Below are positions 1 to 49,631 of a DNA stretch of 49,631 bases, piece by piece. The position numbers and the translations under genes are program-made. Every line of letters starts with the position of its first letter. The stretch's first letter is position 1. Source of the stretch: a virus. Location: positions 1-49,631 of IMG/VR virus record IMGVR_UViG_3300022921_000031; one strand, 5' to 3'. Under the pieces are notes generated by a model. It ran no database searches. It had not been told where the DNA came from and saw only the letters and a program-made list of their open reading frames with translations.

Positions 1-1040
1 GGATGTTTCATAGAAACATTGCAGGGTCTTGTCCCGGAGTTGTTTACAATAGTACGATAGGAGCAGGAACAGATTCGACTGCTTACGGTGGAAACTCTAC
101 TGGAAAGTATAATGCAGTTTTTACAAGTTTAAATTATAATCTTGCTGGTGGTGATTTTTATAGATATGGATATCTTTCAGGCTTAACTTCTACAGGATTT
201 ACTTGTGCAGCAGGAAACGACCCAAGCGGATATCAAAATTATAGACACAATCAAACTGGATACAATTATGTTGCATGGCAATGGAAAGCCAATGGTGGTA
301 CAACCTCAAGTAATACGGATGGAACTGGGATAACCTCTACAGTACAAGCTAATACTGATGCAGGGTTTTCTATTGTTACCTACACAGGTATTGGTTCAGG
401 AAATGCAAATCCTTCAGTAGGACATGGACTAGGTGTTACACCACAAGTTGTTTTGGTTAAAGGTCTTTCACAAGCAAATAGTTGGATTATGTATCATTAT
501 GGTATTGATGGTGCAAACTCAAGAAATAAATACTTACTATTAGACACTAATGGAGCAGCAGGTACACTTGCAAATTATTGGGGAACATCAACATCAGGTG
601 GAGTAACATCAAGCACTTTTGGAGTTTATGCAGACAATCAAAGTGGCAATAATTATTTGAATGGTAAACATGTAGCCTACTGCTTCGCAGAAAAACAAGG
701 CTTTAGTAAGTTTGGCAGTTATATAGGAAATGGAAATGCAAATGGTACTTTTGTTTATACAGGGTTTAAACCTGCTTGGGTTATGACAAAAGAAGTTAAT
801 GCAGCAGGGTCTTGGGTTATATATGACAATAAACGAGATACTTTTAATCCTGAAACAAAACTTCTTTCAGCAGAAGCTAGTTCAGCAGAATCAACATTTA
901 CACAATATGATTTTGTTTCTAATGGTTTTAAATTTAGAACTTCGGGTTCAGAAAACAGTAGTGGCAATAAGCATATCTACATGGCATTTGCAGAACATCC
1001 ATTCACAACATCAACAGGTATACCAACAACAGCAAGATAA
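1..1040 (+). CDS. Tail lectin-like protein, 3' part (DUF7483-type C-terminus)
   Basis: The 5' end is cut by the window edge; the frame is open from the first bases and the ATG at position 3 is probably internal. The visible 345 residues are rich in Gly, Ser, Thr, Asn and aromatics. They carry the pattern YVAWQWKANGG followed by GFSIVTYTG and VGHGLGVTPQVVLVK, then a second similar unit (FVYTGFKPAWVMTK). This is the repeated beta-sandwich pattern of the DUF7483-type region that ends concanavalin-A-like tail proteins of marine phages (recognised from memory, not searched). Likely role: receptor or glycan binding on the virion surface. The missing N-terminus is probably the reading frame that opens at 49593. 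Confidence 0.75.
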   Translation, partial: MFHRNIAGSCPGVVYNSTIGAGTDSTAYGGNSTGKYNAVFTSLNYNLAGGDFYRYGYLSGLTSTGFTCAAGNDPSGYQNYRHNQTGYNYVAWQWKANGGTTSSNTDGTGITSTVQANTDAGFSIVTYTGIGSGNANPSVGHGLGVTPQVVLVKGLSQANSWIMYHYGIDGANSRNKYLLLDTNGAAGTLANYWGTSTSGGVTSSTFGVYADNQSGNNYLNGKHVAYCFAEKQGFSKFGSYIGNGNANGTFVYTGFKPAWVMTKEVNAAGSWVIYDNKRDTFNPETKLLSAEASSAESTFTQYDFVSNGFKFRTSGSENSSGNKHIYMAFAEHPFTTSTGIPTTAR

Positions 1041-1058
1041 TATATAATAGGAATTAAT

Positions 1059-1634
1059 ATGTGGGCATTAGTAGAAAACAATCAAGTAACTCAGGTTTAC
1101 ACCAGACCTAAAGCAATAACCATTGGGGACAATCAATATCCAAGTAATATTATGTCTGTATGGTCTGCCGAAGATTTAGAGGCAATAGGCATTTATGAAG
1201 TGGTTGTAGATAACAGCAACTTTAAAAACCCTTCTTATTACATTAACACCAATCAATCTTTTGATTTTGCTAACGATGTGGTAACTGCATCTTATGGTAC
1301 AGCTACTCCTAAAAACTTAGACGATACAACTGATCCTGATACTGGTGATGTAACTCATGGTCTTAAATGGAATCACAATCAAGTGATTATCAATCAAGCT
1401 TATGGTTTATTACAGCCTAACGATTGGTATGTGGTCAGAGAAACAGAAGCTGGTACAGCTATTCCTGCTGATTGGACTACCTTTAGAACTGATGTCAGAA
1501 GCACAGCAGCAGATATGCAAAGCAAAATTGATGCTTGTACCACAGTCGATGAGTTAGCAGCCTTGTATGAATACAACGATGCTGAACCACCTGTTAGACC
1601 ATTAGGTGAGTTTCCAACTCCACCAAGTGCATAA
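1059..1634 (+). CDS. Hypothetical tail-associated protein
   Basis: 191 aa, directly after the tail lectin gene. The N-terminus (MWALVENNQVTQVYTRPKAI) resembles the start of phage tail-fibre assembly or tail-accessory proteins, and the C-terminal third (residues about 125-180) looks like an alpha-helical hairpin containing DWTTFRTDVRSTAADMQSKI. No catalytic motif is visible. The position after a receptor-binding protein suggests a chaperone or accessory role; this is inferred from context only. Confidence 0.6.
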   Translation: MWALVENNQVTQVYTRPKAITIGDNQYPSNIMSVWSAEDLEAIGIYEVVVDNSNFKNPSYYINTNQSFDFANDVVTASYGTATPKNLDDTTDPDTGDVTHGLKWNHNQVIINQAYGLLQPNDWYVVRETEAGTAIPADWTTFRTDVRSTAADMQSKIDACTTVDELAALYEYNDAEPPVRPLGEFPTPPSA

Positions 1635-1641
1635 TTAAATT

Positions 1642-2121
1642 ATGAAAAAACTTAAATCAATATTAGGAACCTTAGCTCCAACTCTGGGTGCTGCGATAGG
1701 TGGACCAATCGGCGGTCAAGCTGGTCAGATACTCAGTAGTATTTTAGGTGTACCCAACAATCCAAAAGCAATCGAAGGTGCTATGAATAACATCACAGCA
1801 GATCAAATGGTTGAGCTCAAGAAAGCAGAAATAGATTTTGAATTGCAAATGAAAGAGCTTGAGGTAGATATTTTTGAGCTTGAAGTTAACGACAAGCAAG
1901 ACGCCAGAGGAAAGTTTAATAAAGACTGGACAGCCAGAATAATGGGTATTGCTGTTGTCGGTGGGTTTATGGGATACATATTTTTAGTAACCTTACAGCC
2001 ACCAGAACAGAACTCCGAGGCACTGATTAATCTTGTGCTTGGCTACCTCGGCGGTTTAGCTAGTGCTGTTATTTCTTTTTATTTTGGTGCTTCTAACACA
2101 CCAGATAAAAATGAAGAGTGA
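1642..2121 (+). CDS. Holin, 3TM family-like
   Basis: 159 aa. It has a Gly/Ala-rich hydrophobic N-terminus (residues 8-35, AAIGGPIGGQAGQI), a charged helical middle containing ELQMKELEVDIFELE, the segment RGKFNKDWTARIMG, and then two membrane helices (about residues 108-125 and 133-150) with a short charged tail. This arrangement matches the three-helix holins of the GTA_holin_3TM type. The probable role is forming inner-membrane lesions at lysis. The next gene overlaps it by 4 bp and may be its partner. Confidence 0.7.
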   Translation: MKKLKSILGTLAPTLGAAIGGPIGGQAGQILSSILGVPNNPKAIEGAMNNITADQMVELKKAEIDFELQMKELEVDIFELEVNDKQDARGKFNKDWTARIMGIAVVGGFMGYIFLVTLQPPEQNSEALINLVLGYLGGLASAVISFYFGASNTPDKNEE

Positions 2122-2399
2122 AAGAGCTATTAAGTGTTGTAGAGACTATAGGTATCCCAGCAGCAGTAGCTGTAGGAATGGGATATCTTGTTTGGACGCT
2201 TTTTAAAAATCTTATAGCTGACATCCATAAAAAATTAGATACTCAACATAGCATGATTGTTGCCTTAATAGATAGAATAAGGCAGATGGATAATGATATG
2301 ATAAGGATTGATACTTTAGTCAGAACAGCACTAAAGTTACCACCCGATGTAGATAGGATCTCACGGGCAGATGGGAAGAAAGATCAGAGAAAAGATTAA
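2118..2399 (+). CDS. Small membrane protein, possible holin partner
   Basis: 93 aa, starting with GTG inside the holin stop (GTGA overlap). One membrane helix lies at about residues 10-30 (GIPAAVAVGMGYLVWTLF), followed by an amphipathic or coiled-coil segment with basic and acidic residues to the C-terminus. No signal peptidase site is visible. The topology and the overlap with the 3TM holin-like gene suggest an antiholin or accessory lysis protein. No family was recognised. Confidence 0.6.
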   Translation: MKELLSVVETIGIPAAVAVGMGYLVWTLFKNLIADIHKKLDTQHSMIVALIDRIRQMDNDMIRIDTLVRTALKLPPDVDRISRADGKKDQRKD

Positions 2400-4081
2400 T
2401 GGCAGGTTTTAAATTACAAACATTTACCGGACTTAACGAAAAGCTAAGCCCTAGACTTTTGCCAGAAGATGTTGCTCAAGATGCACAGAATGTTTTTCTT
2501 GATCGTGGAAGGCTAGAAGCACTGCCGCAAGACACCAACGATGCATCTGAAACCGGACCAACACATCCAGCCAGTCACATTGGGTCAACAACAAAAACAA
2601 TATTTAAAGCAACCAACGCCGAGTGGTTTACCTTCAACGACGAGGTAGATGTAATTAAAAGCCCGATAAAAGAAGATGTTCATGGACGTTTTTATTTTAC
2701 TGGCATCGGAGGAGGCTCTGGATTCCCCAGAATGGTGGATGCAACCAACGGAATATCAGGTGCTGGACCTTATCCAACAACAACATATAGATTAGGGTTG
2801 CCAACCCCACCAGCATTTACCACTGGTCCCAGTGTAAACAATGCTACAGCAGCAGCAGGTGCAACAGAATCATCAAGGGCTTATGTGTATACAGAGATCA
2901 CCGCATTCGGGGAAGAAGGACCACCAAGTACAGTTGCAACAAGCGATATTGTAGATGCCGCAAATGGAGCTACAGTCACACTATCTTTACCAGCAGCAAC
3001 AAGTGGTACATACAATATTTCTAAAAGAAGAATTTATAGAACAGACCTCAATGGTATATTTAGATTTGTTAAAGATGTATCTGGAACATCGTCAGGGACA
3101 ACAACAGAAGCTGTTCTGGACGCCTCTCTCGGGGAAGAAATAGAATCGGTCGACAATCTAGCACCGCCAGATGACACCTCTTCATTACACCCAGATGGAC
3201 CTATGCTTGGCATCACAACAATGCCTAACGGAATTACAGCAGGCTTTAGTGGTAACACATTATTATTTAGTGAGGCTTTCTTGCCACACTCATACCCACT
3301 TTCAAACCAAATAACAACCAAAGATGACATAGTTGGAATAGCATCTATTGCCTCGGGCTTGTTAGTCACAACAAAAGGTAAGCCCTTATTAGTGTCAGGT
3401 ACAGATCCTTCAGCCATGGCTATGGTTGAGATAGATGCGAATCTACCAAATAGTAATAAGCGTTCACTTGTTGACATGGGAGAGTATGCTATTTATTCCT
3501 CCCCCGACGGACTCGTGCTTATGTCAAACTCAGGCATTAACCTTGTTACCGAACAAATATTTACCAGAGATCAATGGCAGGACTATTACCCGTCTAACGT
3601 AGAGGGCTATGAGTACGAAGGCAAATACCTAGGCTTTACATGGGACGGCTCTGACTCAAGCACCAAGAAAGGATTTATCTTTGATCCAAGGGGAGGAAAG
3701 AACGCATTTGTTAATTTAGATTTTTATGCACACGCAGGCTTCAACGACAGAGAGGAGGACGAACTATATTTAGTTATTGACGGTACCCTTAAAAAGTTTG
3801 GCAGATCTGCAAGCAAAAGAACATACTCATGGAAGTCTAAAGAGTTTTACTCAAACAGACCTATATCGCCGGGTGTAGCGAAAGTAAGTGCTGACTCTTA
3901 TAGCAGCCTTACATTTAAGCTATATGCAGACGGATCTTTAAAACACACACAGACCGTTACTAACAACAATATATTTAGATTACCCGGAGGCTATCAAGCA
4001 AAAGCCTTTCATATCATCCTTGAAGGAACAGACGCTGTGAACGAAGTCTGTGTATATGAAAGCCCACAGGAGATTACCTGA
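2399..4081 (+). CDS. Virion structural protein, tail hub or nozzle-like
   Basis: 560 aa. The N-terminus (AGFKLQTFTGLNEKLSPRLL, then VAQDAQNVFLDRGRLEALP) is the pattern seen in large podovirus tail proteins that start with a strand reading ...A.N...d.G.l.p. The middle is predicted beta-rich, with repeated units containing GNTLLFSE, GLLVTTKGKPLLVSG and YSSPDGLVLMS that look like blades of a propeller. A tail nozzle or stabilising role, analogous to P22 gp10 or T7 gp12, is inferred from size, beta content and operon position. Confidence 0.55.
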   Translation: MAGFKLQTFTGLNEKLSPRLLPEDVAQDAQNVFLDRGRLEALPQDTNDASETGPTHPASHIGSTTKTIFKATNAEWFTFNDEVDVIKSPIKEDVHGRFYFTGIGGGSGFPRMVDATNGISGAGPYPTTTYRLGLPTPPAFTTGPSVNNATAAAGATESSRAYVYTEITAFGEEGPPSTVATSDIVDAANGATVTLSLPAATSGTYNISKRRIYRTDLNGIFRFVKDVSGTSSGTTTEAVLDASLGEEIESVDNLAPPDDTSSLHPDGPMLGITTMPNGITAGFSGNTLLFSEAFLPHSYPLSNQITTKDDIVGIASIASGLLVTTKGKPLLVSGTDPSAMAMVEIDANLPNSNKRSLVDMGEYAIYSSPDGLVLMSNSGINLVTEQIFTRDQWQDYYPSNVEGYEYEGKYLGFTWDGSDSSTKKGFIFDPRGGKNAFVNLDFYAHAGFNDREEDELYLVIDGTLKKFGRSASKRTYSWKSKEFYSNRPISPGVAKVSADSYSSLTFKLYADGSLKHTQTVTNNNIFRLPGGYQAKAFHIILEGTDAVNEVCVYESPQEIT

Positions 4082-5772
4082 TGGCTAAGGCAAGAGGTAC
4101 TTTCGTTGTACCAAGAGGTTTTGATCCAGAGGCAAAAAGATTTGCCACCCTTGTTAATGATTCTATTGCACAGATTAAAGGTGAGAAGGGAGATCCCTTA
4201 GACGCAGCAGTAACCTTTAGAGATCTTATTGATACTGGCATTGCAAAAAGAAACATAAGAATAAATGCTGATGGCAAGATTACTGGAACAAATTCAAATC
4301 AAATTGTTATTGGTGAAGAAGAGGTACTAGATATACCCCCACCACCCACAGGTGTAAGTGCCGATGGGGCTTTTCAAAATATTATTATTGAATGGGATAC
4401 AGCCACATTCTTTGGGTTCTCACATGCAGAAGTATGGGCATCCAGCACCAACAGTTTTGCAAGCAGGGTGTTTGTTGGACAGACAACAGCGGCAGTATTT
4501 AGTCATGCGGTAGGTACAGGTCAAACCAGATATTACTGGATAAGATTTGTAAACACACAAGACATCCCGGGACCATTTAATTCTACATCTGGCACCGCAG
4601 GAACAACCGCCTTGATAGACACACAAGAAATAGCAGATGGTTTAATTACCGCAGCCAAGCTTGTTGACGGTGCAGTTACCGAAACAAAAATAGCAGCAGA
4701 CGCTGTAACTAACGCCAAAATAGCAGTCAATGCTATTCAGGGAGATGTCATAGCGGCATCAGCGATCACTGAAACAAAGATATCAACAGACGCTATTAGT
4801 TCAGCAAAGATACAAGCAAATGCAATTATTGCTGGTAAGATTGCAACCAACGCAATCGTTGCTGGCAACATACAGTCTAACGCTATAACGGCTGATAAGA
4901 TTCAGGCTAACGCCGTGGTTGCAGATAAGATAGCAGCAAACTCAGTAACCGCCGCTAAGATGGTAGCGGGTACTATCACCGCAGCTTCCGGTATTATTGG
5001 TGATCTAGCAATCTCCTCAGCAAAAATTATTGATGGTGCGATTATCAACGCAAAGATTGCAAACGCTGCTATTGATGATGCAAAAATTGCAAACTTAAGT
5101 GCAACAAAAATAACCTCAGATCAGATAGATACAGCACGAATTAATGTAGCGGGTTTAATCACTGCCGGGGGATTAATTGTTGGTAGTGACCTTTCTACCA
5201 ATGGTGGCACAACTATTCATGGCGGCAACATTATTACAAACACAATTGCTGCAAATAAATTAACGATCACGCCCCTTGAGGCGGGTCAAGCTGCGGCAGA
5301 TATTAACAGCAACACGACTACGATTGACGGGGGAAAGATAACAACGAACTCTGTAACCGCTACTCAAATCAATACAGCCAACTTGGTCCTTCCATCATCA
5401 GGAGCAGCCGCACAAACAATAGGTCCTTGGACCCCATCAAACACTATGCAGTATAAATATGTTACAAGTGTTGGCTCAGGAGCTGGTTTTTATCATGGCT
5501 TTGTAAGACTTCAAGGAATTACTAATCACCTTAAAACGGTGAGCTTGGTTTATTTTGATTCAGGAACCTCTGCTATAGTTTACAACAGCGGCACAACAGA
5601 TAAGCTGCCGGGACAGGTAGATAGGTTTTTTTCTACCTCTGATTCTGCAAATATTCCACAAGCATTTGAATACACTGGAAGCAACACAGTTAACTTATTT
5701 ATTCTTGCACAAGCGGACTCTGCACCAGACACAATAACAGTTACAGCAAGATTCTATAAATATAGTGTCTAA
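4081..5772 (+). CDS. Lambda J-like tail fibre with FNIII domain and coiled shaft repeats
   Basis: 563 aa, start overlapping the previous stop (TGATG). After a short N-terminus, residues about 82-180 form a fibronectin type III-like domain (PPPPTGVSADGAFQNIIIEW ... RYYWIRFVN). Residues about 185-350 are a long run of degenerate heptad-like units of the form A-[IV]-x-x-x-K-I-x-x-[ND]-A. This matches the C-terminal half of lambda J-type host-specificity proteins. A beta-rich C-terminal domain follows (about 430-563). The large N-terminal hub domains of J are absent, so this is probably a fibre attached to a podovirus tail. Confidence 0.7.
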   Translation: MAKARGTFVVPRGFDPEAKRFATLVNDSIAQIKGEKGDPLDAAVTFRDLIDTGIAKRNIRINADGKITGTNSNQIVIGEEEVLDIPPPPTGVSADGAFQNIIIEWDTATFFGFSHAEVWASSTNSFASRVFVGQTTAAVFSHAVGTGQTRYYWIRFVNTQDIPGPFNSTSGTAGTTALIDTQEIADGLITAAKLVDGAVTETKIAADAVTNAKIAVNAIQGDVIAASAITETKISTDAISSAKIQANAIIAGKIATNAIVAGNIQSNAITADKIQANAVVADKIAANSVTAAKMVAGTITAASGIIGDLAISSAKIIDGAIINAKIANAAIDDAKIANLSATKITSDQIDTARINVAGLITAGGLIVGSDLSTNGGTTIHGGNIITNTIAANKLTITPLEAGQAAADINSNTTTIDGGKITTNSVTATQINTANLVLPSSGAAAQTIGPWTPSNTMQYKYVTSVGSGAGFYHGFVRLQGITNHLKTVSLVYFDSGTSAIVYNSGTTDKLPGQVDRFFSTSDSANIPQAFEYTGSNTVNLFILAQADSAPDTITVTARFYKYSV

Positions 5773-5784
5773 TGGAGAATAGCA

Positions 5785-6153
5785 ATGAGTGAGTGGATAA
5801 TGCGAGATTATACTTATACATATGAGCTTGTATCATACAAGGTAGAACAAGAGGGTGATATTGCTGATATAGTAACAGAGGTTAATTTTAATGTTACTGC
5901 CACAGACACATCTTCTAATACCGTTACTTTTCCTTGGAGATTTGTTTTTTGTAAATATACAACATCGGGTACTTGTCCAATGACTGGCAAAACAATTAAC
6001 TATACACCCCTTACAGACCTTACGGACGCAAAAATTATTGCTTGGATTAAATCAGCCTTTGCATATCAAGATAGGGACATAATGTTAAACCATCATGCCG
6101 CTCAATTGCTTGAGGGTAGAACTTCTGATAATCCAGTTCCGCCGTCTGAATAG
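5785..6153 (+). CDS. Hypothetical phage protein
   Basis: 122 aa, preceded by GGAGAA 8 nt upstream of its ATG. It appears to be a small beta-rich protein (TYTYELVSYKVEQEGD ... VTEVNFNVTATD) with two cysteines in a FCKYTTSGTCP segment and a short helix at the C-terminus. Similar small proteins occur next to tail fibres in marine phages, but I cannot assign a function. Confidence 0.6.
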   Translation: MSEWIMRDYTYTYELVSYKVEQEGDIADIVTEVNFNVTATDTSSNTVTFPWRFVFCKYTTSGTCPMTGKTINYTPLTDLTDAKIIAWIKSAFAYQDRDIMLNHHAAQLLEGRTSDNPVPPSE

Positions 6154-6202
6154 TAACAAAGGGCTACATTAATGGTAAATTTAGTGATATCTTACGGACA
6201 GA

Positions 6203-6607
6203 ATGCTATCTTTAGTTGATGTAAGATTATATTGGGACGACATCCTACCCGGTATTAAAAAGATCAAGGATGAGTCACAACCAGAGTGGCGGATTGAGGA
6301 TGTCTATGCATCGCTTGTTTCTGGGATAGCTGAGCTGTATGTTGATCTTGAACAAAGACCAAATACAAGCTTCATTGTGTTGCAAGAAAAACCCTTGATC
6401 TTCAAACCGGGAAAAGGTTTATTGGTCTGGATTGCCCATGACGATAGGGCGGATGCAGCAAAGAAATATATGGACGAGGTTGAAATGATAGCTGAAACAA
6501 AAGGATGTTCTAAGATAGAGTTCTGGACTCCTTGGGATGGTTTAGTGAAAGCACTGAACACCAGAGGCTACAACCTTAAATATTACATAGTAGAAAAGGA
6601 GATCTAA
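6203..6607 (+). CDS. GNAT-fold-like virion protein (T7 gp13-like candidate)
   Basis: 134 aa. The pattern of secondary structure (helix WRIEDVYASLVSGIAELYV, strands FIVLQ and GLLVWIAH, helix AAKKYMDEVEMIAETKGC, strand KIEFWTP, helix LVKALNTRGY, strand KYYIVEKEI) fits an acyl-CoA N-acyltransferase-like fold, as in the small virion or accessory proteins upstream of T7-type internal core proteins. The position immediately before the internal virion genes supports this. Catalytic activity is not implied; the usual acetyl-CoA loop is not clear. Confidence 0.5.
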   Translation: MLSLVDVRLYWDDILPGIKKIKDESQPEWRIEDVYASLVSGIAELYVDLEQRPNTSFIVLQEKPLIFKPGKGLLVWIAHDDRADAAKKYMDEVEMIAETKGCSKIEFWTPWDGLVKALNTRGYNLKYYIVEKEI

Positions 6608-7197
6608 TGTCAGGTGGCGGCGGAAGCACAACAATTAAAGACACCCCAGCACAAAAGTCATTGGCTAAAATTGCTGCACAAAGGTTTAATCTTTATCAAC
6701 AGTATTTTGTACCTTTAGAAAATCAGTTTATCGCTGACGTTCAATCATTAAAAGATCCTTCTAATTTTGAAAATGTTGCATCTTTTGTAAATACAATACA
6801 GCAACCAGAGTTTCAAGAACAAAGAAGACAGCTAGCACAACAAGCATTTCAACAAGGCGTAGATCCAACATCCGGTCAATACCGAGGCAGAACACAACAA
6901 CTATCTCAGGCACAGGCAAGAGGTCTAGGCATAGGAACCGCTGAAGGTATGTCTGGTCAGGTAGATAGATACTACCAAGGACTACAAAACATTATTGCTT
7001 TAGGAGAAGGACAGGCTGGTCAGGCTATGTCTGGTCTAGGTGATGTCGGAAAAATAGCACAACAAAGAGCACAAGCGGAAGCAAAAACTAGTTTTGCAAA
7101 AGCACAAACAGTACCGGCGGCTATTGGTACAGGTGTTGGTCTTGGGGTGGGATATACTCTTGGTGGTTTTGGAAATAACTCTGGTGGTGGCAGTTAA
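6607..7197 (+). CDS. Internal virion protein candidate
   Basis: 196 aa, overlapping the previous stop by one base. The N-terminus is Gly/Ser-rich, followed by a long Gln- and Ala-rich helical region (residues 15-165, e.g. EQRRQLAQQAFQQGVDP) and a Gly-rich hydrophobic C-terminus (IGTGVGLGVGYTLGG). This composition is typical of podovirus core proteins that are ejected into the cell envelope. It is the first of a block of five such genes with overlaps or very short gaps. The homologous relation to T7 gp14 is inferred from context and composition. Confidence 0.6.
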   Translation: MSGGGGSTTIKDTPAQKSLAKIAAQRFNLYQQYFVPLENQFIADVQSLKDPSNFENVASFVNTIQQPEFQEQRRQLAQQAFQQGVDPTSGQYRGRTQQLSQAQARGLGIGTAEGMSGQVDRYYQGLQNIIALGEGQAGQAMSGLGDVGKIAQQRAQAEAKTSFAKAQTVPAAIGTGVGLGVGYTLGGFGNNSGGGS

Positions 7198-7733
7198 TGG
7201 CTGATCCTATGACAAATTTATATCAGGGAGCATCGTTTGGGTTAATGCCACAAACGAGAATGAATTTTGATCTTGGTCGTGGAGGATATCAGCCTGCAAA
7301 CCAAGGTCAGTTTTTTGTAGACCCATATAGAACCGGAGATCAAGCTGCACAGGAAACTTTAGCAGATTTATATGAAGCAGAATATGCGGATTACTTAAAC
7401 AGATTTTTTCCAGTACAGCAACAGATGATCTCTGAAGTAACAGAACAGTTTCCGGGGCTTAGACAGGAAGAAATTTCACGGGCACAACAGTCTGTGGCTA
7501 AGGCTTACGCAAATATATCTGGTCAACAAAGAAGAAGAATGGGTGGTTTTGGTTTAAGAGAATCAGAGAGTTTTTATAAAGACCTTGAAAGATCACAAAC
7601 ATCTGCAACTGTCGCAGCAAGAAATCTAGCAGGACAAAGAGCGGATGAAAGAAGAATGGAATTAATGTCTGGAAACATAGGCGGAGCCCTAGGAACCAGA
7701 GCAATTGCAACTCAAGGAGGAGTAGGTGGCTAG
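7197..7733 (+). CDS. Internal virion protein candidate
   Basis: 178 aa, start overlapping the previous stop (TAATG). It has a Gly/Gln/Phe-rich N-terminus followed by amphipathic helices from about residue 55 (EYADYLNRFFPVQQQMISEV) and an Arg-rich segment (SGQQRRRMGGFGLRESESFY). Like its neighbours it lacks recognisable enzymatic motifs and has the composition of an ejectable core component. The next gene starts 8 bp before its end. Confidence 0.55.
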   Translation: MADPMTNLYQGASFGLMPQTRMNFDLGRGGYQPANQGQFFVDPYRTGDQAAQETLADLYEAEYADYLNRFFPVQQQMISEVTEQFPGLRQEEISRAQQSVAKAYANISGQQRRRMGGFGLRESESFYKDLERSQTSATVAARNLAGQRADERRMELMSGNIGGALGTRAIATQGGVGG

Positions 7734-8178
7734 TTTATTAACAACAGGCAGACAGATTAAAGGATCAGCTTTGGCTGGTTTAACATCTGTAGCACAACAA
7801 GAAGCATCTAAAAATATTGCAGAAGAACAGCTCAAGCAGGCAGCAGAAGCTCAATCACAACAACTGATTGGTACAGGTCTTGGTGTAGCGGGTGCATATG
7901 CGGCACCTAAAGTTGCAGCAAGCATGGCTTCAAGAAAGGCACTTGCGGATGTTGGTCTTACCGGGGTGGATATGTTTGCGGCTCCCGGCTCACAGGCAGC
8001 AACAAGCGTTGCAGCTATACCTGCTGAGGTTGCGGCTGGAACGGCAACAGCAACAGAGGCAGCGGCGGTAGCTGAGGGAGGCACAGCAGCGGCTGGCGGA
8101 ACCACAGCACTATTAACTAACCCATACACTTATGCAGCTATAGCAGCAGCATTTTTGTTAAAAAAAATATTTGATTAA
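7726..8178 (+). CDS. Ala-rich internal virion or membrane-active protein
   Basis: 150 aa with a GTG start at 7726, chosen because AAGGAGG (7714-7720) sits 5 nt upstream. The protein is strongly Ala/Thr/Gly-rich. It has a helical segment with Gln and Glu (residues 22-48), hydrophobic segments (GVAGAYAAPKVAASMA and TYAAIAAAFLLKKIF at the C-terminus) and an AlaThrGlu repeat zone at about 95-125. Its position between core protein candidates suggests a membrane-inserting ejection component. The 8 bp overlap with the preceding gene suggests translational coupling. Confidence 0.55.
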   Translation: MASLLTTGRQIKGSALAGLTSVAQQEASKNIAEEQLKQAAEAQSQQLIGTGLGVAGAYAAPKVAASMASRKALADVGLTGVDMFAAPGSQAATSVAAIPAEVAAGTATATEAAAVAEGGTAAAGGTTALLTNPYTYAAIAAAFLLKKIFD

Positions 8179-8180
8179 TC

Positions 8181-9776
8181 ATGTCATTTGCAGACGGACT
8201 AGAGAGCGGAATTAATTTAAGTCTTAAGATTTCTGCCTTACAATTACAGAAAGAACAAGAAGAAAGGCTTAGAGATAAAGCCACATTAGATGCAATTACT
8301 GCACAGTCAACAATTCAAAAAAATCTTTTAGAGGCTGAAAAAACTCAAGCAGAAATCCAAGATTTAAATTATAAAAATACTGCCCAGTACAGAGCGAGAG
8401 AAGAAGCCGTTGTTGAATCAACAATTAATTGGCGTGATGCTGTAACATCAGATATTAAACAAAGCACCGAAGAGGCTGCAAAAATTGCACAACGAAATGA
8501 CGACGTAGAAGACTGGAATCTTACTACTGAGTTTTTATCAAGTGCTATGCGTTGGTCAAAAGACCCGCAGCTAGTTGAGCTTAGGCAGTCTAACGCACCT
8601 GAGTGGCAGGCTTGGCAAAATAACTCATTAAAAATTATTAATAGGCTTCAAGAAAATGGAAGCGACATACCTGAATATTTTAATCCTAGGTATGCACAGG
8701 CTCAGGCAAGACTGGCAGAAGTATTAGAACCAACAAACCCAGAGCTTAATTTAGAGACAATAGATCTTGGTGACTATGCGGAAGATATTAGTGCAGTATT
8801 TAGACCAAAGCTTTCAGCGTATTTAGGCAAGCAATATAAAGACGATAAGGGTAACGAGGGAGAGATCACAGACATAAGAATGACTGGTGCCTTTGAATCT
8901 ATAGAGGGTGGCAAGAAGTCATTGATAGGTACTCAATATACTATCTTAACCCCGTCAGGCGAAACCAAAACAGTAGAAGGTTTTTTACCCGATAGATCAC
9001 AAAAAGTTATAAGAGGTGATATTGAAAAATCAGACGCAGTAGCCGTGTCAACAGCGGACCTTATTGATCAGGTATCTGCTGGCAGACATTTGCTTGGCAC
9101 CGCCTTAGATAACCCAAGCATGATTCAAATTATGCAGGAAATAAACAGCATTAACTCAGCCAAATATTTTCCACCAGATCAAAAGTTTGAAGGTTTGATA
9201 TTAGAAACCGCAGAAGAACTAAGAGATCAAAGCAATCTTGATATAGAAGACAAAAAAGTAAAGCTCGGAATCGGAAGATTTTCTAGACTTCCCTTTGACA
9301 GCACAGATAAAGCAGATATGGAAACAGTTGATTCTGGTCTTAGATCTTTATCTCAAGGATTTGATGGTTTTGGAGATTATCTAAATAAAAAAACTATTGA
9401 TGGCAAAACATACCTCACTCTTCCTCAAGGCGAAACTATTGATGGAATTATTAATAAAACAAAACTTACTGTAGAGGAATCATTAAGACAGGCTAGGTCT
9501 GCAACAAGAATACCTTCTGGGAGTGCGGCGTCTGGTGTTAGATCTAAAAAATCATATGATTTCACAGTTGGCAACCAACCATTAGCAATTAACAGAAATG
9601 AACCACAAGCCAGTTATTTGCCAAAACTTAAACAAGCTTATGGCAATGATGTTATTGATAACGCAATTACTGATATTCAAAACGAGCTTTCACAAACTTA
9701 TTCTGGCGATGTAACAGACAATGACTTTGCCTTATTAAGCGAACTTTATTACTACCTAGGAACAAGGAGAAGATAG
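8181..9776 (+). CDS. Internal virion or ejection protein (T7 gp15-like position)
   Basis: 531 aa. The first 130 residues are a long coiled coil (LQKEQEERLRDKATLDAI ... EAEKTQAEIQDL). The rest is a mixed alpha/beta region without catalytic motifs. Size, coiled coil and position directly before the giant virion protein match the second-largest core protein of podovirus ejectosomes. The function in DNA translocation is inferred by position, not by a recognised domain. Confidence 0.6.
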   Translation: MSFADGLESGINLSLKISALQLQKEQEERLRDKATLDAITAQSTIQKNLLEAEKTQAEIQDLNYKNTAQYRAREEAVVESTINWRDAVTSDIKQSTEEAAKIAQRNDDVEDWNLTTEFLSSAMRWSKDPQLVELRQSNAPEWQAWQNNSLKIINRLQENGSDIPEYFNPRYAQAQARLAEVLEPTNPELNLETIDLGDYAEDISAVFRPKLSAYLGKQYKDDKGNEGEITDIRMTGAFESIEGGKKSLIGTQYTILTPSGETKTVEGFLPDRSQKVIRGDIEKSDAVAVSTADLIDQVSAGRHLLGTALDNPSMIQIMQEINSINSAKYFPPDQKFEGLILETAEELRDQSNLDIEDKKVKLGIGRFSRLPFDSTDKADMETVDSGLRSLSQGFDGFGDYLNKKTIDGKTYLTLPQGETIDGIINKTKLTVEESLRQARSATRIPSGSAASGVRSKKSYDFTVGNQPLAINRNEPQASYLPKLKQAYGNDVIDNAITDIQNELSQTYSGDVTDNDFALLSELYYYLGTRRR

Positions 9777-9777
9777 T

Positions 9778-12700
9778 GTGGCAAAGAAACCTATATCTGA
9801 ATATGAGCCAAGATTCCCAGAGGAAGAGGTAGAAGAAGAACTACAGCCGATAGAAGAGCCCGAGGTTAGTCTTAAGCCAATATCTGAATATGTTCCTCGG
9901 GAAGAAGAGCTAGAGCCAACCACATCTGATATTGCTTTTGGAACTAAAGCACCAACATTAAACTATAGAACGGGCGAGCTTACTTTCCAAGATGAGGAAG
10001 GTAACGAAAAAAAAGATCTTGTAGATATTCCCAAGTTTTCTGATTTTATTTCTAGTGTATATTCTGGCACAAAAGATTTTTTATCTGGTATACCAGTTGG
10101 TGCACAAGCAGCCCTTCCCGGTTTCTTGCAGGGATTTAACGGAATTAAAAGAAAAGCAGTAGAGTCTTATTTTTCTGAACTAAAGGGTGAGAGACCGGCT
10201 TCTTGGGTTACAGATAACCCAATGCTGTTTGCCGACGCATCGATCATCACAATGCAACAAACAGGTGAGTTGCAAAAATATGATTCAAACCCTGAATATC
10301 AACAACAAATTAAAAATGATTTGCTTACGTTTCTCGGGGAAAATGAAAAAGAATATACAAGGCTACAAAAAAAATTAGATAAAATTTATAAAGACGCAGA
10401 TCTTGGTGATATAGGTACAGCCGCAGCACAGGGATTTCAAAGTTTTATTCAACAAGCACCTGTGCTTTTATATGCTGGCTATACAAAAAATCCATATGTT
10501 GCATATTCAATGCTGCCAATGTTTGCAGTACAAGAATCTGGTCGATCCTATCAACAGGCAAGAATGGAGGGATTGTCAATTGATGCAGCCAGCTTAAATG
10601 CAAACATAAATGGCACGTTAGAATTTATTACAGAGGCAGTGCCAACAAAAAAACTATCTGATCTATTTACAAAATCATATAAAAAGAACGAGAGCGTTTA
10701 TAAAAGTTTAGCCAGAGATGGGTTCAATGTGACTCTTAATGAGTTCGGTTGGGAAACTGTAAACGGTGTTGCACAAGAGCTAAACAACACAGCCTTTGGT
10801 CTACAGACACAATTAAGGGAAGTCAGAGAAGCGTCAAAAGACCCTTTGTACACAGGACCAAGAGAAATAGATGTTTTTAGAGACATTGCTTTTAATTCTT
10901 TCTTTGCTTCTTTAGCGGGAAGTGGGTCTGCAATTACTGCAAGAGGAGTTTTTGAATTAGCACCAGAAGTAAAACAATCTTTATTAGAGCTTGATCCAAA
11001 TAAAGCACGTGTGCTTGCTAGGGAATTGGAAACAGCCGTAAAAAATGCAGACTTCCTTGGTCAGGCAATAGACCAAACAACTCTTGATATATTAAACACG
11101 GGTATAGATGGTACAACCCCGCTAGACCCTGAAGACTTTTTAACAAATAACTATTTAAACTATCAGCTTGGTGAGGTCGTACAGCTACCACCAGAGCCAG
11201 AGATAGACGAACTAGATGTCATGAGACAAAGAAAGTCTGCTGGAGAAATAGTAAGACCGCAAGACCTAGAGGCTGCACAAAAGGTTTTTAGTCCTACAAC
11301 CACAGAGATAGATGAGGATGTTTCTCCGGAAGTTAGAGAGACCACAGAAGATTTATTAAATGATATAGAAATATCAGAACTTGACGGTAAGATAAATCCA
11401 ATAAGTTTCCAAGAAATAAACCCACAAGAGAAAGATGCTATTAAATCTAACATAGTAAATTCTAGAAGATTCAATATGGATGACTTTTTGGTTGAGGGCT
11501 TTACCGAACAAGACATGGACGACTACACCTCAAGACTTAGGGACTTTAACGAGGTTGAGTCAGACAACTTATCCACATCTATAGCGGTTCTTAATCAGGC
11601 AGGGATGCCTTTTGAAATAATAGAAGACATCACATTCTTTGGAATGATTGGTAACGACGAGCGTTCAGGAAAAGCAGTTAGCACACCGTATGCTGTATAT
11701 AATCCAGCTTTTAGAAATGTAGGTTTTACAAAACTTTCGGGAATTTCTTATGACGCTGACACCGCAAGAAAAACCCTTGTCGGCTTATCAACCCACAACC
11801 TTAATACAACAGCAGCTCTTGCTCATGAGCTAGGTCACCACATAGATTATGGTTTCTTTGATTACGGAGAATCTGCACACTTTGACAGTCCTCTGTTTGA
11901 AATTCCAGAATATGAAATAGCAACCTCATTGGCTGACGAAATTGAAAAAGTACCAACCAGATTTAAGCAGCGAACATACAACGATGCTGGGTTTAGACAA
12001 AGAAATCCAGAGCTTGTCATTAAGTCTGGTACCAAGGGTCCAATTATTAGAGAAGCCTTTGCAATTCTTAATAACGAAAACCTAACACGCATGAATCTAA
12101 AAAAAGAAGATGGTGTTTATTTTGAAGGACGTTTACTTGAGTACCCAATGAGCTCTTATATTTCTACCATGCATGCGATAGCACAAGGAGCAGATCCTGC
12201 GGTAGCACAAAGACAACTTAGATTTATTAAGGGTGAGATTTTTGCACAAATGCACAACCTGTATTACACTAACAGGAGTCTACTAGAGCAATATGCACCA
12301 GAGACAGTTAAACTTATTGATAGGGTAAACAATGAAATTTCAGTTGACGGATTTGGAAACAAAAGCAGCGGAATACTTCGTGCGTTTCGGTCACCCCGTG
12401 CCCCTAGAAGTGTATCGGTTTCAGCCGAAAGAACAGACACAACAACAGATAGAACTATCCCTTCAGAAGGACCAGCCGGTGGAGAGCTGGCAGCAGAGGT
12501 CCCAACAGAAGGACGGGACGATATACGACCTCCAGTACGAACAAGGGTCGGAACAACAGGTCAATATGTAGGAGCACCCGAGGGTGTCACAACTCCCCAA
12601 GCTCTTGGGGCTTTAAGAAGAAAAATAGCAGGACTTACTCAAGAGGGTGAAGCTGGTAGATTTTGGTATGAACAAAGCGGTCAAGCTCTACTCGATGTAA

Positions 12701-15700
12701 CAAACGGCGATAAAAAAGAAGCAGATCTTTTAGCACAAGCTATAGCCATCACATCTCCCGGTACACCAGTAAGCACAAATATGGTTTATGCAATACAAGC
12801 CTACAATCAATATAAGGCTGGCAGACCAATTAACACTGGTAGATTCCCACAATCAATGAACAAAAAGTTAGAAGATATTTTTTCGGGAAAAGATTGGGGC
12901 GGTAGAAAAACAAATAGTTTTTATGCAAACATTATAGGATTTATTGATCCAACAAAAGAGCAAGCTGTTACTACAGACCTTTGGATGGTAAGAGCCTTTG
13001 GATATAAAACAGAAGCACCATCTCCAAGACAATATGATTTTGTAGAACAAGAGGTGCAAAGAATTGCAAACGATCTTGGATGGGAACCAAGGCAGGTACA
13101 GGCAGCTATATGGGTTGCTAAAAAATCACAGGACGAAGGAACCTCACCGGAGGTTTCTAAATATGATTACAGTGATGCGTTAAAAGAAAACCTTGCACAA
13201 ATTAGCTGGGAGTCTAAACCCGGAGATACAACCAACCACATGCCAGAGGTAAAAGATGCAACCTATGAACAACTACAAGAATATCATGTAGCAGTATCTA
13301 AAGCTTTTCTTGATCAAGACGGCAACGACATTATTGCAAAAGAACTTGACTTATTAACTCCCGGTAACTTTGAAGCACCGGGATATTTTGAGCAGGCTGT
13401 AAGCCCGGGAACACAAACCGAAGCCGTGCTTGCTAAAAAATACAAAGCACAAAAAGATGAAATAACAGCATTAGATCCAGCATCGCAAGATTTAGCAGAA
13501 GCATATGCAGCTGTTGTTGGTATTTTATTAAAACAAGATGGTGTTGGTTATCATAAACCTTTCTTTCAAAAGAACATTGCAAAGAAAGACTTAAATGGTT
13601 TTGAAATAAATATTGGCAGACCACTGTCCCAACAAGAGACTGTTGCTGTTGCTGAAGCAATTGCACAAGAGTCAGGCAATACAGAATATAATCCTATTGC
13701 ATCTCCAAGGGGAGCAAGAATAATTAACTTTGATTATGTTGGAATTGACAACATCAAGTTTAGGTCAATTGTTGAACGAGCACTAAATAGTGTACAATTT
13801 GATAATAACGAAGATGTTAGGCTGACACACTTTGCAGCTAACACTGGTTACCTAGGAAACAACTGGGAGGTTGACAAAAATGGCGAAGGTTACTTACGAG
13901 ATAGCAGACGAATTTCACCCGATCTTCAAGGAAGGGTTGAAAGTCTCATCAGGAAAATCCAACCGAGAATTCAAGAAGTTGATCAAGACTTCTCAGAGCG
14001 ATATGGATGGACAAGAAATGAATCCATCAACACCAACTACAGACTCAGACCAGAAGACCTAGACGCAGAATCCAGAGCAGCAGTATTTGAGGGCAACAGG
14101 CTTGTTGAACCAGCCTATGTTGATTTTCCAATGCAAGCAATTAAAAATATTCAACAAAGGTCTTATAAAATTTATCCAACTCTTTTTCCCAAGGCTTACG
14201 ACTCAGAAGAGGACCTAAAAAAAACAAGAGATTGGATTGATGAAAACAATATAAATCCATATAGGTCTGGTGATGTAGTGTTTGGAAGCCCGCAAGTAGT
14301 AAGTGATTTTATTATTAGAATGCCCATTAACGATTTTCTAAAATTAACAACAACAACAGATGAACAAATTGAAAACATTAAGCTAAGGGGTCCGGCGTAC
14401 AGTCTCCGTAGACCAAGAAAAGAAGAAGATGGTGTGTTTAAGGAAGATGTATCTTTTAGATTTGACCCCGCTGAAATGGATGAAAACCCATCACGAACAA
14501 TAGCAACATTTCTTGCTATAGACCCAGATGGTAAGGTGATTGGTCATGAGGGTAGACATAGATCAGCCTTAGCTCTACAAGACGGAGCACAAACAATTCC
14601 AGTAAATATACAAATAGGCTATAACACAGAGAGCAGAGCTGCCTTTGAATCTATTGCAGAAAAAATGTTCAAAGAAACAGGGGATATTCCAAGAACATTG
14701 AAAGACTATGGAATTGATATTTTTAAACCTCAGTCTTTTTCGGGGCTTGAAGCAAGAAAAAACTATGAGTTTGATACTAACAACTATGAGTCAGCAGCAA
14801 TTATAGGAGACGGACAAGCAGCCCTTGATGTTGCTCAAGGACAAGATACCCCGGGAGTCATGAAGCCCGAAGATTCGGATATGCTTATGGAAGTCCCACC
14901 AGAGAAAGGAAGCAAACCACCACCATCAGACCCAAACCAAAATAGACAATTTACTTTAATGGATGAGAACTGGTTTGAAAATAAGTTTAGAAACTTTAAA
15001 GTAAATATTGTTAATAACTTTGACCCGGCTTTTACTGTAGAAAATACAATTAAATCTCAGTTCGGACCCGAGGCAATCGAGGGAAAAAGAATAACTGACG
15101 AAACAGATTTATATCACGGCAAAGTAAAAACTGGTGTAGAGAAGTTTGAAAGACAGGCTGAAACTTTAATTAAGTTTATTGTTGATAACGGATACACAAT
15201 AGATCAATACAATAAGTTTATATACAACCTACATGCACCCGAAAGAAATGAATATATAAATAGCCTTAGAGAACCCGGACAACCCGGATCTGTTAAATAT
15301 AAAGACAGAGGATCTGGAATTAAAACAGAGGATGCTATTAAGTATTTAAAAAGAAACGGTGTTATATACAAAGACGGAAAAGCAAGAGCGGTTGCTGCCA
15401 AAGGTAAAATATTAATGGAGGCTTACAACAAATACCATAAGCCAATTATAGATAACACAATAAAGCTTTATAAAGACAATGGTCTTGTTGATCAAGAGAA
15501 CCTTGCAGACTGGAAGGATAGATATGACTATTATGTCCCGCTTGCCGGTTTTGCAGCAGACACACTTAAGAAAGGATCTTCTCCATCTAGTAAGGGCAAT
15601 GGTTCTATATCTCAAGCCTTCTCTGTATCCGGTGCTGAAGTTAAAAGAGCTAAAGGAAGAACATCACAGGCTGACTTTGCATTAGAGCAAACTTTAGGCA

Positions 15701-17886
15701 GGGCATCAGCCGCCGTTATTAGATCAGAAAAAAATAATATTGTTACCAAGCTAGCAAACTTAGCAAGAGAATTTCCTAACGCAGATGTATGGGAAGTTAA
15801 GGGTAAGAATAAATTTATGGCAGCCAAGCCACAATGGGATGGTCAGAAAGCTATATTCTCATTTAAAGAAGATGGTAAAGAAAAGGTTGTTATTATTAGA
15901 AACGAGAGACTTGCTAAAGGTATGGCTGGATGGGACACAGATACAAGCGGCAGAATAATGAGTACCGTTGCAAGTGTGACCAGAGGTCTTGCTATGGTAA
16001 ACACCGTATTAGATCCAGAGTTTATGATTACAAACTTTGCTCGTGACTTTCAAGCTGCCGGTTTAAATTTGGCAGCCGAGCAAGAGCTTGTTGGTGGAAG
16101 AGCTGAAGGTCTTAAAATCCTAGAAGAAAAGTTTGGATTTAGAAGCGTATTTAAAAACATGGGCGTTTTAAAACGTGGAGAAACTTTTAAAGAGATGAGT
16201 GCGGAAGATCAAAAATATTATGATGCATTTAAAGAGTCTGGAGCCGAGACAGGATATGTGGTGCCACCAACTATTGAAAAGATACAGAGTGATCTTAACA
16301 ACATGGCAGATATGTACAAAGGAACATTTAAAGGCAATGCTAAAAAAGCCATACAATCAGTTTATAAGCCAATTGAAATAGCTAACACTGTTGTTGAAAA
16401 CGGCACTAGGTTTACTGCCTTCAGATCAGCCATAGAATTACAAGGTGGCATTGATAATGTAACCCCGGAACAAATTAAGAAAGCCGCAATATTGGCAAAG
16501 AATTTAACTATTAACTTTAATAGAAAAGGAATACAAGGCAATGGTCTTAATGCAATGTATATGTTCTTTAATGCGTCAGTTCAGGGCTCTGTTAATTTCT
16601 TTAGAGGTTATGGTCCCGGTGGAGTATCACAAAGAAAACTAAAACTTGCAGGTGGATTGGTATCTATAGGATTTATTTCAACCCTTTATAACTTAATGTC
16701 TTCACCAGAAGATGAAGATGGAATGTTGATATATCAAAAATATCCAGATTATAAAAAGAAAACAAACTATTTAATTATGTTAGCAACGCCTGAAATTAAT
16801 TTTAAAGATGGTGAATTATCTTTTGAAAGAAAAGATTCTACAGAGGTAGTTAACTTTAATGGTAAACCAGTTGCGGTTACTATACCTTTGCCCTATGGGT
16901 TTAATGTTTTTCATAATCTTGGTCGCACAATGGCTGAGCTTATGTACACAAATTCAGTAGAGGGAAGTAACATAACGTCGCTAGAGAACGCAGCTGTAGA
17001 GCTTGCTGATGTAATGACAGGATCATTCTCACCAATAGGCATTGCAGAAACCAAAGAAAAAGGCTTTGGATCTATTTTTCCTAAAGCATTAAAAACAGGA
17101 ACGCCGACTATCGCTAAACCAATAGTAGAACTCTCAATGAATGAAAATTGGTTTGGTGCTCCAATATATCCAGAACAATTCCCGGGAGATTACACACCAA
17201 AATCTAAACTTAGAAAAAGATCTGATAATGAGTGGATAGCTGCCGTAACAAGTTTTATGAATGATGTTACTGGGGGCAATGACTATTATGCCGGTCAGGT
17301 AGATCTGTCACCACAAACCATAGGTTACTTAGTTGCATATGGCACAGGCGGTATTGGTAGGACCATTGGTAGATCAAGTCAGCTGGTTGTAGATGGTGCT
17401 AAAGAAATAGCCGAAAGAGGTTTTGGTGAGGGTCAGGGTGCTATAAGAACAAGAGAACTTAATCAAATACCTTTTGTTAGAAGATTGTTAGCCGTCCCTG
17501 AAGACCATGTAACAAGCAGATTATTTTACGATGCGGTGGTTGATGTTGAATCTTACTCTCAAAACTATTTAAGAAATGAACAAGATCCGAACGTGTCAGT
17601 GGAAGACACAAATAAAATTTATAATGCGAGACCAAACCTTCTTGACTTATCTGACACCATTCCATTGTCAGCCAAAGCTGATCGTGCAGAAGTTGTTTCT
17701 GAAAAAGAAAGCAGTTTAAAAATTATTAAAAATTTACGCAAAGAAATGATGGACAATGAAGAATATAAAAAATCTAATCCAAGGTTTTATTATAAAGAAC
17801 AGGAAAGAATTGAAGATGAGATACTCGCAGAAATGAAAGTTTTTATTAGATCTTATAACGCAGCAATAGCAAAAGATAAAAAGTAA
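9778..17886 (+). CDS. Giant ejected virion protein, polyvalent type (2702 aa)
   Basis: GTG start with AAGGAGA (9764-9770) 7 nt upstream. The N-terminus has two KPISEYxPR repeats. Residues about 95-400 contain hydrophobic helices that could insert in a membrane. A zinc-peptidase motif HELGHH is at about residue 683. A helical domain at about 950-1110 (GRFWYEQSGQALLDVTNGD ... VTTDLWMVRAFG) resembles enzymatic modules of phage polyvalent proteins. A ParB-like motif GHEGRHRSALA is at about 1589. An LPD38-like region lies at about 2070-2095 (NTVLDPEFMITNFARDFQ). A further hydrophobic segment is at about 2290-2310. It combines the position of T7 gp16 with domains described for polyvalent proteins that enter the host with phage DNA. 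No transglycosylase or RNA polymerase motif was seen. Confidence 0.75.
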   Translation: MAKKPISEYEPRFPEEEVEEELQPIEEPEVSLKPISEYVPREEELEPTTSDIAFGTKAPTLNYRTGELTFQDEEGNEKKDLVDIPKFSDFISSVYSGTKDFLSGIPVGAQAALPGFLQGFNGIKRKAVESYFSELKGERPASWVTDNPMLFADASIITMQQTGELQKYDSNPEYQQQIKNDLLTFLGENEKEYTRLQKKLDKIYKDADLGDIGTAAAQGFQSFIQQAPVLLYAGYTKNPYVAYSMLPMFAVQESGRSYQQARMEGLSIDAASLNANINGTLEFITEAVPTKKLSDLFTKSYKKNESVYKSLARDGFNVTLNEFGWETVNGVAQELNNTAFGLQTQLREVREASKDPLYTGPREIDVFRDIAFNSFFASLAGSGSAITARGVFELAPEVKQSLLELDPNKARVLARELETAVKNADFLGQAIDQTTLDILNTGIDGTTPLDPEDFLTNNYLNYQLGEVVQLPPEPEIDELDVMRQRKSAGEIVRPQDLEAAQKVFSPTTTEIDEDVSPEVRETTEDLLNDIEISELDGKINPISFQEINPQEKDAIKSNIVNSRRFNMDDFLVEGFTEQDMDDYTSRLRDFNEVESDNLSTSIAVLNQAGMPFEIIEDITFFGMIGNDERSGKAVSTPYAVYNPAFRNVGFTKLSGISYDADTARKTLVGLSTHNLNTTAALAHELGHHIDYGFFDYGESAHFDSPLFEIPEYEIATSLADEIEKVPTRFKQRTYNDAGFRQRNPELVIKSGTKGPIIREAFAILNNENLTRMNLKKEDGVYFEGRLLEYPMSSYISTMHAIAQGADPAVAQRQLRFIKGEIFAQMHNLYYTNRSLLEQYAPETVKLIDRVNNEISVDGFGNKSSGILRAFRSPRAPRSVSVSAERTDTTTDRTIPSEGPAGGELAAEVPTEGRDDIRPPVRTRVGTTGQYVGAPEGVTTPQALGALRRKIAGLTQEGEAGRFWYEQSGQALLDVTNGDKKEADLLAQAIAITSPGTPVSTNMVYAIQAYNQYKAGRPINTGRFPQSMNKKLEDIFSGKDWGGRKTNSFYANIIGFIDPTKEQAVTTDLWMVRAFGYKTEAPSPRQYDFVEQEVQRIANDLGWEPRQVQAAIWVAKKSQDEGTSPEVSKYDYSDALKENLAQISWESKPGDTTNHMPEVKDATYEQLQEYHVAVSKAFLDQDGNDIIAKELDLLTPGNFEAPGYFEQAVSPGTQTEAVLAKKYKAQKDEITALDPASQDLAEAYAAVVGILLKQDGVGYHKPFFQKNIAKKDLNGFEINIGRPLSQQETVAVAEAIAQESGNTEYNPIASPRGARIINFDYVGIDNIKFRSIVERALNSVQFDNNEDVRLTHFAANTGYLGNNWEVDKNGEGYLRDSRRISPDLQGRVESLIRKIQPRIQEVDQDFSERYGWTRNESINTNYRLRPEDLDAESRAAVFEGNRLVEPAYVDFPMQAIKNIQQRSYKIYPTLFPKAYDSEEDLKKTRDWIDENNINPYRSGDVVFGSPQVVSDFIIRMPINDFLKLTTTTDEQIENIKLRGPAYSLRRPRKEEDGVFKEDVSFRFDPAEMDENPSRTIATFLAIDPDGKVIGHEGRHRSALALQDGAQTIPVNIQIGYNTESRAAFESIAEKMFKETGDIPRTLKDYGIDIFKPQSFSGLEARKNYEFDTNNYESAAIIGDGQAALDVAQGQDTPGVMKPEDSDMLMEVPPEKGSKPPPSDPNQNRQFTLMDENWFENKFRNFKVNIVNNFDPAFTVENTIKSQFGPEAIEGKRITDETDLYHGKVKTGVEKFERQAETLIKFIVDNGYTIDQYNKFIYNLHAPERNEYINSLREPGQPGSVKYKDRGSGIKTEDAIKYLKRNGVIYKDGKARAVAAKGKILMEAYNKYHKPIIDNTIKLYKDNGLVDQENLADWKDRYDYYVPLAGFAADTLKKGSSPSSKGNGSISQAFSVSGAEVKRAKGRTSQADFALEQTLGRASAAVIRSEKNNIVTKLANLAREFPNADVWEVKGKNKFMAAKPQWDGQKAIFSFKEDGKEKVVIIRNERLAKGMAGWDTDTSGRIMSTVASVTRGLAMVNTVLDPEFMITNFARDFQAAGLNLAAEQELVGGRAEGLKILEEKFGFRSVFKNMGVLKRGETFKEMSAEDQKYYDAFKESGAETGYVVPPTIEKIQSDLNNMADMYKGTFKGNAKKAIQSVYKPIEIANTVVENGTRFTAFRSAIELQGGIDNVTPEQIKKAAILAKNLTINFNRKGIQGNGLNAMYMFFNASVQGSVNFFRGYGPGGVSQRKLKLAGGLVSIGFISTLYNLMSSPEDEDGMLIYQKYPDYKKKTNYLIMLATPEINFKDGELSFERKDSTEVVNFNGKPVAVTIPLPYGFNVFHNLGRTMAELMYTNSVEGSNITSLENAAVELADVMTGSFSPIGIAETKEKGFGSIFPKALKTGTPTIAKPIVELSMNENWFGAPIYPEQFPGDYTPKSKLRKRSDNEWIAAVTSFMNDVTGGNDYYAGQVDLSPQTIGYLVAYGTGGIGRTIGRSSQLVVDGAKEIAERGFGEGQGAIRTRELNQIPFVRRLLAVPEDHVTSRLFYDAVVDVESYSQNYLRNEQDPNVSVEDTNKIYNARPNLLDLSDTIPLSAKADRAEVVSEKESSLKIIKNLRKEMMDNEEYKKSNPRFYYKEQERIEDEILAEMKVFIRSYNAAIAKDKK

Positions 17887-17963
17887 AAAGCGAAGCCGCC
17901 AAACATACAGTAAAAAGGGGGGTTATATGATTAACTGGCAGCCCCGCAAGAAGGTATCAAACC
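17887..17963. other. Intergenic gap between convergent late and integrase operons
   Basis: About 77 bp between the end of the late operon and the end of the integrase gene. On the minus strand a GGGG/CCCC stem with a long loop is followed by TTTTT, and further on a small GCG-GCTT-CGC hairpin is followed by TTTTT. Both are weak terminator candidates for integrase transcription. No attachment site or tRNA fragment was recognised. Confidence 0.3.
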
Positions 17964-18764
17964 TCAAGATATCAAAGATATAGTATTCTCACAAGCCTCA
18001 TTAAGATAATCTTTCGACAGGTGAGCATACCTATTTACAATATTAAAGTCGGACCACCCACCAAGATGTTGCAGAGTATGTAAGGGAGTACCATTCTGCA
18101 CATGATGAGTAGCCCATGTATGTCTAATGTCGTGCCACCTGAAGCCCTCTAAGCCACACTTTTTAAGTGCCTTATACCATCCAGTGTTTGACGTTCTTGT
18201 AAGCTTCCTACCAGCGTATGTGAAGACGTAGGGACCAATTTGTTTTATGTTGTTCAACAACTCTTGTGCATCTTTATTTAAAGGCACCGCAAGAGATCTC
18301 CCGTTCTTGGTCTCGTCTGCATGAATGGATACCCATCCATCCTGTATATCTTCCCACTTCAGGTTTAGGCAGTTGGACATCCTGACACCAGTCATAAGGG
18401 AGAAAACAAACACAGGTTTGAGGTGCTCAGGCAAAGCCTCGTGCAACCTAGCACACTCTTCAAGCGTAAAGAACTTCACCCTCTTGGATGACTCTTTTAC
18501 TCTTTTAAGAGTTGGCTTTGTGTCCAACCAGCCTAAATCTTCGTAGCAGTAATTAAGAACTGCTCTTAAAAAGTTTATGTATCTATTGACAGTACCGGGA
18601 GATTTTTTTATCCCCGCCCTAGCGTTGGCTAGATCTTCTTTAGATAACTTATTAATATTCTTTTTACCAAAACACTTAGTAAAATATTTTATGTAAGTGG
18701 GATCGTTCTTCCCGGGATTCTTAACCTCATAATATCTTTGTACGGCTTCATTAAAATCTTTCAT
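17964..18764 (-). CDS. int: Tyrosine recombinase integrase
   Basis: 266 aa. The N-terminal arm-type and core-binding region (residues 1-95) includes the SAM-like segment VNRYINFLRAVLNYCYED. The catalytic domain has all expected residues: Arg in TGVRMSNCLNLKW, Lys in DETKNGRSLAVPL, HxxR in WHDIRHTWATHH, His in LQHLGGW and the nucleophile Tyr in IVNRYAHLS. The length is at the short end for phage integrases but the enzyme looks complete. It catalyses site-specific integration and, with a directionality factor, excision. It is the last gene of a leftward operon started by the promoter at 19408-19435, and its start overlaps the preceding small gene (ATGA). Confidence 0.95.
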   Translation of the reverse strand: MKDFNEAVQRYYEVKNPGKNDPTYIKYFTKCFGKKNINKLSKEDLANARAGIKKSPGTVNRYINFLRAVLNYCYEDLGWLDTKPTLKRVKESSKRVKFFTLEECARLHEALPEHLKPVFVFSLMTGVRMSNCLNLKWEDIQDGWVSIHADETKNGRSLAVPLNKDAQELLNNIKQIGPYVFTYAGRKLTRTSNTGWYKALKKCGLEGFRWHDIRHTWATHHVQNGTPLHTLQHLGGWSDFNIVNRYAHLSKDYLNEACENTISLIS

Positions 18765-18901
18765 TTACCTTGCCCCCTATATTTTTTAAAGTTAGCTTTT
18801 TTCTTTTTGTTCATGCCCGAACCATAACTAAGTCTTGAATTGCCTATAGAAGTTTTTTTCTTAACTGGGGTAATTGATTGTACTGTTTTTGCTTTAGCCA
18901 T
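18761..18901 (-). CDS. Small basic protein, directionality-factor or accessory candidate
   Basis: 46 aa, too short for usual gene callers but fully open, with ATG one base after the preceding stop and a TGA that overlaps the integrase start. It is Lys-rich (14 of 46), with the end GSGMNKKKKANFKKYRGQGK. A small basic protein translated just ahead of an integrase could be an excisionase or a DNA-binding accessory, but no winged-helix pattern can be seen at this length. Function unknown. Confidence 0.6.
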   Translation of the reverse strand: MAKAKTVQSITPVKKKTSIGNSRLSYGSGMNKKKKANFKKYRGQGK

Positions 18902-19111
18902 TTATCTTCCTATTTTATAGTCAATAGTATTGCCACAGTATGAAGATAATTCTTGCATTGCTCCAAGCACACTGGCTGTTTGAGTTTGTTTAAACTCAAT
19001 AGGTTCTTGAACTAAAAAACCATATTTGTTGCAATCTTTTATCATGGCTTTTTTGTTGGTGTAAACATAAACAATTTCATGTTCATGACATTTGGCTACA
19101 TAAAATTTCAT
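18902..19111 (-). CDS. Hypothetical protein
   Basis: 69 aa in the integrase operon. It has alternating beta strands and helices (FYVAKCHEHEIVYVYTNKKA, then AMIKDCNKYGFLVQEP), three cysteines and no complete metal-binding pattern. It starts 2 bp after the preceding gene ends and is followed directly by the 46-aa basic protein. Function not recognised. Confidence 0.6.
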   Translation of the reverse strand: MKFYVAKCHEHEIVYVYTNKKAMIKDCNKYGFLVQEPIEFKQTQTASVLGAMQELSSYCGNTIDYKIGR

Positions 19112-19112
19112 A

Positions 19113-19379
19113 TTACGCTGACCTCCAAACTCTCCAAAACGTATTTCCGTTTTCGTCTGTTTGTGTTCTTAACGAAAACTCCTTATCAAAACCTCTTAAA
19201 GATTTTTTAATACTTTGAGCCCTAGATCTGAAACGTGTTGCTTCTCTGTAATCTAAAAAAGTTACACAATCTTTTACCTCCATTGCAAAAATTGTTTTCC
19301 TTATATCGTCTTCTTTGGATTTGCCGTGATTTTCTTGCCATTGATCTGGCATCGGTATACCTTTTTCTATTTTTAACAT
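19113..19379 (-). CDS. Hypothetical protein, first gene of integrase operon
   Basis: 88 aa. GGGAGG lies 5 nt upstream of its ATG and a strong sigma70-like promoter is about 30 bp upstream. The centre contains FLDYREATRFRSRAQSIKKS, a basic amphipathic helix, followed by RTQTDENGNTFWRVWRS, a short beta hairpin. A small DNA- or nucleic-acid-binding protein is possible. As first gene of the integrase operon a regulatory role is conceivable, but no known fold was identified. Confidence 0.6.
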   Translation of the reverse strand: MLKIEKGIPMPDQWQENHGKSKEDDIRKTIFAMEVKDCVTFLDYREATRFRSRAQSIKKSLRGFDKEFSLRTQTDENGNTFWRVWRSA

Positions 19380-19407
19380 ATAACCTCCCTGAAATGTTTA
19401 ACTTAGA

Positions 19408-19435
19408 ATTATAAAGACTTTGTATACTAAGTCAA
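19408..19435 (-). promoter_or_regulatory. Sigma70-like promoter of the integrase operon
   Basis: Read leftward: -35 TTGACT (19435-19430), 16 bp spacer, -10 TATAAT (19413-19408). It starts directly after the stop of the upstream nuclease gene, so the integrase operon can be expressed apart from the recombination operon. The spacer contains a palindrome (19416-19433) that is a natural operator candidate. Confidence 0.75.
19416..19433. promoter_or_regulatory. Operator-like palindrome in integrase promoter
   Basis: The 18 bp GACTTTGTATACTAAGTC is an inverted repeat with one mismatched pair, centred on GTATAC. It fills the spacer between -35 and -10 and overlaps the -35 box, so a dimeric protein bound here would block transcription. 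Its TGTATAC core recurs in a perfect palindrome at the other leftward promoter (32844-32857). Confidence 0.6.
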
Positions 19436-19436
19436 C

Positions 19437-19928
19437 TTAATAATACTCATCCAATAAATTTATTTGTTTTAATTCTGAGATTGGTACGTTGTAGCAACTT
19501 GTTAAAACCTTCCAATTATTACTTGGATCTATTGTTCCCTTTTTTAAAAAATTTGCTTTTTTAAAATATAAATCTTTTTCTAAATATCCGAGGACCCAGA
19601 TTATGCTGTAGTCTTTTTTAACTCTAGTAAATACATAGATGTCACAGTTTTGATGTGTACTGGTTTCAGCTATTGAACACTCATAACCTAACTTAGGTCT
19701 TGTAGAAACTCTTTTGGTTTTAACATCTATTTTTTGATTGTTATAAATTAAATCATAGTCGTAAGTATTGTTGTGTTTAGCGTTTAAAAGTTTGGCAACG
19801 ATTATTTCACCAATAAATCCAGCGACATTTCCTTCTCCTTGGGTGATTGAATTGTTAAGCATGCCCATTTTTTTTGACATAGCTGTAGCCTGTTTGATGC
19901 ATGAGTCTGGAACATGCACCTCTAACAT
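19437..19928 (-). CDS. PD-(D/E)XK-type nuclease-like protein
   Basis: 163 aa using the ATG at 19928, 7 nt after the previous stop. Longer in-frame starts at 19973 or 20069 would overlap the upstream gene. A helix with Glu (GEGNVAGFIGEIIVAKLLNA) is followed by YDYDLIYNNQKIDVKTKRV, giving the E...D...DxK arrangement of restriction-endonuclease-fold enzymes. Helices and strands follow (CDIYVFTRVKKDYSIIWVLG). Possible roles are recombination, degradation of host DNA or exclusion. The specific family was not identified. Confidence 0.65.
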   Translation of the reverse strand: MLEVHVPDSCIKQATAMSKKMGMLNNSITQGEGNVAGFIGEIIVAKLLNAKHNNTYDYDLIYNNQKIDVKTKRVSTRPKLGYECSIAETSTHQNCDIYVFTRVKKDYSIIWVLGYLEKDLYFKKANFLKKGTIDPSNNWKVLTSCYNVPISELKQINLLDEYY

Positions 19929-19935
19929 GGTTAGA

Positions 19936-20424
19936 TTATTTTTCGTATTTTGATTTGATTGTTTGATAGTCATCTTCTGAAAGAATAGACTGAAGCGATA
20001 TGTCATTAAACTTATGATCTGAAGTAATGATCTTTGTAAGTATAGCAATACACTTATGGTCTTGATCAAACATTTCGCCTTGGCTGGTAGCCACAGAAAT
20101 AACTCTTTTTATGGCGTCTCTGATTGTAAGGTTGTCTATAGTTTTCAATTTTTGATACTCCGCCCAACGCTCGTCTTGCGATTCTAGCTGTCGAATTTTA
20201 AATCCAGCAGCAGCATTTTTTATGTTAATAAGTTTCTTTTGATGAGAAGACAAAGTGTTCCAGTCAGTGATCTCTGTTTGAGTTCTGCCACAGGTATGAC
20301 AGTGAAGATCGCCGTATGTCGTAGAGCACACTCCCCTACAAGGGCTGCCGTCTAATCTAGCCTCCCCTTGGAGTGAAGCAAGCCTCTCATTAGATGAAAG
20401 GCTCGTTGTTTCTATTAGAGTCAT
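19936..20424 (-). CDS. DUF1289-like N-terminal protein
   Basis: 162 aa. Residues about 27-68 contain SPCRGVCSTTYGDLHCHTCG, then RTQTEITDWNTLSSHQKK. This matches the small four-cysteine DUF1289 motif (SPC...C......C.GCGR..dEI..W..ms...r). In bacteria DUF1289 is usually a stand-alone protein of about 60 residues. Here it is followed by an unrelated helical C-terminal domain of about 95 residues (IRDAIKRVISVATSQ ...). Metal binding by the cysteines is likely; the function in the phage is unknown. It lies in the recombination operon. Confidence 0.65.
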   Translation of the reverse strand: MTLIETTSLSSNERLASLQGEARLDGSPCRGVCSTTYGDLHCHTCGRTQTEITDWNTLSSHQKKLINIKNAAAGFKIRQLESQDERWAEYQKLKTIDNLTIRDAIKRVISVATSQGEMFDQDHKCIAILTKIITSDHKFNDISLQSILSEDDYQTIKSKYEK

Positions 20425-20433
20425 TTCAAATAT

Positions 20434-20721
20434 TTACGAATCTTTTTTTGTCTCGCTTGTATTTGATTCTACTTCATCTGCTTTACTTTGTACAACCGTA
20501 AAGCCGTCGCTGGGGAGCAAAGGCGTAAGCTCACTTTGTAAAACCCTCAAACCCATCTGCATTAAAGCAAGCTCGCTTGAGCGTGTATTAATCAAGGTGT
20601 TTGATATCTGAAGATCACGTACCTTGTTTTGGGCTGCCTCAGAGAAAGCACTGCTATCGTACTCTCTCTGTTCGCCGTCAACAAAGACAACAACTTTATT
20701 ATTGTCAGATAAGTCGCTCAT
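20434..20721 (-). CDS. DUF6447-like small protein
   Basis: 95 aa. The N-terminal strand pair VVVFVDGEQREYDSSAFSEA is followed by a long helix (KVRDLQISNTLINTRSSELALMQMGLRVLQSEL) and an acidic, low-complexity tail. The layout (short beta start with a DG turn, then a helix that starts with ...A...v.dLq....) resembles DUF6447-type phage proteins. The function is unknown. Its start overlaps the stop of the SSB-like gene by one base. Confidence 0.55.
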   Translation of the reverse strand: MSDLSDNNKVVVFVDGEQREYDSSAFSEAAQNKVRDLQISNTLINTRSSELALMQMGLRVLQSELTPLLPSDGFTVVQSKADEVESNTSETKKDS

Positions 20722-20963
20722 TAGAAAGGCAGATCTTCTGCTTTTACTTGTGCCGCTGGTGCTGGTGTTGGTCTAACCCCCGCATTGTTTGGCTCAACAA
20801 AACTTAAATTAAGAGCTGGTGCTCTGTCATTTTCAGTTTCATTTTTATATGCAAATACAAGCATCTCTTTACCGTCAACTTTTACCTTGCCGTTTAAGAT
20901 ATATTTCTTAGAAGAGTCCTCTGTTTTCCAAAGAGCTCCCTTGTTATTATCATCATATTCCAT
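20721..20963 (-). CDS. Small SSB-like protein with acidic EDLPF tail
   Basis: 80 aa. The N-terminal 55 residues look like a compact beta protein (GALWKTEDSSKKYILNGKV, KMLVFAYKNE). A Pro/Ala linker (RPTPAPAAQVK) follows and the protein ends in AEDLPF, which resembles the C-terminal tip of bacterial SSB that recruits repair and replication proteins. The body is only half an SSB OB fold, so the assignment rests on the tail and on the neighbours (YqaJ exonuclease and Erf annealing protein). Confidence 0.5.
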   Translation of the reverse strand: MEYDDNNKGALWKTEDSSKKYILNGKVKVDGKEMLVFAYKNETENDRAPALNLSFVEPNNAGVRPTPAPAAQVKAEDLPF

Positions 20964-21132
20964 TGGCTTCTACCTCCTTTTGGTACCAATCTTCTAAAAT
21001 TTTAGCAACCTTGTAAGACATGCCTCTGTCATAGAACCTATGTCCTTCTTGGTTACTAACCCTTTCAAGATAATCATGAACATCATGATTAACTCTCGAA
21101 CTCACTGATTTTTTTGGATTTAAATCATCCAT
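20953..21132 (-). CDS. Ribbon-helix-helix-like small protein, regulator candidate
   Basis: 59 aa from the ATG at 21132, chosen because GGAGG lies 6 nt upstream and the upstream gene ends in an 8 bp overlap; the longer in-frame start at 21222 would overlap it by 98 bp. The sequence KKSVSSRVNHDVHDYLERVS ... SYKVAKILEDWYQ fits strand-helix-helix spacing as in CopG/Arc-type DNA-binding proteins. It would be the best candidate in the window for a factor that binds palindromic operators. Homology was not searched. Confidence 0.55.
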   Translation of the reverse strand: MDDLNPKKSVSSRVNHDVHDYLERVSNQEGHRFYDRGMSYKVAKILEDWYQKEVEANGI

Positions 21133-22093
21133 TTTTGTCCTCCACAATTCTTGTGTAAATTCTAGTATCGCCCTCTGATCTATATCCCTCGACCTCGTGT
21201 ACCGGAATATCTTTATCTTCAATCAATCTTTTATAATCAATCCTCCCGGTAGCTTGAGTTAAATGACATTTCACAGATGGGGTTCTAAAAGCTCCGTTGT
21301 TATCACTAATCAACCTTGCTGATATTTCTTTTTTATCAGCATCAAGCTCTTTAATTTTTTGCTGTAATATTTTAATTTCTAACATAACGCTTACTAATTT
21401 TTTAGTGTCTTCGTTATCGTCTACATCTTTATAAGGAACACCGGGTTCTTTATATTCAACAGACCAACGTGCAATATTCTCGGGGTCTTTTTTAGCAGTG
21501 CTATACCATTCAATAAACTCTTTTGCTTTTGGTAAATATATATTTGCCCAGTCGGGGTCTCTATCAACCCACTCAGAAACATGGTCACCAGTTTCATACC
21601 ACTGAAAGAAAAGCATTTCATCTATGTCCATACACTCCATGCCAAGCTGCATCTGATGCCAGTAATTTCTTTTTTGTTTTTTAACATCCTTAACAGGTTT
21701 TGTTTGTGGACATTTAATTTCAACAGCAGCTGGTCCGCCTTTTCTACCTTTTAAAAGTATTCCATCCGGGCTCATTCCAAGCCAATCATGGTCGGGGTGT
21801 TTTACAAATGGTGAGTCTTGAATAACATAACCAAGGTCTGATAGGGTCTTGATTGCCTTGGGCTCATTCTCTTTTCCTCTTGTAATGGCAAACAATGCTC
21901 GAGAATCAAAGGGGCGTTGTGGTAGGTTATGCTCTTCTCTGAACATATCAATCGCTAGGTCCTCCCATTGATCTCCCTTAGCCCATATATCTTCCTTAAC
22001 AGCACGTTGTATTCTTGTGCCAGTAAGCTTTCCCATTCTTAAGGCAAACCATTCTTTGGTTCCTTGAACTATTTTTTTTGCTGGTTCGGTCAT
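21125..22093 (-). CDS. YqaJ-type viral recombinase exonuclease
   Basis: 322 aa. YqaJ/lambda-Exo-like nuclease domain with QGTKEWFALRMGKLTGT near the N-terminus, the conserved Glu in ARGKENEP-like segment TRGKENEPKAI, the catalytic DG and ExK in MSPDGILL ... AAVEIKCPQ, and the later helix YWHQMQLGMECM. Residues about 225-275 form a coiled coil (EIKILQQKIKELDADKKEIS) before a C-terminal extension of about 45 residues. It digests one strand of dsDNA to make ssDNA for annealing by the Erf protein encoded next to it; the two genes overlap by 4 bp. Confidence 0.9.
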   Translation of the reverse strand: MTEPAKKIVQGTKEWFALRMGKLTGTRIQRAVKEDIWAKGDQWEDLAIDMFREEHNLPQRPFDSRALFAITRGKENEPKAIKTLSDLGYVIQDSPFVKHPDHDWLGMSPDGILLKGRKGGPAAVEIKCPQTKPVKDVKKQKRNYWHQMQLGMECMDIDEMLFFQWYETGDHVSEWVDRDPDWANIYLPKAKEFIEWYSTAKKDPENIARWSVEYKEPGVPYKDVDDNEDTKKLVSVMLEIKILQQKIKELDADKKEISARLISDNNGAFRTPSVKCHLTQATGRIDYKRLIEDKDIPVHEVEGYRSEGDTRIYTRIVEDKNG

Positions 22094-22698
22094 TGTGCAC
22101 CTGCCATTTTTGTATAGTGCAAGTTAATTTTCTCTCTTGCTTCTTTATCGCCAGCAAGTGTTGCTACCTTGTCGTAGTTCTTAAATATTTTTTCTTGCTG
22201 TGATTTATCTTTGCTTGCTGATATTTCACTTACAAACATGTCAAATATTTTTTCCTCTTCCGGCTCGCCCTCATCGCCAACCATTTCCGGTTCTACTGTT
22301 TGCTCAAATGGTACGCAGAAGAATTGAATCAGTGCATCACGATATGCAAAAGATTTTGCAGCCTCTAAGTCTCTGCCTTGAGTTGACTTGCTTTGTCCAA
22401 CATATGCAGTGTCAACAAAAGATCCATCTTCTAAAGATAGAAATCTTAAGGTTCCTTTCAATAAGGAGTATGACGTTTTGCCGTCCTCGGACAGTCTTGT
22501 TCTTACCTTTAGATCGGGCAAGAAGTTTGTTGTTACCTTGTTCATCGCCAAGGGTTTAGCGAGCGACGCATAGACATCGTCTATACCTCTGTAGTTATAT
22601 TTTGAGAAGCTATTGTATTTAGATTTCTCGATTGGGTTTTCTAATAAGTACTCTTGTATGTTCGCAAGAGCATTAAATATTTTACTATTTTCTGACAT
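22090..22698 (-). CDS. erf: Erf-family ssDNA annealing protein
   Basis: 202 aa. The ERF hallmark is at the N-terminus: NALANIQEYL followed by KSKYNSFSKYNYRGIDDVYA and SLAKPLAMNK. The middle keeps the family pattern around VDTAYVGQSKSTQGRDLEAA and SFAYRDALIQFF. The C-terminus is acidic then helical. It pairs complementary single strands during recombination and works with the adjacent YqaJ exonuclease. The gene starts the leftward recombination operon, with GGAGG 6 nt before its ATG. Confidence 0.9.
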   Translation of the reverse strand: MSENSKIFNALANIQEYLLENPIEKSKYNSFSKYNYRGIDDVYASLAKPLAMNKVTTNFLPDLKVRTRLSEDGKTSYSLLKGTLRFLSLEDGSFVDTAYVGQSKSTQGRDLEAAKSFAYRDALIQFFCVPFEQTVEPEMVGDEGEPEEEKIFDMFVSEISASKDKSQQEKIFKNYDKVATLAGDKEAREKINLHYTKMAGAQ

Positions 22699-22734
22699 TG
22701 ATACCTCCGTTTCTTAAGATACATTGTAAATTAA

Positions 22735-22763
22735 TTGACAAAAGAATACAACAGAATTATTCT
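22735..22763 (+). promoter_or_regulatory. Rightward promoter of the replication operon
   Basis: TTGACA (22735-22740), 17 bp spacer, TATTCT (22758-22763), in the 84 bp gap between the divergent erf and replication genes. The consensus -35 and ideal spacing make this a good sigma70-type promoter. The transcript would start close to the AAAGGAGG ribosome binding site at 22771-22778. Confidence 0.6.
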
Positions 22764-22782
22764 ACTCGTCAAAGGAGGTTAT

Positions 22783-23430
22783 ATGTCATTACAACACATC
22801 ACATCGGTCGTCAGTTTAGAAGGGATCACACCAACACAAAAATTAATTTTATTCATACTTGCAAATTACTCAGATGAGTTTGGTCAGTCATACCCGTCAC
22901 ACGGCAGAATTATGAAAATAAGTTGCCTTAGTAGAAATGCTGTCATATCAAATTTAAATATTCTTAGGGACCAAGGTTACATTGATTGGGAGAACCGGGA
23001 CAACTTCTCAAATCTTTATAAATTACATGTTAATCAAGGGGGTACTTCTGAAGTACAGGGGGGTACTCCAAAAGTACACAATACTAAAGATAAAACTAAA
23101 CAAGTATATATATTAGATTACGAGAAAATTTATGAGATATATAAATCTAAGTGCGATAAAAAATATTTTACACATTCTGCTAACTCATATCTTATTAGAA
23201 ACAGATGGAATGAATTAAAACAATTAGCAAGGAAAGGATTGGTCTCGCCTAAGACGGGAAAAAAATTAGACCTAACAACAGTAGAGTTTTGGGAATCCTA
23301 TTTTGAGATAGCAAACAATTCTAAGTACTACCAAAACAGGTTAGACGGTTTGTTAAAAGGCAAGCCCGATTGTAGGACCCTATTATCACCAACACAATTT
23401 AATTCAATCATAGAGAGGAAACATGGATAA
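22783..23430 (+). CDS. Helix-turn-helix replication initiator-like protein
   Basis: 215 aa from the ATG at 22783; AAAGGAGG 4 nt upstream decides this over the upstream in-frame ATG at 22735, which lies on the -35 box. Residues 10-80 form a winged-helix domain of the HTH_36 type (TPTQKLILFILANYSDEFG ... RIMKISCLSRNAVISNLNI). Residues after 110 are a separate helical domain (SYLIRNRWNELKQLARKGLV). This is the architecture of lambda O-like and phage replication proteins that load the helicase encoded next. The two genes overlap by 8 bp. Confidence 0.7.
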   Translation: MSLQHITSVVSLEGITPTQKLILFILANYSDEFGQSYPSHGRIMKISCLSRNAVISNLNILRDQGYIDWENRDNFSNLYKLHVNQGGTSEVQGGTPKVHNTKDKTKQVYILDYEKIYEIYKSKCDKKYFTHSANSYLIRNRWNELKQLARKGLVSPKTGKKLDLTTVEFWESYFEIANNSKYYQNRLDGLLKGKPDCRTLLSPTQFNSIIERKHG

Positions 23431-24748
23431 GAAAATTTTTGATAAAGAACTAGAAGGCAACATCATTGCTGCCATGATTATGGAAAGATGGTGCTTTGAA
23501 GCAGCACAAGAAAAAGGAATAGCACCGGATGACTTTGTGCACCCAGCATTTAACAAGGCTTACAGCATTATGTTTACAAACAATGTAAATGATTATGTAA
23601 GCATATCTTCTGCTATGGACAACGAAATGCAGGCACAAGAAATTAAAGAAGAGGTTCTTGGTTTTATATCATCAGCCTCTTTTACTCACTGGCTTACTCT
23701 CTTGTTGGTTAAGTCAGCACACAGGAAATTAAATAATCTTGGAGACGAAATACCAAAGATTGTCCACGAAGACGGAAGCATTGAAGAGAAGATAGATAGA
23801 GTTAATGCCAAGCTAATGGAAAACAAGATTACAAAAAACTTTGGTATTCCTAAGTTAGCTAAAGATATATCCGTCAACATCATGGATGAACTGTCTCAAT
23901 CGGGGGAAAGTAAAACAACCATCAAAACAGGATTCACCAATGTAGATGACAAGATCCATGGATTTAAACCCGGGGATCTAATTGTTATAGCTGGAAGACC
24001 TGCCATGGGTAAAACTACTTTCGCAATGAATGTTGCAACCAACAATGCACTGGCTGGCAAGAACGTGCTTGTGTTTAGTTTGGAGATGACTAACGAGCAG
24101 CTGCTTAAAAAAATAATAAGCTCAATCTCAGAGGTTCCCATGGACAATGTTTTAAAAAATAATATGGATCAAAATCAAACCAAGAAGTTTGTTGATGCGA
24201 TGCAGATGATTAACGAAACCAGCCTTTATCTTTTTGACAACGCACCAGTAACCATTGAAACATTGATTAACAAAACCAACTCACTGGCTGTATCTAAAAA
24301 AATAGATCTGATAGTGGTAGATTATTTGCAACTTCTTATGACATCTTCCAAGGCTCCAACCAATAGTGACTCAAGAGCCGCATCTATGACTTACATTTCC
24401 AATCTTCTGAAGGGGCTGGCGAAACAAGTTTCGTGCCCAATAATTGCTTTGTCTCAATTAAACCGTGGTGTTGAGGGTAGAACCGATAAACGTCCGGTCC
24501 TTTCGGATCTAAGAGACTCGGGATCTATTGAACAAGACGCAGATATGGTAGCCATGCTTTACCGGGATGGTTACTACACGGACAACCCAAGTGATACATC
24601 ATCAGAAATTATATTTAGGAAAAATAGACTAGGAGATATTGGCACCTTTGGTTTATCATTCCAAGGCGAGATCTCAAAGTTCTCATCTACGTTAGATGAG
24701 ATATTTGGGGGCAGCAATAAAGTTAAAGACCTATACGAGCAAATATGA
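23423..24748 (+). CDS. dnaB: Replicative DNA helicase, DnaB family
   Basis: 441 aa. The N-terminal primase-interaction-like domain (residues 1-130) is followed by the RecA-type core: Walker A GRPAMGKTTFAMN, FSLEMTNEQL, Walker B LIVVDYLQLL, LSQLNRGVEGRTDKRP, DLRDSGSIEQDADMV and the terminal RKNRLGDIG motif with the arginine finger. It unwinds DNA at the phage fork, powered by ATP. With no polymerase or primase recognised in the window, it probably recruits the host replisome. Confidence 0.95.
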   Translation: MDKKIFDKELEGNIIAAMIMERWCFEAAQEKGIAPDDFVHPAFNKAYSIMFTNNVNDYVSISSAMDNEMQAQEIKEEVLGFISSASFTHWLTLLLVKSAHRKLNNLGDEIPKIVHEDGSIEEKIDRVNAKLMENKITKNFGIPKLAKDISVNIMDELSQSGESKTTIKTGFTNVDDKIHGFKPGDLIVIAGRPAMGKTTFAMNVATNNALAGKNVLVFSLEMTNEQLLKKIISSISEVPMDNVLKNNMDQNQTKKFVDAMQMINETSLYLFDNAPVTIETLINKTNSLAVSKKIDLIVVDYLQLLMTSSKAPTNSDSRAASMTYISNLLKGLAKQVSCPIIALSQLNRGVEGRTDKRPVLSDLRDSGSIEQDADMVAMLYRDGYYTDNPSDTSSEIIFRKNRLGDIGTFGLSFQGEISKFSSTLDEIFGGSNKVKDLYEQI

Positions 24749-25080
24749 ATCAAGAAGAAAACTTTCATCAAATGCTTAGGGACATCATTCCTAAGATCCA
24801 AGAAACAAGAATTAACGTACTCAAAGCAGAAGCCAATCTTAAAAAAGTTTTTTGGATTCAGTTATGCATAGCCAAGGACGACGGGGAAAGAAGTTACAAC
24901 GCACAGAAATCTAAAGCCGAAGCCTCAGAGGATTACTACACAGCATCAATGGGAGTAGCAACAGCCAAGGCTAGTCTTGATGCATTACAGACAGAGAAGG
25001 CTGCGGTTGATATGCAGTTCGAGGAATGGCGTACCAAGATGGCTAACCTAAGAATGGAGAGATCTAGGTATGGTGCTTAA
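24745..25080 (+). CDS. Hypothetical coiled-coil protein
   Basis: 111 aa, starting within the stop of the helicase gene (ATGA overlap). Nearly all alpha-helical and rich in Ala, Lys and Glu (RINVLKAEANLKKVFW, ATAKASLDALQTEKAA). It probably forms a helical hairpin. Coupling to the helicase suggests a replication accessory, but nothing specific was recognised. Confidence 0.6.
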   Translation: MNQEENFHQMLRDIIPKIQETRINVLKAEANLKKVFWIQLCIAKDDGERSYNAQKSKAEASEDYYTASMGVATAKASLDALQTEKAAVDMQFEEWRTKMANLRMERSRYGA

Positions 25081-25369
25081 AGGTAAGGCACCAAACAAAG
25101 AAGAGAGAGACTGGATGGGTGCAATTGCAAACATGGGTTGCATAGTTTGCTGGGATCAGTTTGATACCTTTAGCCCAGCTGAAATACATCACATTGATGG
25201 CAAAACAAAACCCGGAGCACATTTAAACACAATACCCTTGTGTTTTAGACATCATAGGGAGGGAGTAAACAATGATATGTACGTCTCACGCCACCCATAC
25301 TTACATGAGTTTGAAAAAAGATATGGAAGCCAAGAAAGTTTATTAATTAAAACCAAGGAGCGTTTATGA
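25070..25369 (+). CDS. Ref-like HNH nuclease
   Basis: 99 aa. The motif set CIVC, EIHHIDGKTKPGAHLNTIPL, CFRHHREG and YVSRHPYLHEFEKRYGSQE matches the C-terminal domain of phage P1 Ref (RecA-dependent nuclease) and related DUF968-type HNH proteins. The two Cys and the His cluster would hold zinc and the catalytic metal. Ref cuts DNA within RecA D-loops; the short version here lacks the disordered basic N-terminus of P1 Ref. A recombination role fits the nearby replication genes. Confidence 0.8.
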   Translation: MVLKGKAPNKEERDWMGAIANMGCIVCWDQFDTFSPAEIHHIDGKTKPGAHLNTIPLCFRHHREGVNNDMYVSRHPYLHEFEKRYGSQESLLIKTKERL

Positions 25370-25521
25370 AATGTTATCACTGTAATACTGAATTAATTTG
25401 GGGCGGAGATCACGATATCGAGGAAAGAGAAAATGATTTTTCTATGGTTTCAAATTTAAGCTGCCCAAATTGTGAAAGTTTTATTGAGGTTTATTATAAA
25501 AAAAATAAGGAGCAACAATGA
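25366..25521 (+). CDS. Small zinc-ribbon protein
   Basis: 51 aa, starting in the previous stop (ATGA overlap) and ending in the next start. It has two CxxC knuckles: MKCYHCNTEL at the N-terminus and LSCPNCESF 28 residues later, with an acidic loop between. It is a compact zinc-ribbon fold candidate, common in phage genomes as small proteins of unknown role. Confidence 0.65.
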   Translation: MKCYHCNTELIWGGDHDIEERENDFSMVSNLSCPNCESFIEVYYKKNKEQQ

Positions 25522-25781
25522 GTTATTTAGCAATGCATGACGAGCACACAACCAAAATTAAAAAGAATCAAAAGGACAATATAAATCCCAGCCATTATCG
25601 AACCGGAGATATAGAGTGCATTGATGCAATCGAAGCCAGTATGACAAAAGAGGCATTTAGGGGATACTGCAAGGGAAACATACTGAAGTATGTTTGGAGG
25701 TATGAAAATAAAAATCTAGAAGAGGACCTAAAAAAATCTCAGTGGTACACAGCTAGACTTATAAAAACTTATGAAACATAG
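25518..25781 (+). CDS. DUF3310 protein
   Basis: 87 aa. It carries the DUF3310 signature: NPSHYRTGDIECIDAIEA, then EAFRGYCKGNILKYVWRYE, KNLEEDLKKSQWY. The family is found in many phages, often near nucleotide or replication genes, and has been annotated as nucleotide kinase-like without firm proof. GGAG lies 7 nt upstream of the ATG. Confidence 0.85.
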   Translation: MSYLAMHDEHTTKIKKNQKDNINPSHYRTGDIECIDAIEASMTKEAFRGYCKGNILKYVWRYENKNLEEDLKKSQWYTARLIKTYET

Positions 25782-26052
25782 AAATGATATGGGTAACATT
25801 GATGTTGCTGGATACGCTAACGCAATTGGCAAACTCAAAACCCACAAGGAAAGACTGGCTTATATGTCTGATCTGACTTTAGGTTTTCAAAAGTTGTGTT
25901 ATCTTTTATCTATGCAAATGTCTTTGCCCGAGACTATTGCTAACCTCCCATCTCGGGAGGAAAGACAAAAGGCTTGGGAAGAGTTGCCCGAGAACTCAAT
26001 GAAGGACATGGTTAAGCATAGAGTGATAACTATATTTAAAAAAGCGAGGTGA
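25771..26052 (+). CDS. Hypothetical helical protein
   Basis: 93 aa, overlapping DUF3310 by 11 bp. The protein is predicted alpha-helical, with AYMSDLTLGFQKLCYLLSMQ in the centre and SREERQKAWEELPENSMKDM later. No domain was recognised. It is part of the tightly overlapping replication operon. Confidence 0.55.
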   Translation: MKHRNDMGNIDVAGYANAIGKLKTHKERLAYMSDLTLGFQKLCYLLSMQMSLPETIANLPSREERQKAWEELPENSMKDMVKHRVITIFKKAR

Positions 26053-26057
26053 TCTAA

Positions 26058-26123
26058 ATGCCGGGAATGAGAGGAAAAGGAAAAAAGAAAAAGAAAGGTG
26101 GAAAGAAAAAATCAAGAGGTTGA
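26058..26123 (+). CDS. 21-aa Lys/Gly basic peptide
   Basis: The short frame MPGMRGKGKKKKKGGKKKSRG is open between two genes and has its own ATG, but only a weak ribosome binding site (GGTGATC). More than half the residues are Lys or Arg. It precedes a series of other basic small proteins, which makes it believable, but at this length chance cannot be excluded. The next gene would overlap its last 26 bp. Confidence 0.35.
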   Translation: MPGMRGKGKKKKKGGKKKSRG

Positions 26124-26472
26124 TTGGACTGACTACTTCAATTCTATAAAGACGGTATGTCCGCATAGCATTGAGTCCTTTGAAGGGAACAGGGTAAAAC
26201 TTGTTCCTTTTTTTAATTTGCTTAACGAGCCTACATGGATTAACTATGTATACAAATTTGATGCATTGCTCTTTATAGGCGATAATAAAGTATCACTAGG
26301 TTTATTAAAAAACCTTGTAGATTATTTGGACAATGTTTATAAAGATCTAGAATTTTTTTATTCATATCCATACGAGGGTAAATACTCAACCCCAGTGCCA
26401 TGTTTAATTGTGCAAAACAAAAGCACGTTAGACGCAGCAAGAAAAGAGTATAAAGAAAAACTAACGGAGTGA
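26098..26472 (+). CDS. Hypothetical protein
   Basis: 124 aa if the GTG at 26098 is the start; no later ATG exists in the first 80 codons, so some non-ATG start is required. Composition is ordinary, with a mixed alpha/beta pattern (DYFNSIKTVCPHSIES, YKFDALLFIGDNKVSLGLL, STPVPCLIVQNKSTLD). No motif was recognised. Confidence 0.5.
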   Translation: MERKNQEVDWTDYFNSIKTVCPHSIESFEGNRVKLVPFFNLLNEPTWINYVYKFDALLFIGDNKVSLGLLKNLVDYLDNVYKDLEFFYSYPYEGKYSTPVPCLIVQNKSTLDAARKEYKEKLTE

Positions 26473-26475
26473 ACT

Positions 26476-26574
26476 ATGGAATGGTTAGCATTAATTTTAT
26501 TAGCTGTAGCAGCTGGTTACATTATTAGAAAACACAAGCCAACTTGGTGGAATAAATTATTATTTTGGAAATAA
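26476..26574 (+). CDS. 32-aa single-helix membrane protein
   Basis: Short frame between two genes: MEWLALILLAVAAGYIIRK followed by HKPTWWNKLLFWK. It has one clear membrane helix with a positively charged, Trp-rich C-terminal end that would sit at the cytoplasmic face. ACGGAG lies 8 nt upstream of the ATG, and its stop abuts the ATG of the next gene. Function unknown. Confidence 0.6.
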   Translation: MEWLALILLAVAAGYIIRKHKPTWWNKLLFWK

Positions 26575-26796
26575 ATGGTAAAGAAAACCACAAAGAGAAA
26601 ATTCTCTAAGGTCCGAAAGACTAAGAGTGGTGTTCCACTAAAATACTTAGCCGGTTTAACCGGGGAAAAAAGAAAACAGCGAGAGAGAGAAATACTCAAA
26701 GCTAAGAGGCAGTATAAATCAGGAAGCCTCTCAAGATCCTCAATGAATCGCCTAGCTAAATCAAGGGCAAAAGATGGCAGCAAAAAGAAAAAGTAG
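26575..26796 (+). CDS. Basic DUF5824-like protein
   Basis: 73 aa, about 40 percent Lys/Arg. The centre, GVPLKYLAGLTGEKRKQRER, resembles a short motif (P.KY..gL...erk.q..EI) found in proteins of large phages and algal viruses (DUF5824-like). The C-terminus is a Lys run. The role is unknown; nucleic-acid binding is likely from charge. It overlaps the next gene by 23 bp. Confidence 0.55.
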   Translation: MVKKTTKRKFSKVRKTKSGVPLKYLAGLTGEKRKQREREILKAKRQYKSGSLSRSSMNRLAKSRAKDGSKKKK

Positions 26797-27025
26797 CACC
26801 GACACAACTCTTAAGAACATGTCAAAAAAATACAATGTACCCGTTGGCATTTTAAAACAAGTTGTTAAAAGAGGCAGGGGTGCTTTTTATTCTAGCGGAT
26901 CTAGACCCGGACAGACCCCAACATCTTGGGGCGTTGCAAGAGCTAGATCTTTTGCATCAGGCAAGGGTGGAGCAAGGAAGGCTGACGCAGATCTTTGGAA
27001 AAAAGTTAAAGCAAGGAGAAAGTAA
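26774..27025 (+). CDS. Basic DUF5872-like protein
   Basis: 83 aa, very basic. It has the pattern KKYNVPVGILKQVVKRGRGA, then GQTPTSWGVARARSFASG and ARKADADLWKK, which matches the short DUF5872-type sequence (...y.vpv.iL..V...G.aaw.tghRPG.....WA.aRv.SF...k.ADadL) seen in large phages. It is probably DNA-binding or structural. It is one of three consecutive basic genes. Confidence 0.6.
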   Translation: MAAKRKSSTDTTLKNMSKKYNVPVGILKQVVKRGRGAFYSSGSRPGQTPTSWGVARARSFASGKGGARKADADLWKKVKARRK

Positions 27026-27369
27026 TGGCTACTGTTAAAGATGCTAAAAGAGTTTCGGGTGGAGTAGAGTACAGGGGTAAGAAGTATCCCGGATTTAATA
27101 AGCCAATGCAGTACCGTGGTTCCGGTAATTACAAACAAACCGTCCTCGCAAAGAAGGGCGACAAGATTAAGGTAGTGAATTTTGGACACAAGGGTTATGG
27201 TCATAATTATAGTTCTGAGGCTAGGAAGTCCTATCTTGCACGATCTGCTGGAATTAGAAACAAAAGTGGCGGGCTTACCAAGGACGATAAATTCTCGGCA
27301 AACCACTGGGCAAGAAAAGTTCTATGGGCTGGAAAAGGAAAGACCAAAAAATCTCCACCTAAAAAATGA
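27025..27369 (+). CDS. Basic conserved phage protein
   Basis: 114 aa, basic, overlapping the previous stop by one base. The conserved-looking centre is KVVNFGHKGYGHNYSSEARK followed by SYLARSAGIR and FSANHWARKVLWAGKG. I know this layout (fG..g......rk.f.aR......k.s...WA.k.LW) from many uncharacterised phage proteins near DUF5872-like genes. The function is unknown; packaging or DNA-binding ideas are only inference. Confidence 0.55.
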   Translation: MATVKDAKRVSGGVEYRGKKYPGFNKPMQYRGSGNYKQTVLAKKGDKIKVVNFGHKGYGHNYSSEARKSYLARSAGIRNKSGGLTKDDKFSANHWARKVLWAGKGKTKKSPPKK

Positions 27370-27536
27370 TCTTATATACTGAGAAGCAACTCAGAGACGC
27401 TTATCACAATCACAAAATACTTTTAAAAAAAAATAAAATTGATGTACCAACATTAGAAGAGTTTAGATTAATTTTTGAAGACTACTACAAAGATTATTAT
27501 GGAGGGCAGGGTGAGCAAAAAAAATATATTAATTGA
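27366..27536 (+). CDS. Small hypothetical protein (56 aa)
   Basis: Starts inside the stop of the previous gene (ATGA). The sequence begins MILYTEKQLRDAYHNHKILL and continues VPTLEEFRLIFEDYYKDYY. It is helical with many aromatics. Similar short proteins with a LxxAYxxH...vPtlEeFR.iyE motif are common in marine phages; the function is unknown. The next gene starts within its end. Confidence 0.6.
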   Translation: MILYTEKQLRDAYHNHKILLKKNKIDVPTLEEFRLIFEDYYKDYYGGQGEQKKYIN

Positions 27537-27717
27537 AGAGCTGAGGGGTGCTGGAATGTCAGACCCCGTTGTCAAATGGATTCCAAGAAATCCTATGGGT
27601 AGAAAAACTGGCAAGGTTACTGGATGGGTTTATCGTGAGTATGAGGAAAAGCTTTGGAGAAAGCTTGGGGATAACTTCGAGGAAGCTAAGACTGCAACCA
27701 AGGATGTTGCATCGTGA
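27511..27717 (+). CDS. Small hypothetical protein (68 aa)
   Basis: The GTG start at 27511 is chosen because GGAGG lies 6 nt upstream; an in-frame ATG at 27475 would overlap the previous gene more. Sequence features are RGAGMSDPVVKWIPRNPMGR, then GWVYREYEEKLWRKLGDNF. It is mildly basic, with no known domain. It overlaps the next gene by 4 bp. Confidence 0.5.
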   Translation: MSKKNILIEELRGAGMSDPVVKWIPRNPMGRKTGKVTGWVYREYEEKLWRKLGDNFEEAKTATKDVAS

Positions 27718-27896
27718 AAATATTTGCTACTGAATTTGAGCATGACGGCAAGAGTTATGCTGGTCCCAACATCATTGCACGGGACTTTGAGCAGGCTGAA
27801 TCTATTGCTGAATTGAAAGGTATTACAGTTGTTGGTGAATTGACTGACTATGTCTATCTAGAAGACGACCAGCCCAGCACGAGGACTCTTCACTAA
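27714..27896 (+). CDS. Small hypothetical protein (60 aa)
   Basis: GTG start in a GTGA overlap. FATEFEHDGKSYAGPNIIAR is followed by DFEQAESIAELKGITVVGEL; the strand-strand-helix-strand layout is typical of tiny phage proteins with a sensor-like fold (compare the common ...f.A.s...A...A...gl.vvGeL.. pattern). Function unknown. It abuts the next gene by one base. Confidence 0.55.
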   Translation: MKIFATEFEHDGKSYAGPNIIARDFEQAESIAELKGITVVGELTDYVYLEDDQPSTRTLH

Positions 27897-28147
27897 TGGG
27901 TGATTTAGTTTATATACATAGATCCAAGGAGAAGTGGATCGATATAAAAGAAGAGCCCTTGCCGAATGAGGAATTTTGTTTGTTGTTTGCAAGAGGTACG
28001 GCTGACGCACCTATCATGGAATTGTTATCACCCGACACTGATAAGCAAATAACCATGACTTTTTTATCTTCGCTTGGTATTAGACCGCTGTATTGGATGA
28101 GGATTCCCGAGCCGCCTGTGCGGGGAAAAAAAGAAAAGAGTACCTAA
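27896..28147 (+). CDS. Small hypothetical protein, last gene of replication operon
   Basis: 83 aa. Mixed alpha/beta, including FCLLFARGTADAPIMELL and SSLGIRPLYWMRIPEPPV; the C-terminus is a short Lys-rich tail. It ends 3 bp before the convergent 28151-28327 gene. No rightward terminator was seen after it. Confidence 0.55.
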   Translation: MGDLVYIHRSKEKWIDIKEEPLPNEEFCLLFARGTADAPIMELLSPDTDKQITMTFLSSLGIRPLYWMRIPEPPVRGKKEKST

Positions 28148-28150
28148 ACC

Positions 28151-28327
28151 CTATCTTATTTTTAATATAACGTCAGAGACAATCTCCATAGCTCTTAACG
28201 CTAATCTTATATCTTGTTCAGATAAGTCTGATGGAAGGTTATCTATAAGCCTTGTAAAAGAATGATCTATCGTCTCGTCTTCTTTTAAATGTCTTGCGAC
28301 TTCGGTAATGGCTTCTTTTAATAACAT
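28151..28327 (-). CDS. Small helical protein (58 aa)
   Basis: Open frame below the length of most callers, with AAGG about 6 nt upstream of the ATG. LLKEAITEVARHLKEDETID is followed by LPSDLSEQDIRLALRAMEIV; the protein is all helical. It lies downstream of a leftward terminator (28354-28380), so it would need read-through or an own promoter. Function unknown. Confidence 0.5.
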   Translation of the reverse strand: MLLKEAITEVARHLKEDETIDHSFTRLIDNLPSDLSEQDIRLALRAMEIVSDVILKIR

Positions 28328-28346
28328 AGGAACCTTCTAGGATATC

Positions 28347-28380
28347 AAAAAAAAAGCAAGCCACAATATGCAGCTTGCTT
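28347..28380 (-). terminator. Rho-independent terminator of the leftward accessory operon
   Basis: Read leftward: stem AAGCAAGC, 11-nt loop, GCTTGCTT, then a run of T (9 in total, the first two within the stem). Stem arms are 28380-28373 and 28361-28354 and all eight pairs match. In the rightward direction the hairpin is followed by A residues, so it works only for leftward transcripts. Confidence 0.8.
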
Positions 28381-28391
28381 AAAAAGTTATT

Positions 28392-28580
28392 TTATTTATC
28401 GAAAAACAATTGACTTACAGAATCTTTGGCATGGTAGTAAAGTTGAGCTGCTGTTTTTTGCTTAACCTCATAACCAAGATTACTTAGTTCTGCGTGGAGC
28501 CCGTTTAGACTTAGGTCGGGGTTTCGCTCTACGATTTTTACTGACAGTTCTGTTATTTTTTCTGCTTGTTTTTTTAACAT
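28392..28580 (-). CDS. Small helical protein overlapping the previous gene out of frame
   Basis: 62 aa from the ATG at 28580 (a longer start at 28607 is possible). LKKQAEKITELSVKIVERNP and LSLNGLHAELSNLGYEV look like regular amphipathic helices. The first 101 bp are shared with the C-terminal coding region of 28480-28701 in another frame. Ribosome binding site weak (AAGG 10 nt upstream). Either the overlap is real or only one frame is used. Confidence 0.45.
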   Translation of the reverse strand: MLKKQAEKITELSVKIVERNPDLSLNGLHAELSNLGYEVKQKTAAQLYYHAKDSVSQLFFDK

Positions 28581-28701
28581 GCTTAACAACCTTTGGGCTG
28601 AGCCCAATTAAATTTTGAATTTCCTCTCTAGTCATAACAGCCCAGTAAGCTGCGATGTTCCAAAGAACAAACAAAAATAAAACTATATAAAAAGTTTCCA
28701 T
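28480..28701 (-). CDS. Small membrane protein with basic C-terminus
   Basis: 73 aa with GAGGAGG 8 nt upstream of the ATG. The N-terminal membrane helix FYIVLFLFVLWNIAAYWAVM is followed by a strongly basic tail (KKTSRKNNRTVSKNRRAKP ...). Its orientation would place the tail in the cytoplasm, next to nucleic acid. The tail region overlaps the following gene in another frame, so its basic composition could in part reflect constraint by that frame. Confidence 0.55.
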   Translation of the reverse strand: METFYIVLFLFVLWNIAAYWAVMTREEIQNLIGLSPKVVKHVKKTSRKNNRTVSKNRRAKPRPKSKRAPRRTK

Positions 28702-28736
28702 AATTATTTCCTCCTCAGAACATCATACATGAGAGC

Positions 28737-29000
28737 CTATCTAGACAAGAACTTATTAACAAAGTCCCAGCGTCTTAGTGCTGGATCTCCTGTTTCTGTC
28801 TTTGGTTTCTTACGCCCATCAAAGAACTCTGTCTCTGACCTGCCGCTATGATAATCAACCCTAAAGAAATCACTGTGTTCCGGATCTCTTTTGTTGACGT
28901 GGAGATACAGTTGACGAACTGACTGGTCCATCAATTGATCTATCTTTTCTTGATCAAGCTCTTGCTTGGCTTTGTCAGTGACGTCTTTATATTGAGTCAT
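28737..29000 (-). CDS. Hypothetical protein
   Basis: 87 aa; AAGGAGG 5 nt before the ATG. Acidic N-terminal helix (KAKQELDQEKIDQLMDQSVR), then a beta-like part (DFFRVDYHSGRSETEFFDGR) and a basic end. No known domain. It overlaps the upstream gene by 4 bp, one of a chain of coupled small genes. Confidence 0.55.
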   Translation of the reverse strand: MTQYKDVTDKAKQELDQEKIDQLMDQSVRQLYLHVNKRDPEHSDFFRVDYHSGRSETEFFDGRKKPKTETGDPALRRWDFVNKFLSR

Positions 29001-29290
29001 GCTACCTCCTTGGTATTAACATATTGCTTTAAAAATTTAGCAACCTCTATTATAGCATCACCGCCAATTGACCACTCGGGAACGCCGCTATGTAAATCAA
29101 GACCGCATCCGTCACCAATAGGACCTCCATAGTTATCACTTAGAAGATCTTCAATGTAATAGCTTGAAGCCATTTGTGGACCGTCATAGAAAACAACAAT
29201 ATCTTCATCTGTGTTAATTTCTATCATCCATTTTCTTTTGGTTTCCGGATCCACAAAACGCATCCATGTATCAGTTTTTCTAATATCCAC
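28997..29290 (-). CDS. Hypothetical protein
   Basis: 97 aa, GTG start at 29290 with GGAGG 8 nt upstream, overlapping the previous stop. It is acidic, with WMRFVDPETKRKWMIEINTD followed by DIVVFYDGPQMASSYYIEDL. A mixed beta/alpha fold is likely. No motif recognised. Confidence 0.55.
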   Translation of the reverse strand: MDIRKTDTWMRFVDPETKRKWMIEINTDEDIVVFYDGPQMASSYYIEDLLSDNYGGPIGDGCGLDLHSGVPEWSIGGDAIIEVAKFLKQYVNTKEVA

Positions 29291-29664
29291 TATGCCACCT
29301 CCCTTTGTTTGGCTCTACGTTGTTTTGCTGCATTGTTATTTGCAACTCTAATCTCTTCATTGTGTTGTGCAAACCACTTTTGATGTAAGGCTTTTTTAAC
29401 CTCAGCATTACTAAAGGGCGTATCGTTGCTTATGAGCTCCATATCACCGATCTTAATAATTCTGCTGGTATGTTTATGCCATAACTCATCTTTGAATTTA
29501 AAGCTGGTATTGCGGTTATAAAAAATAAAGCACATTCCATGACCCCAAATCTTCTGCGGGTCTTTGTGCTCACTAGACCAACCTCCGGAGTGCCCAGCAC
29601 TCCCAAGGTCGTTCTCTTCGCTAAGATTGAAATACTCTTCGATGGTCTCTTCTTTAGTTCTCAT
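29290..29664 (-). CDS. Hypothetical protein
   Basis: 124 aa from the second ATG (29664), which has GGGAG 7 nt upstream; the ATG at 29670 is too close to that site. Hydrophilic, with GSAGHSGGWSSEHKDPQKIW, WGHGMCFIFYNRN and a C-terminal basic helix (NAEVKKALHQKWFAQHNEE). No family assigned. Confidence 0.5.
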   Translation of the reverse strand: MRTKEETIEEYFNLSEENDLGSAGHSGGWSSEHKDPQKIWGHGMCFIFYNRNTSFKFKDELWHKHTSRIIKIGDMELISNDTPFSNAEVKKALHQKWFAQHNEEIRVANNNAAKQRRAKQREVA

Positions 29665-29848
29665 CGACATACTCCCAATCAGTTACATCTTCAAAAAATA
29701 CAGAAGGCAAACGATTCACGGTGACAAAGTCATCGCTGTTAATCTTGTGATCATTTGAATTAATAGTAAGGTTACCCTCAAAATATTTTCTAGATAAGAT
29801 CTGAGATCTGTTTGCATTCCATACCACGACATTAGTTATTGTTTCCAT
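29654..29848 (-). CDS. Hypothetical protein
   Basis: 64 aa from the ATG at 29848, preferred over 29869 because GGGAGG lies 6 nt upstream. Beta-rich N-terminus (ETITNVVVWNANRSQILSRK) and acidic C-terminus (FFEDVTDWEYVDEN). Overlaps its neighbours by 11 and 17 bp. Function unknown. Confidence 0.5.
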   Translation of the reverse strand: METITNVVVWNANRSQILSRKYFEGNLTINSNDHKINSDDFVTVNRLPSVFFEDVTDWEYVDEN

Positions 29849-30032
29849 TTGTACCTCCCTGTTTAACAATACCCGATTTAATTAACTGAACAGCGGTTCT
29901 ACCGAACCAACCTTGAAGCTGCCAAGCCAAGCCAGTGTCAACTAAGTGTTGCCATGCCTCTATGACCTGCTCTTCGTTAGCTGGCTCTTCAAAGCCCTCT
30001 GCTATTCCTACCGCAAGATAATTATGCATCAT
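29832..30032 (-). CDS. DUF7417-like small protein
   Basis: 66 aa from the ATGATG at 30032; GGGAGG lies 5 nt upstream. The motif EEQVIEAWQHLVDTGLAWQL, then QGWFGRTAVQLIKSGIV, is typical of a widespread small phage protein family (WQ.LvDtGlaW.LQG.fGRtA..Li..G.i). Its function has not been established to my knowledge. Confidence 0.65.
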   Translation of the reverse strand: MMHNYLAVGIAEGFEEPANEEQVIEAWQHLVDTGLAWQLQGWFGRTAVQLIKSGIVKQGGTNGNNN

Positions 30033-30484
30033 GCTGCCTCCCATGTTTCTAATTCTAACAAGTCAGCATAAATTTCATTCAGCAGGTTTTGAGTGATCCA
30101 ATAAGCATCTGAATCAACCCAACCATCATGCTCACAAGACTGATATCTGTAGCACTTGATATAACCAATCATGTCAATTGCCTTATCAGTAGATGGAGTC
30201 ATTGCATATGCCGTTGCCTCTGCAATGTAGGCTTGGATTTTTTCTTTGATTGTTTCTTTGTCCTCTGCCTCATCGGGGGAAAAGAAAAAAGAGAACCAAC
30301 TATCCGGATACCTATCCTGCAAGCTTTTAATGTTCTCCTTAACTAGAAGATCAACAACCTGCTCTGTGTCGTAACGCATTATCTGACGAGCAACTTGGTT
30401 ATACCCAAGCTGCCCACCGCCTACACTGTTACGGTACTTTACGATTTTACCTATCTGCTTAGGTGATACTAAGAATGCACTCAT
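30029..30484 (-). CDS. Hypothetical protein (151 aa)
   Basis: Largely helical. The N-terminus, AFLVSPKQIGKIVKYRNSV, and later EQVVDLLVKENIKSLQDRYPD and AIDMIGYIKCYRYQSCEHDG (with a C...C-H cluster) resemble proteins of unknown function found in other small accessory operons of phages. The predicted product is probably soluble and cytoplasmic. It overlaps its upstream neighbour by 4 bp. Confidence 0.6.
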   Translation of the reverse strand: MSAFLVSPKQIGKIVKYRNSVGGGQLGYNQVARQIMRYDTEQVVDLLVKENIKSLQDRYPDSWFSFFFSPDEAEDKETIKEKIQAYIAEATAYAMTPSTDKAIDMIGYIKCYRYQSCEHDGWVDSDAYWITQNLLNEIYADLLELETWEAA

Positions 30485-30780
30485 GATCTACCCCTGTTTA
30501 TTTTAGTGACACTGCCAACGCCAACATACTTGTTGTATTGCATGCGTCTTGCAATCTCATTGGTTAGATCAAGAACAAGGTTCTCAGCCTCAACAGGATC
30601 ATGCATTGCGGAAAATGGTCCGTCTGCACCATGTTGCTGCCAGTACTTCCTAGCCTCTGTTAAATTACGCTCGGCTCTGACTAAAGCATCCTCTAATCTT
30701 TCAAGCTCCCAAAATTTATGCCCAGCTTGTTGACCCACATAGTCGCCATGCATAAAGATTCCATTTGTGTTAATTTCCAT
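30481..30780 (-). CDS. Hypothetical protein downstream of ribozyme A
   Basis: 99 aa from the ATG at 30780; AAAGGAGG 5 nt upstream decides this start over 30819, which lies across the ribozyme's 3' side. Contains FMHGDYVGQQAGHKFWELER, LEDALVRAERNLTEARKYW (coiled coil) and a basic C-terminus. Cleavage by the hammerhead at 30804-30853 would give it a 29-nt leader. Confidence 0.6.
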   Translation of the reverse strand: MEINTNGIFMHGDYVGQQAGHKFWELERLEDALVRAERNLTEARKYWQQHGADGPFSAMHDPVEAENLVLDLTNEIARRMQYNKYVGVGSVTKINRGRS

Positions 30781-30803
30781 AGTTTCCTCCTTTGTTGAAA
30801 ATT

Positions 30804-30853
30804 GACTAAGACGCCTCACGGCGTTTCGATCATTAAGATCTCATCAGTTAGTC
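30804..30853 (-). ncRNA. Hammerhead ribozyme A (type I)
   Basis: Minus-strand order: stem I GACUAA, core CUGAUGA, stem II GAUC-UUAAU-GAUC, core GAAA, stem III CGCC-GUGA-GGCG, then UC at the cleavage site and stem I UUAGUC. All stems pair perfectly, every invariant core base is present and stem III is capped by a GNRA tetraloop. Predicted cleavage between 30810 and 30809. It begins 2 nt after the TAA of the upstream gene (30856) and ends 23 nt before the start of the next. Confidence 0.92.
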
Positions 30854-30855
30854 TG

Positions 30856-31197
30856 TTAGCCGTGGACCTTTTGTAACGCTGTCCCTAGCTTCATGTTGGC
30901 TGCTTGCTTCTTTGAGATAGATTGATCCATCAGATCAAAGTAAAGCTCATCAAGGTCCCACATCACCTCGTCAAGATCTTTGGCGGTGAGGTCCTTAATT
31001 TTTTTATTCATAACATTGTTAAAAATTTTATTCTCAGCCTTGTTAAAGATCTCAAGAATCATTGAGTAATAATTTTGATCTACAAAGGTGGCATGTTCCT
31101 CGCAGTGGTTTTTTAATTCCTCGAGGCGATCTGCTGTAGCATATCCATTGTCTAAGATCTGCTTTTCAACGTGATTAATTTTTTGTGTTAAGTCCAT
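30856..31197 (-). CDS. Hypothetical helical protein between two ribozymes
   Basis: 113 aa, all helical, with coiled-coil character (LTQKINHVEKQILDNGYATA, EIFNKAENKIFNNVMNKKIK, LDEVMWDLDELYFDLMDQS). AGGAG 7 nt before the ATG. Hammerhead B ends 23 nt upstream of its start and hammerhead A begins 2 nt after its stop, so it would be released as a single-gene message. Function unknown. Confidence 0.6.
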   Translation of the reverse strand: MDLTQKINHVEKQILDNGYATADRLEELKNHCEEHATFVDQNYYSMILEIFNKAENKIFNNVMNKKIKDLTAKDLDEVMWDLDELYFDLMDQSISKKQAANMKLGTALQKVHG

Positions 31198-31220
31198 TAG
31201 TTTTCTCCTATATTGAATTT

Positions 31221-31285
31221 GACTAAGACCTCCTCGATTCGGGGAAAAGAGAAGGTTTCGACCATCTAGGTCTCATCAGTTAGCC
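31221..31285 (-). ncRNA. Hammerhead ribozyme B (type I)
   Basis: Minus-strand order: stem I GGCUAA, CUGAUGA, stem II GACC-UAGAU-GGUC, GAAA, stem III CCUUCUC / GAGGAGG (7 pairs, one G-U) with a 13-nt loop, UC cleavage site, stem I UUAGUC. The UAA of stem I is the stop codon of the upstream gene (31280-31282). Predicted cleavage between 31227 and 31226. The stem III loop contains the complement of the polar CGGGGAAAAGA motif. Confidence 0.9.
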
Positions 31286-31822
31286 TTTGCGGATATAGTG
31301 ACTTGGATTTACATCCTGTCGCTCTAAATATCCCCTAAGTTTTTTTACACACTCCGGTCCTACTTTCCAGTGACCCATGTTGCCAAAATCATAATTTTCC
31401 ACATGATCGTCATCTTCTTCATGACATATCGTATCTATCTGACCATCGCAAGAATGTATGTAAAAGGATTCTTTGTCCGACGCATTTTGTAACTCTTTGT
31501 TACATAGAATGCACTGATCGTTGTCGTCATGAAATGCAAGCTTGGGAAGCATTGGACTAATCTCAACAACTGGCTGTGCAAAACCAAAAATTTCTTTGGT
31601 TGCTGGTGCCGGATTATTAGCAAGCTCTTCCAGCTTATCAAGGAATAATTCTCTAATGCGAGACAGCGAGTCTGATTCGGGGCACATAATTTCTTTACCC
31701 GTGAATTTTTTTACAAGCTCCTCAATGTCATCGGTTAGTTCTGCATAAGCATCACTGGTCATTGAAAGATCATTGTGATCTTCGTAGTATTCAAAGTTTT
31801 CAAATATTTTGTCTAAATTCAT
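31280..31822 (-). CDS. Hypothetical protein with cysteine/histidine cluster
   Basis: 180 aa. The N-terminal helical half is acidic (YAELTDDIEELVKKFTG). Residues about 100-165 contain CILCNKEL, YIHSCDG, TICHEE and GHWKVGPECVKKLRGYL. The CxxC, HxxxC and later CH/C positions suggest a zinc-binding module. Its stop codon forms part of stem I of hammerhead B. AGGAG lies 7 nt before the ATG. No named family assigned. Confidence 0.6.
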   Translation of the reverse strand: MNLDKIFENFEYYEDHNDLSMTSDAYAELTDDIEELVKKFTGKEIMCPESDSLSRIRELFLDKLEELANNPAPATKEIFGFAQPVVEISPMLPKLAFHDDNDQCILCNKELQNASDKESFYIHSCDGQIDTICHEEDDDHVENYDFGNMGHWKVGPECVKKLRGYLERQDVNPSHYIRKG

Positions 31823-31844
31823 AGTTTTCTCCTTTTTAAAATTT

Positions 31845-31909
31845 GACTAAGACCTCCTTTCTCGGGGGAAGAAAGAAGGTTTCGCTCAATCAGAGCTCAT
31901 CAGTTAGCC
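31845..31909 (-). ncRNA. Hammerhead ribozyme C (type I)
   Basis: Minus-strand order: stem I GGCUAA, CUGAUGA, stem II GCUC-UGAUU-GAGC, GAAA, stem III of about 10 pairs (CCUUCUUUCU with AGAAAGGAGG, one G-U), UC cleavage site, stem I UUAGUC. It starts on the base directly after the stop of the upstream gene (31910-31912). Predicted cleavage between 31851 and 31850, giving a 28-nt leader for the next gene. Confidence 0.92.
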
Positions 31910-32281
31910 TTACCTGTAGTAGCTTTCAGAAGCTGGTGACAAGAAGCTTGGTCTGTTAAGACGCTCCATGTACTTGTTACCGCCCATCAAGTTAGTACGC
32001 TCAACCATTGGCTCGTTCTCGTAGAAGTAATCGTAAGTAACAACCTCTGAGCCACACAAACCTTCGTACATCTTAAAGTTACCGTTGTGCTCTGAGTCCT
32101 CACGGAAGCCATGCTCACGGGCATAAGTTACATCTCTGTCATACAACTTGATGTATTTATTCTTAAGTCTAGTCAAAGCAGCCTTAGCAGCTCGCTCTGT
32201 GTTCCACTCTTTGTAACCACCGTAAGATTCCATACCGTATCTCTTACCAGTAGCCTTATTAAATATTACAAATCTATCCAT
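31910..32281 (-). CDS. Hypothetical protein between ribozymes C and D
   Basis: 123 aa. FVIFNKATGKRYGMESYGGY is followed by RAAKAALTRLKNKYIKLYDR and aromatic-rich beta segments (GSEVVTYDYFYENEPM). The N-terminal pattern (strand, helix with AA...L..K) is like small phage proteins of unknown function in cyanophages and other marine phages. AGGAG 7 nt before the ATG. Confidence 0.6.
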   Translation of the reverse strand: MDRFVIFNKATGKRYGMESYGGYKEWNTERAAKAALTRLKNKYIKLYDRDVTYAREHGFREDSEHNGNFKMYEGLCGSEVVTYDYFYENEPMVERTNLMGGNKYMERLNRPSFLSPASESYYR

Positions 32282-32324
32282 AATTTTTCTCCTATGTGTT
32301 TATGAATGTTTGGGGACCATCCCC

Positions 32325-32376
32325 GCACTAGACTCCCCGAAGGGAGTTTCGACTCATTAAGTCTCGTCAGTAGTGC
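32325..32376 (-). ncRNA. Hammerhead ribozyme D (type I), overlapping coding sequence
   Basis: Minus-strand order: stem I GCACUA, CUGACGA (allowed C at position 7), stem II GACU-UAAUG-AGUC, GAAA, stem III CUCCC-UUCG-GGGAG, UC cleavage site, stem I UAGUGC. All 15 pairs are Watson-Crick. The upstream gene ends inside it: the last codons and the TAA (32357-32359) are in the core and stem II. Cleavage is predicted between 32331 and 32330. The 3' product carries a GGGGA-UGG-UCCCC hairpin before the next ribosome binding site. Confidence 0.93.
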
Positions 32377-32572
32377 TAGCAAGTTTGCGGTCAACCCTCT
32401 TTTTGAGTTCTTTAGGGCTGGTTGCAAAAATAGCCATTTGAGGAACCTCGTAGTAAGACTGCACCACATAGTCTGCGTTGAAGCTATAGGTTCTGCTGAC
32501 CTTAACTTTAACGCCCCTGTATAGGTAGTCTTTGAAGCCGCCCTGTTTGTCTTTGCTTAATGGATAATTCAT
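32357..32572 (-). CDS. Small basic protein ending inside ribozyme D
   Basis: 71 aa from the ATG at 32572 (AGGAG 7 nt upstream); the longer start at 32605 would lie within hammerhead E. KDKQGGFKDYLYRGVKVKVS is followed by YYEVPQMAIFATSPKELKKR. It may be a small beta-alpha DNA- or RNA-binding protein. Its last residues (TTDET) are encoded by the catalytic core of hammerhead D. First gene of the ribozyme-bearing operon. Confidence 0.55.
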   Translation of the reverse strand: MNYPLSKDKQGGFKDYLYRGVKVKVSRTYSFNADYVVQSYYEVPQMAIFATSPKELKKRVDRKLASTTDET

Positions 32573-32595
32573 GTTTTCTCCTATTTGATTAATTG

Positions 32596-32646
32596 ACTGT
32601 TTCATCCTTTTGGAATCATCAGAGGGACCACCCAGTCCCTTACAGT
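32596..32646 (-). ncRNA. Hammerhead ribozyme E (type III, candidate)
   Basis: Circularly permuted layout on the minus strand: stem III strand ACUG, then UA at the cleavage site, stem I AGGGAC-UGGGUG-GUCCCU, core CUGAUGA, stem II (U-U mismatch, then UCC-AAAA-GGA), GAAA, and stem III strand CAGU. Stem III is the open end, so this is type III. Predicted cleavage between 32641 and 32640. Stems II and III are short, so activity is less certain than for A-D. Confidence 0.65.
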
Positions 32647-32727
32647 TACCACTCTGATTTTGGATTCGCCTCGCCGCTTTGGAATTCTGCGGGTCATTAG
32701 GTCCCTTCCTTAGTTAATTCAAAATAC

Positions 32728-32745
32728 CTGCTAAGGTTCAGTTCC
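32728..32745. repeat. 18 bp direct repeat, copy 1
   Basis: CTGCTAAGGTTCAGTTCC on plus. It matches copy 2 (32763-32780) in 16 of 18 positions, with starts 35 bp apart. On minus it continues into a CCTTAG ... CTAAGG hairpin, so it may be either a protein-binding repeat or part of a structured leader RNA. Confidence 0.6.
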
Positions 32746-32762
32746 TTGTCTTGAGTTAGAGA

Positions 32763-32780
32763 CTGCCAAGGTTCAGTCCC
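32763..32780. repeat. 18 bp direct repeat, copy 2
   Basis: CTGCCAAGGTTCAGTCCC on plus, 16 of 18 identical to copy 1. On minus the following sequence folds as CCTT ... GUCU / AGAC ... AAGG, a hairpin of similar layout to the one formed by copy 1. Confidence 0.6.
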
Positions 32781-32843
32781 ATGGGGTTTTAAGATTAGAT
32801 ATATGTGTTGTGCCCGCCCCCCTGTGTGTGTTTACGTTGTCTC

Positions 32844-32857
32844 ATATGTATACATAT
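32844..32857. promoter_or_regulatory. Perfect 14 bp palindrome, operator candidate
   Basis: ATATGTATACATAT. It overlaps the -10 box of the leftward promoter candidate and shares the TGTATAC core with the palindrome in the integrase promoter (19416-19433). A common regulator of both leftward units is an inference from this similarity. Confidence 0.5.
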
Positions 32858-32881
32858 TATACTAATGGATGGAGCCGTCAA
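32856..32881 (-). promoter_or_regulatory. Leftward promoter candidate for the ribozyme-bearing operon
   Basis: Read leftward: TTGACG (32881-32876) and consensus TATAAT (32861-32856). The spacer is only 14 bp, shorter than normal, so either an activator is used or the -35 assignment is wrong. It is the best promoter-like sequence upstream of the leftward accessory genes. Confidence 0.4.
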
Positions 32882-32973
32882 TACTTTTTGCAAAAATAAT
32901 TTAATTAATTTTTTCGAGGTGTAATCGGGGGAAAAGAAAAAGACGATCAATCTACTTGAATCATTAGCCTCTA

Positions 32974-32979
32974 TATAAT
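32974..32979 (+). promoter_or_regulatory. Rightward -10 element candidate
   Basis: TATAAT 14 bp before the ATG of the first rightward gene. No convincing -35 at the right distance (TTGAAT at 32957 is only 12 bp away). A transcript starting here would have almost no leader, so the assignment is weak. Confidence 0.25.
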
Positions 32980-32993
32980 ACCTTTACCTAATC

Positions 32994-33257
32994 ATGGAGA
33001 TAACACAACTAGATATGAGGCTAACGAACTTAGAGAAGTCAGTTAAGGAAATTATTGAGATGGTTTCCATACTCCCAAGGCTGGAAGAGAGAATGATCTC
33101 ACAAAAGACCAACCTTGAGGACCACGAGGCAAGACTAAGGAACCTAGAGAAAAACCAAAGCAGGAACAACATGTTCTCTTCTTGGATCGAAAGGATAGTA
33201 ATAGTAGCCATCACTCTAACACTAGCAGGTGGATTTAAGATTCTAACCGGAGCCTAG
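32994..33257 (+). CDS. Coiled-coil protein with C-terminal membrane helix (XhlA/holin-like)
   Basis: 87 aa. The first 60 residues are a coiled coil (MRLTNLEKSVKEIIEMVSIL, EDHEARLRNLEKNQSR) and the end is one membrane helix (RIVIVAITLTLAGGFKIL). This is the layout of hemolysin XhlA-type and small holin-like phage proteins. It precedes the DUF5675 gene, supporting a lysis role. First gene of the rightward late operon. Confidence 0.65.
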   Translation: MEITQLDMRLTNLEKSVKEIIEMVSILPRLEERMISQKTNLEDHEARLRNLEKNQSRNNMFSSWIERIVIVAITLTLAGGFKILTGA

Positions 33258-33322
33258 TTATCTTTTTCAAAAAGAAAGTCGAAGCGACACTTGATCGCTT
33301 TGCATATCACCCAAGCGGAACC

Positions 33323-33685
33323 ATGGGACTATTGTCTATAAAGGGAGAGACCTTTTGGACAGCCGAGCGTCCATGGATGAACAACCAAAGATCAATAAGC
33401 TGTATCCCGTCCGGAACCTATCAATGTAAAAGATACTCATCTAAAAGATTCGGCGAGACCTATGAGATAACAGACGTACCCAACAGAACTTATATTCTTT
33501 TCCATGCTGGTAACTATCCAATAAAAGATTCAGAGGGCTGCGTGTTAATCGGGGAAGAAAAAATGGGGGACACAATTGCAGTATCAAATTCACGTAAGGC
33601 AGTTAATAGATTTAGGGAACTACTAAAGGACACCGATGAGTTCACAATTACAGTCAGAGAATCAACTCCTCACGACTGGTCGTAA
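33323..33685 (+). CDS. DUF5675 protein, lysis-related candidate
   Basis: 120 aa from the first ATG. The family pattern is clear: LLSIKGETFWTAERPW, SISCIPSGTYQCKRYSSKRF, EITDVPNRTYILFHAGNY, EGCVLIGEE and NSRKAVNRFRELL. DUF5675 is common in phages near lysis genes and has been suggested to act on the cell wall; the activity is unproven. The conserved N-terminal strand (KVEATLDRFAYHPSGT) lies upstream of this ATG in the same frame, so the real start is probably near 33260 and not a standard start codon. Confidence 0.75.
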   Translation: MGLLSIKGETFWTAERPWMNNQRSISCIPSGTYQCKRYSSKRFGETYEITDVPNRTYILFHAGNYPIKDSEGCVLIGEEKMGDTIAVSNSRKAVNRFRELLKDTDEFTITVRESTPHDWS

Positions 33686-34142
33686 TAAGACCTGCGTAAG
33701 CTGCGAAGAGACCAAGGACGAGTCACGGTTTGAATTGTCCAAGGGATATAGAATTAATCTTTGTCGACGGTGCCGTTCGGCGGGGAAAAGAAAAAAGATC
33801 AGCCGCAGTCCATATTCCTATATAGCACACCTCTTCTCTCATATATGCAGTAAGAGAAAAGACACCCATGGTTTTAACCTAGACAGGGAAGACCTATATA
33901 GGATCTACGAGAAACAAAAGGGACTCTGTGCTATTACTAACATGAAGATGACTCACATAAAGGACGGTAAGGGAAAGCGTCAAGAAACCATGGCTAACAT
34001 CTCTATAGACAGGATAGACAACTATGGACCATATGCTCCGGAAAACATCCAGCTTGTGTGCTTCGCTGTGAACATCATGAAGCACACTCATAGCATGAAT
34101 GAGTTCCTTAAATGGTGTAAACTTGTAAGTAAAAACAACTAG
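33636..34142 (+). CDS. HNH-type zinc protein
   Basis: 168 aa, overlapping the DUF5675 gene by 50 bp; AAGGA 5 nt upstream of the ATG. A zinc ribbon (CVSCEETKD ... LCRRC) is at residues 20-47. Residues about 92-165 have the pattern KQKGLCAITNMKMTH, NISIDRIDN, YAPENIQLVCFAVNIMKHTH of HNH-like nucleases with a degenerate first His. HNH enzymes next to terminase genes often assist DNA packaging, which is plausible here; a homing origin is an alternative. Confidence 0.7.
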   Translation: MSSQLQSENQLLTTGRNKTCVSCEETKDESRFELSKGYRINLCRRCRSAGKRKKISRSPYSYIAHLFSHICSKRKDTHGFNLDREDLYRIYEKQKGLCAITNMKMTHIKDGKGKRQETMANISIDRIDNYGPYAPENIQLVCFAVNIMKHTHSMNEFLKWCKLVSKNN

Positions 34143-34149
34143 GTGAATT

Positions 34150-34575
34150 ATGACTATTAAAGACAAGAAATTAATGCAAAGGAAGCTCGAGTTCGTAGAG
34201 CATTTCTTGGTGACAAAGAACGCAACTGAGTCCGCAAAGCGATGTGGGTATTCAGAGAAGTCTGCATATAATCAAGGCTATCGATTGATGAAGGACGATG
34301 ATGTGCAAAAAATGCTTGCATGTGAGCTAGAAAAGAGCAGAGAACGCAATCTAGCAGACTCTGACGAGATCATAGAGAGGCTTAAAGAGGAAGCCCTAGG
34401 TGATATCCATGGAGCAACAGCAGGATCCCGTGTGAAGGCTCTAGAGCTGCTAATGAGGCACTTTAATATGCTGGATTCCAGTCAGAAGGTCGAGCTCTCA
34501 ATGAAAGATTCTTGGTTCGACAATTTAGATCTTGCCAGCTCTGATTCCTCTGATAAAAAGAATCACCTTAATTAG
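34150..34575 (+). CDS. terS: Terminase small subunit
   Basis: 141 aa. The N-terminal helix-turn-helix part (KLEFVEHFLVTKNATESAKR, CGYSEKSAYNQGYRLMKDDD) fits the Terminase_2 small-subunit family. The C-terminus is helical, with an acidic-basic tail (SSDSSDKKNHLN). It recognises the packaging site and activates the large subunit encoded 184 bp downstream. The G-rich gap after it may be that site. Confidence 0.8.
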   Translation: MTIKDKKLMQRKLEFVEHFLVTKNATESAKRCGYSEKSAYNQGYRLMKDDDVQKMLACELEKSRERNLADSDEIIERLKEEALGDIHGATAGSRVKALELLMRHFNMLDSSQKVELSMKDSWFDNLDLASSDSSDKKNHLN

Positions 34576-34759
34576 GCGATGCTCCGTCAAATGCTCAATA
34601 AAGTAAGTGCTCACTATCGCCACATCGCACTCAATAGGGGGCGGGGGTGCTGGACAGGGTACCTCATATACATACACACACTACACTCTCCCTTGTCTTT
34701 CCCCCATATAGATATTTCAGGGGGGGAGTAGTTCCTAGGGGGGCGGGGTTTCTTTAAAT
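34576..34759 (+). promoter_or_regulatory. G-rich gap between terminase genes, possible packaging site
   Basis: 184 bp without a gene. Contains GGGGGCGGGGG (34637-34647), a G7 run (34720-34726) and GGGGGGCGGGG (34738-34748), with pyrimidine and CA-rich stretches between. The large-subunit ATG lacks a clear ribosome binding site. G-runs could form quadruplexes; the position between terS and terL is typical for a pac or cos site. Both roles are inference. Confidence 0.35.
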
Positions 34760-36337
34760 ATGGAAATTGAAAAAAATAAATTTCAAAAAATTATAAAAAC
34801 CTTCAAAGCGAATCTCAGCATTTACGCTAAGAACTGCCTTAATATTATTGACAAGAATGGTAAGTCCGTACCGCTTGAATTTAATCCAGCTCAGCTTGAG
34901 CTTGACAGAATGATTAACGAGCAATGGGCTCATCATGGCAGGGTGAGAATGCTCATCTTAAAGTCCAGACAGACGGGTATTTCGACCTACTGTCAGGCAC
35001 GTGGTTTTTGGAAGACAGTATCGGCTCAAAATCAGAACGCCGTAGTGGTATCTCACCTTAATGAATCCACCAAAGCTATCTTCGGAATGGTTAGATACTT
35101 CTATGATAATTTGCCACATCCGTTAGTTAAACCAGAGCTTAAAGAATCCACCACCAGTTCGCTTCAGTTCACCCATGGATCTAGGTGGCGTATTGCGACG
35201 GCGAGAACCAGCGAGGTCGGGCGTGGTTGGACCACCAATTATTTACACGGATCTGAGGTAGCCTTCTATCCAAACTCGGATATTATCCCGGGGTTATTAC
35301 AGACAGTGCCTGAGGATAACTCAGAGATACTTTTAGAATCTACCGCCAATGGAGCGGGGGGTTGGTTCTATGATGCATGCATGAGAGCCCTAAGGGGCGA
35401 AGGGGAGTGGCAGGTATGCTTCATTCCTTGGAGCATGATGCCCGAATACCGCCGCAAGGTTAATGAATACTTTGAGCGTACACCCGAGGAGGAGGTGTTA
35501 GCTAATATGTATAACCTAGACAACGAGCAATTAAACTTCAGGCGAGGCAAGATACAAGACCTCGGAGGCGAGGATCTATTTAGGCAGGAGTATCCTATAA
35601 CCCCGCAAGAGGCGTTCCTCACAACAGGGCGTGTCTTTGTGGAACCTAAGTGGATTGATGCCGCATACAATGAGTGCTATTCCCCGACTTGGCAGGGCAT
35701 GGTGCGAGGCAATGAGTTCATAGAAAGTAACAATGGTCCGCTAAAAATTTTCGAGCATCCAAAAGCAGATTTTAGGTATTGTATTGGGGTGGATGTTTCC
35801 GAGGGGCTCGAGCACGGTGACTATTCCTGCGTTCAGGTTCTGGACCACATGGGCTATCAGGTGGCGACATGGCACGGGCACATAGACCCGTTTGACTTCG
35901 CCGAGGTGATTGCCGCCATAGCGACCCACTACAACAAAGCTTGGACCTTGGTTGAAAGAAACAACCACGGACTTACAACCATCAGGAAGTTACAGGACAT
36001 GGGTTACCCTAATCAGTATGTTGAACAATCGGTGGATGATGCCTACGTGGATCGTTTGACAAGGCGAGCGGGTTTCTTAACCACCAGTAAAACCAAGCCG
36101 TTGATCATAGATAACCTCACACATTTATTGCGTCAGGGTGAGTCAGGCGTAGCTTGTGTTGATTTAATTGACGAGATGCGTACGTATGTAATTGATGCAC
36201 GAGGTATTACAAATGCACAACAAGGGTGTTATGATGATAGAATCATGGCATATGCTATAGCACTGTTTGGTTTAAACTCCATGCCAAGGAAACAGAGAAT
36301 ACAGATAACCAACAGACACAAAAGAGATTTTATTTAA
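34760..36337 (+). CDS. terL: Terminase large subunit
   Basis: 525 aa. ATPase part: Walker A-like LKSRQTGISTYCQARG, TSEVGRGWTTNYLHGSEVAF (Walker B region) and LLESTANGAGG (coupling motif). Nuclease part: CIGVDVSEGLEHGDYSCVQV, TLVERNNHGLTTI and the last acidic site YDDRIMAYAIALF. All three acidic positions of the RNase H-like nuclease are present. The protein pumps phage DNA into the prohead through the portal encoded next and cuts it. Confidence 0.95.
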   Translation: MEIEKNKFQKIIKTFKANLSIYAKNCLNIIDKNGKSVPLEFNPAQLELDRMINEQWAHHGRVRMLILKSRQTGISTYCQARGFWKTVSAQNQNAVVVSHLNESTKAIFGMVRYFYDNLPHPLVKPELKESTTSSLQFTHGSRWRIATARTSEVGRGWTTNYLHGSEVAFYPNSDIIPGLLQTVPEDNSEILLESTANGAGGWFYDACMRALRGEGEWQVCFIPWSMMPEYRRKVNEYFERTPEEEVLANMYNLDNEQLNFRRGKIQDLGGEDLFRQEYPITPQEAFLTTGRVFVEPKWIDAAYNECYSPTWQGMVRGNEFIESNNGPLKIFEHPKADFRYCIGVDVSEGLEHGDYSCVQVLDHMGYQVATWHGHIDPFDFAEVIAAIATHYNKAWTLVERNNHGLTTIRKLQDMGYPNQYVEQSVDDAYVDRLTRRAGFLTTSKTKPLIIDNLTHLLRQGESGVACVDLIDEMRTYVIDARGITNAQQGCYDDRIMAYAIALFGLNSMPRKQRIQITNRHKRDFI

Positions 36338-38353
36338 ATGAGCGAACTAGATAAAAAAGAAGTAGCCCCAGAGGGCATAGCGATGGCTGGCGACAGCGTC
36401 GAGATGGATGACCCGATTATCAGCCTAGGGGGAGAGTTAAAATCTAAGTACTATGAATTCAGGGATGCAAGGTCCGACATAGAGGACGACTGGGTAGAAG
36501 ACCTTAGAGCATTCATGGGTCAGTACGACAATGATACCCTAGCGAAGATCAGGGAGAAGGGAGACAGATCACAGGTCTATGTGGGTCTTACCCGAACCAA
36601 AGTGCTAGCCGCCTATTCAAGAATCACAGATTTATTATTTCAACCCGGTCAAAGATTTTATTCAATCGAGCCTACCCCCGTTACCAAACAGCCAACCGTA
36701 GAAAAAGAACTTACCGAAAGAGCAGCCCTAGAGATCATGGAGGCGGCTCAGGTAATCGATCCTATGATGGTTGATGATTTAATTCAGGCTAGATACAAGG
36801 AGCTTGTAAAGGAGCTGGACGAAGAGACAGACATCCGTGTTCAAAAGATGCTTGAGGTTATTAACGATCAAACATTAGAAAATAATCTTGAAGGCAGTAT
36901 GAAAGATGCTATTATGGAACAAGTGATATTCGGAACAGGTGCCATGAAAGCAGGCACATTGAGAATAGAAAGAAATCACAAATGGATTAATTCCGAAGAG
37001 GGATATAATCTAATATACGAAGAAGAACCTATGCCGGAGATGGAGGCAGTTTCTATTTTCGATCTATACCCCGATCCATACGCAACCTCCATTGACGACA
37101 TGAGGTCTATCTTTAGAAGGCACATACTCTCACGTGTGGACTTCCAACAACTAAAAGACTCACCCGGATTTAACAGCGACCTTATTGAAGAGTGCATTCA
37201 GATGAACCCAGAGGGCAACCATGACGAAGAGCAGCACGAGAAAGACCGCAGAGATATAGCTAATGTTAATGAGTACGAGACAGACTCAGGTAAGTTCGAG
37301 GTACTAGAATTCTGGGGTAGTGTTAATGGCTTTGAGCTAGAAGAGCACGGCATTGAGTTCGCAGAAACAGATGACCTATCACAAGAATACCAGTGCAATA
37401 TCTGGATGACAGACGACAAGATTATTAAAGCACAATTGAATCCCCTCCCGGGAGGCATCATTCCTTACTTTATTTTCCCGTACGAAAAGAACCCACATGT
37501 GTTCTGGGGAACTGGCGTACCTAAGATGATGCGTGACTCACAACAAACAATGAACGCTGCTACAAGGATCTATTTAGACAACGTGGCTTTATCTTCAGGA
37601 CCTATGGTTGAGGTTAATACCGACATCATGGCTTCAGGTGAGGACCCAACAGATCTATATCCTTGGCGTGTGTTCCTTAGAGAGGGCGGCGATGGTAACC
37701 AACCCATGGTTAGGTTTTATCAACCACAGTCTAACTCACCGGCTCTTGTTTCAGTGATTGAACTGTTTAGAAGATTTGCCGATGAAACCACAGCTCTTCC
37801 GTCCTACACACACGGACAAACACAGAGCTCTTTAAACAGAACAGCAACAGGTATTTCTATATTGATGTCAAACGCCAATATAGTTTTAAAATCTGTAATT
37901 AAAAACATTGATGATTATCTAACCAAACCCCTTGTGAGATCTTTGTATGACTGGAACATGACTTGGAGCCCCAACTCAGATATTAAGTCAGACATGAGAA
38001 TCGTTGCTAGAGGTTCAACAACGATGGTACAAAAAGAAGTTCAGTCTCAAAGACTGCTACAGTTCTTATCGTTACTTAATAATCCACAGGATCAGCAAAT
38101 GGTTAAGAGGGACAAACTTCTTAAGGATGTTGCCAAGTCATTAGACATAGATCCGGATGATGTTCTTAAATCTGAAAAGGAGTTAATGGATGAGCAACAA
38201 CAACTACAACAAGCTATCGCCGGAATGCAGCAAGGCGGTCAAATTGATCAAGTCCCAAATGGGGACGGAGTGGTCGGTCCTGATGCAAGAAATGGAACAC
38301 CTTCGCCAGAGGGAGCGGGACCAGTTGGAAATAACGGAGGACTACCGCTTTAG
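36338..38353 (+). CDS. Portal protein
   Basis: 671 aa, right after terL with no gap. The start has KYYEFRDARSDIEDDWVEDL, RSQVYVGLTRTKVLAAYSRI; the middle AIMEQVIFGTGAMKAGTLRI, and the stem region MMRDSQQTMNAATRIYLDN, TATGISILMSNANIVLKSVI. These are typical of long podovirus portals. The C-terminus is Gln/Gly-rich and low-complexity, as in proteins with a disordered barrel extension. It forms the dodecameric ring at the packaging vertex. Confidence 0.85.
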   Translation: MSELDKKEVAPEGIAMAGDSVEMDDPIISLGGELKSKYYEFRDARSDIEDDWVEDLRAFMGQYDNDTLAKIREKGDRSQVYVGLTRTKVLAAYSRITDLLFQPGQRFYSIEPTPVTKQPTVEKELTERAALEIMEAAQVIDPMMVDDLIQARYKELVKELDEETDIRVQKMLEVINDQTLENNLEGSMKDAIMEQVIFGTGAMKAGTLRIERNHKWINSEEGYNLIYEEEPMPEMEAVSIFDLYPDPYATSIDDMRSIFRRHILSRVDFQQLKDSPGFNSDLIEECIQMNPEGNHDEEQHEKDRRDIANVNEYETDSGKFEVLEFWGSVNGFELEEHGIEFAETDDLSQEYQCNIWMTDDKIIKAQLNPLPGGIIPYFIFPYEKNPHVFWGTGVPKMMRDSQQTMNAATRIYLDNVALSSGPMVEVNTDIMASGEDPTDLYPWRVFLREGGDGNQPMVRFYQPQSNSPALVSVIELFRRFADETTALPSYTHGQTQSSLNRTATGISILMSNANIVLKSVIKNIDDYLTKPLVRSLYDWNMTWSPNSDIKSDMRIVARGSTTMVQKEVQSQRLLQFLSLLNNPQDQQMVKRDKLLKDVAKSLDIDPDDVLKSEKELMDEQQQLQQAIAGMQQGGQIDQVPNGDGVVGPDARNGTPSPEGAGPVGNNGGLPL

Positions 38354-38462
38354 TCAAGGACGTTGCGACATACTCAAGTTTGTTGTATCTTTAGACCAAA
38401 TTGCAGACAAAGTTTTAAACTCGTTGGGAACCCGCAAGGAAACTCCCAACATATATAAATAA
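38190..38462 (+). CDS. Small conserved-looking protein overlapping portal 3' end
   Basis: 90 aa if started at 38190, which has AAGGAG 7 nt upstream; 164 bp overlap the portal gene in another frame. The last 60 residues (LRQRERDQLEITEDYRFSQG, then RCDILKFVVSLDQIADKVLN) have normal protein character and extend past the portal stop. The N-terminal part is less convincing, so a later start (38259-38292) is possible. Function unknown, probably head-related by position. Confidence 0.55.
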   Translation: MSNNNYNKLSPECSKAVKLIKSQMGTEWSVLMQEMEHLRQRERDQLEITEDYRFSQGRCDILKFVVSLDQIADKVLNSLGTRKETPNIYK

Positions 38463-38497
38463 TCGACACCCTTAACATAAGGACCGAGGATAAAAAA

Positions 38498-39484
38498 ATG
38501 ACTGAAGAAGTTAAAACCAGAGGCGAGATGATCGCCGAAAGGCTTGAAAAAGAAGCTGACGAGATGATAAAACAGATGGAAGCTTCTCAGAAGGAATCCG
38601 AACCAGAAGGACAGGGGCTTGCAAACCTTGAACCAGAAGCAGAGGACACCCCAGAAGAGAAAGAAGAAACTGTTGAGACTTCACCCCCTGAATCTCAGGA
38701 CACTGAAGAATCAAGTCAAGCGGATGAAGAGATTCAAACCGAAGTAGAGAATGAACAAGTGGAGGATGATCAGGAGACTGTGTCATCTAAACAGTGGGAG
38801 GAACGGTACAAGAACGCTCAGGCGAGAATGACCAAAGCCACCCAACATGAGAAAGAGCTTGAGAAAAAGATCTCTGAGTTAACCGATAAGGTTAAGGCAA
38901 TGGAATCACTGAGAAGTGAAACCAAAGTTGAGAAGCAGATGGAAGAAGTAGGCGTCGACCTCTCTGAGATAATGAAAGATTATCCTGAGTTAGTGAAGCC
39001 CCTTCAGAGTTATGTGGATACAGCTTTTGCCAAACTTAATCAGAAGTTTGAAAAAACTACTCAGGAATTAACGAAAGCTCAACAGGACGATCTGGTCCGT
39101 GAGCACAAAGCTAAGTTAGCTAAAGCCCACCCAGACTATGTTCAGATAGCCAACTCAGAGGATTTTAATCTGTGGCTAGAAAGACAAAGTCCGGTATGGC
39201 AGCAGGTAGCAGAAGGCGGCGGGGCTGACGACACCATCGAACTGCTCTCACGTTATAAGAACGCACTTGGTATCACTACTACTCCGGAAGTTTCTAAAGC
39301 AGACTTGGTTGAGAAAGCAAAGCAAAATGCGGAGCCGAACCTTCCAAAAGCTAGGAAACAAAACATTGGGAGTAGTAAAAAGATTTGGACTGCTGCTGAG
39401 ATTGGTAAGTTAAATGATAAACAGTTCCGTAAATACGAAGCTGATATCGACCTAGCTCACCGGGAAGGCAGAGTAAGACCATAA
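38498..39484 (+). CDS. Scaffolding protein
   Basis: 328 aa. Strongly acidic N-terminal half (repeated EE, PE, SQ: TPEEKEETVETSPPESQDTE), a long coiled coil in the middle (ERYKNAQARMTKATQHEKEL ... ELTDKVKAMES) and a basic end (KARKQNIGSSKKIWTAAEIG). This is the usual composition of scaffolds, and it sits between portal and major capsid protein. It guides capsid assembly and leaves before DNA entry. Confidence 0.8.
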   Translation: MTEEVKTRGEMIAERLEKEADEMIKQMEASQKESEPEGQGLANLEPEAEDTPEEKEETVETSPPESQDTEESSQADEEIQTEVENEQVEDDQETVSSKQWEERYKNAQARMTKATQHEKELEKKISELTDKVKAMESLRSETKVEKQMEEVGVDLSEIMKDYPELVKPLQSYVDTAFAKLNQKFEKTTQELTKAQQDDLVREHKAKLAKAHPDYVQIANSEDFNLWLERQSPVWQQVAEGGGADDTIELLSRYKNALGITTTPEVSKADLVEKAKQNAEPNLPKARKQNIGSSKKIWTAAEIGKLNDKQFRKYEADIDLAHREGRVRP

Positions 39485-39534
39485 GTTTTTACTACAAATT
39501 TTTGAAATTGACATTAAAAAATTAGGAGTAAATA

Positions 39535-40401
39535 ATGGCATATTCATCAAGTAGTGGAAGTTTTTCTTTCGCAGCTGGAGAACAGCATTTCATTCCAGAA
39601 GTCTTTTCTAAAAAATTACAAGCTAAGTTTTACGCACAGACAGTTTTATCTGAGGTAACAACTAACGAGTATGAAGGAGAAATTTCTGGGTTAGGTAACA
39701 AAGTAAACATAAGAACAGTACCAGCAGTAACAGTTGCTGACTACACAGGTTCTTTGTCTTACGCTGATGTAACATCTAGCACTATTGAGTTGGACATCAA
39801 CAAAGCTAAAAGCTACGCTTTTAAAGTTGACGATATCTTAAGAATGCAAGCTGATATTGATTTCATGAACGAGGCAGCAGGTGATGCAGCTCAGAACATG
39901 AAGATCGCTATTGAGCAAGATGTGTTCGCAAACGTAGCAGCTGGTTCGTCTTTAACAGACATCAACTCTACACCTGCTGACATCACATCAAGCACTGTGC
40001 TTGGTCACATTCTTTCTGCTGGAGAGCAGTTGGACGACAACAACATTCCTGAAGAAGGAAGATTTATGATTGTCAACCCAGCGGTTGCTACTCTAATTAA
40101 GCAGTCAGAGCTAAGACAAGCTTACTTAACTGGTGATAGCGTTTCACCTTTAAGAAATGGCTTCATTGGAAAAATTGATAGATTCAACATGTATGTATCT
40201 AACAATCTGTCTACAACATCAGGTGTAACATCTGGTCTTTATGGACATCCAAAAGCTATTGCTTATGCATCTCAAATGACTAACACTGAAACTGTAAGAC
40301 TTGAGTCTTCATTCGGTGATGGCGTTAGAGGTTTATCTGTATACGGATACAAAGTTATCCTGCCTACAGCTATCGGTGAATTCAAGCTACAAGTTGCTTA
40401 A
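39535..40401 (+). CDS. Major capsid protein
   Basis: 288 aa, HK97-like coat protein of the compact podovirus kind. N-terminal arm FIPEVFSKKLQAKFYAQTVL, then GNKVNIRTVPAVTVADY (E-loop region), SYAFKVDDILRMQADIDFMN (spine helix) and the P-domain pieces GRFMIVNPAVATLIKQSELR and LYGHPKAIAYASQMTN. Regular AT-rich, highly codon-optimised-looking sequence with GGAG 7 nt upstream of the ATG. A strong terminator follows, consistent with high expression. Confidence 0.85.
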   Translation: MAYSSSSGSFSFAAGEQHFIPEVFSKKLQAKFYAQTVLSEVTTNEYEGEISGLGNKVNIRTVPAVTVADYTGSLSYADVTSSTIELDINKAKSYAFKVDDILRMQADIDFMNEAAGDAAQNMKIAIEQDVFANVAAGSSLTDINSTPADITSSTVLGHILSAGEQLDDNNIPEEGRFMIVNPAVATLIKQSELRQAYLTGDSVSPLRNGFIGKIDRFNMYVSNNLSTTSGVTSGLYGHPKAIAYASQMTNTETVRLESSFGDGVRGLSVYGYKVILPTAIGEFKLQVA

Positions 40402-40412
40402 TTAACCACCCC

Positions 40413-40438
40413 GGGGAGCTTCGGCTCCCCACTTTTTT
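40413..40438 (+). terminator. Rho-independent terminator after the major capsid gene
   Basis: Perfect stem GGGGAGC / GCTCCCC closed by a TTCG tetraloop, then AC and TTTTTT. It is among the strongest hairpins in the window. Since tail genes continue in the same direction, it probably limits read-through and raises capsid message relative to tail genes. Confidence 0.92.
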
Positions 40439-40474
40439 GTGATACCCTATTCACACTAACTATAGGAATTTATT

Positions 40475-40756
40475 ATGAACAAAGACGAATTAGTTGAACA
40501 CGCCAAAGAAGAGTTTGGTGTAGACCTTAACAAAAAAACAAAACTTGCCGATCTAGAGGCTCAGGTAGAAGATCTTAAAAAGAAAAAGCCACAGCCAAAA
40601 TCAGAACCAAAGACAGGCAGCAATGATCCTATTGCTTCCAAAGGCGAGCATGGAAAAGTTGTACCTTGGAACCCTGCACACAGAGCAGAATACTGGCAAT
40701 TTATCTATGACGAAAGATCTCTTTCAGAAGAAGAGAAAAAATCACTAGGTCTCTAA
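40475..40756 (+). CDS. Small head protein with HeH/SAP-like N-terminus
   Basis: 93 aa. The N-terminal helix-extended-helix NKDELVEHAKEEFGVDLNKK, then TKLADLEAQVEDLKKK, is like HeH/LEM or Rho-N type motifs in phage head-completion genes. The middle is Lys/Pro-rich and the C-terminus contains VVPWNPAHRAEYWQFIYDER. It is located between capsid and adaptor genes, so a virion role is likely. Confidence 0.6.
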   Translation: MNKDELVEHAKEEFGVDLNKKTKLADLEAQVEDLKKKKPQPKSEPKTGSNDPIASKGEHGKVVPWNPAHRAEYWQFIYDERSLSEEEKKSLGL

Positions 40757-40757
40757 C

Positions 40758-41426
40758 GTGGCAACGGTTAGGGTCATCGATGTCATTGATAAGGCAGAGG
40801 AGATTTTACAGGACACATCAAACGTACGATGGTCCCAACAAACTCTTTTAGATTATTTAAATGACGGACAAAGAGAGATTGTTCTCTTTAGACCCGACGC
40901 CAGCACAACAAACGAATCGTTTACTCTGGCTGAGTCAGCCAAACAAACATTGCCCGTTAGTGGACTGAGGCTTTTAGATATATATAAAAATCTTAGCCCT
41001 AACAAAACGCCTGTTACTATTATTGAAAGAAAGATATTAGATGATCAGGTGGATGACTGGTACTCATCTACAGGTCTATCTGTGGAACATTATATTTATA
41101 ACCCGGTAGATCCTAAATCATTTTATGTATATCCATACCCATCTGACAGCGGACATACTATAGAGATTATTTATAGTTCATCACCCTCTAATATTACCAT
41201 TAGTGATTTTACAACAGATACTACAACAATAGGGTTGGATGATACTTACGCTAATGCTATCTTAGATTATATGCTTTACAGGTCATACCAAAAAGATTCT
41301 GAGTATGCGGGAGACCTACAAAGGTCAGCTTCATATTATGCATCTTTCCAAAATGGACTGGGCATTAAAACACAGGCGGACGCAGGATCTCAGCCAAGAC
41401 CAGCAACCCCAGCACAGGACACTTAG
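40758..41426 (+). CDS. DUF6682-like head-tail adaptor
   Basis: 222 aa, GTG start 1 bp after the previous stop. The N-terminal helices VIDVIDKAEEILQDTSNVRW, then LLDYLNDGQREIVLFRPDA, carry the DUF6682 pattern (..ILqD....RW...elldylNdgqreiv..rPda). Later AILDYMLYRSYQKDSEYAGD forms a helix typical of adaptors. It likely joins the portal ring with the tail. Followed closely by a second adaptor or tail-tube candidate. Confidence 0.7.
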   Translation: MATVRVIDVIDKAEEILQDTSNVRWSQQTLLDYLNDGQREIVLFRPDASTTNESFTLAESAKQTLPVSGLRLLDIYKNLSPNKTPVTIIERKILDDQVDDWYSSTGLSVEHYIYNPVDPKSFYVYPYPSDSGHTIEIIYSSSPSNITISDFTTDTTTIGLDDTYANAILDYMLYRSYQKDSEYAGDLQRSASYYASFQNGLGIKTQADAGSQPRPATPAQDT

Positions 41427-41429
41427 TAA

Positions 41430-42113
41430 ATGGCAGTATCAAAGAAAATAGAAACGCTGGTACCTAAAGTTAGAAGGGAGGCACCAAACTGCCCTAAGTT
41501 TATAATACTTGATGAATTAAGAAATACATTAATTGATTTTTGTATTAACACAGATATTTATATGCAAGACGTTACCCCGTTTGTGGTAGTTGCAAATGTT
41601 AACGAGTACGACTCAAGTGATTTAGATATACCCCCGGGAGCGGAGCTCAATCACATCATTGATATCTTTAGATCTAGATCTGATGCTAGCATTACTCAGA
41701 TATCACAAAAGAAACTTGTTCCGATAGAAGCAAAAGCACAGATAGGATCTCAGTCTATTTTTAGTGTTTATGGAAAAGGTAGGGTTGATTACTACACACA
41801 AAAGGATCAAGAAACAATTCTAGTAGCCCCAACCCCTGAGGCAACAGAAACGCTTTATGCTTTATATAGTTTAAAGCCAAAACAAACATCTACAACCATT
41901 CCAAGCATTATTGCTAATGAGTATCAGGAAGTTATTGTTCATGGTGCACTTTATAGACTACAGATGATGAAAGACTCACCTTGGTCTGATGTTCAGGCTG
42001 CCGATTTAAATAAAAGAATGTATGATAAGGGAGAGGCTTTAGCAGTTAGAAAAACCAAGTATGGAAATGTTGGAGCTAACTTAACTGTTAAATATCAGGA
42101 GTTTGGATACTAA
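41430..42113 (+). CDS. Tail-tube or adaptor-like structural protein
   Basis: 227 aa. LVPKVRREAPNCPKFIILDE, ELRNTLIDFCINTDIYMQDV at the start and NEYQEVIVHGALYRLQMMKD near the C-terminus match the two-helix frame around a beta domain seen in small tail-tubular or adaptor proteins of podoviruses. No enzymatic motif. Position supports a neck or tail role. Confidence 0.65.
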   Translation: MAVSKKIETLVPKVRREAPNCPKFIILDELRNTLIDFCINTDIYMQDVTPFVVVANVNEYDSSDLDIPPGAELNHIIDIFRSRSDASITQISQKKLVPIEAKAQIGSQSIFSVYGKGRVDYYTQKDQETILVAPTPEATETLYALYSLKPKQTSTTIPSIIANEYQEVIVHGALYRLQMMKDSPWSDVQAADLNKRMYDKGEALAVRKTKYGNVGANLTVKYQEFGY

Positions 42114-42487
42114 TGGCATATTCAGCAAATTTAAAACTAGTTGTGGGAGACACACTTCCAGAACTTACTATTACCTTAAAGGACTCAAACACAGCTGCGT
42201 CTGGTAAAACCTTAGACCCGGAAGACGCAACAACCTTTGCACCGATAGATATAACTAGCGGCACTGTAAGAGTTAGGGTTAGAGAGATAGGAACAACAAC
42301 GGTGCTACAAACAATTTTGTGTACTATTACAGACGCAACCAATGGTGTTTGTACAATGATATTTCCAAGCAGCACTTTTAGCTCAGCCGGTCTTTATGAG
42401 GGCGAGGTTGAGTTTACAAAGTCAGACGGGAACATACAAACAGTTAATGAATTAATAAAATTTACCGTAAGAGATGATTTTGACTAA
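42113..42487 (+). CDS. BppU-like N-terminal domain protein
   Basis: 124 aa, one-base overlap with the previous stop. LKLVVGDTLPELTITLKDSN, GTVRVRVREIGTTTVLQTIL and AGLYEGEVEFTKSDGNIQTV match the Ig-like BppU N-terminal domain of baseplate upper proteins. The domain attaches fibres or receptor-binding proteins to the tail. Here it stands alone, ahead of a large fibre gene. Confidence 0.75.
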   Translation: MAYSANLKLVVGDTLPELTITLKDSNTAASGKTLDPEDATTFAPIDITSGTVRVRVREIGTTTVLQTILCTITDATNGVCTMIFPSSTFSSAGLYEGEVEFTKSDGNIQTVNELIKFTVRDDFD

Positions 42488-43947
42488 TGGCACTGAAAAT
42501 ATCAGTATCATTCGCCAGTCTACATCTAACGGTAGATAAGCAAGAGCTTGCATCCTTAAGCTCTACCGCTGGATCATCAACAACCCTTTTATCTTTCGTA
42601 GATCTTAAAAACACCCTGTCGTTTGTTAAGCTTGTTGCTACAGACATAAGATTAGACCCAGACAGCAAGAACCTTTATTTTGTTGGCGATAACGTCAACG
42701 CACTTAATATATCTATTACTGATGTCCCTGCGTTGTCTGTATCAAAATCAAGGGTAGACTCTTTTTCTATTGCAGAAGAAAGCATATTAAGTTTTACATC
42801 CGCACAAGCAGACACCGTAGGCATAACCGAAAGTCTTTTAAAAGAAGTAGCTTTTGTTAGGGCTTTCACAGACTCATCAACCCTATTAGATTCCCCAGCA
42901 ATAAGCTTTTCTACAACAGACTCTGATGTGCTTTCTTTGGGCGACCTACCCACCTTAGAAATACAGCCAGCAAAAAGTGACACTTTGTCATTTTTAGACT
43001 CAGAGGTGTTAAGTGTTGATCCAGCAAAAAGTGACACTATGTCAGTTTCTGACGACCCTGCACTTAGCGTTGATCTACCACAGTCAGACGGAACAACCAT
43101 ATCTGAATCTGATATTAAAGAATTTATTAAGGCTGTTCCCGGAGGGGGAACGGTTACCTATACAGTCACCGTGGCGTCTGGAACTAACTCTTATGGCTCG
43201 GGTAATAAGTACTACATAGACGGATCTGTCAGTCCAGATTTAACATTTGATGTTGGTAAGACCTACAGGTTTGATATCTCAGACTCTAGCGTAAGCGGTC
43301 ATCCACTTAGGTTTTCTGAAACCGCAAATGGTACACACGGCGGTGGATCTGCTTATTCAACAAACGTCACGGTAAGTGGCACAGCCGGATCATCAGGTGC
43401 TTACGTAGAAATACAAGTAACCTCATCAACCCCAGCGTCCTTACATTATTATTGTACAAATCATAGCGGAATGGGTGGAGGCATATCTTCAAGCAATCCA
43501 GAATCTGTTTCTATATCAGAGTCACTTGCAAGGGTGGTAACATACAGCAGGTCCTTTGCAGACGCTTATGCTCTTGATGATATAGCCAGCCCGTCTGATG
43601 ATCTAAGAACAGACTTTGGAATAAACAAAAACAATATAGTTAGCATTGCGGAGTCATTAAATTATGCAATATCAACCAGCAAGTCAGACACAGCTTCGTT
43701 AACAGATAGTCCTAGTATAGAGTTTGTTACATCCTTCTCTGACAGTATTACATTAAGTGAAGTATTGACATCTGGAGCTGGAAGTATCTATACGGATAGC
43801 ACTTCCTTATCAGACGAAGAAGTGATATCTTTCTCGAAAGCCTTGTCAGACAATGCTTCTATTACTGAATCCATTAATGTGGTTCTAATTTCAGGATCAA
43901 GCAGCGTTCTTAATACAAGTGCTTTTAACACAAGCGTATTAAATTAG
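42487..43947 (+). CDS. Tail protein with cupredoxin (type-1 copper) domain
   Basis: 486 aa. Residues 60-210 and 340-475 are made of degenerate Ser/Asp-rich repeats of about 20-25 aa with the theme SDTLSFLDSEVLSV. Between them, residues about 220-335 form a cupredoxin-like domain: DVGKTYRFDISDSS, SGHPLRFSE and LHYYCTNHSGMGG. The four type-1 copper ligands are visible as His272, Cys323, His326 and Met329, with the C-x2-H-x2-M spacing of amicyanin. A cupredoxin in a phage structural protein may bind copper or serve only as a stable sandwich fold. Confidence 0.75.
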   Translation: MALKISVSFASLHLTVDKQELASLSSTAGSSTTLLSFVDLKNTLSFVKLVATDIRLDPDSKNLYFVGDNVNALNISITDVPALSVSKSRVDSFSIAEESILSFTSAQADTVGITESLLKEVAFVRAFTDSSTLLDSPAISFSTTDSDVLSLGDLPTLEIQPAKSDTLSFLDSEVLSVDPAKSDTMSVSDDPALSVDLPQSDGTTISESDIKEFIKAVPGGGTVTYTVTVASGTNSYGSGNKYYIDGSVSPDLTFDVGKTYRFDISDSSVSGHPLRFSETANGTHGGGSAYSTNVTVSGTAGSSGAYVEIQVTSSTPASLHYYCTNHSGMGGGISSSNPESVSISESLARVVTYSRSFADAYALDDIASPSDDLRTDFGINKNNIVSIAESLNYAISTSKSDTASLTDSPSIEFVTSFSDSITLSEVLTSGAGSIYTDSTSLSDEEVISFSKALSDNASITESINVVLISGSSSVLNTSAFNTSVLN

Positions 43948-43956
43948 GAGATTTAA

Positions 43957-44382
43957 ATGTTAAACGATGGTTTAAAACTTACAGGTAAACTTAAGATTGC
44001 TCTTAATGGAGAAACCGTTCAAGAAGTAAATAACCTTGTCGTCACAGACGGAAAGGAATATGTAGCTTCTAGAATGAAAGATGCTACCGCAACTGCTATG
44101 TCTCACATGGCAATTGGTAGTGGTTCTACCGCAGCCGCAGCTGGCGATTCCTCTTTAGGAACTGAGCTAGGTCGTGTTGCTTTAACAAGTACTAATGTAT
44201 CGGGTGCTGTTGTGACTTACACAGCTACTTTTGCAGCAGGTACTGGTACGGGTGCTGTGACTGAAGCTGGTATTTTAAATGCCTCTTCTTCCGGTGACTT
44301 ACTTTGTAGAACTGTTTTTTCAGTAGTTAATAAGGGTGCGTCTGACTCAATGACAATTACTTGGACTGTAACAGTTAGTTAA
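43957..44382 (+). CDS. Tail or virion decoration protein
   Basis: 141 aa; AGGAG 7 nt before its ATG. Beta-rich, Thr/Ala/Gly-rich: KLKIALNGETVQEVNNLVVT, MSHMAIGSGSTAAAAGDSSL, TEAGILNASSSGDLLCRTVF, NKGASDSMTITWTVTVS. This layout (fG...e....lvvt.G....a.. maiG.g...........L.tel.R......e.gi.n......l.r..f..v.k....l.i.w.i) is common among phage tail-associated proteins. Confidence 0.7.
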   Translation: MLNDGLKLTGKLKIALNGETVQEVNNLVVTDGKEYVASRMKDATATAMSHMAIGSGSTAAAAGDSSLGTELGRVALTSTNVSGAVVTYTATFAAGTGTGAVTEAGILNASSSGDLLCRTVFSVVNKGASDSMTITWTVTVS

Positions 44383-44400
44383 TTTTAAAGGAGTTAGCTA

Positions 44401-46935
44401 ATGGCTGTTAAGTTTACCAACAACGCAGCGACAACTCTTGCCGCAGGAATCAATAGCAGCGTCACGAGTATCGCTGTAACCGATGGTTCTGTTTTTCCTA
44501 CCATAACAGGTAGTGATCACTTCTATGTTACTTTTGATGACACCACCAACAGGGAGATTGTTAAGGTAACTGCGAGAAGTGGTAACACACTAACTGTAGT
44601 TAGAGGGCAAGACAACACAACTGCACAAGCTTTTAATTCTGGCGATAAGGCAGAGTTAAGGGTAGTTGCGGCTTTATTAGAGGACATAACCACAGAAGTT
44701 ACCTCTACACTAAGCGTTGATACTTTTACGGGGGACGGAACCACAACAGCGTTTACCCTAAGCCAAGCACCATCAAGCGAAGACAACCTTATTGTATTTA
44801 TAGAAGGTGCCTATCAAAACCCGGGGGACTTTGTTCTTTCAGGAACAACTCTTACCTTAGATGAAGCACCGGTCGTTGATCGAAACATTATTGTTTACCA
44901 CGTTAAGGGTGCTGTTTCCGGTAACAACTTAAATCAAGATAGTTTTACCGCAGATGGAAACACGGCAGCTTTTACATTAAGTATTGCTCCCATTCATGAA
45001 AACAACACTCAGGTATTTATTGACGGGGTTTATCAACAAAAAAACAGTTATTCAATTTCAGGGACAACCCTAACATTAGATGCGAATCCTTCTAACGGTG
45101 CGACCGTAGAAGTCATGACCTTTACTCAAACAGAAGTAAACACCTTACCAGCATCCTTCGTGTCAGGCTTAACACAAGTTACAGCCGTAGGTGCGGACCA
45201 CTTTATGATCTTCGATGCTACAGACAGTGCATTAAAGAAATCTTTGGTGTCTGATGTTTTAGAATCAGCAACCTCGATTAGCACAAGTGCAGACGCAACA
45301 GCAATCACTATTGACTCTAATGAGAAGGTTACTTTTACCAGTGACGTTACTACTGGCGGTCACTTATCTGTTGGTGGTAATAACAACGAACTAAGGTTCT
45401 ATGAAGGATCTAACTATGTAGGCTTTGAAGCTCCTGCCTTATCAGCAGATAAGATATGGGTGCTTCCAGCAGCAGACGGTAGCAACGGTCAAGTTATATC
45501 AACCGATGGGTCTGGTAATTTATCTTTTTCTACTGTTAGCGGAACTACAATTAACAACAACGCTGATAACAGAATCATAACTGGTAGCGGTACTGCTAAT
45601 ACTTTAGAGGGTGAAGCTAATCTTAGGTTTGACGGAACTAACTTGGTGCTTGATGCAGCAGGTGCTAGCGTATCTGCTGATGATGTATTTGGTGCAATTA
45701 ATTTCTTTGACCAAGATGGTGGTTCTTCAGCAGCAGGAGTTACTTCAAGCATCAAATCAATAGCTGTTGGAGCAGTAGGTGCAAGTAAATTAACATTCAG
45801 CACTTCTACTTCAGGCGGTGGAGCAAGGTCATCATTAACTGAAAAAGTTGTTATAGATGAGTCAGGATATATTGGAGTTGGTAATCTATCTCCTCAAGTC
45901 AATTTTGTTGTAGGCGATGGAACAAATGGAACAAGTTTAGAAGTTACACCAAACGAATCAAGCGGTTTTGTAAACATGAACTCTTATGACAGAGGAAGCT
46001 CTGCATGGCGTACTATGAATATTGGCGGAGATGTAGTTACCCTGAATACAGGTGGCTCAGAACGCATGAGGATTGATAGCTCAGGACGAGTTGGAATTAA
46101 TAGAACACCATCAATATCAAGCTCTAAACTAGAGATAGGTGGTGCTGATAATGTGCCTCTTATTAATTTTGAAGCAAGTGGGGCAACAGCAGGAATAGGA
46201 ATAGGTGCACAAGCAGGTTCTTCTGCAATGAGGTTTTATTATGGAACTACAGAAAGAGCAAGTCTTAATTTGCATGGTGCTTGGAAAGTAAAAAGTACAA
46301 GTGGAGCGTATTTTAACAGCGTAAGTAAATATCATGAGATAAATTCAAATGATGGTGCTTTAACAACTGTACTTATTAGAAATGGTAGTACCTATTATGC
46401 AAACTGTGCAAACTTTTGGCTATATGGTGGAGCTCCTAATAATACACAATCTCAATTTTGGACCTGCAACGATACAGCAGGACAAAAAGCATCTCTACAA
46501 TCAAATGGGGGATTACATAATTACCAATCAAACAATTCCAATCTTTGTGATGAAAGAGAAAAGAAAAATATAGAAGTATTATCAAGCACTTGGAATTCTG
46601 TTAAATCTTGGGAACTTAAAAAGTTTCATTATAATGAAGATGAGGATTCAGATGATAAAAGATTAGGAGTTATAGCACAGGAAATTGAAACGACTAATCC
46701 TGAGTTAATTACCGAACACACTAAAGTACAATCAAAGGATGAAGTTCTATGGACAGAAGAAGATGATCTACCAGAAGGCGTTTCAGTTGGTGATACAAAA
46801 ACTGCTGCTCAAGATGCTGTAATTCGTAAGGGTGTTAAAGAACAGCAAATGTACATTATGGCTATTAAAGCATTACAAGAAGCTATGACAGAAATTGAAG
46901 ATTTAAAATCAAGAATAGAAACACTAGAGGGATAA
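44401..46935 (+). CDS. Tail fibre with S74-type intramolecular chaperone (Cys variant)
   Basis: 844 aa; AAAGGAG 7 nt before the ATG. The N-terminal 90 residues (TTLAAGINSSVTSIAVTDGS) form a known fibre-start domain; two repeated units of about 70 aa follow (DTFTGDGTTTAFTLSQAPSS and DSFTADGNTAAFTLSIAP). Beta-helix-like sequence comes next. Residues 716-844 are the peptidase S74 chaperone: CDEREKKNIEVL, LKKFHYNEDED, KRLGVIAQEIE and a coiled-coil end. The usual SDxRxK site here reads CDEREK, so the self-cleaving Ser is Cys716; Lys721 is kept. Confidence 0.8.
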   Translation: MAVKFTNNAATTLAAGINSSVTSIAVTDGSVFPTITGSDHFYVTFDDTTNREIVKVTARSGNTLTVVRGQDNTTAQAFNSGDKAELRVVAALLEDITTEVTSTLSVDTFTGDGTTTAFTLSQAPSSEDNLIVFIEGAYQNPGDFVLSGTTLTLDEAPVVDRNIIVYHVKGAVSGNNLNQDSFTADGNTAAFTLSIAPIHENNTQVFIDGVYQQKNSYSISGTTLTLDANPSNGATVEVMTFTQTEVNTLPASFVSGLTQVTAVGADHFMIFDATDSALKKSLVSDVLESATSISTSADATAITIDSNEKVTFTSDVTTGGHLSVGGNNNELRFYEGSNYVGFEAPALSADKIWVLPAADGSNGQVISTDGSGNLSFSTVSGTTINNNADNRIITGSGTANTLEGEANLRFDGTNLVLDAAGASVSADDVFGAINFFDQDGGSSAAGVTSSIKSIAVGAVGASKLTFSTSTSGGGARSSLTEKVVIDESGYIGVGNLSPQVNFVVGDGTNGTSLEVTPNESSGFVNMNSYDRGSSAWRTMNIGGDVVTLNTGGSERMRIDSSGRVGINRTPSISSSKLEIGGADNVPLINFEASGATAGIGIGAQAGSSAMRFYYGTTERASLNLHGAWKVKSTSGAYFNSVSKYHEINSNDGALTTVLIRNGSTYYANCANFWLYGGAPNNTQSQFWTCNDTAGQKASLQSNGGLHNYQSNNSNLCDEREKKNIEVLSSTWNSVKSWELKKFHYNEDEDSDDKRLGVIAQEIETTNPELITEHTKVQSKDEVLWTEEDDLPEGVSVGDTKTAAQDAVIRKGVKEQQMYIMAIKALQEAMTEIEDLKSRIETLEG

Positions 46936-48159
46936 ATGGCAAACACTAAGATCACATCAAGAGTAATAGCAGACGATGCAGTAACAACTGCTGCGATTGC
47001 TGATGATGCTATCACAAGTGCAACTATTGCAGATGATGCAGTCGTAACAGCTTCTATTGCAGATGATGCTATTACCTCTGCTCTTATAGCAGACGATGCG
47101 GTTGGAATACCTGCTCTTGCTGTTTCTGATGGCTCTGATGGACAATTTTTAAAAACAAATGGTAGCGGAACTTTATCTTTTGCAGATGCAGCTAGTGCTT
47201 TTGCTGATTTAACAGATGTAACAGTAGCAACCTCTAATCCTGCAACAAACACAAATCCATCTACAGGAGTCGGAACTCTATGGCTTAACAAAAGCACTGG
47301 TAATTTATGGTGCTGTACAGGCGCTACAACTAATGATAATCAGTGGACTAATATTGGTACAGGAACAACAAATATAGGTAATTTTCCAGTAACAGGCGGA
47401 ACAGTAACAACAGCAGGCGGATATACATATCACACCTTCACATCTAGCGGCACACTTACCGCACCAGTTGCTAAATCTAATGTAGATATTTTAATCGTTG
47501 CAGGCGGTGGCGGTGGTGGTGGTAGATATTATTCTGGTGGCGGTGGTGCAGGCGGGATGCTTGAATATACAGGTCAAACAATTAGTGGAAGCCATACTGT
47601 AGTTGTTGGTGCAGGCGGTGCTGGTGGGGCACATAACTATGACGGAAGCAATGGCACAAATTCATCTGTTTCTGGATTATCTTTAACAACAGCAGTTGGC
47701 GGCGGAGGGGGTGGCGGTAATCCTAATCTTGGTTTTGGTAAGGCAGGTGGCTCTAGTGGTGGTGCATCTGGCTACAAATCAAGTGGTGGTCAAAGTGTTA
47801 ATGTTGGTGCTGCAACATCTGGACAAGGCAATATGGGTGGTAATGGCGGAACTTATGGCGGTGCAGGCGGTGGCGGCAAATCAGCAGAAGGTGCTGCTGG
47901 TGGTAACCAAAATGGAAGTGCAGGCGGTGCAGGAAAACAATGGCTAGATGGCAACTATTACGCTGGCGGTGGTGGCGGTGGTGCATATGGTGGAACTAAA
48001 GGTGCTGGCGGTACTGGTGGCGGTGGTGCTGGTTCAGATGGTGGTGCTGATAATGCGGTAGCTGGCACAGCTAACACAGGCGGCGGTGGTGGTGGTGCAC
48101 AGAATTACACTGGTGCAGCTGGTGGCTCTGGAATAGTAATTTTTCGTTACGCAACATAA
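46936..48159 (+). CDS. Polyglycine-rich tail tip or adhesin
   Basis: 407 aa. Residues 1-60 are repeats of IADDAVTTAA type (coiled trimer). A short linker precedes a domain with GTLWLNKSTGNLWCCTGATT. From about 170 on, blocks of 4-8 Gly alternate with short aromatic or polar turns (GGGGGGGRYYSGGGGAGG), a sandwich of polyglycine helices as in receptor-binding tips such as S16 gp38. The start of this part (YHTFTSSGTLTAPVA) is conserved among marine phages. Likely host-recognition tip. Confidence 0.8.
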   Translation: MANTKITSRVIADDAVTTAAIADDAITSATIADDAVVTASIADDAITSALIADDAVGIPALAVSDGSDGQFLKTNGSGTLSFADAASAFADLTDVTVATSNPATNTNPSTGVGTLWLNKSTGNLWCCTGATTNDNQWTNIGTGTTNIGNFPVTGGTVTTAGGYTYHTFTSSGTLTAPVAKSNVDILIVAGGGGGGGRYYSGGGGAGGMLEYTGQTISGSHTVVVGAGGAGGAHNYDGSNGTNSSVSGLSLTTAVGGGGGGGNPNLGFGKAGGSSGGASGYKSSGGQSVNVGAATSGQGNMGGNGGTYGGAGGGGKSAEGAAGGNQNGSAGGAGKQWLDGNYYAGGGGGGAYGGTKGAGGTGGGGAGSDGGADNAVAGTANTGGGGGGAQNYTGAAGGSGIVIFRYAT

Positions 48160-48168
48160 GAGGAAAAT

Positions 48169-48486
48169 ATGGCATATTATGCAAAAATAGTAGATGCAAA
48201 AGTAACAAATGTAATCACAGCAGAAGAAAGTTTTTTTGATACCTTTTATGATGATTCAGCAGGGCAATGGCTAGAAACAAAAATAGATGGCTCTATAAGA
48301 AAAAATTATGCAGGTATAGGTTTTTCTTATGATGCTACAAGAGATGCTTTCATTCCACCACAACCATACCCATCATGGACACTAGACGAAGATACTTGCC
48401 TTTGGGAAGCACCAGTTGCATATCCTGATGATGGCAATATGTATGAATGGAACGAAACAGATCAACAATGGGATGAGATAACATAA
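48169..48486 (+). CDS. Tail fibre accessory protein
   Basis: 105 aa. MAYYAKIVDAKVTNVITAEE, YDATRDAFIPPQPYPSWTLD, CLWEAPVAYPDDGNMYEWNE resemble small proteins that follow tail fibre genes in cyanophages and other marine phages. Rich in Trp, Tyr and Asp. GGAAAA 4 nt upstream of the ATG. An assembly or tip-capping role is inferred from position. Confidence 0.65.
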   Translation: MAYYAKIVDAKVTNVITAEESFFDTFYDDSAGQWLETKIDGSIRKNYAGIGFSYDATRDAFIPPQPYPSWTLDEDTCLWEAPVAYPDDGNMYEWNETDQQWDEIT

Positions 48487-49166
48487 TGGCAAATACAAAG
48501 ATACATGGTGAACAGTTAAAAGACTCAGTTGTACGCTTCACCGCTAAGGCGGGGGAAAGTATAACGAAGGGTCAAGCTGTTTATATATCCGGTATCTCTG
48601 GTGAAGTTCCTGTTGTATCTTTAGCAGACGCAGATGACGCTGCAAAAATTCCAGCTTTTGGTTTAGCAGAAGCAACCGTTAGCACCAACGCAGAAGTAGA
48701 TGTTATTAGTTTTGGAACCCTCGCAGGTTTAGATACCTCCGGTTATTCGTTAGGAGATACATTATATGTAGACACCACAGCTGGTGCCTTAACGAATGAT
48801 CCGGCTGGTGGGGAAACATTAAAACTACAGAACATAGGTAAGGTTCAAAGGGTCCATGCAAGCAACGGTTCTATTAAGGTGGGCGGAGCGGGGAGAACAG
48901 CCGCAACCCCAAACCTTAACCAAGGTAAGATATTTATTGGGGATGCTAATAACAAGAGCTCAACTTCGGTGTATACTTTACCTATTGCTGACGGAACCAG
49001 CGGACAGGCTTTAGTTACAGACGGATCCGGGGCTGTGAGCTTTGGTGACGTTGCTGTCTCTCAAACATTAACCGTGCTGGGCAGAAGTGGCAACACAGAC
49101 ATAACAATAACAAGTGGAACGCTGGTCGTTGAGGGACGAGCAGGCAACGTAAACGTAGGAGTATAA
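48486..49166 (+). CDS. Virion tail fibre or decoration protein
   Basis: 226 aa. The first 140 residues (FTAKAGESITKGQAVYISGI, FGLAEATVSTNAEVDVISFG, SLGDTLYVDTTAGALTNDPA, NIGKVQRVHASNGSIKVGG) look like the DUF2190-type capsid-decoration fold used in many phage fibres; beta repeats follow (LTVLGRSGNTDITITSGTLV). One base overlap with the previous gene. Confidence 0.65.
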   Translation: MANTKIHGEQLKDSVVRFTAKAGESITKGQAVYISGISGEVPVVSLADADDAAKIPAFGLAEATVSTNAEVDVISFGTLAGLDTSGYSLGDTLYVDTTAGALTNDPAGGETLKLQNIGKVQRVHASNGSIKVGGAGRTAATPNLNQGKIFIGDANNKSSTSVYTLPIADGTSGQALVTDGSGAVSFGDVAVSQTLTVLGRSGNTDITITSGTLVVEGRAGNVNVGV

Positions 49167-49167
49167 A

Positions 49168-49593
49168 ATGGCAGTTAGATTCCCATTAATAGTAGATGGC
49201 AGCGGAACACCAGCCATCGAGGAAATTGCAAGTGGTGATGTTCTGGACCTTACAGGATGTCAAGTTAAATTAGGTAGTGAGGCTACCCTAACCGATGGTG
49301 CAACCATTGCATGGGATGTATCAACCTCCCCTATAGCAAAAGTAACTTTGGGTGGTAACAGAACATTAGCAGCCCCAAGTAACGCAGTGGGTAGTGGTCA
49401 ATACATATCCTTGCTAGTTATACAGGACGGCACAGGTTCAAGAACGCTAACATGGAACGCAGCCTACGAATTTACGGCAGACACAGCACCAACCCTTACA
49501 ACAACAGCAAACTACGGAGACCTTTTTACCTTCAGATATAATGGGACTAAGTGGCTTGAGGTAGGCAGAAATCTTAACTTAGTACTAAGCTAA
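49168..49593 (+). CDS. Tail-associated beta-rich protein
   Basis: 141 aa. VTLGGNRTLAAPSNAVGSGQ, LLVIQDGTGSRTLTWNAAYE and FTFRYNGTKWLEVGRNLNL fit the fold of phage tail or neck beta-sandwich proteins (dG...ltl..nrtl......g..y.l.v.QDgtGsrtltw......). It directly precedes the tail lectin gene and overlaps its start by one base. Confidence 0.65.
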   Translation: MAVRFPLIVDGSGTPAIEEIASGDVLDLTGCQVKLGSEATLTDGATIAWDVSTSPIAKVTLGGNRTLAAPSNAVGSGQYISLLVIQDGTGSRTLTWNAAYEFTADTAPTLTTTANYGDLFTFRYNGTKWLEVGRNLNLVLS

Positions 49594-49631
49594 TGTCCTT
49601 ACTTGCTTTATCAGGAACTAACTCAGCAGTT
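49593..49631 (+). CDS. Tail lectin-like protein, 5' part (13 codons, truncated)
   Basis: An ATG overlapping the previous stop (TAATG) opens MSLLALSGTNSAV and runs off the window. This opening resembles the start of long concanavalin-A-like tail proteins of marine phages (M.LLaLsGt....). The 3' remainder of such a gene is found at 1-1040. If the ends were joined directly the frame would break, so some sequence is missing between them. Confidence 0.55.
   Translation, partial: MSLLALSGTNSAV

Follow-up and report, generated by a model that had tools for sequence, protein, structure and literature searches.

Can one stretch of phage DNA serve at once as the end of a gene and as the core of a ribozyme, and if so, which of the two roles fixes its bases? 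The question arose in the window, the whole 49,631-nucleotide stretch of viral DNA analysed here, since the first-pass annotation had placed the last codons of a 71-aa protein inside the core of a hammerhead (D). The features concerned are listed below, with upstream-stop positions counted from C3 of each type I element.

32594..32648, minus: type III hammerhead ahead of the 71-aa gene (Rfam Hammerhead_3, 34.3 bits, E 2e-4, below gathering score)
32357..32572, minus: 71-aa gene P0001, no Pfam or PHROGs family (basis: ORF, homologues, codon-position differences)
32357..32359, minus: UAA stop of the 71-aa gene (TAA 32359-32357), in loop II of D
32325..32376, minus: predicted type I hammerhead ribozyme D (basis: sequence, MFE fold, homologues with stem III changes, class covariation)
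32376-32371, minus: D stem I 5' strand, GCACTA
32370-32364, minus: D core CTGACGA (CUGACGA in RNA), read (a)CU GAC GA(g) = Thr-Asp-Glu
32363-32351, minus: D stem-loop II, GACUUAAUGAGUC
32350-32348, minus: D GAA
32347-32332, minus: D stem III, ACUCCCUUCGGGGAGU
32331, minus: D C17
32330-32325, minus: D stem I 3' strand, TAGTGC
32300..32324, minus: short hairpin GGGGAUGGUCCCC right after stem I of D, and the next gene's leader
31910..32281, minus: 123-aa gene P0002, downstream of D
31845..31909, minus: type I hammerhead, core at 31903; the 123-aa gene stops (-9) immediately 5' of stem I
31221..31285, minus: type I hammerhead, core at 31279; UAA stop of the 180-aa gene within stem I (-3)
30804..30853, minus: type I hammerhead, core at 30847; stop of the 113-aa gene at -11
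28354..28380, minus: terminator-like hairpin, where the small-gene operon likely ends; as a scan result no better than chance

A gene that ends inside a hammerhead

Hammerhead D has the type I core (C U G A N G A ... G A A), three stems of 6, 5 and 6 pairs around it with stem I open in the MFE fold, and the NUH triplet GUC (32333-32331) just before the 3' strand of stem I, which places the predicted cut after C17, between 32331 and 32330. The MFE structure of 32300-32385 is exactly this hammerhead (-27.3 kcal/mol, z -2.7), the only extra element being the short hairpin past stem I. Modelling thus confirmed minus-strand 32376-32325 as a type I hammerhead with an exact fold and a predicted cleavage site. 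D shares its layout, core and stem order with RAGATH-1 (RF03152) and Hammerhead_1 (RF00163), but it falls below the curated Rfam thresholds for RAGATH-1, Hammerhead_1 and HH9, scoring 27.4 bits against the RAGATH-1-hammerhead gathering score of 56.3, and an Rfam search of the window gave no match at gathering score. Note that at this score Rfam misses nearly all of the related phage elements, only 2 of which reach Hammerhead_1.

We scanned viral contigs with two patterns in which only the core, the initial stem pairs and the cut site were fixed. In the 45 and 124 matches obtained, the positions left free by the patterns were paired in 99-100% of cases, compared to 49-69% when the partners were swapped between sequences, and the finder returned 0 matches on reversed sequence. 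Both results argue that the ribozyme is not a product of chance. An SD and a start codon followed 238 of 272 hammerheads, at a median of 31 nt from cut to start. In a different setting, the element of Rhizobium phage RHph_Y38 (L194, 2415-2535) is a type I hammerhead located a few bases past the 3' end of a tRNA-Pro, as if trimming the tRNA trailer.

The 71-aa ORF (32572..32357) is preceded by the SD AGGAGAAAAC. Its differences from homologues with 76-79% amino acid identity fall 8/6/29 and 8/7/29 by codon position, indicating that it is a real gene. It runs through stem I and the core as AGC ACT ACT GAC GAG ACT TAA, so that the protein ends in STTDET and the stop in loop II lies 26 nt ahead of the predicted cut. 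As annotated, then, the core is read as codons, the Thr-Asp-Glu-Thr-stop reading and its coordinates are correct, and the gene stops inside the ribozyme.

D is one of five hammerheads in the window (one type III and four type I, 30804-32648), all on the same strand and each located before the SD and start of consecutive small genes. As in the hammerheads described as clustered in prophages, several surround single genes within one phage operon. Other phages (L115, L106, L218 and L016) also have small genes interspersed with three to five hammerheads, most of which Rfam misses at gathering score. A promoter scan gave nothing above chance. Neither the operon DNA nor the P0001 protein had a match in cultured phages, P0002 had one short match there (Sinorhizobium phage Phosso), and the six operon proteins matched no Pfam or PHROGs family. 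In L016 the hairpin past stem I of D is formed by other bases, with its pairing intact (GGGGAUGGUCCCC in the window, GGGAAUUAUCCC in L016).

Origin of the STTDET tail

The annotation had held that this stretch is under both coding and catalytic constraint, and had proposed an alignment of the last codons in homologues. These were collected by protein similarity, which is blind to the ribozyme, or via the neighbouring gene P0002. D is present in the window, L001, L002, L016, L017, L018 and L019, where the protein ends in STTDET, or in STTDETS or STTEETS when TCA replaces TAA and the next stop is UGA. Homologues devoid of a hammerhead have other ends: DMEVA (L003-L005), ERISQEVA (L006), EKISQEEK (L209), SSQNK (L199) and KLQNEEVA (L201-L202); L210 carries a different hammerhead directly past its stop. 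Members with and without D occur in both protein subfamilies. Since the tail is kept where the ribozyme is present and other tails are found where it is absent, it is the ribozyme that fixes the bases of the tail.

The degree of conservation follows the same line. Between the window and L016, L018 and L019 the gene body is 63-70% identical and the ribozyme 50-51/52 (96-98%); for L016 alone the figures are 123/186 in the body, 51/52 in the ribozyme and 30/37 in the leader. Third codon positions differ between the window and L016 at 38/64 sites in the body and at none in the tail codons. Tolerated changes, seen in L018 and L019, are an Asp/Glu exchange at core position 7, which is free, and displacement of the stop by one codon. 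The two outcomes that would have spoken against the overlap, a protein end kept without the core or a gene stopping elsewhere, were not seen, protein end and core being gained or lost together. Judged from these alignments, the STTDET tail is ribozyme sequence read as codons and apparently tolerated by the protein, with no sign of a protein need. Of the proposed double constraint, what stands is that the core is coding and that a stop must precede the cut; the core codons themselves are fixed by the ribozyme alone. The coding constraint that can be shown on the ribozyme is the stop codon before the cut, not the codons of the core.

The same tail recurs in unrelated phage genes. Among the genes listed, 17, belonging to roughly a dozen families, terminate as -x[T/S/A][D/E]E-x-stop on reading the equivalent segment of a hammerhead; they include unrelated genes of 34 to 285 codons that end in STTDEA, STTDED, SLTDEG, VPTDES, STADET, SVTEEA and others. 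The tail is shared because its codons are dictated by the ribozyme (base 2.1 with C3-U4, then G5-A6-N7, then G8-A9-G), core position 7 being the sole free base, which gives Asp or Glu. In 17/17 cases position -5, the third base of the leading (Ser) codon, pairs with a matching base past the cut, C with G or U with A, so this synonymous site follows an RNA pair. Related phages can differ in the frame used: in L193 (1098), L091 and L105 the gene ahead of a T7-like RNA polymerase runs into a hammerhead and ends there, and two frames occur among them.

Stop codons and the predicted cut

If hammerheads cut messages in cells, no gene should be left stopless before a cut. In 192 non-redundant phage hammerheads we counted by frame the genes with an ATG and an SD that run into the element. 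Every one of them meets a stop before the cut, either the UAA in stem I, the core UGA or a loop II stop. Thus, of 64 entering genes, 0 were in a frame open to the cut, against 12.4 expected with frames dealt at random, and counts at minimum gene lengths of 30, 40 and 50 aa agree. Loop II carried a stop in 16/16 elements with core-reading genes, compared to 78/176 other elements (p=5e-6), and with the strictest de-duplication the counts were 0 open-frame genes against 7.4 expected (p 5e-5) and 12/12 against 45/100 loop II stops (p 3e-4); these p values are approximate, as clades share history and deeper shared ancestry is ignored. Note that assigning the upstream gene by longest ORF gave a few wrong frames (L091 and L105 really stop at the stem I UAA); the frame statistics use the ATG-plus-SD genes.

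Stops are built into these elements: the core UGA at +1 is present in every hammerhead, a UAA at -3 is common in the class, and loop II opens with a stop in 90/201. As regards a possible tertiary contact between loop II and the stem I region, loop II pentamers are biased across the phage hammerheads (TTAAT, TGATT, TCAAT, TAAAT). We also considered the likeness of a loop II TAATGA to the stop-start overlap, likewise TAATGA, in relatives without ribozymes, and rejected it as a coincidence, the pentamers varying widely. The annotation's claim that the cut follows the stop codon holds for D and for the sampled class. The simplest cause for the lack of open-frame genes is selection, since a stop beyond the cut would give a stopless message. 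All cases open to testing agree with the prediction, and this is evidence from evolution that the cutting is important in vivo.

Proposed function, alternatives and known systems

Our preferred reading, which we consider probable on the sequence evidence, is that D is a self-cleaving intergenic processor of the type I hammerhead class that splits two genes of a polycistronic message and also supplies the stop of the upstream one. Starting from the structure, the codon reading, the stop ahead of the cut and the recurrence seen in the sequences, we infer cleavage and its effect on both messages. The 71-aa gene enters D in the sole frame in which the core is readable, and the UAA in loop II closes that frame, so that STTDET, its last six residues, is a by-product of the ribozyme sequence. 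D would cut the phage RNA after C17 (32331), which would leave the folded ribozyme at the 3' end of the 71-aa message and a short leader with an SD of its own at the start of the 123-aa message. The whole array would split the operon message into single-gene messages, the downstream pieces leading with about 25-45 nt and their own SD. The absence of precisely the 71-aa gene and D from L014 indicates that a gene travels together with its ribozyme. The recurrence with unrelated genes suggests that such elements cut long phage messages to single-gene pieces while leaving the reading frame unbroken.

The annotation had also offered a link with translation, in which the ribosome finishing the upstream gene keeps the core unfolded and cleavage waits for, or drops with, translation. 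Most stops do lie within about -13 to +14 of C3, so the 5' side of the ribozyme would be at least partly covered by a ribosome terminating there. However, the stop-to-core distance varies at related junctions (+11, +14 and -8 in the P0001 family; +11 and -3 in the L193/L091 family), and ribozyme-free junctions in the same phage are equally tight (mostly -16 to +49 nt), so that packing alone explains the closeness of the stops. Since the spacing is variable and the hammerhead of phage RHph_Y38 follows a tRNA-Pro, the class as a whole cannot depend on coupling, which we regard as unlikely at D. The fuller version, a ribosome-timed combination of terminator and processor whose core would be held open until the ribosome leaves, with each message cut only once its gene has been read, strikes us as distinctly unlikely.

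It is quite improbable that the hammerheads are mainly shared recombination islands, swapping gene and ribozyme units, with cutting secondary. It is true that between the window and L018 the body is 70% identical and the ribozyme and leader 96-100%, and that in L014 (4380-4608) an empty site joins the type III hammerhead directly to the leader of the 123-aa gene, with exactly the 71-aa gene and D absent. Recombination alone, though, requires neither the strong covariation of the stems nor the kept core, and the leader of L016 is less conserved than its ribozyme. Nor does the occurrence of one tail in unrelated proteins call for a function of STTDET, such as partner binding or turnover, with protein and RNA both selecting the sequence: the ribozyme explains the recurrence, homologues of the same protein lack the tail entirely, and Glu for Asp and an added Ser occur, making such a function very improbable. 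The idea that a gene end and a hammerhead-like pair of hairpins overlap harmlessly by chance, for which the lack of an Rfam match at gathering score in the window could be quoted, is contradicted by the covariation, and also by the MFE fold, the empty reversed-sequence scan and the open-frame count; it is almost certainly wrong.

The intergenic processor that we favour has relatives among known systems. Self-cleaving RNAs of the glmS and HDV-like kinds reside within mRNA and change the fate of the adjoining gene. D, as judged by sequence, is likewise a self-cleaving-type RNA within an mRNA beside a gene, but unlike them it has no ligand, its cut would separate two genes, and the ribozyme provides the upstream stop. 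The role of hammerheads in phages is considered an open question (2017 review, PMC6155905). For prophage arrays with hammerheads clustered around single genes, mRNA processing has been proposed, and the arrays tested cut in vitro and in E. coli (Perreault et al. 2011, PMC3088659). The array described here resembles them in having several hammerheads per operon, each between small genes; that study makes no mention of stop codons, of gene ends inside the ribozyme or of a stop-before-cut rule. We found no papers on ribozyme-stop overlap in phages in the literature searched, which is not proof of absence. The array is of a known kind; for the stop-in-ribozyme arrangement and the stop-before-cut rule, the papers searched gave no precedent.

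These results explain the identical-looking C-termini of unrelated phage proteins and carry a warning for annotators, who should read such tails as ribozyme sequence. As a separate observation, an antisense ORF, probably a false gene, is annotated over a hammerhead in Flavobacterium phage elemoA (L195, 2962-3069).
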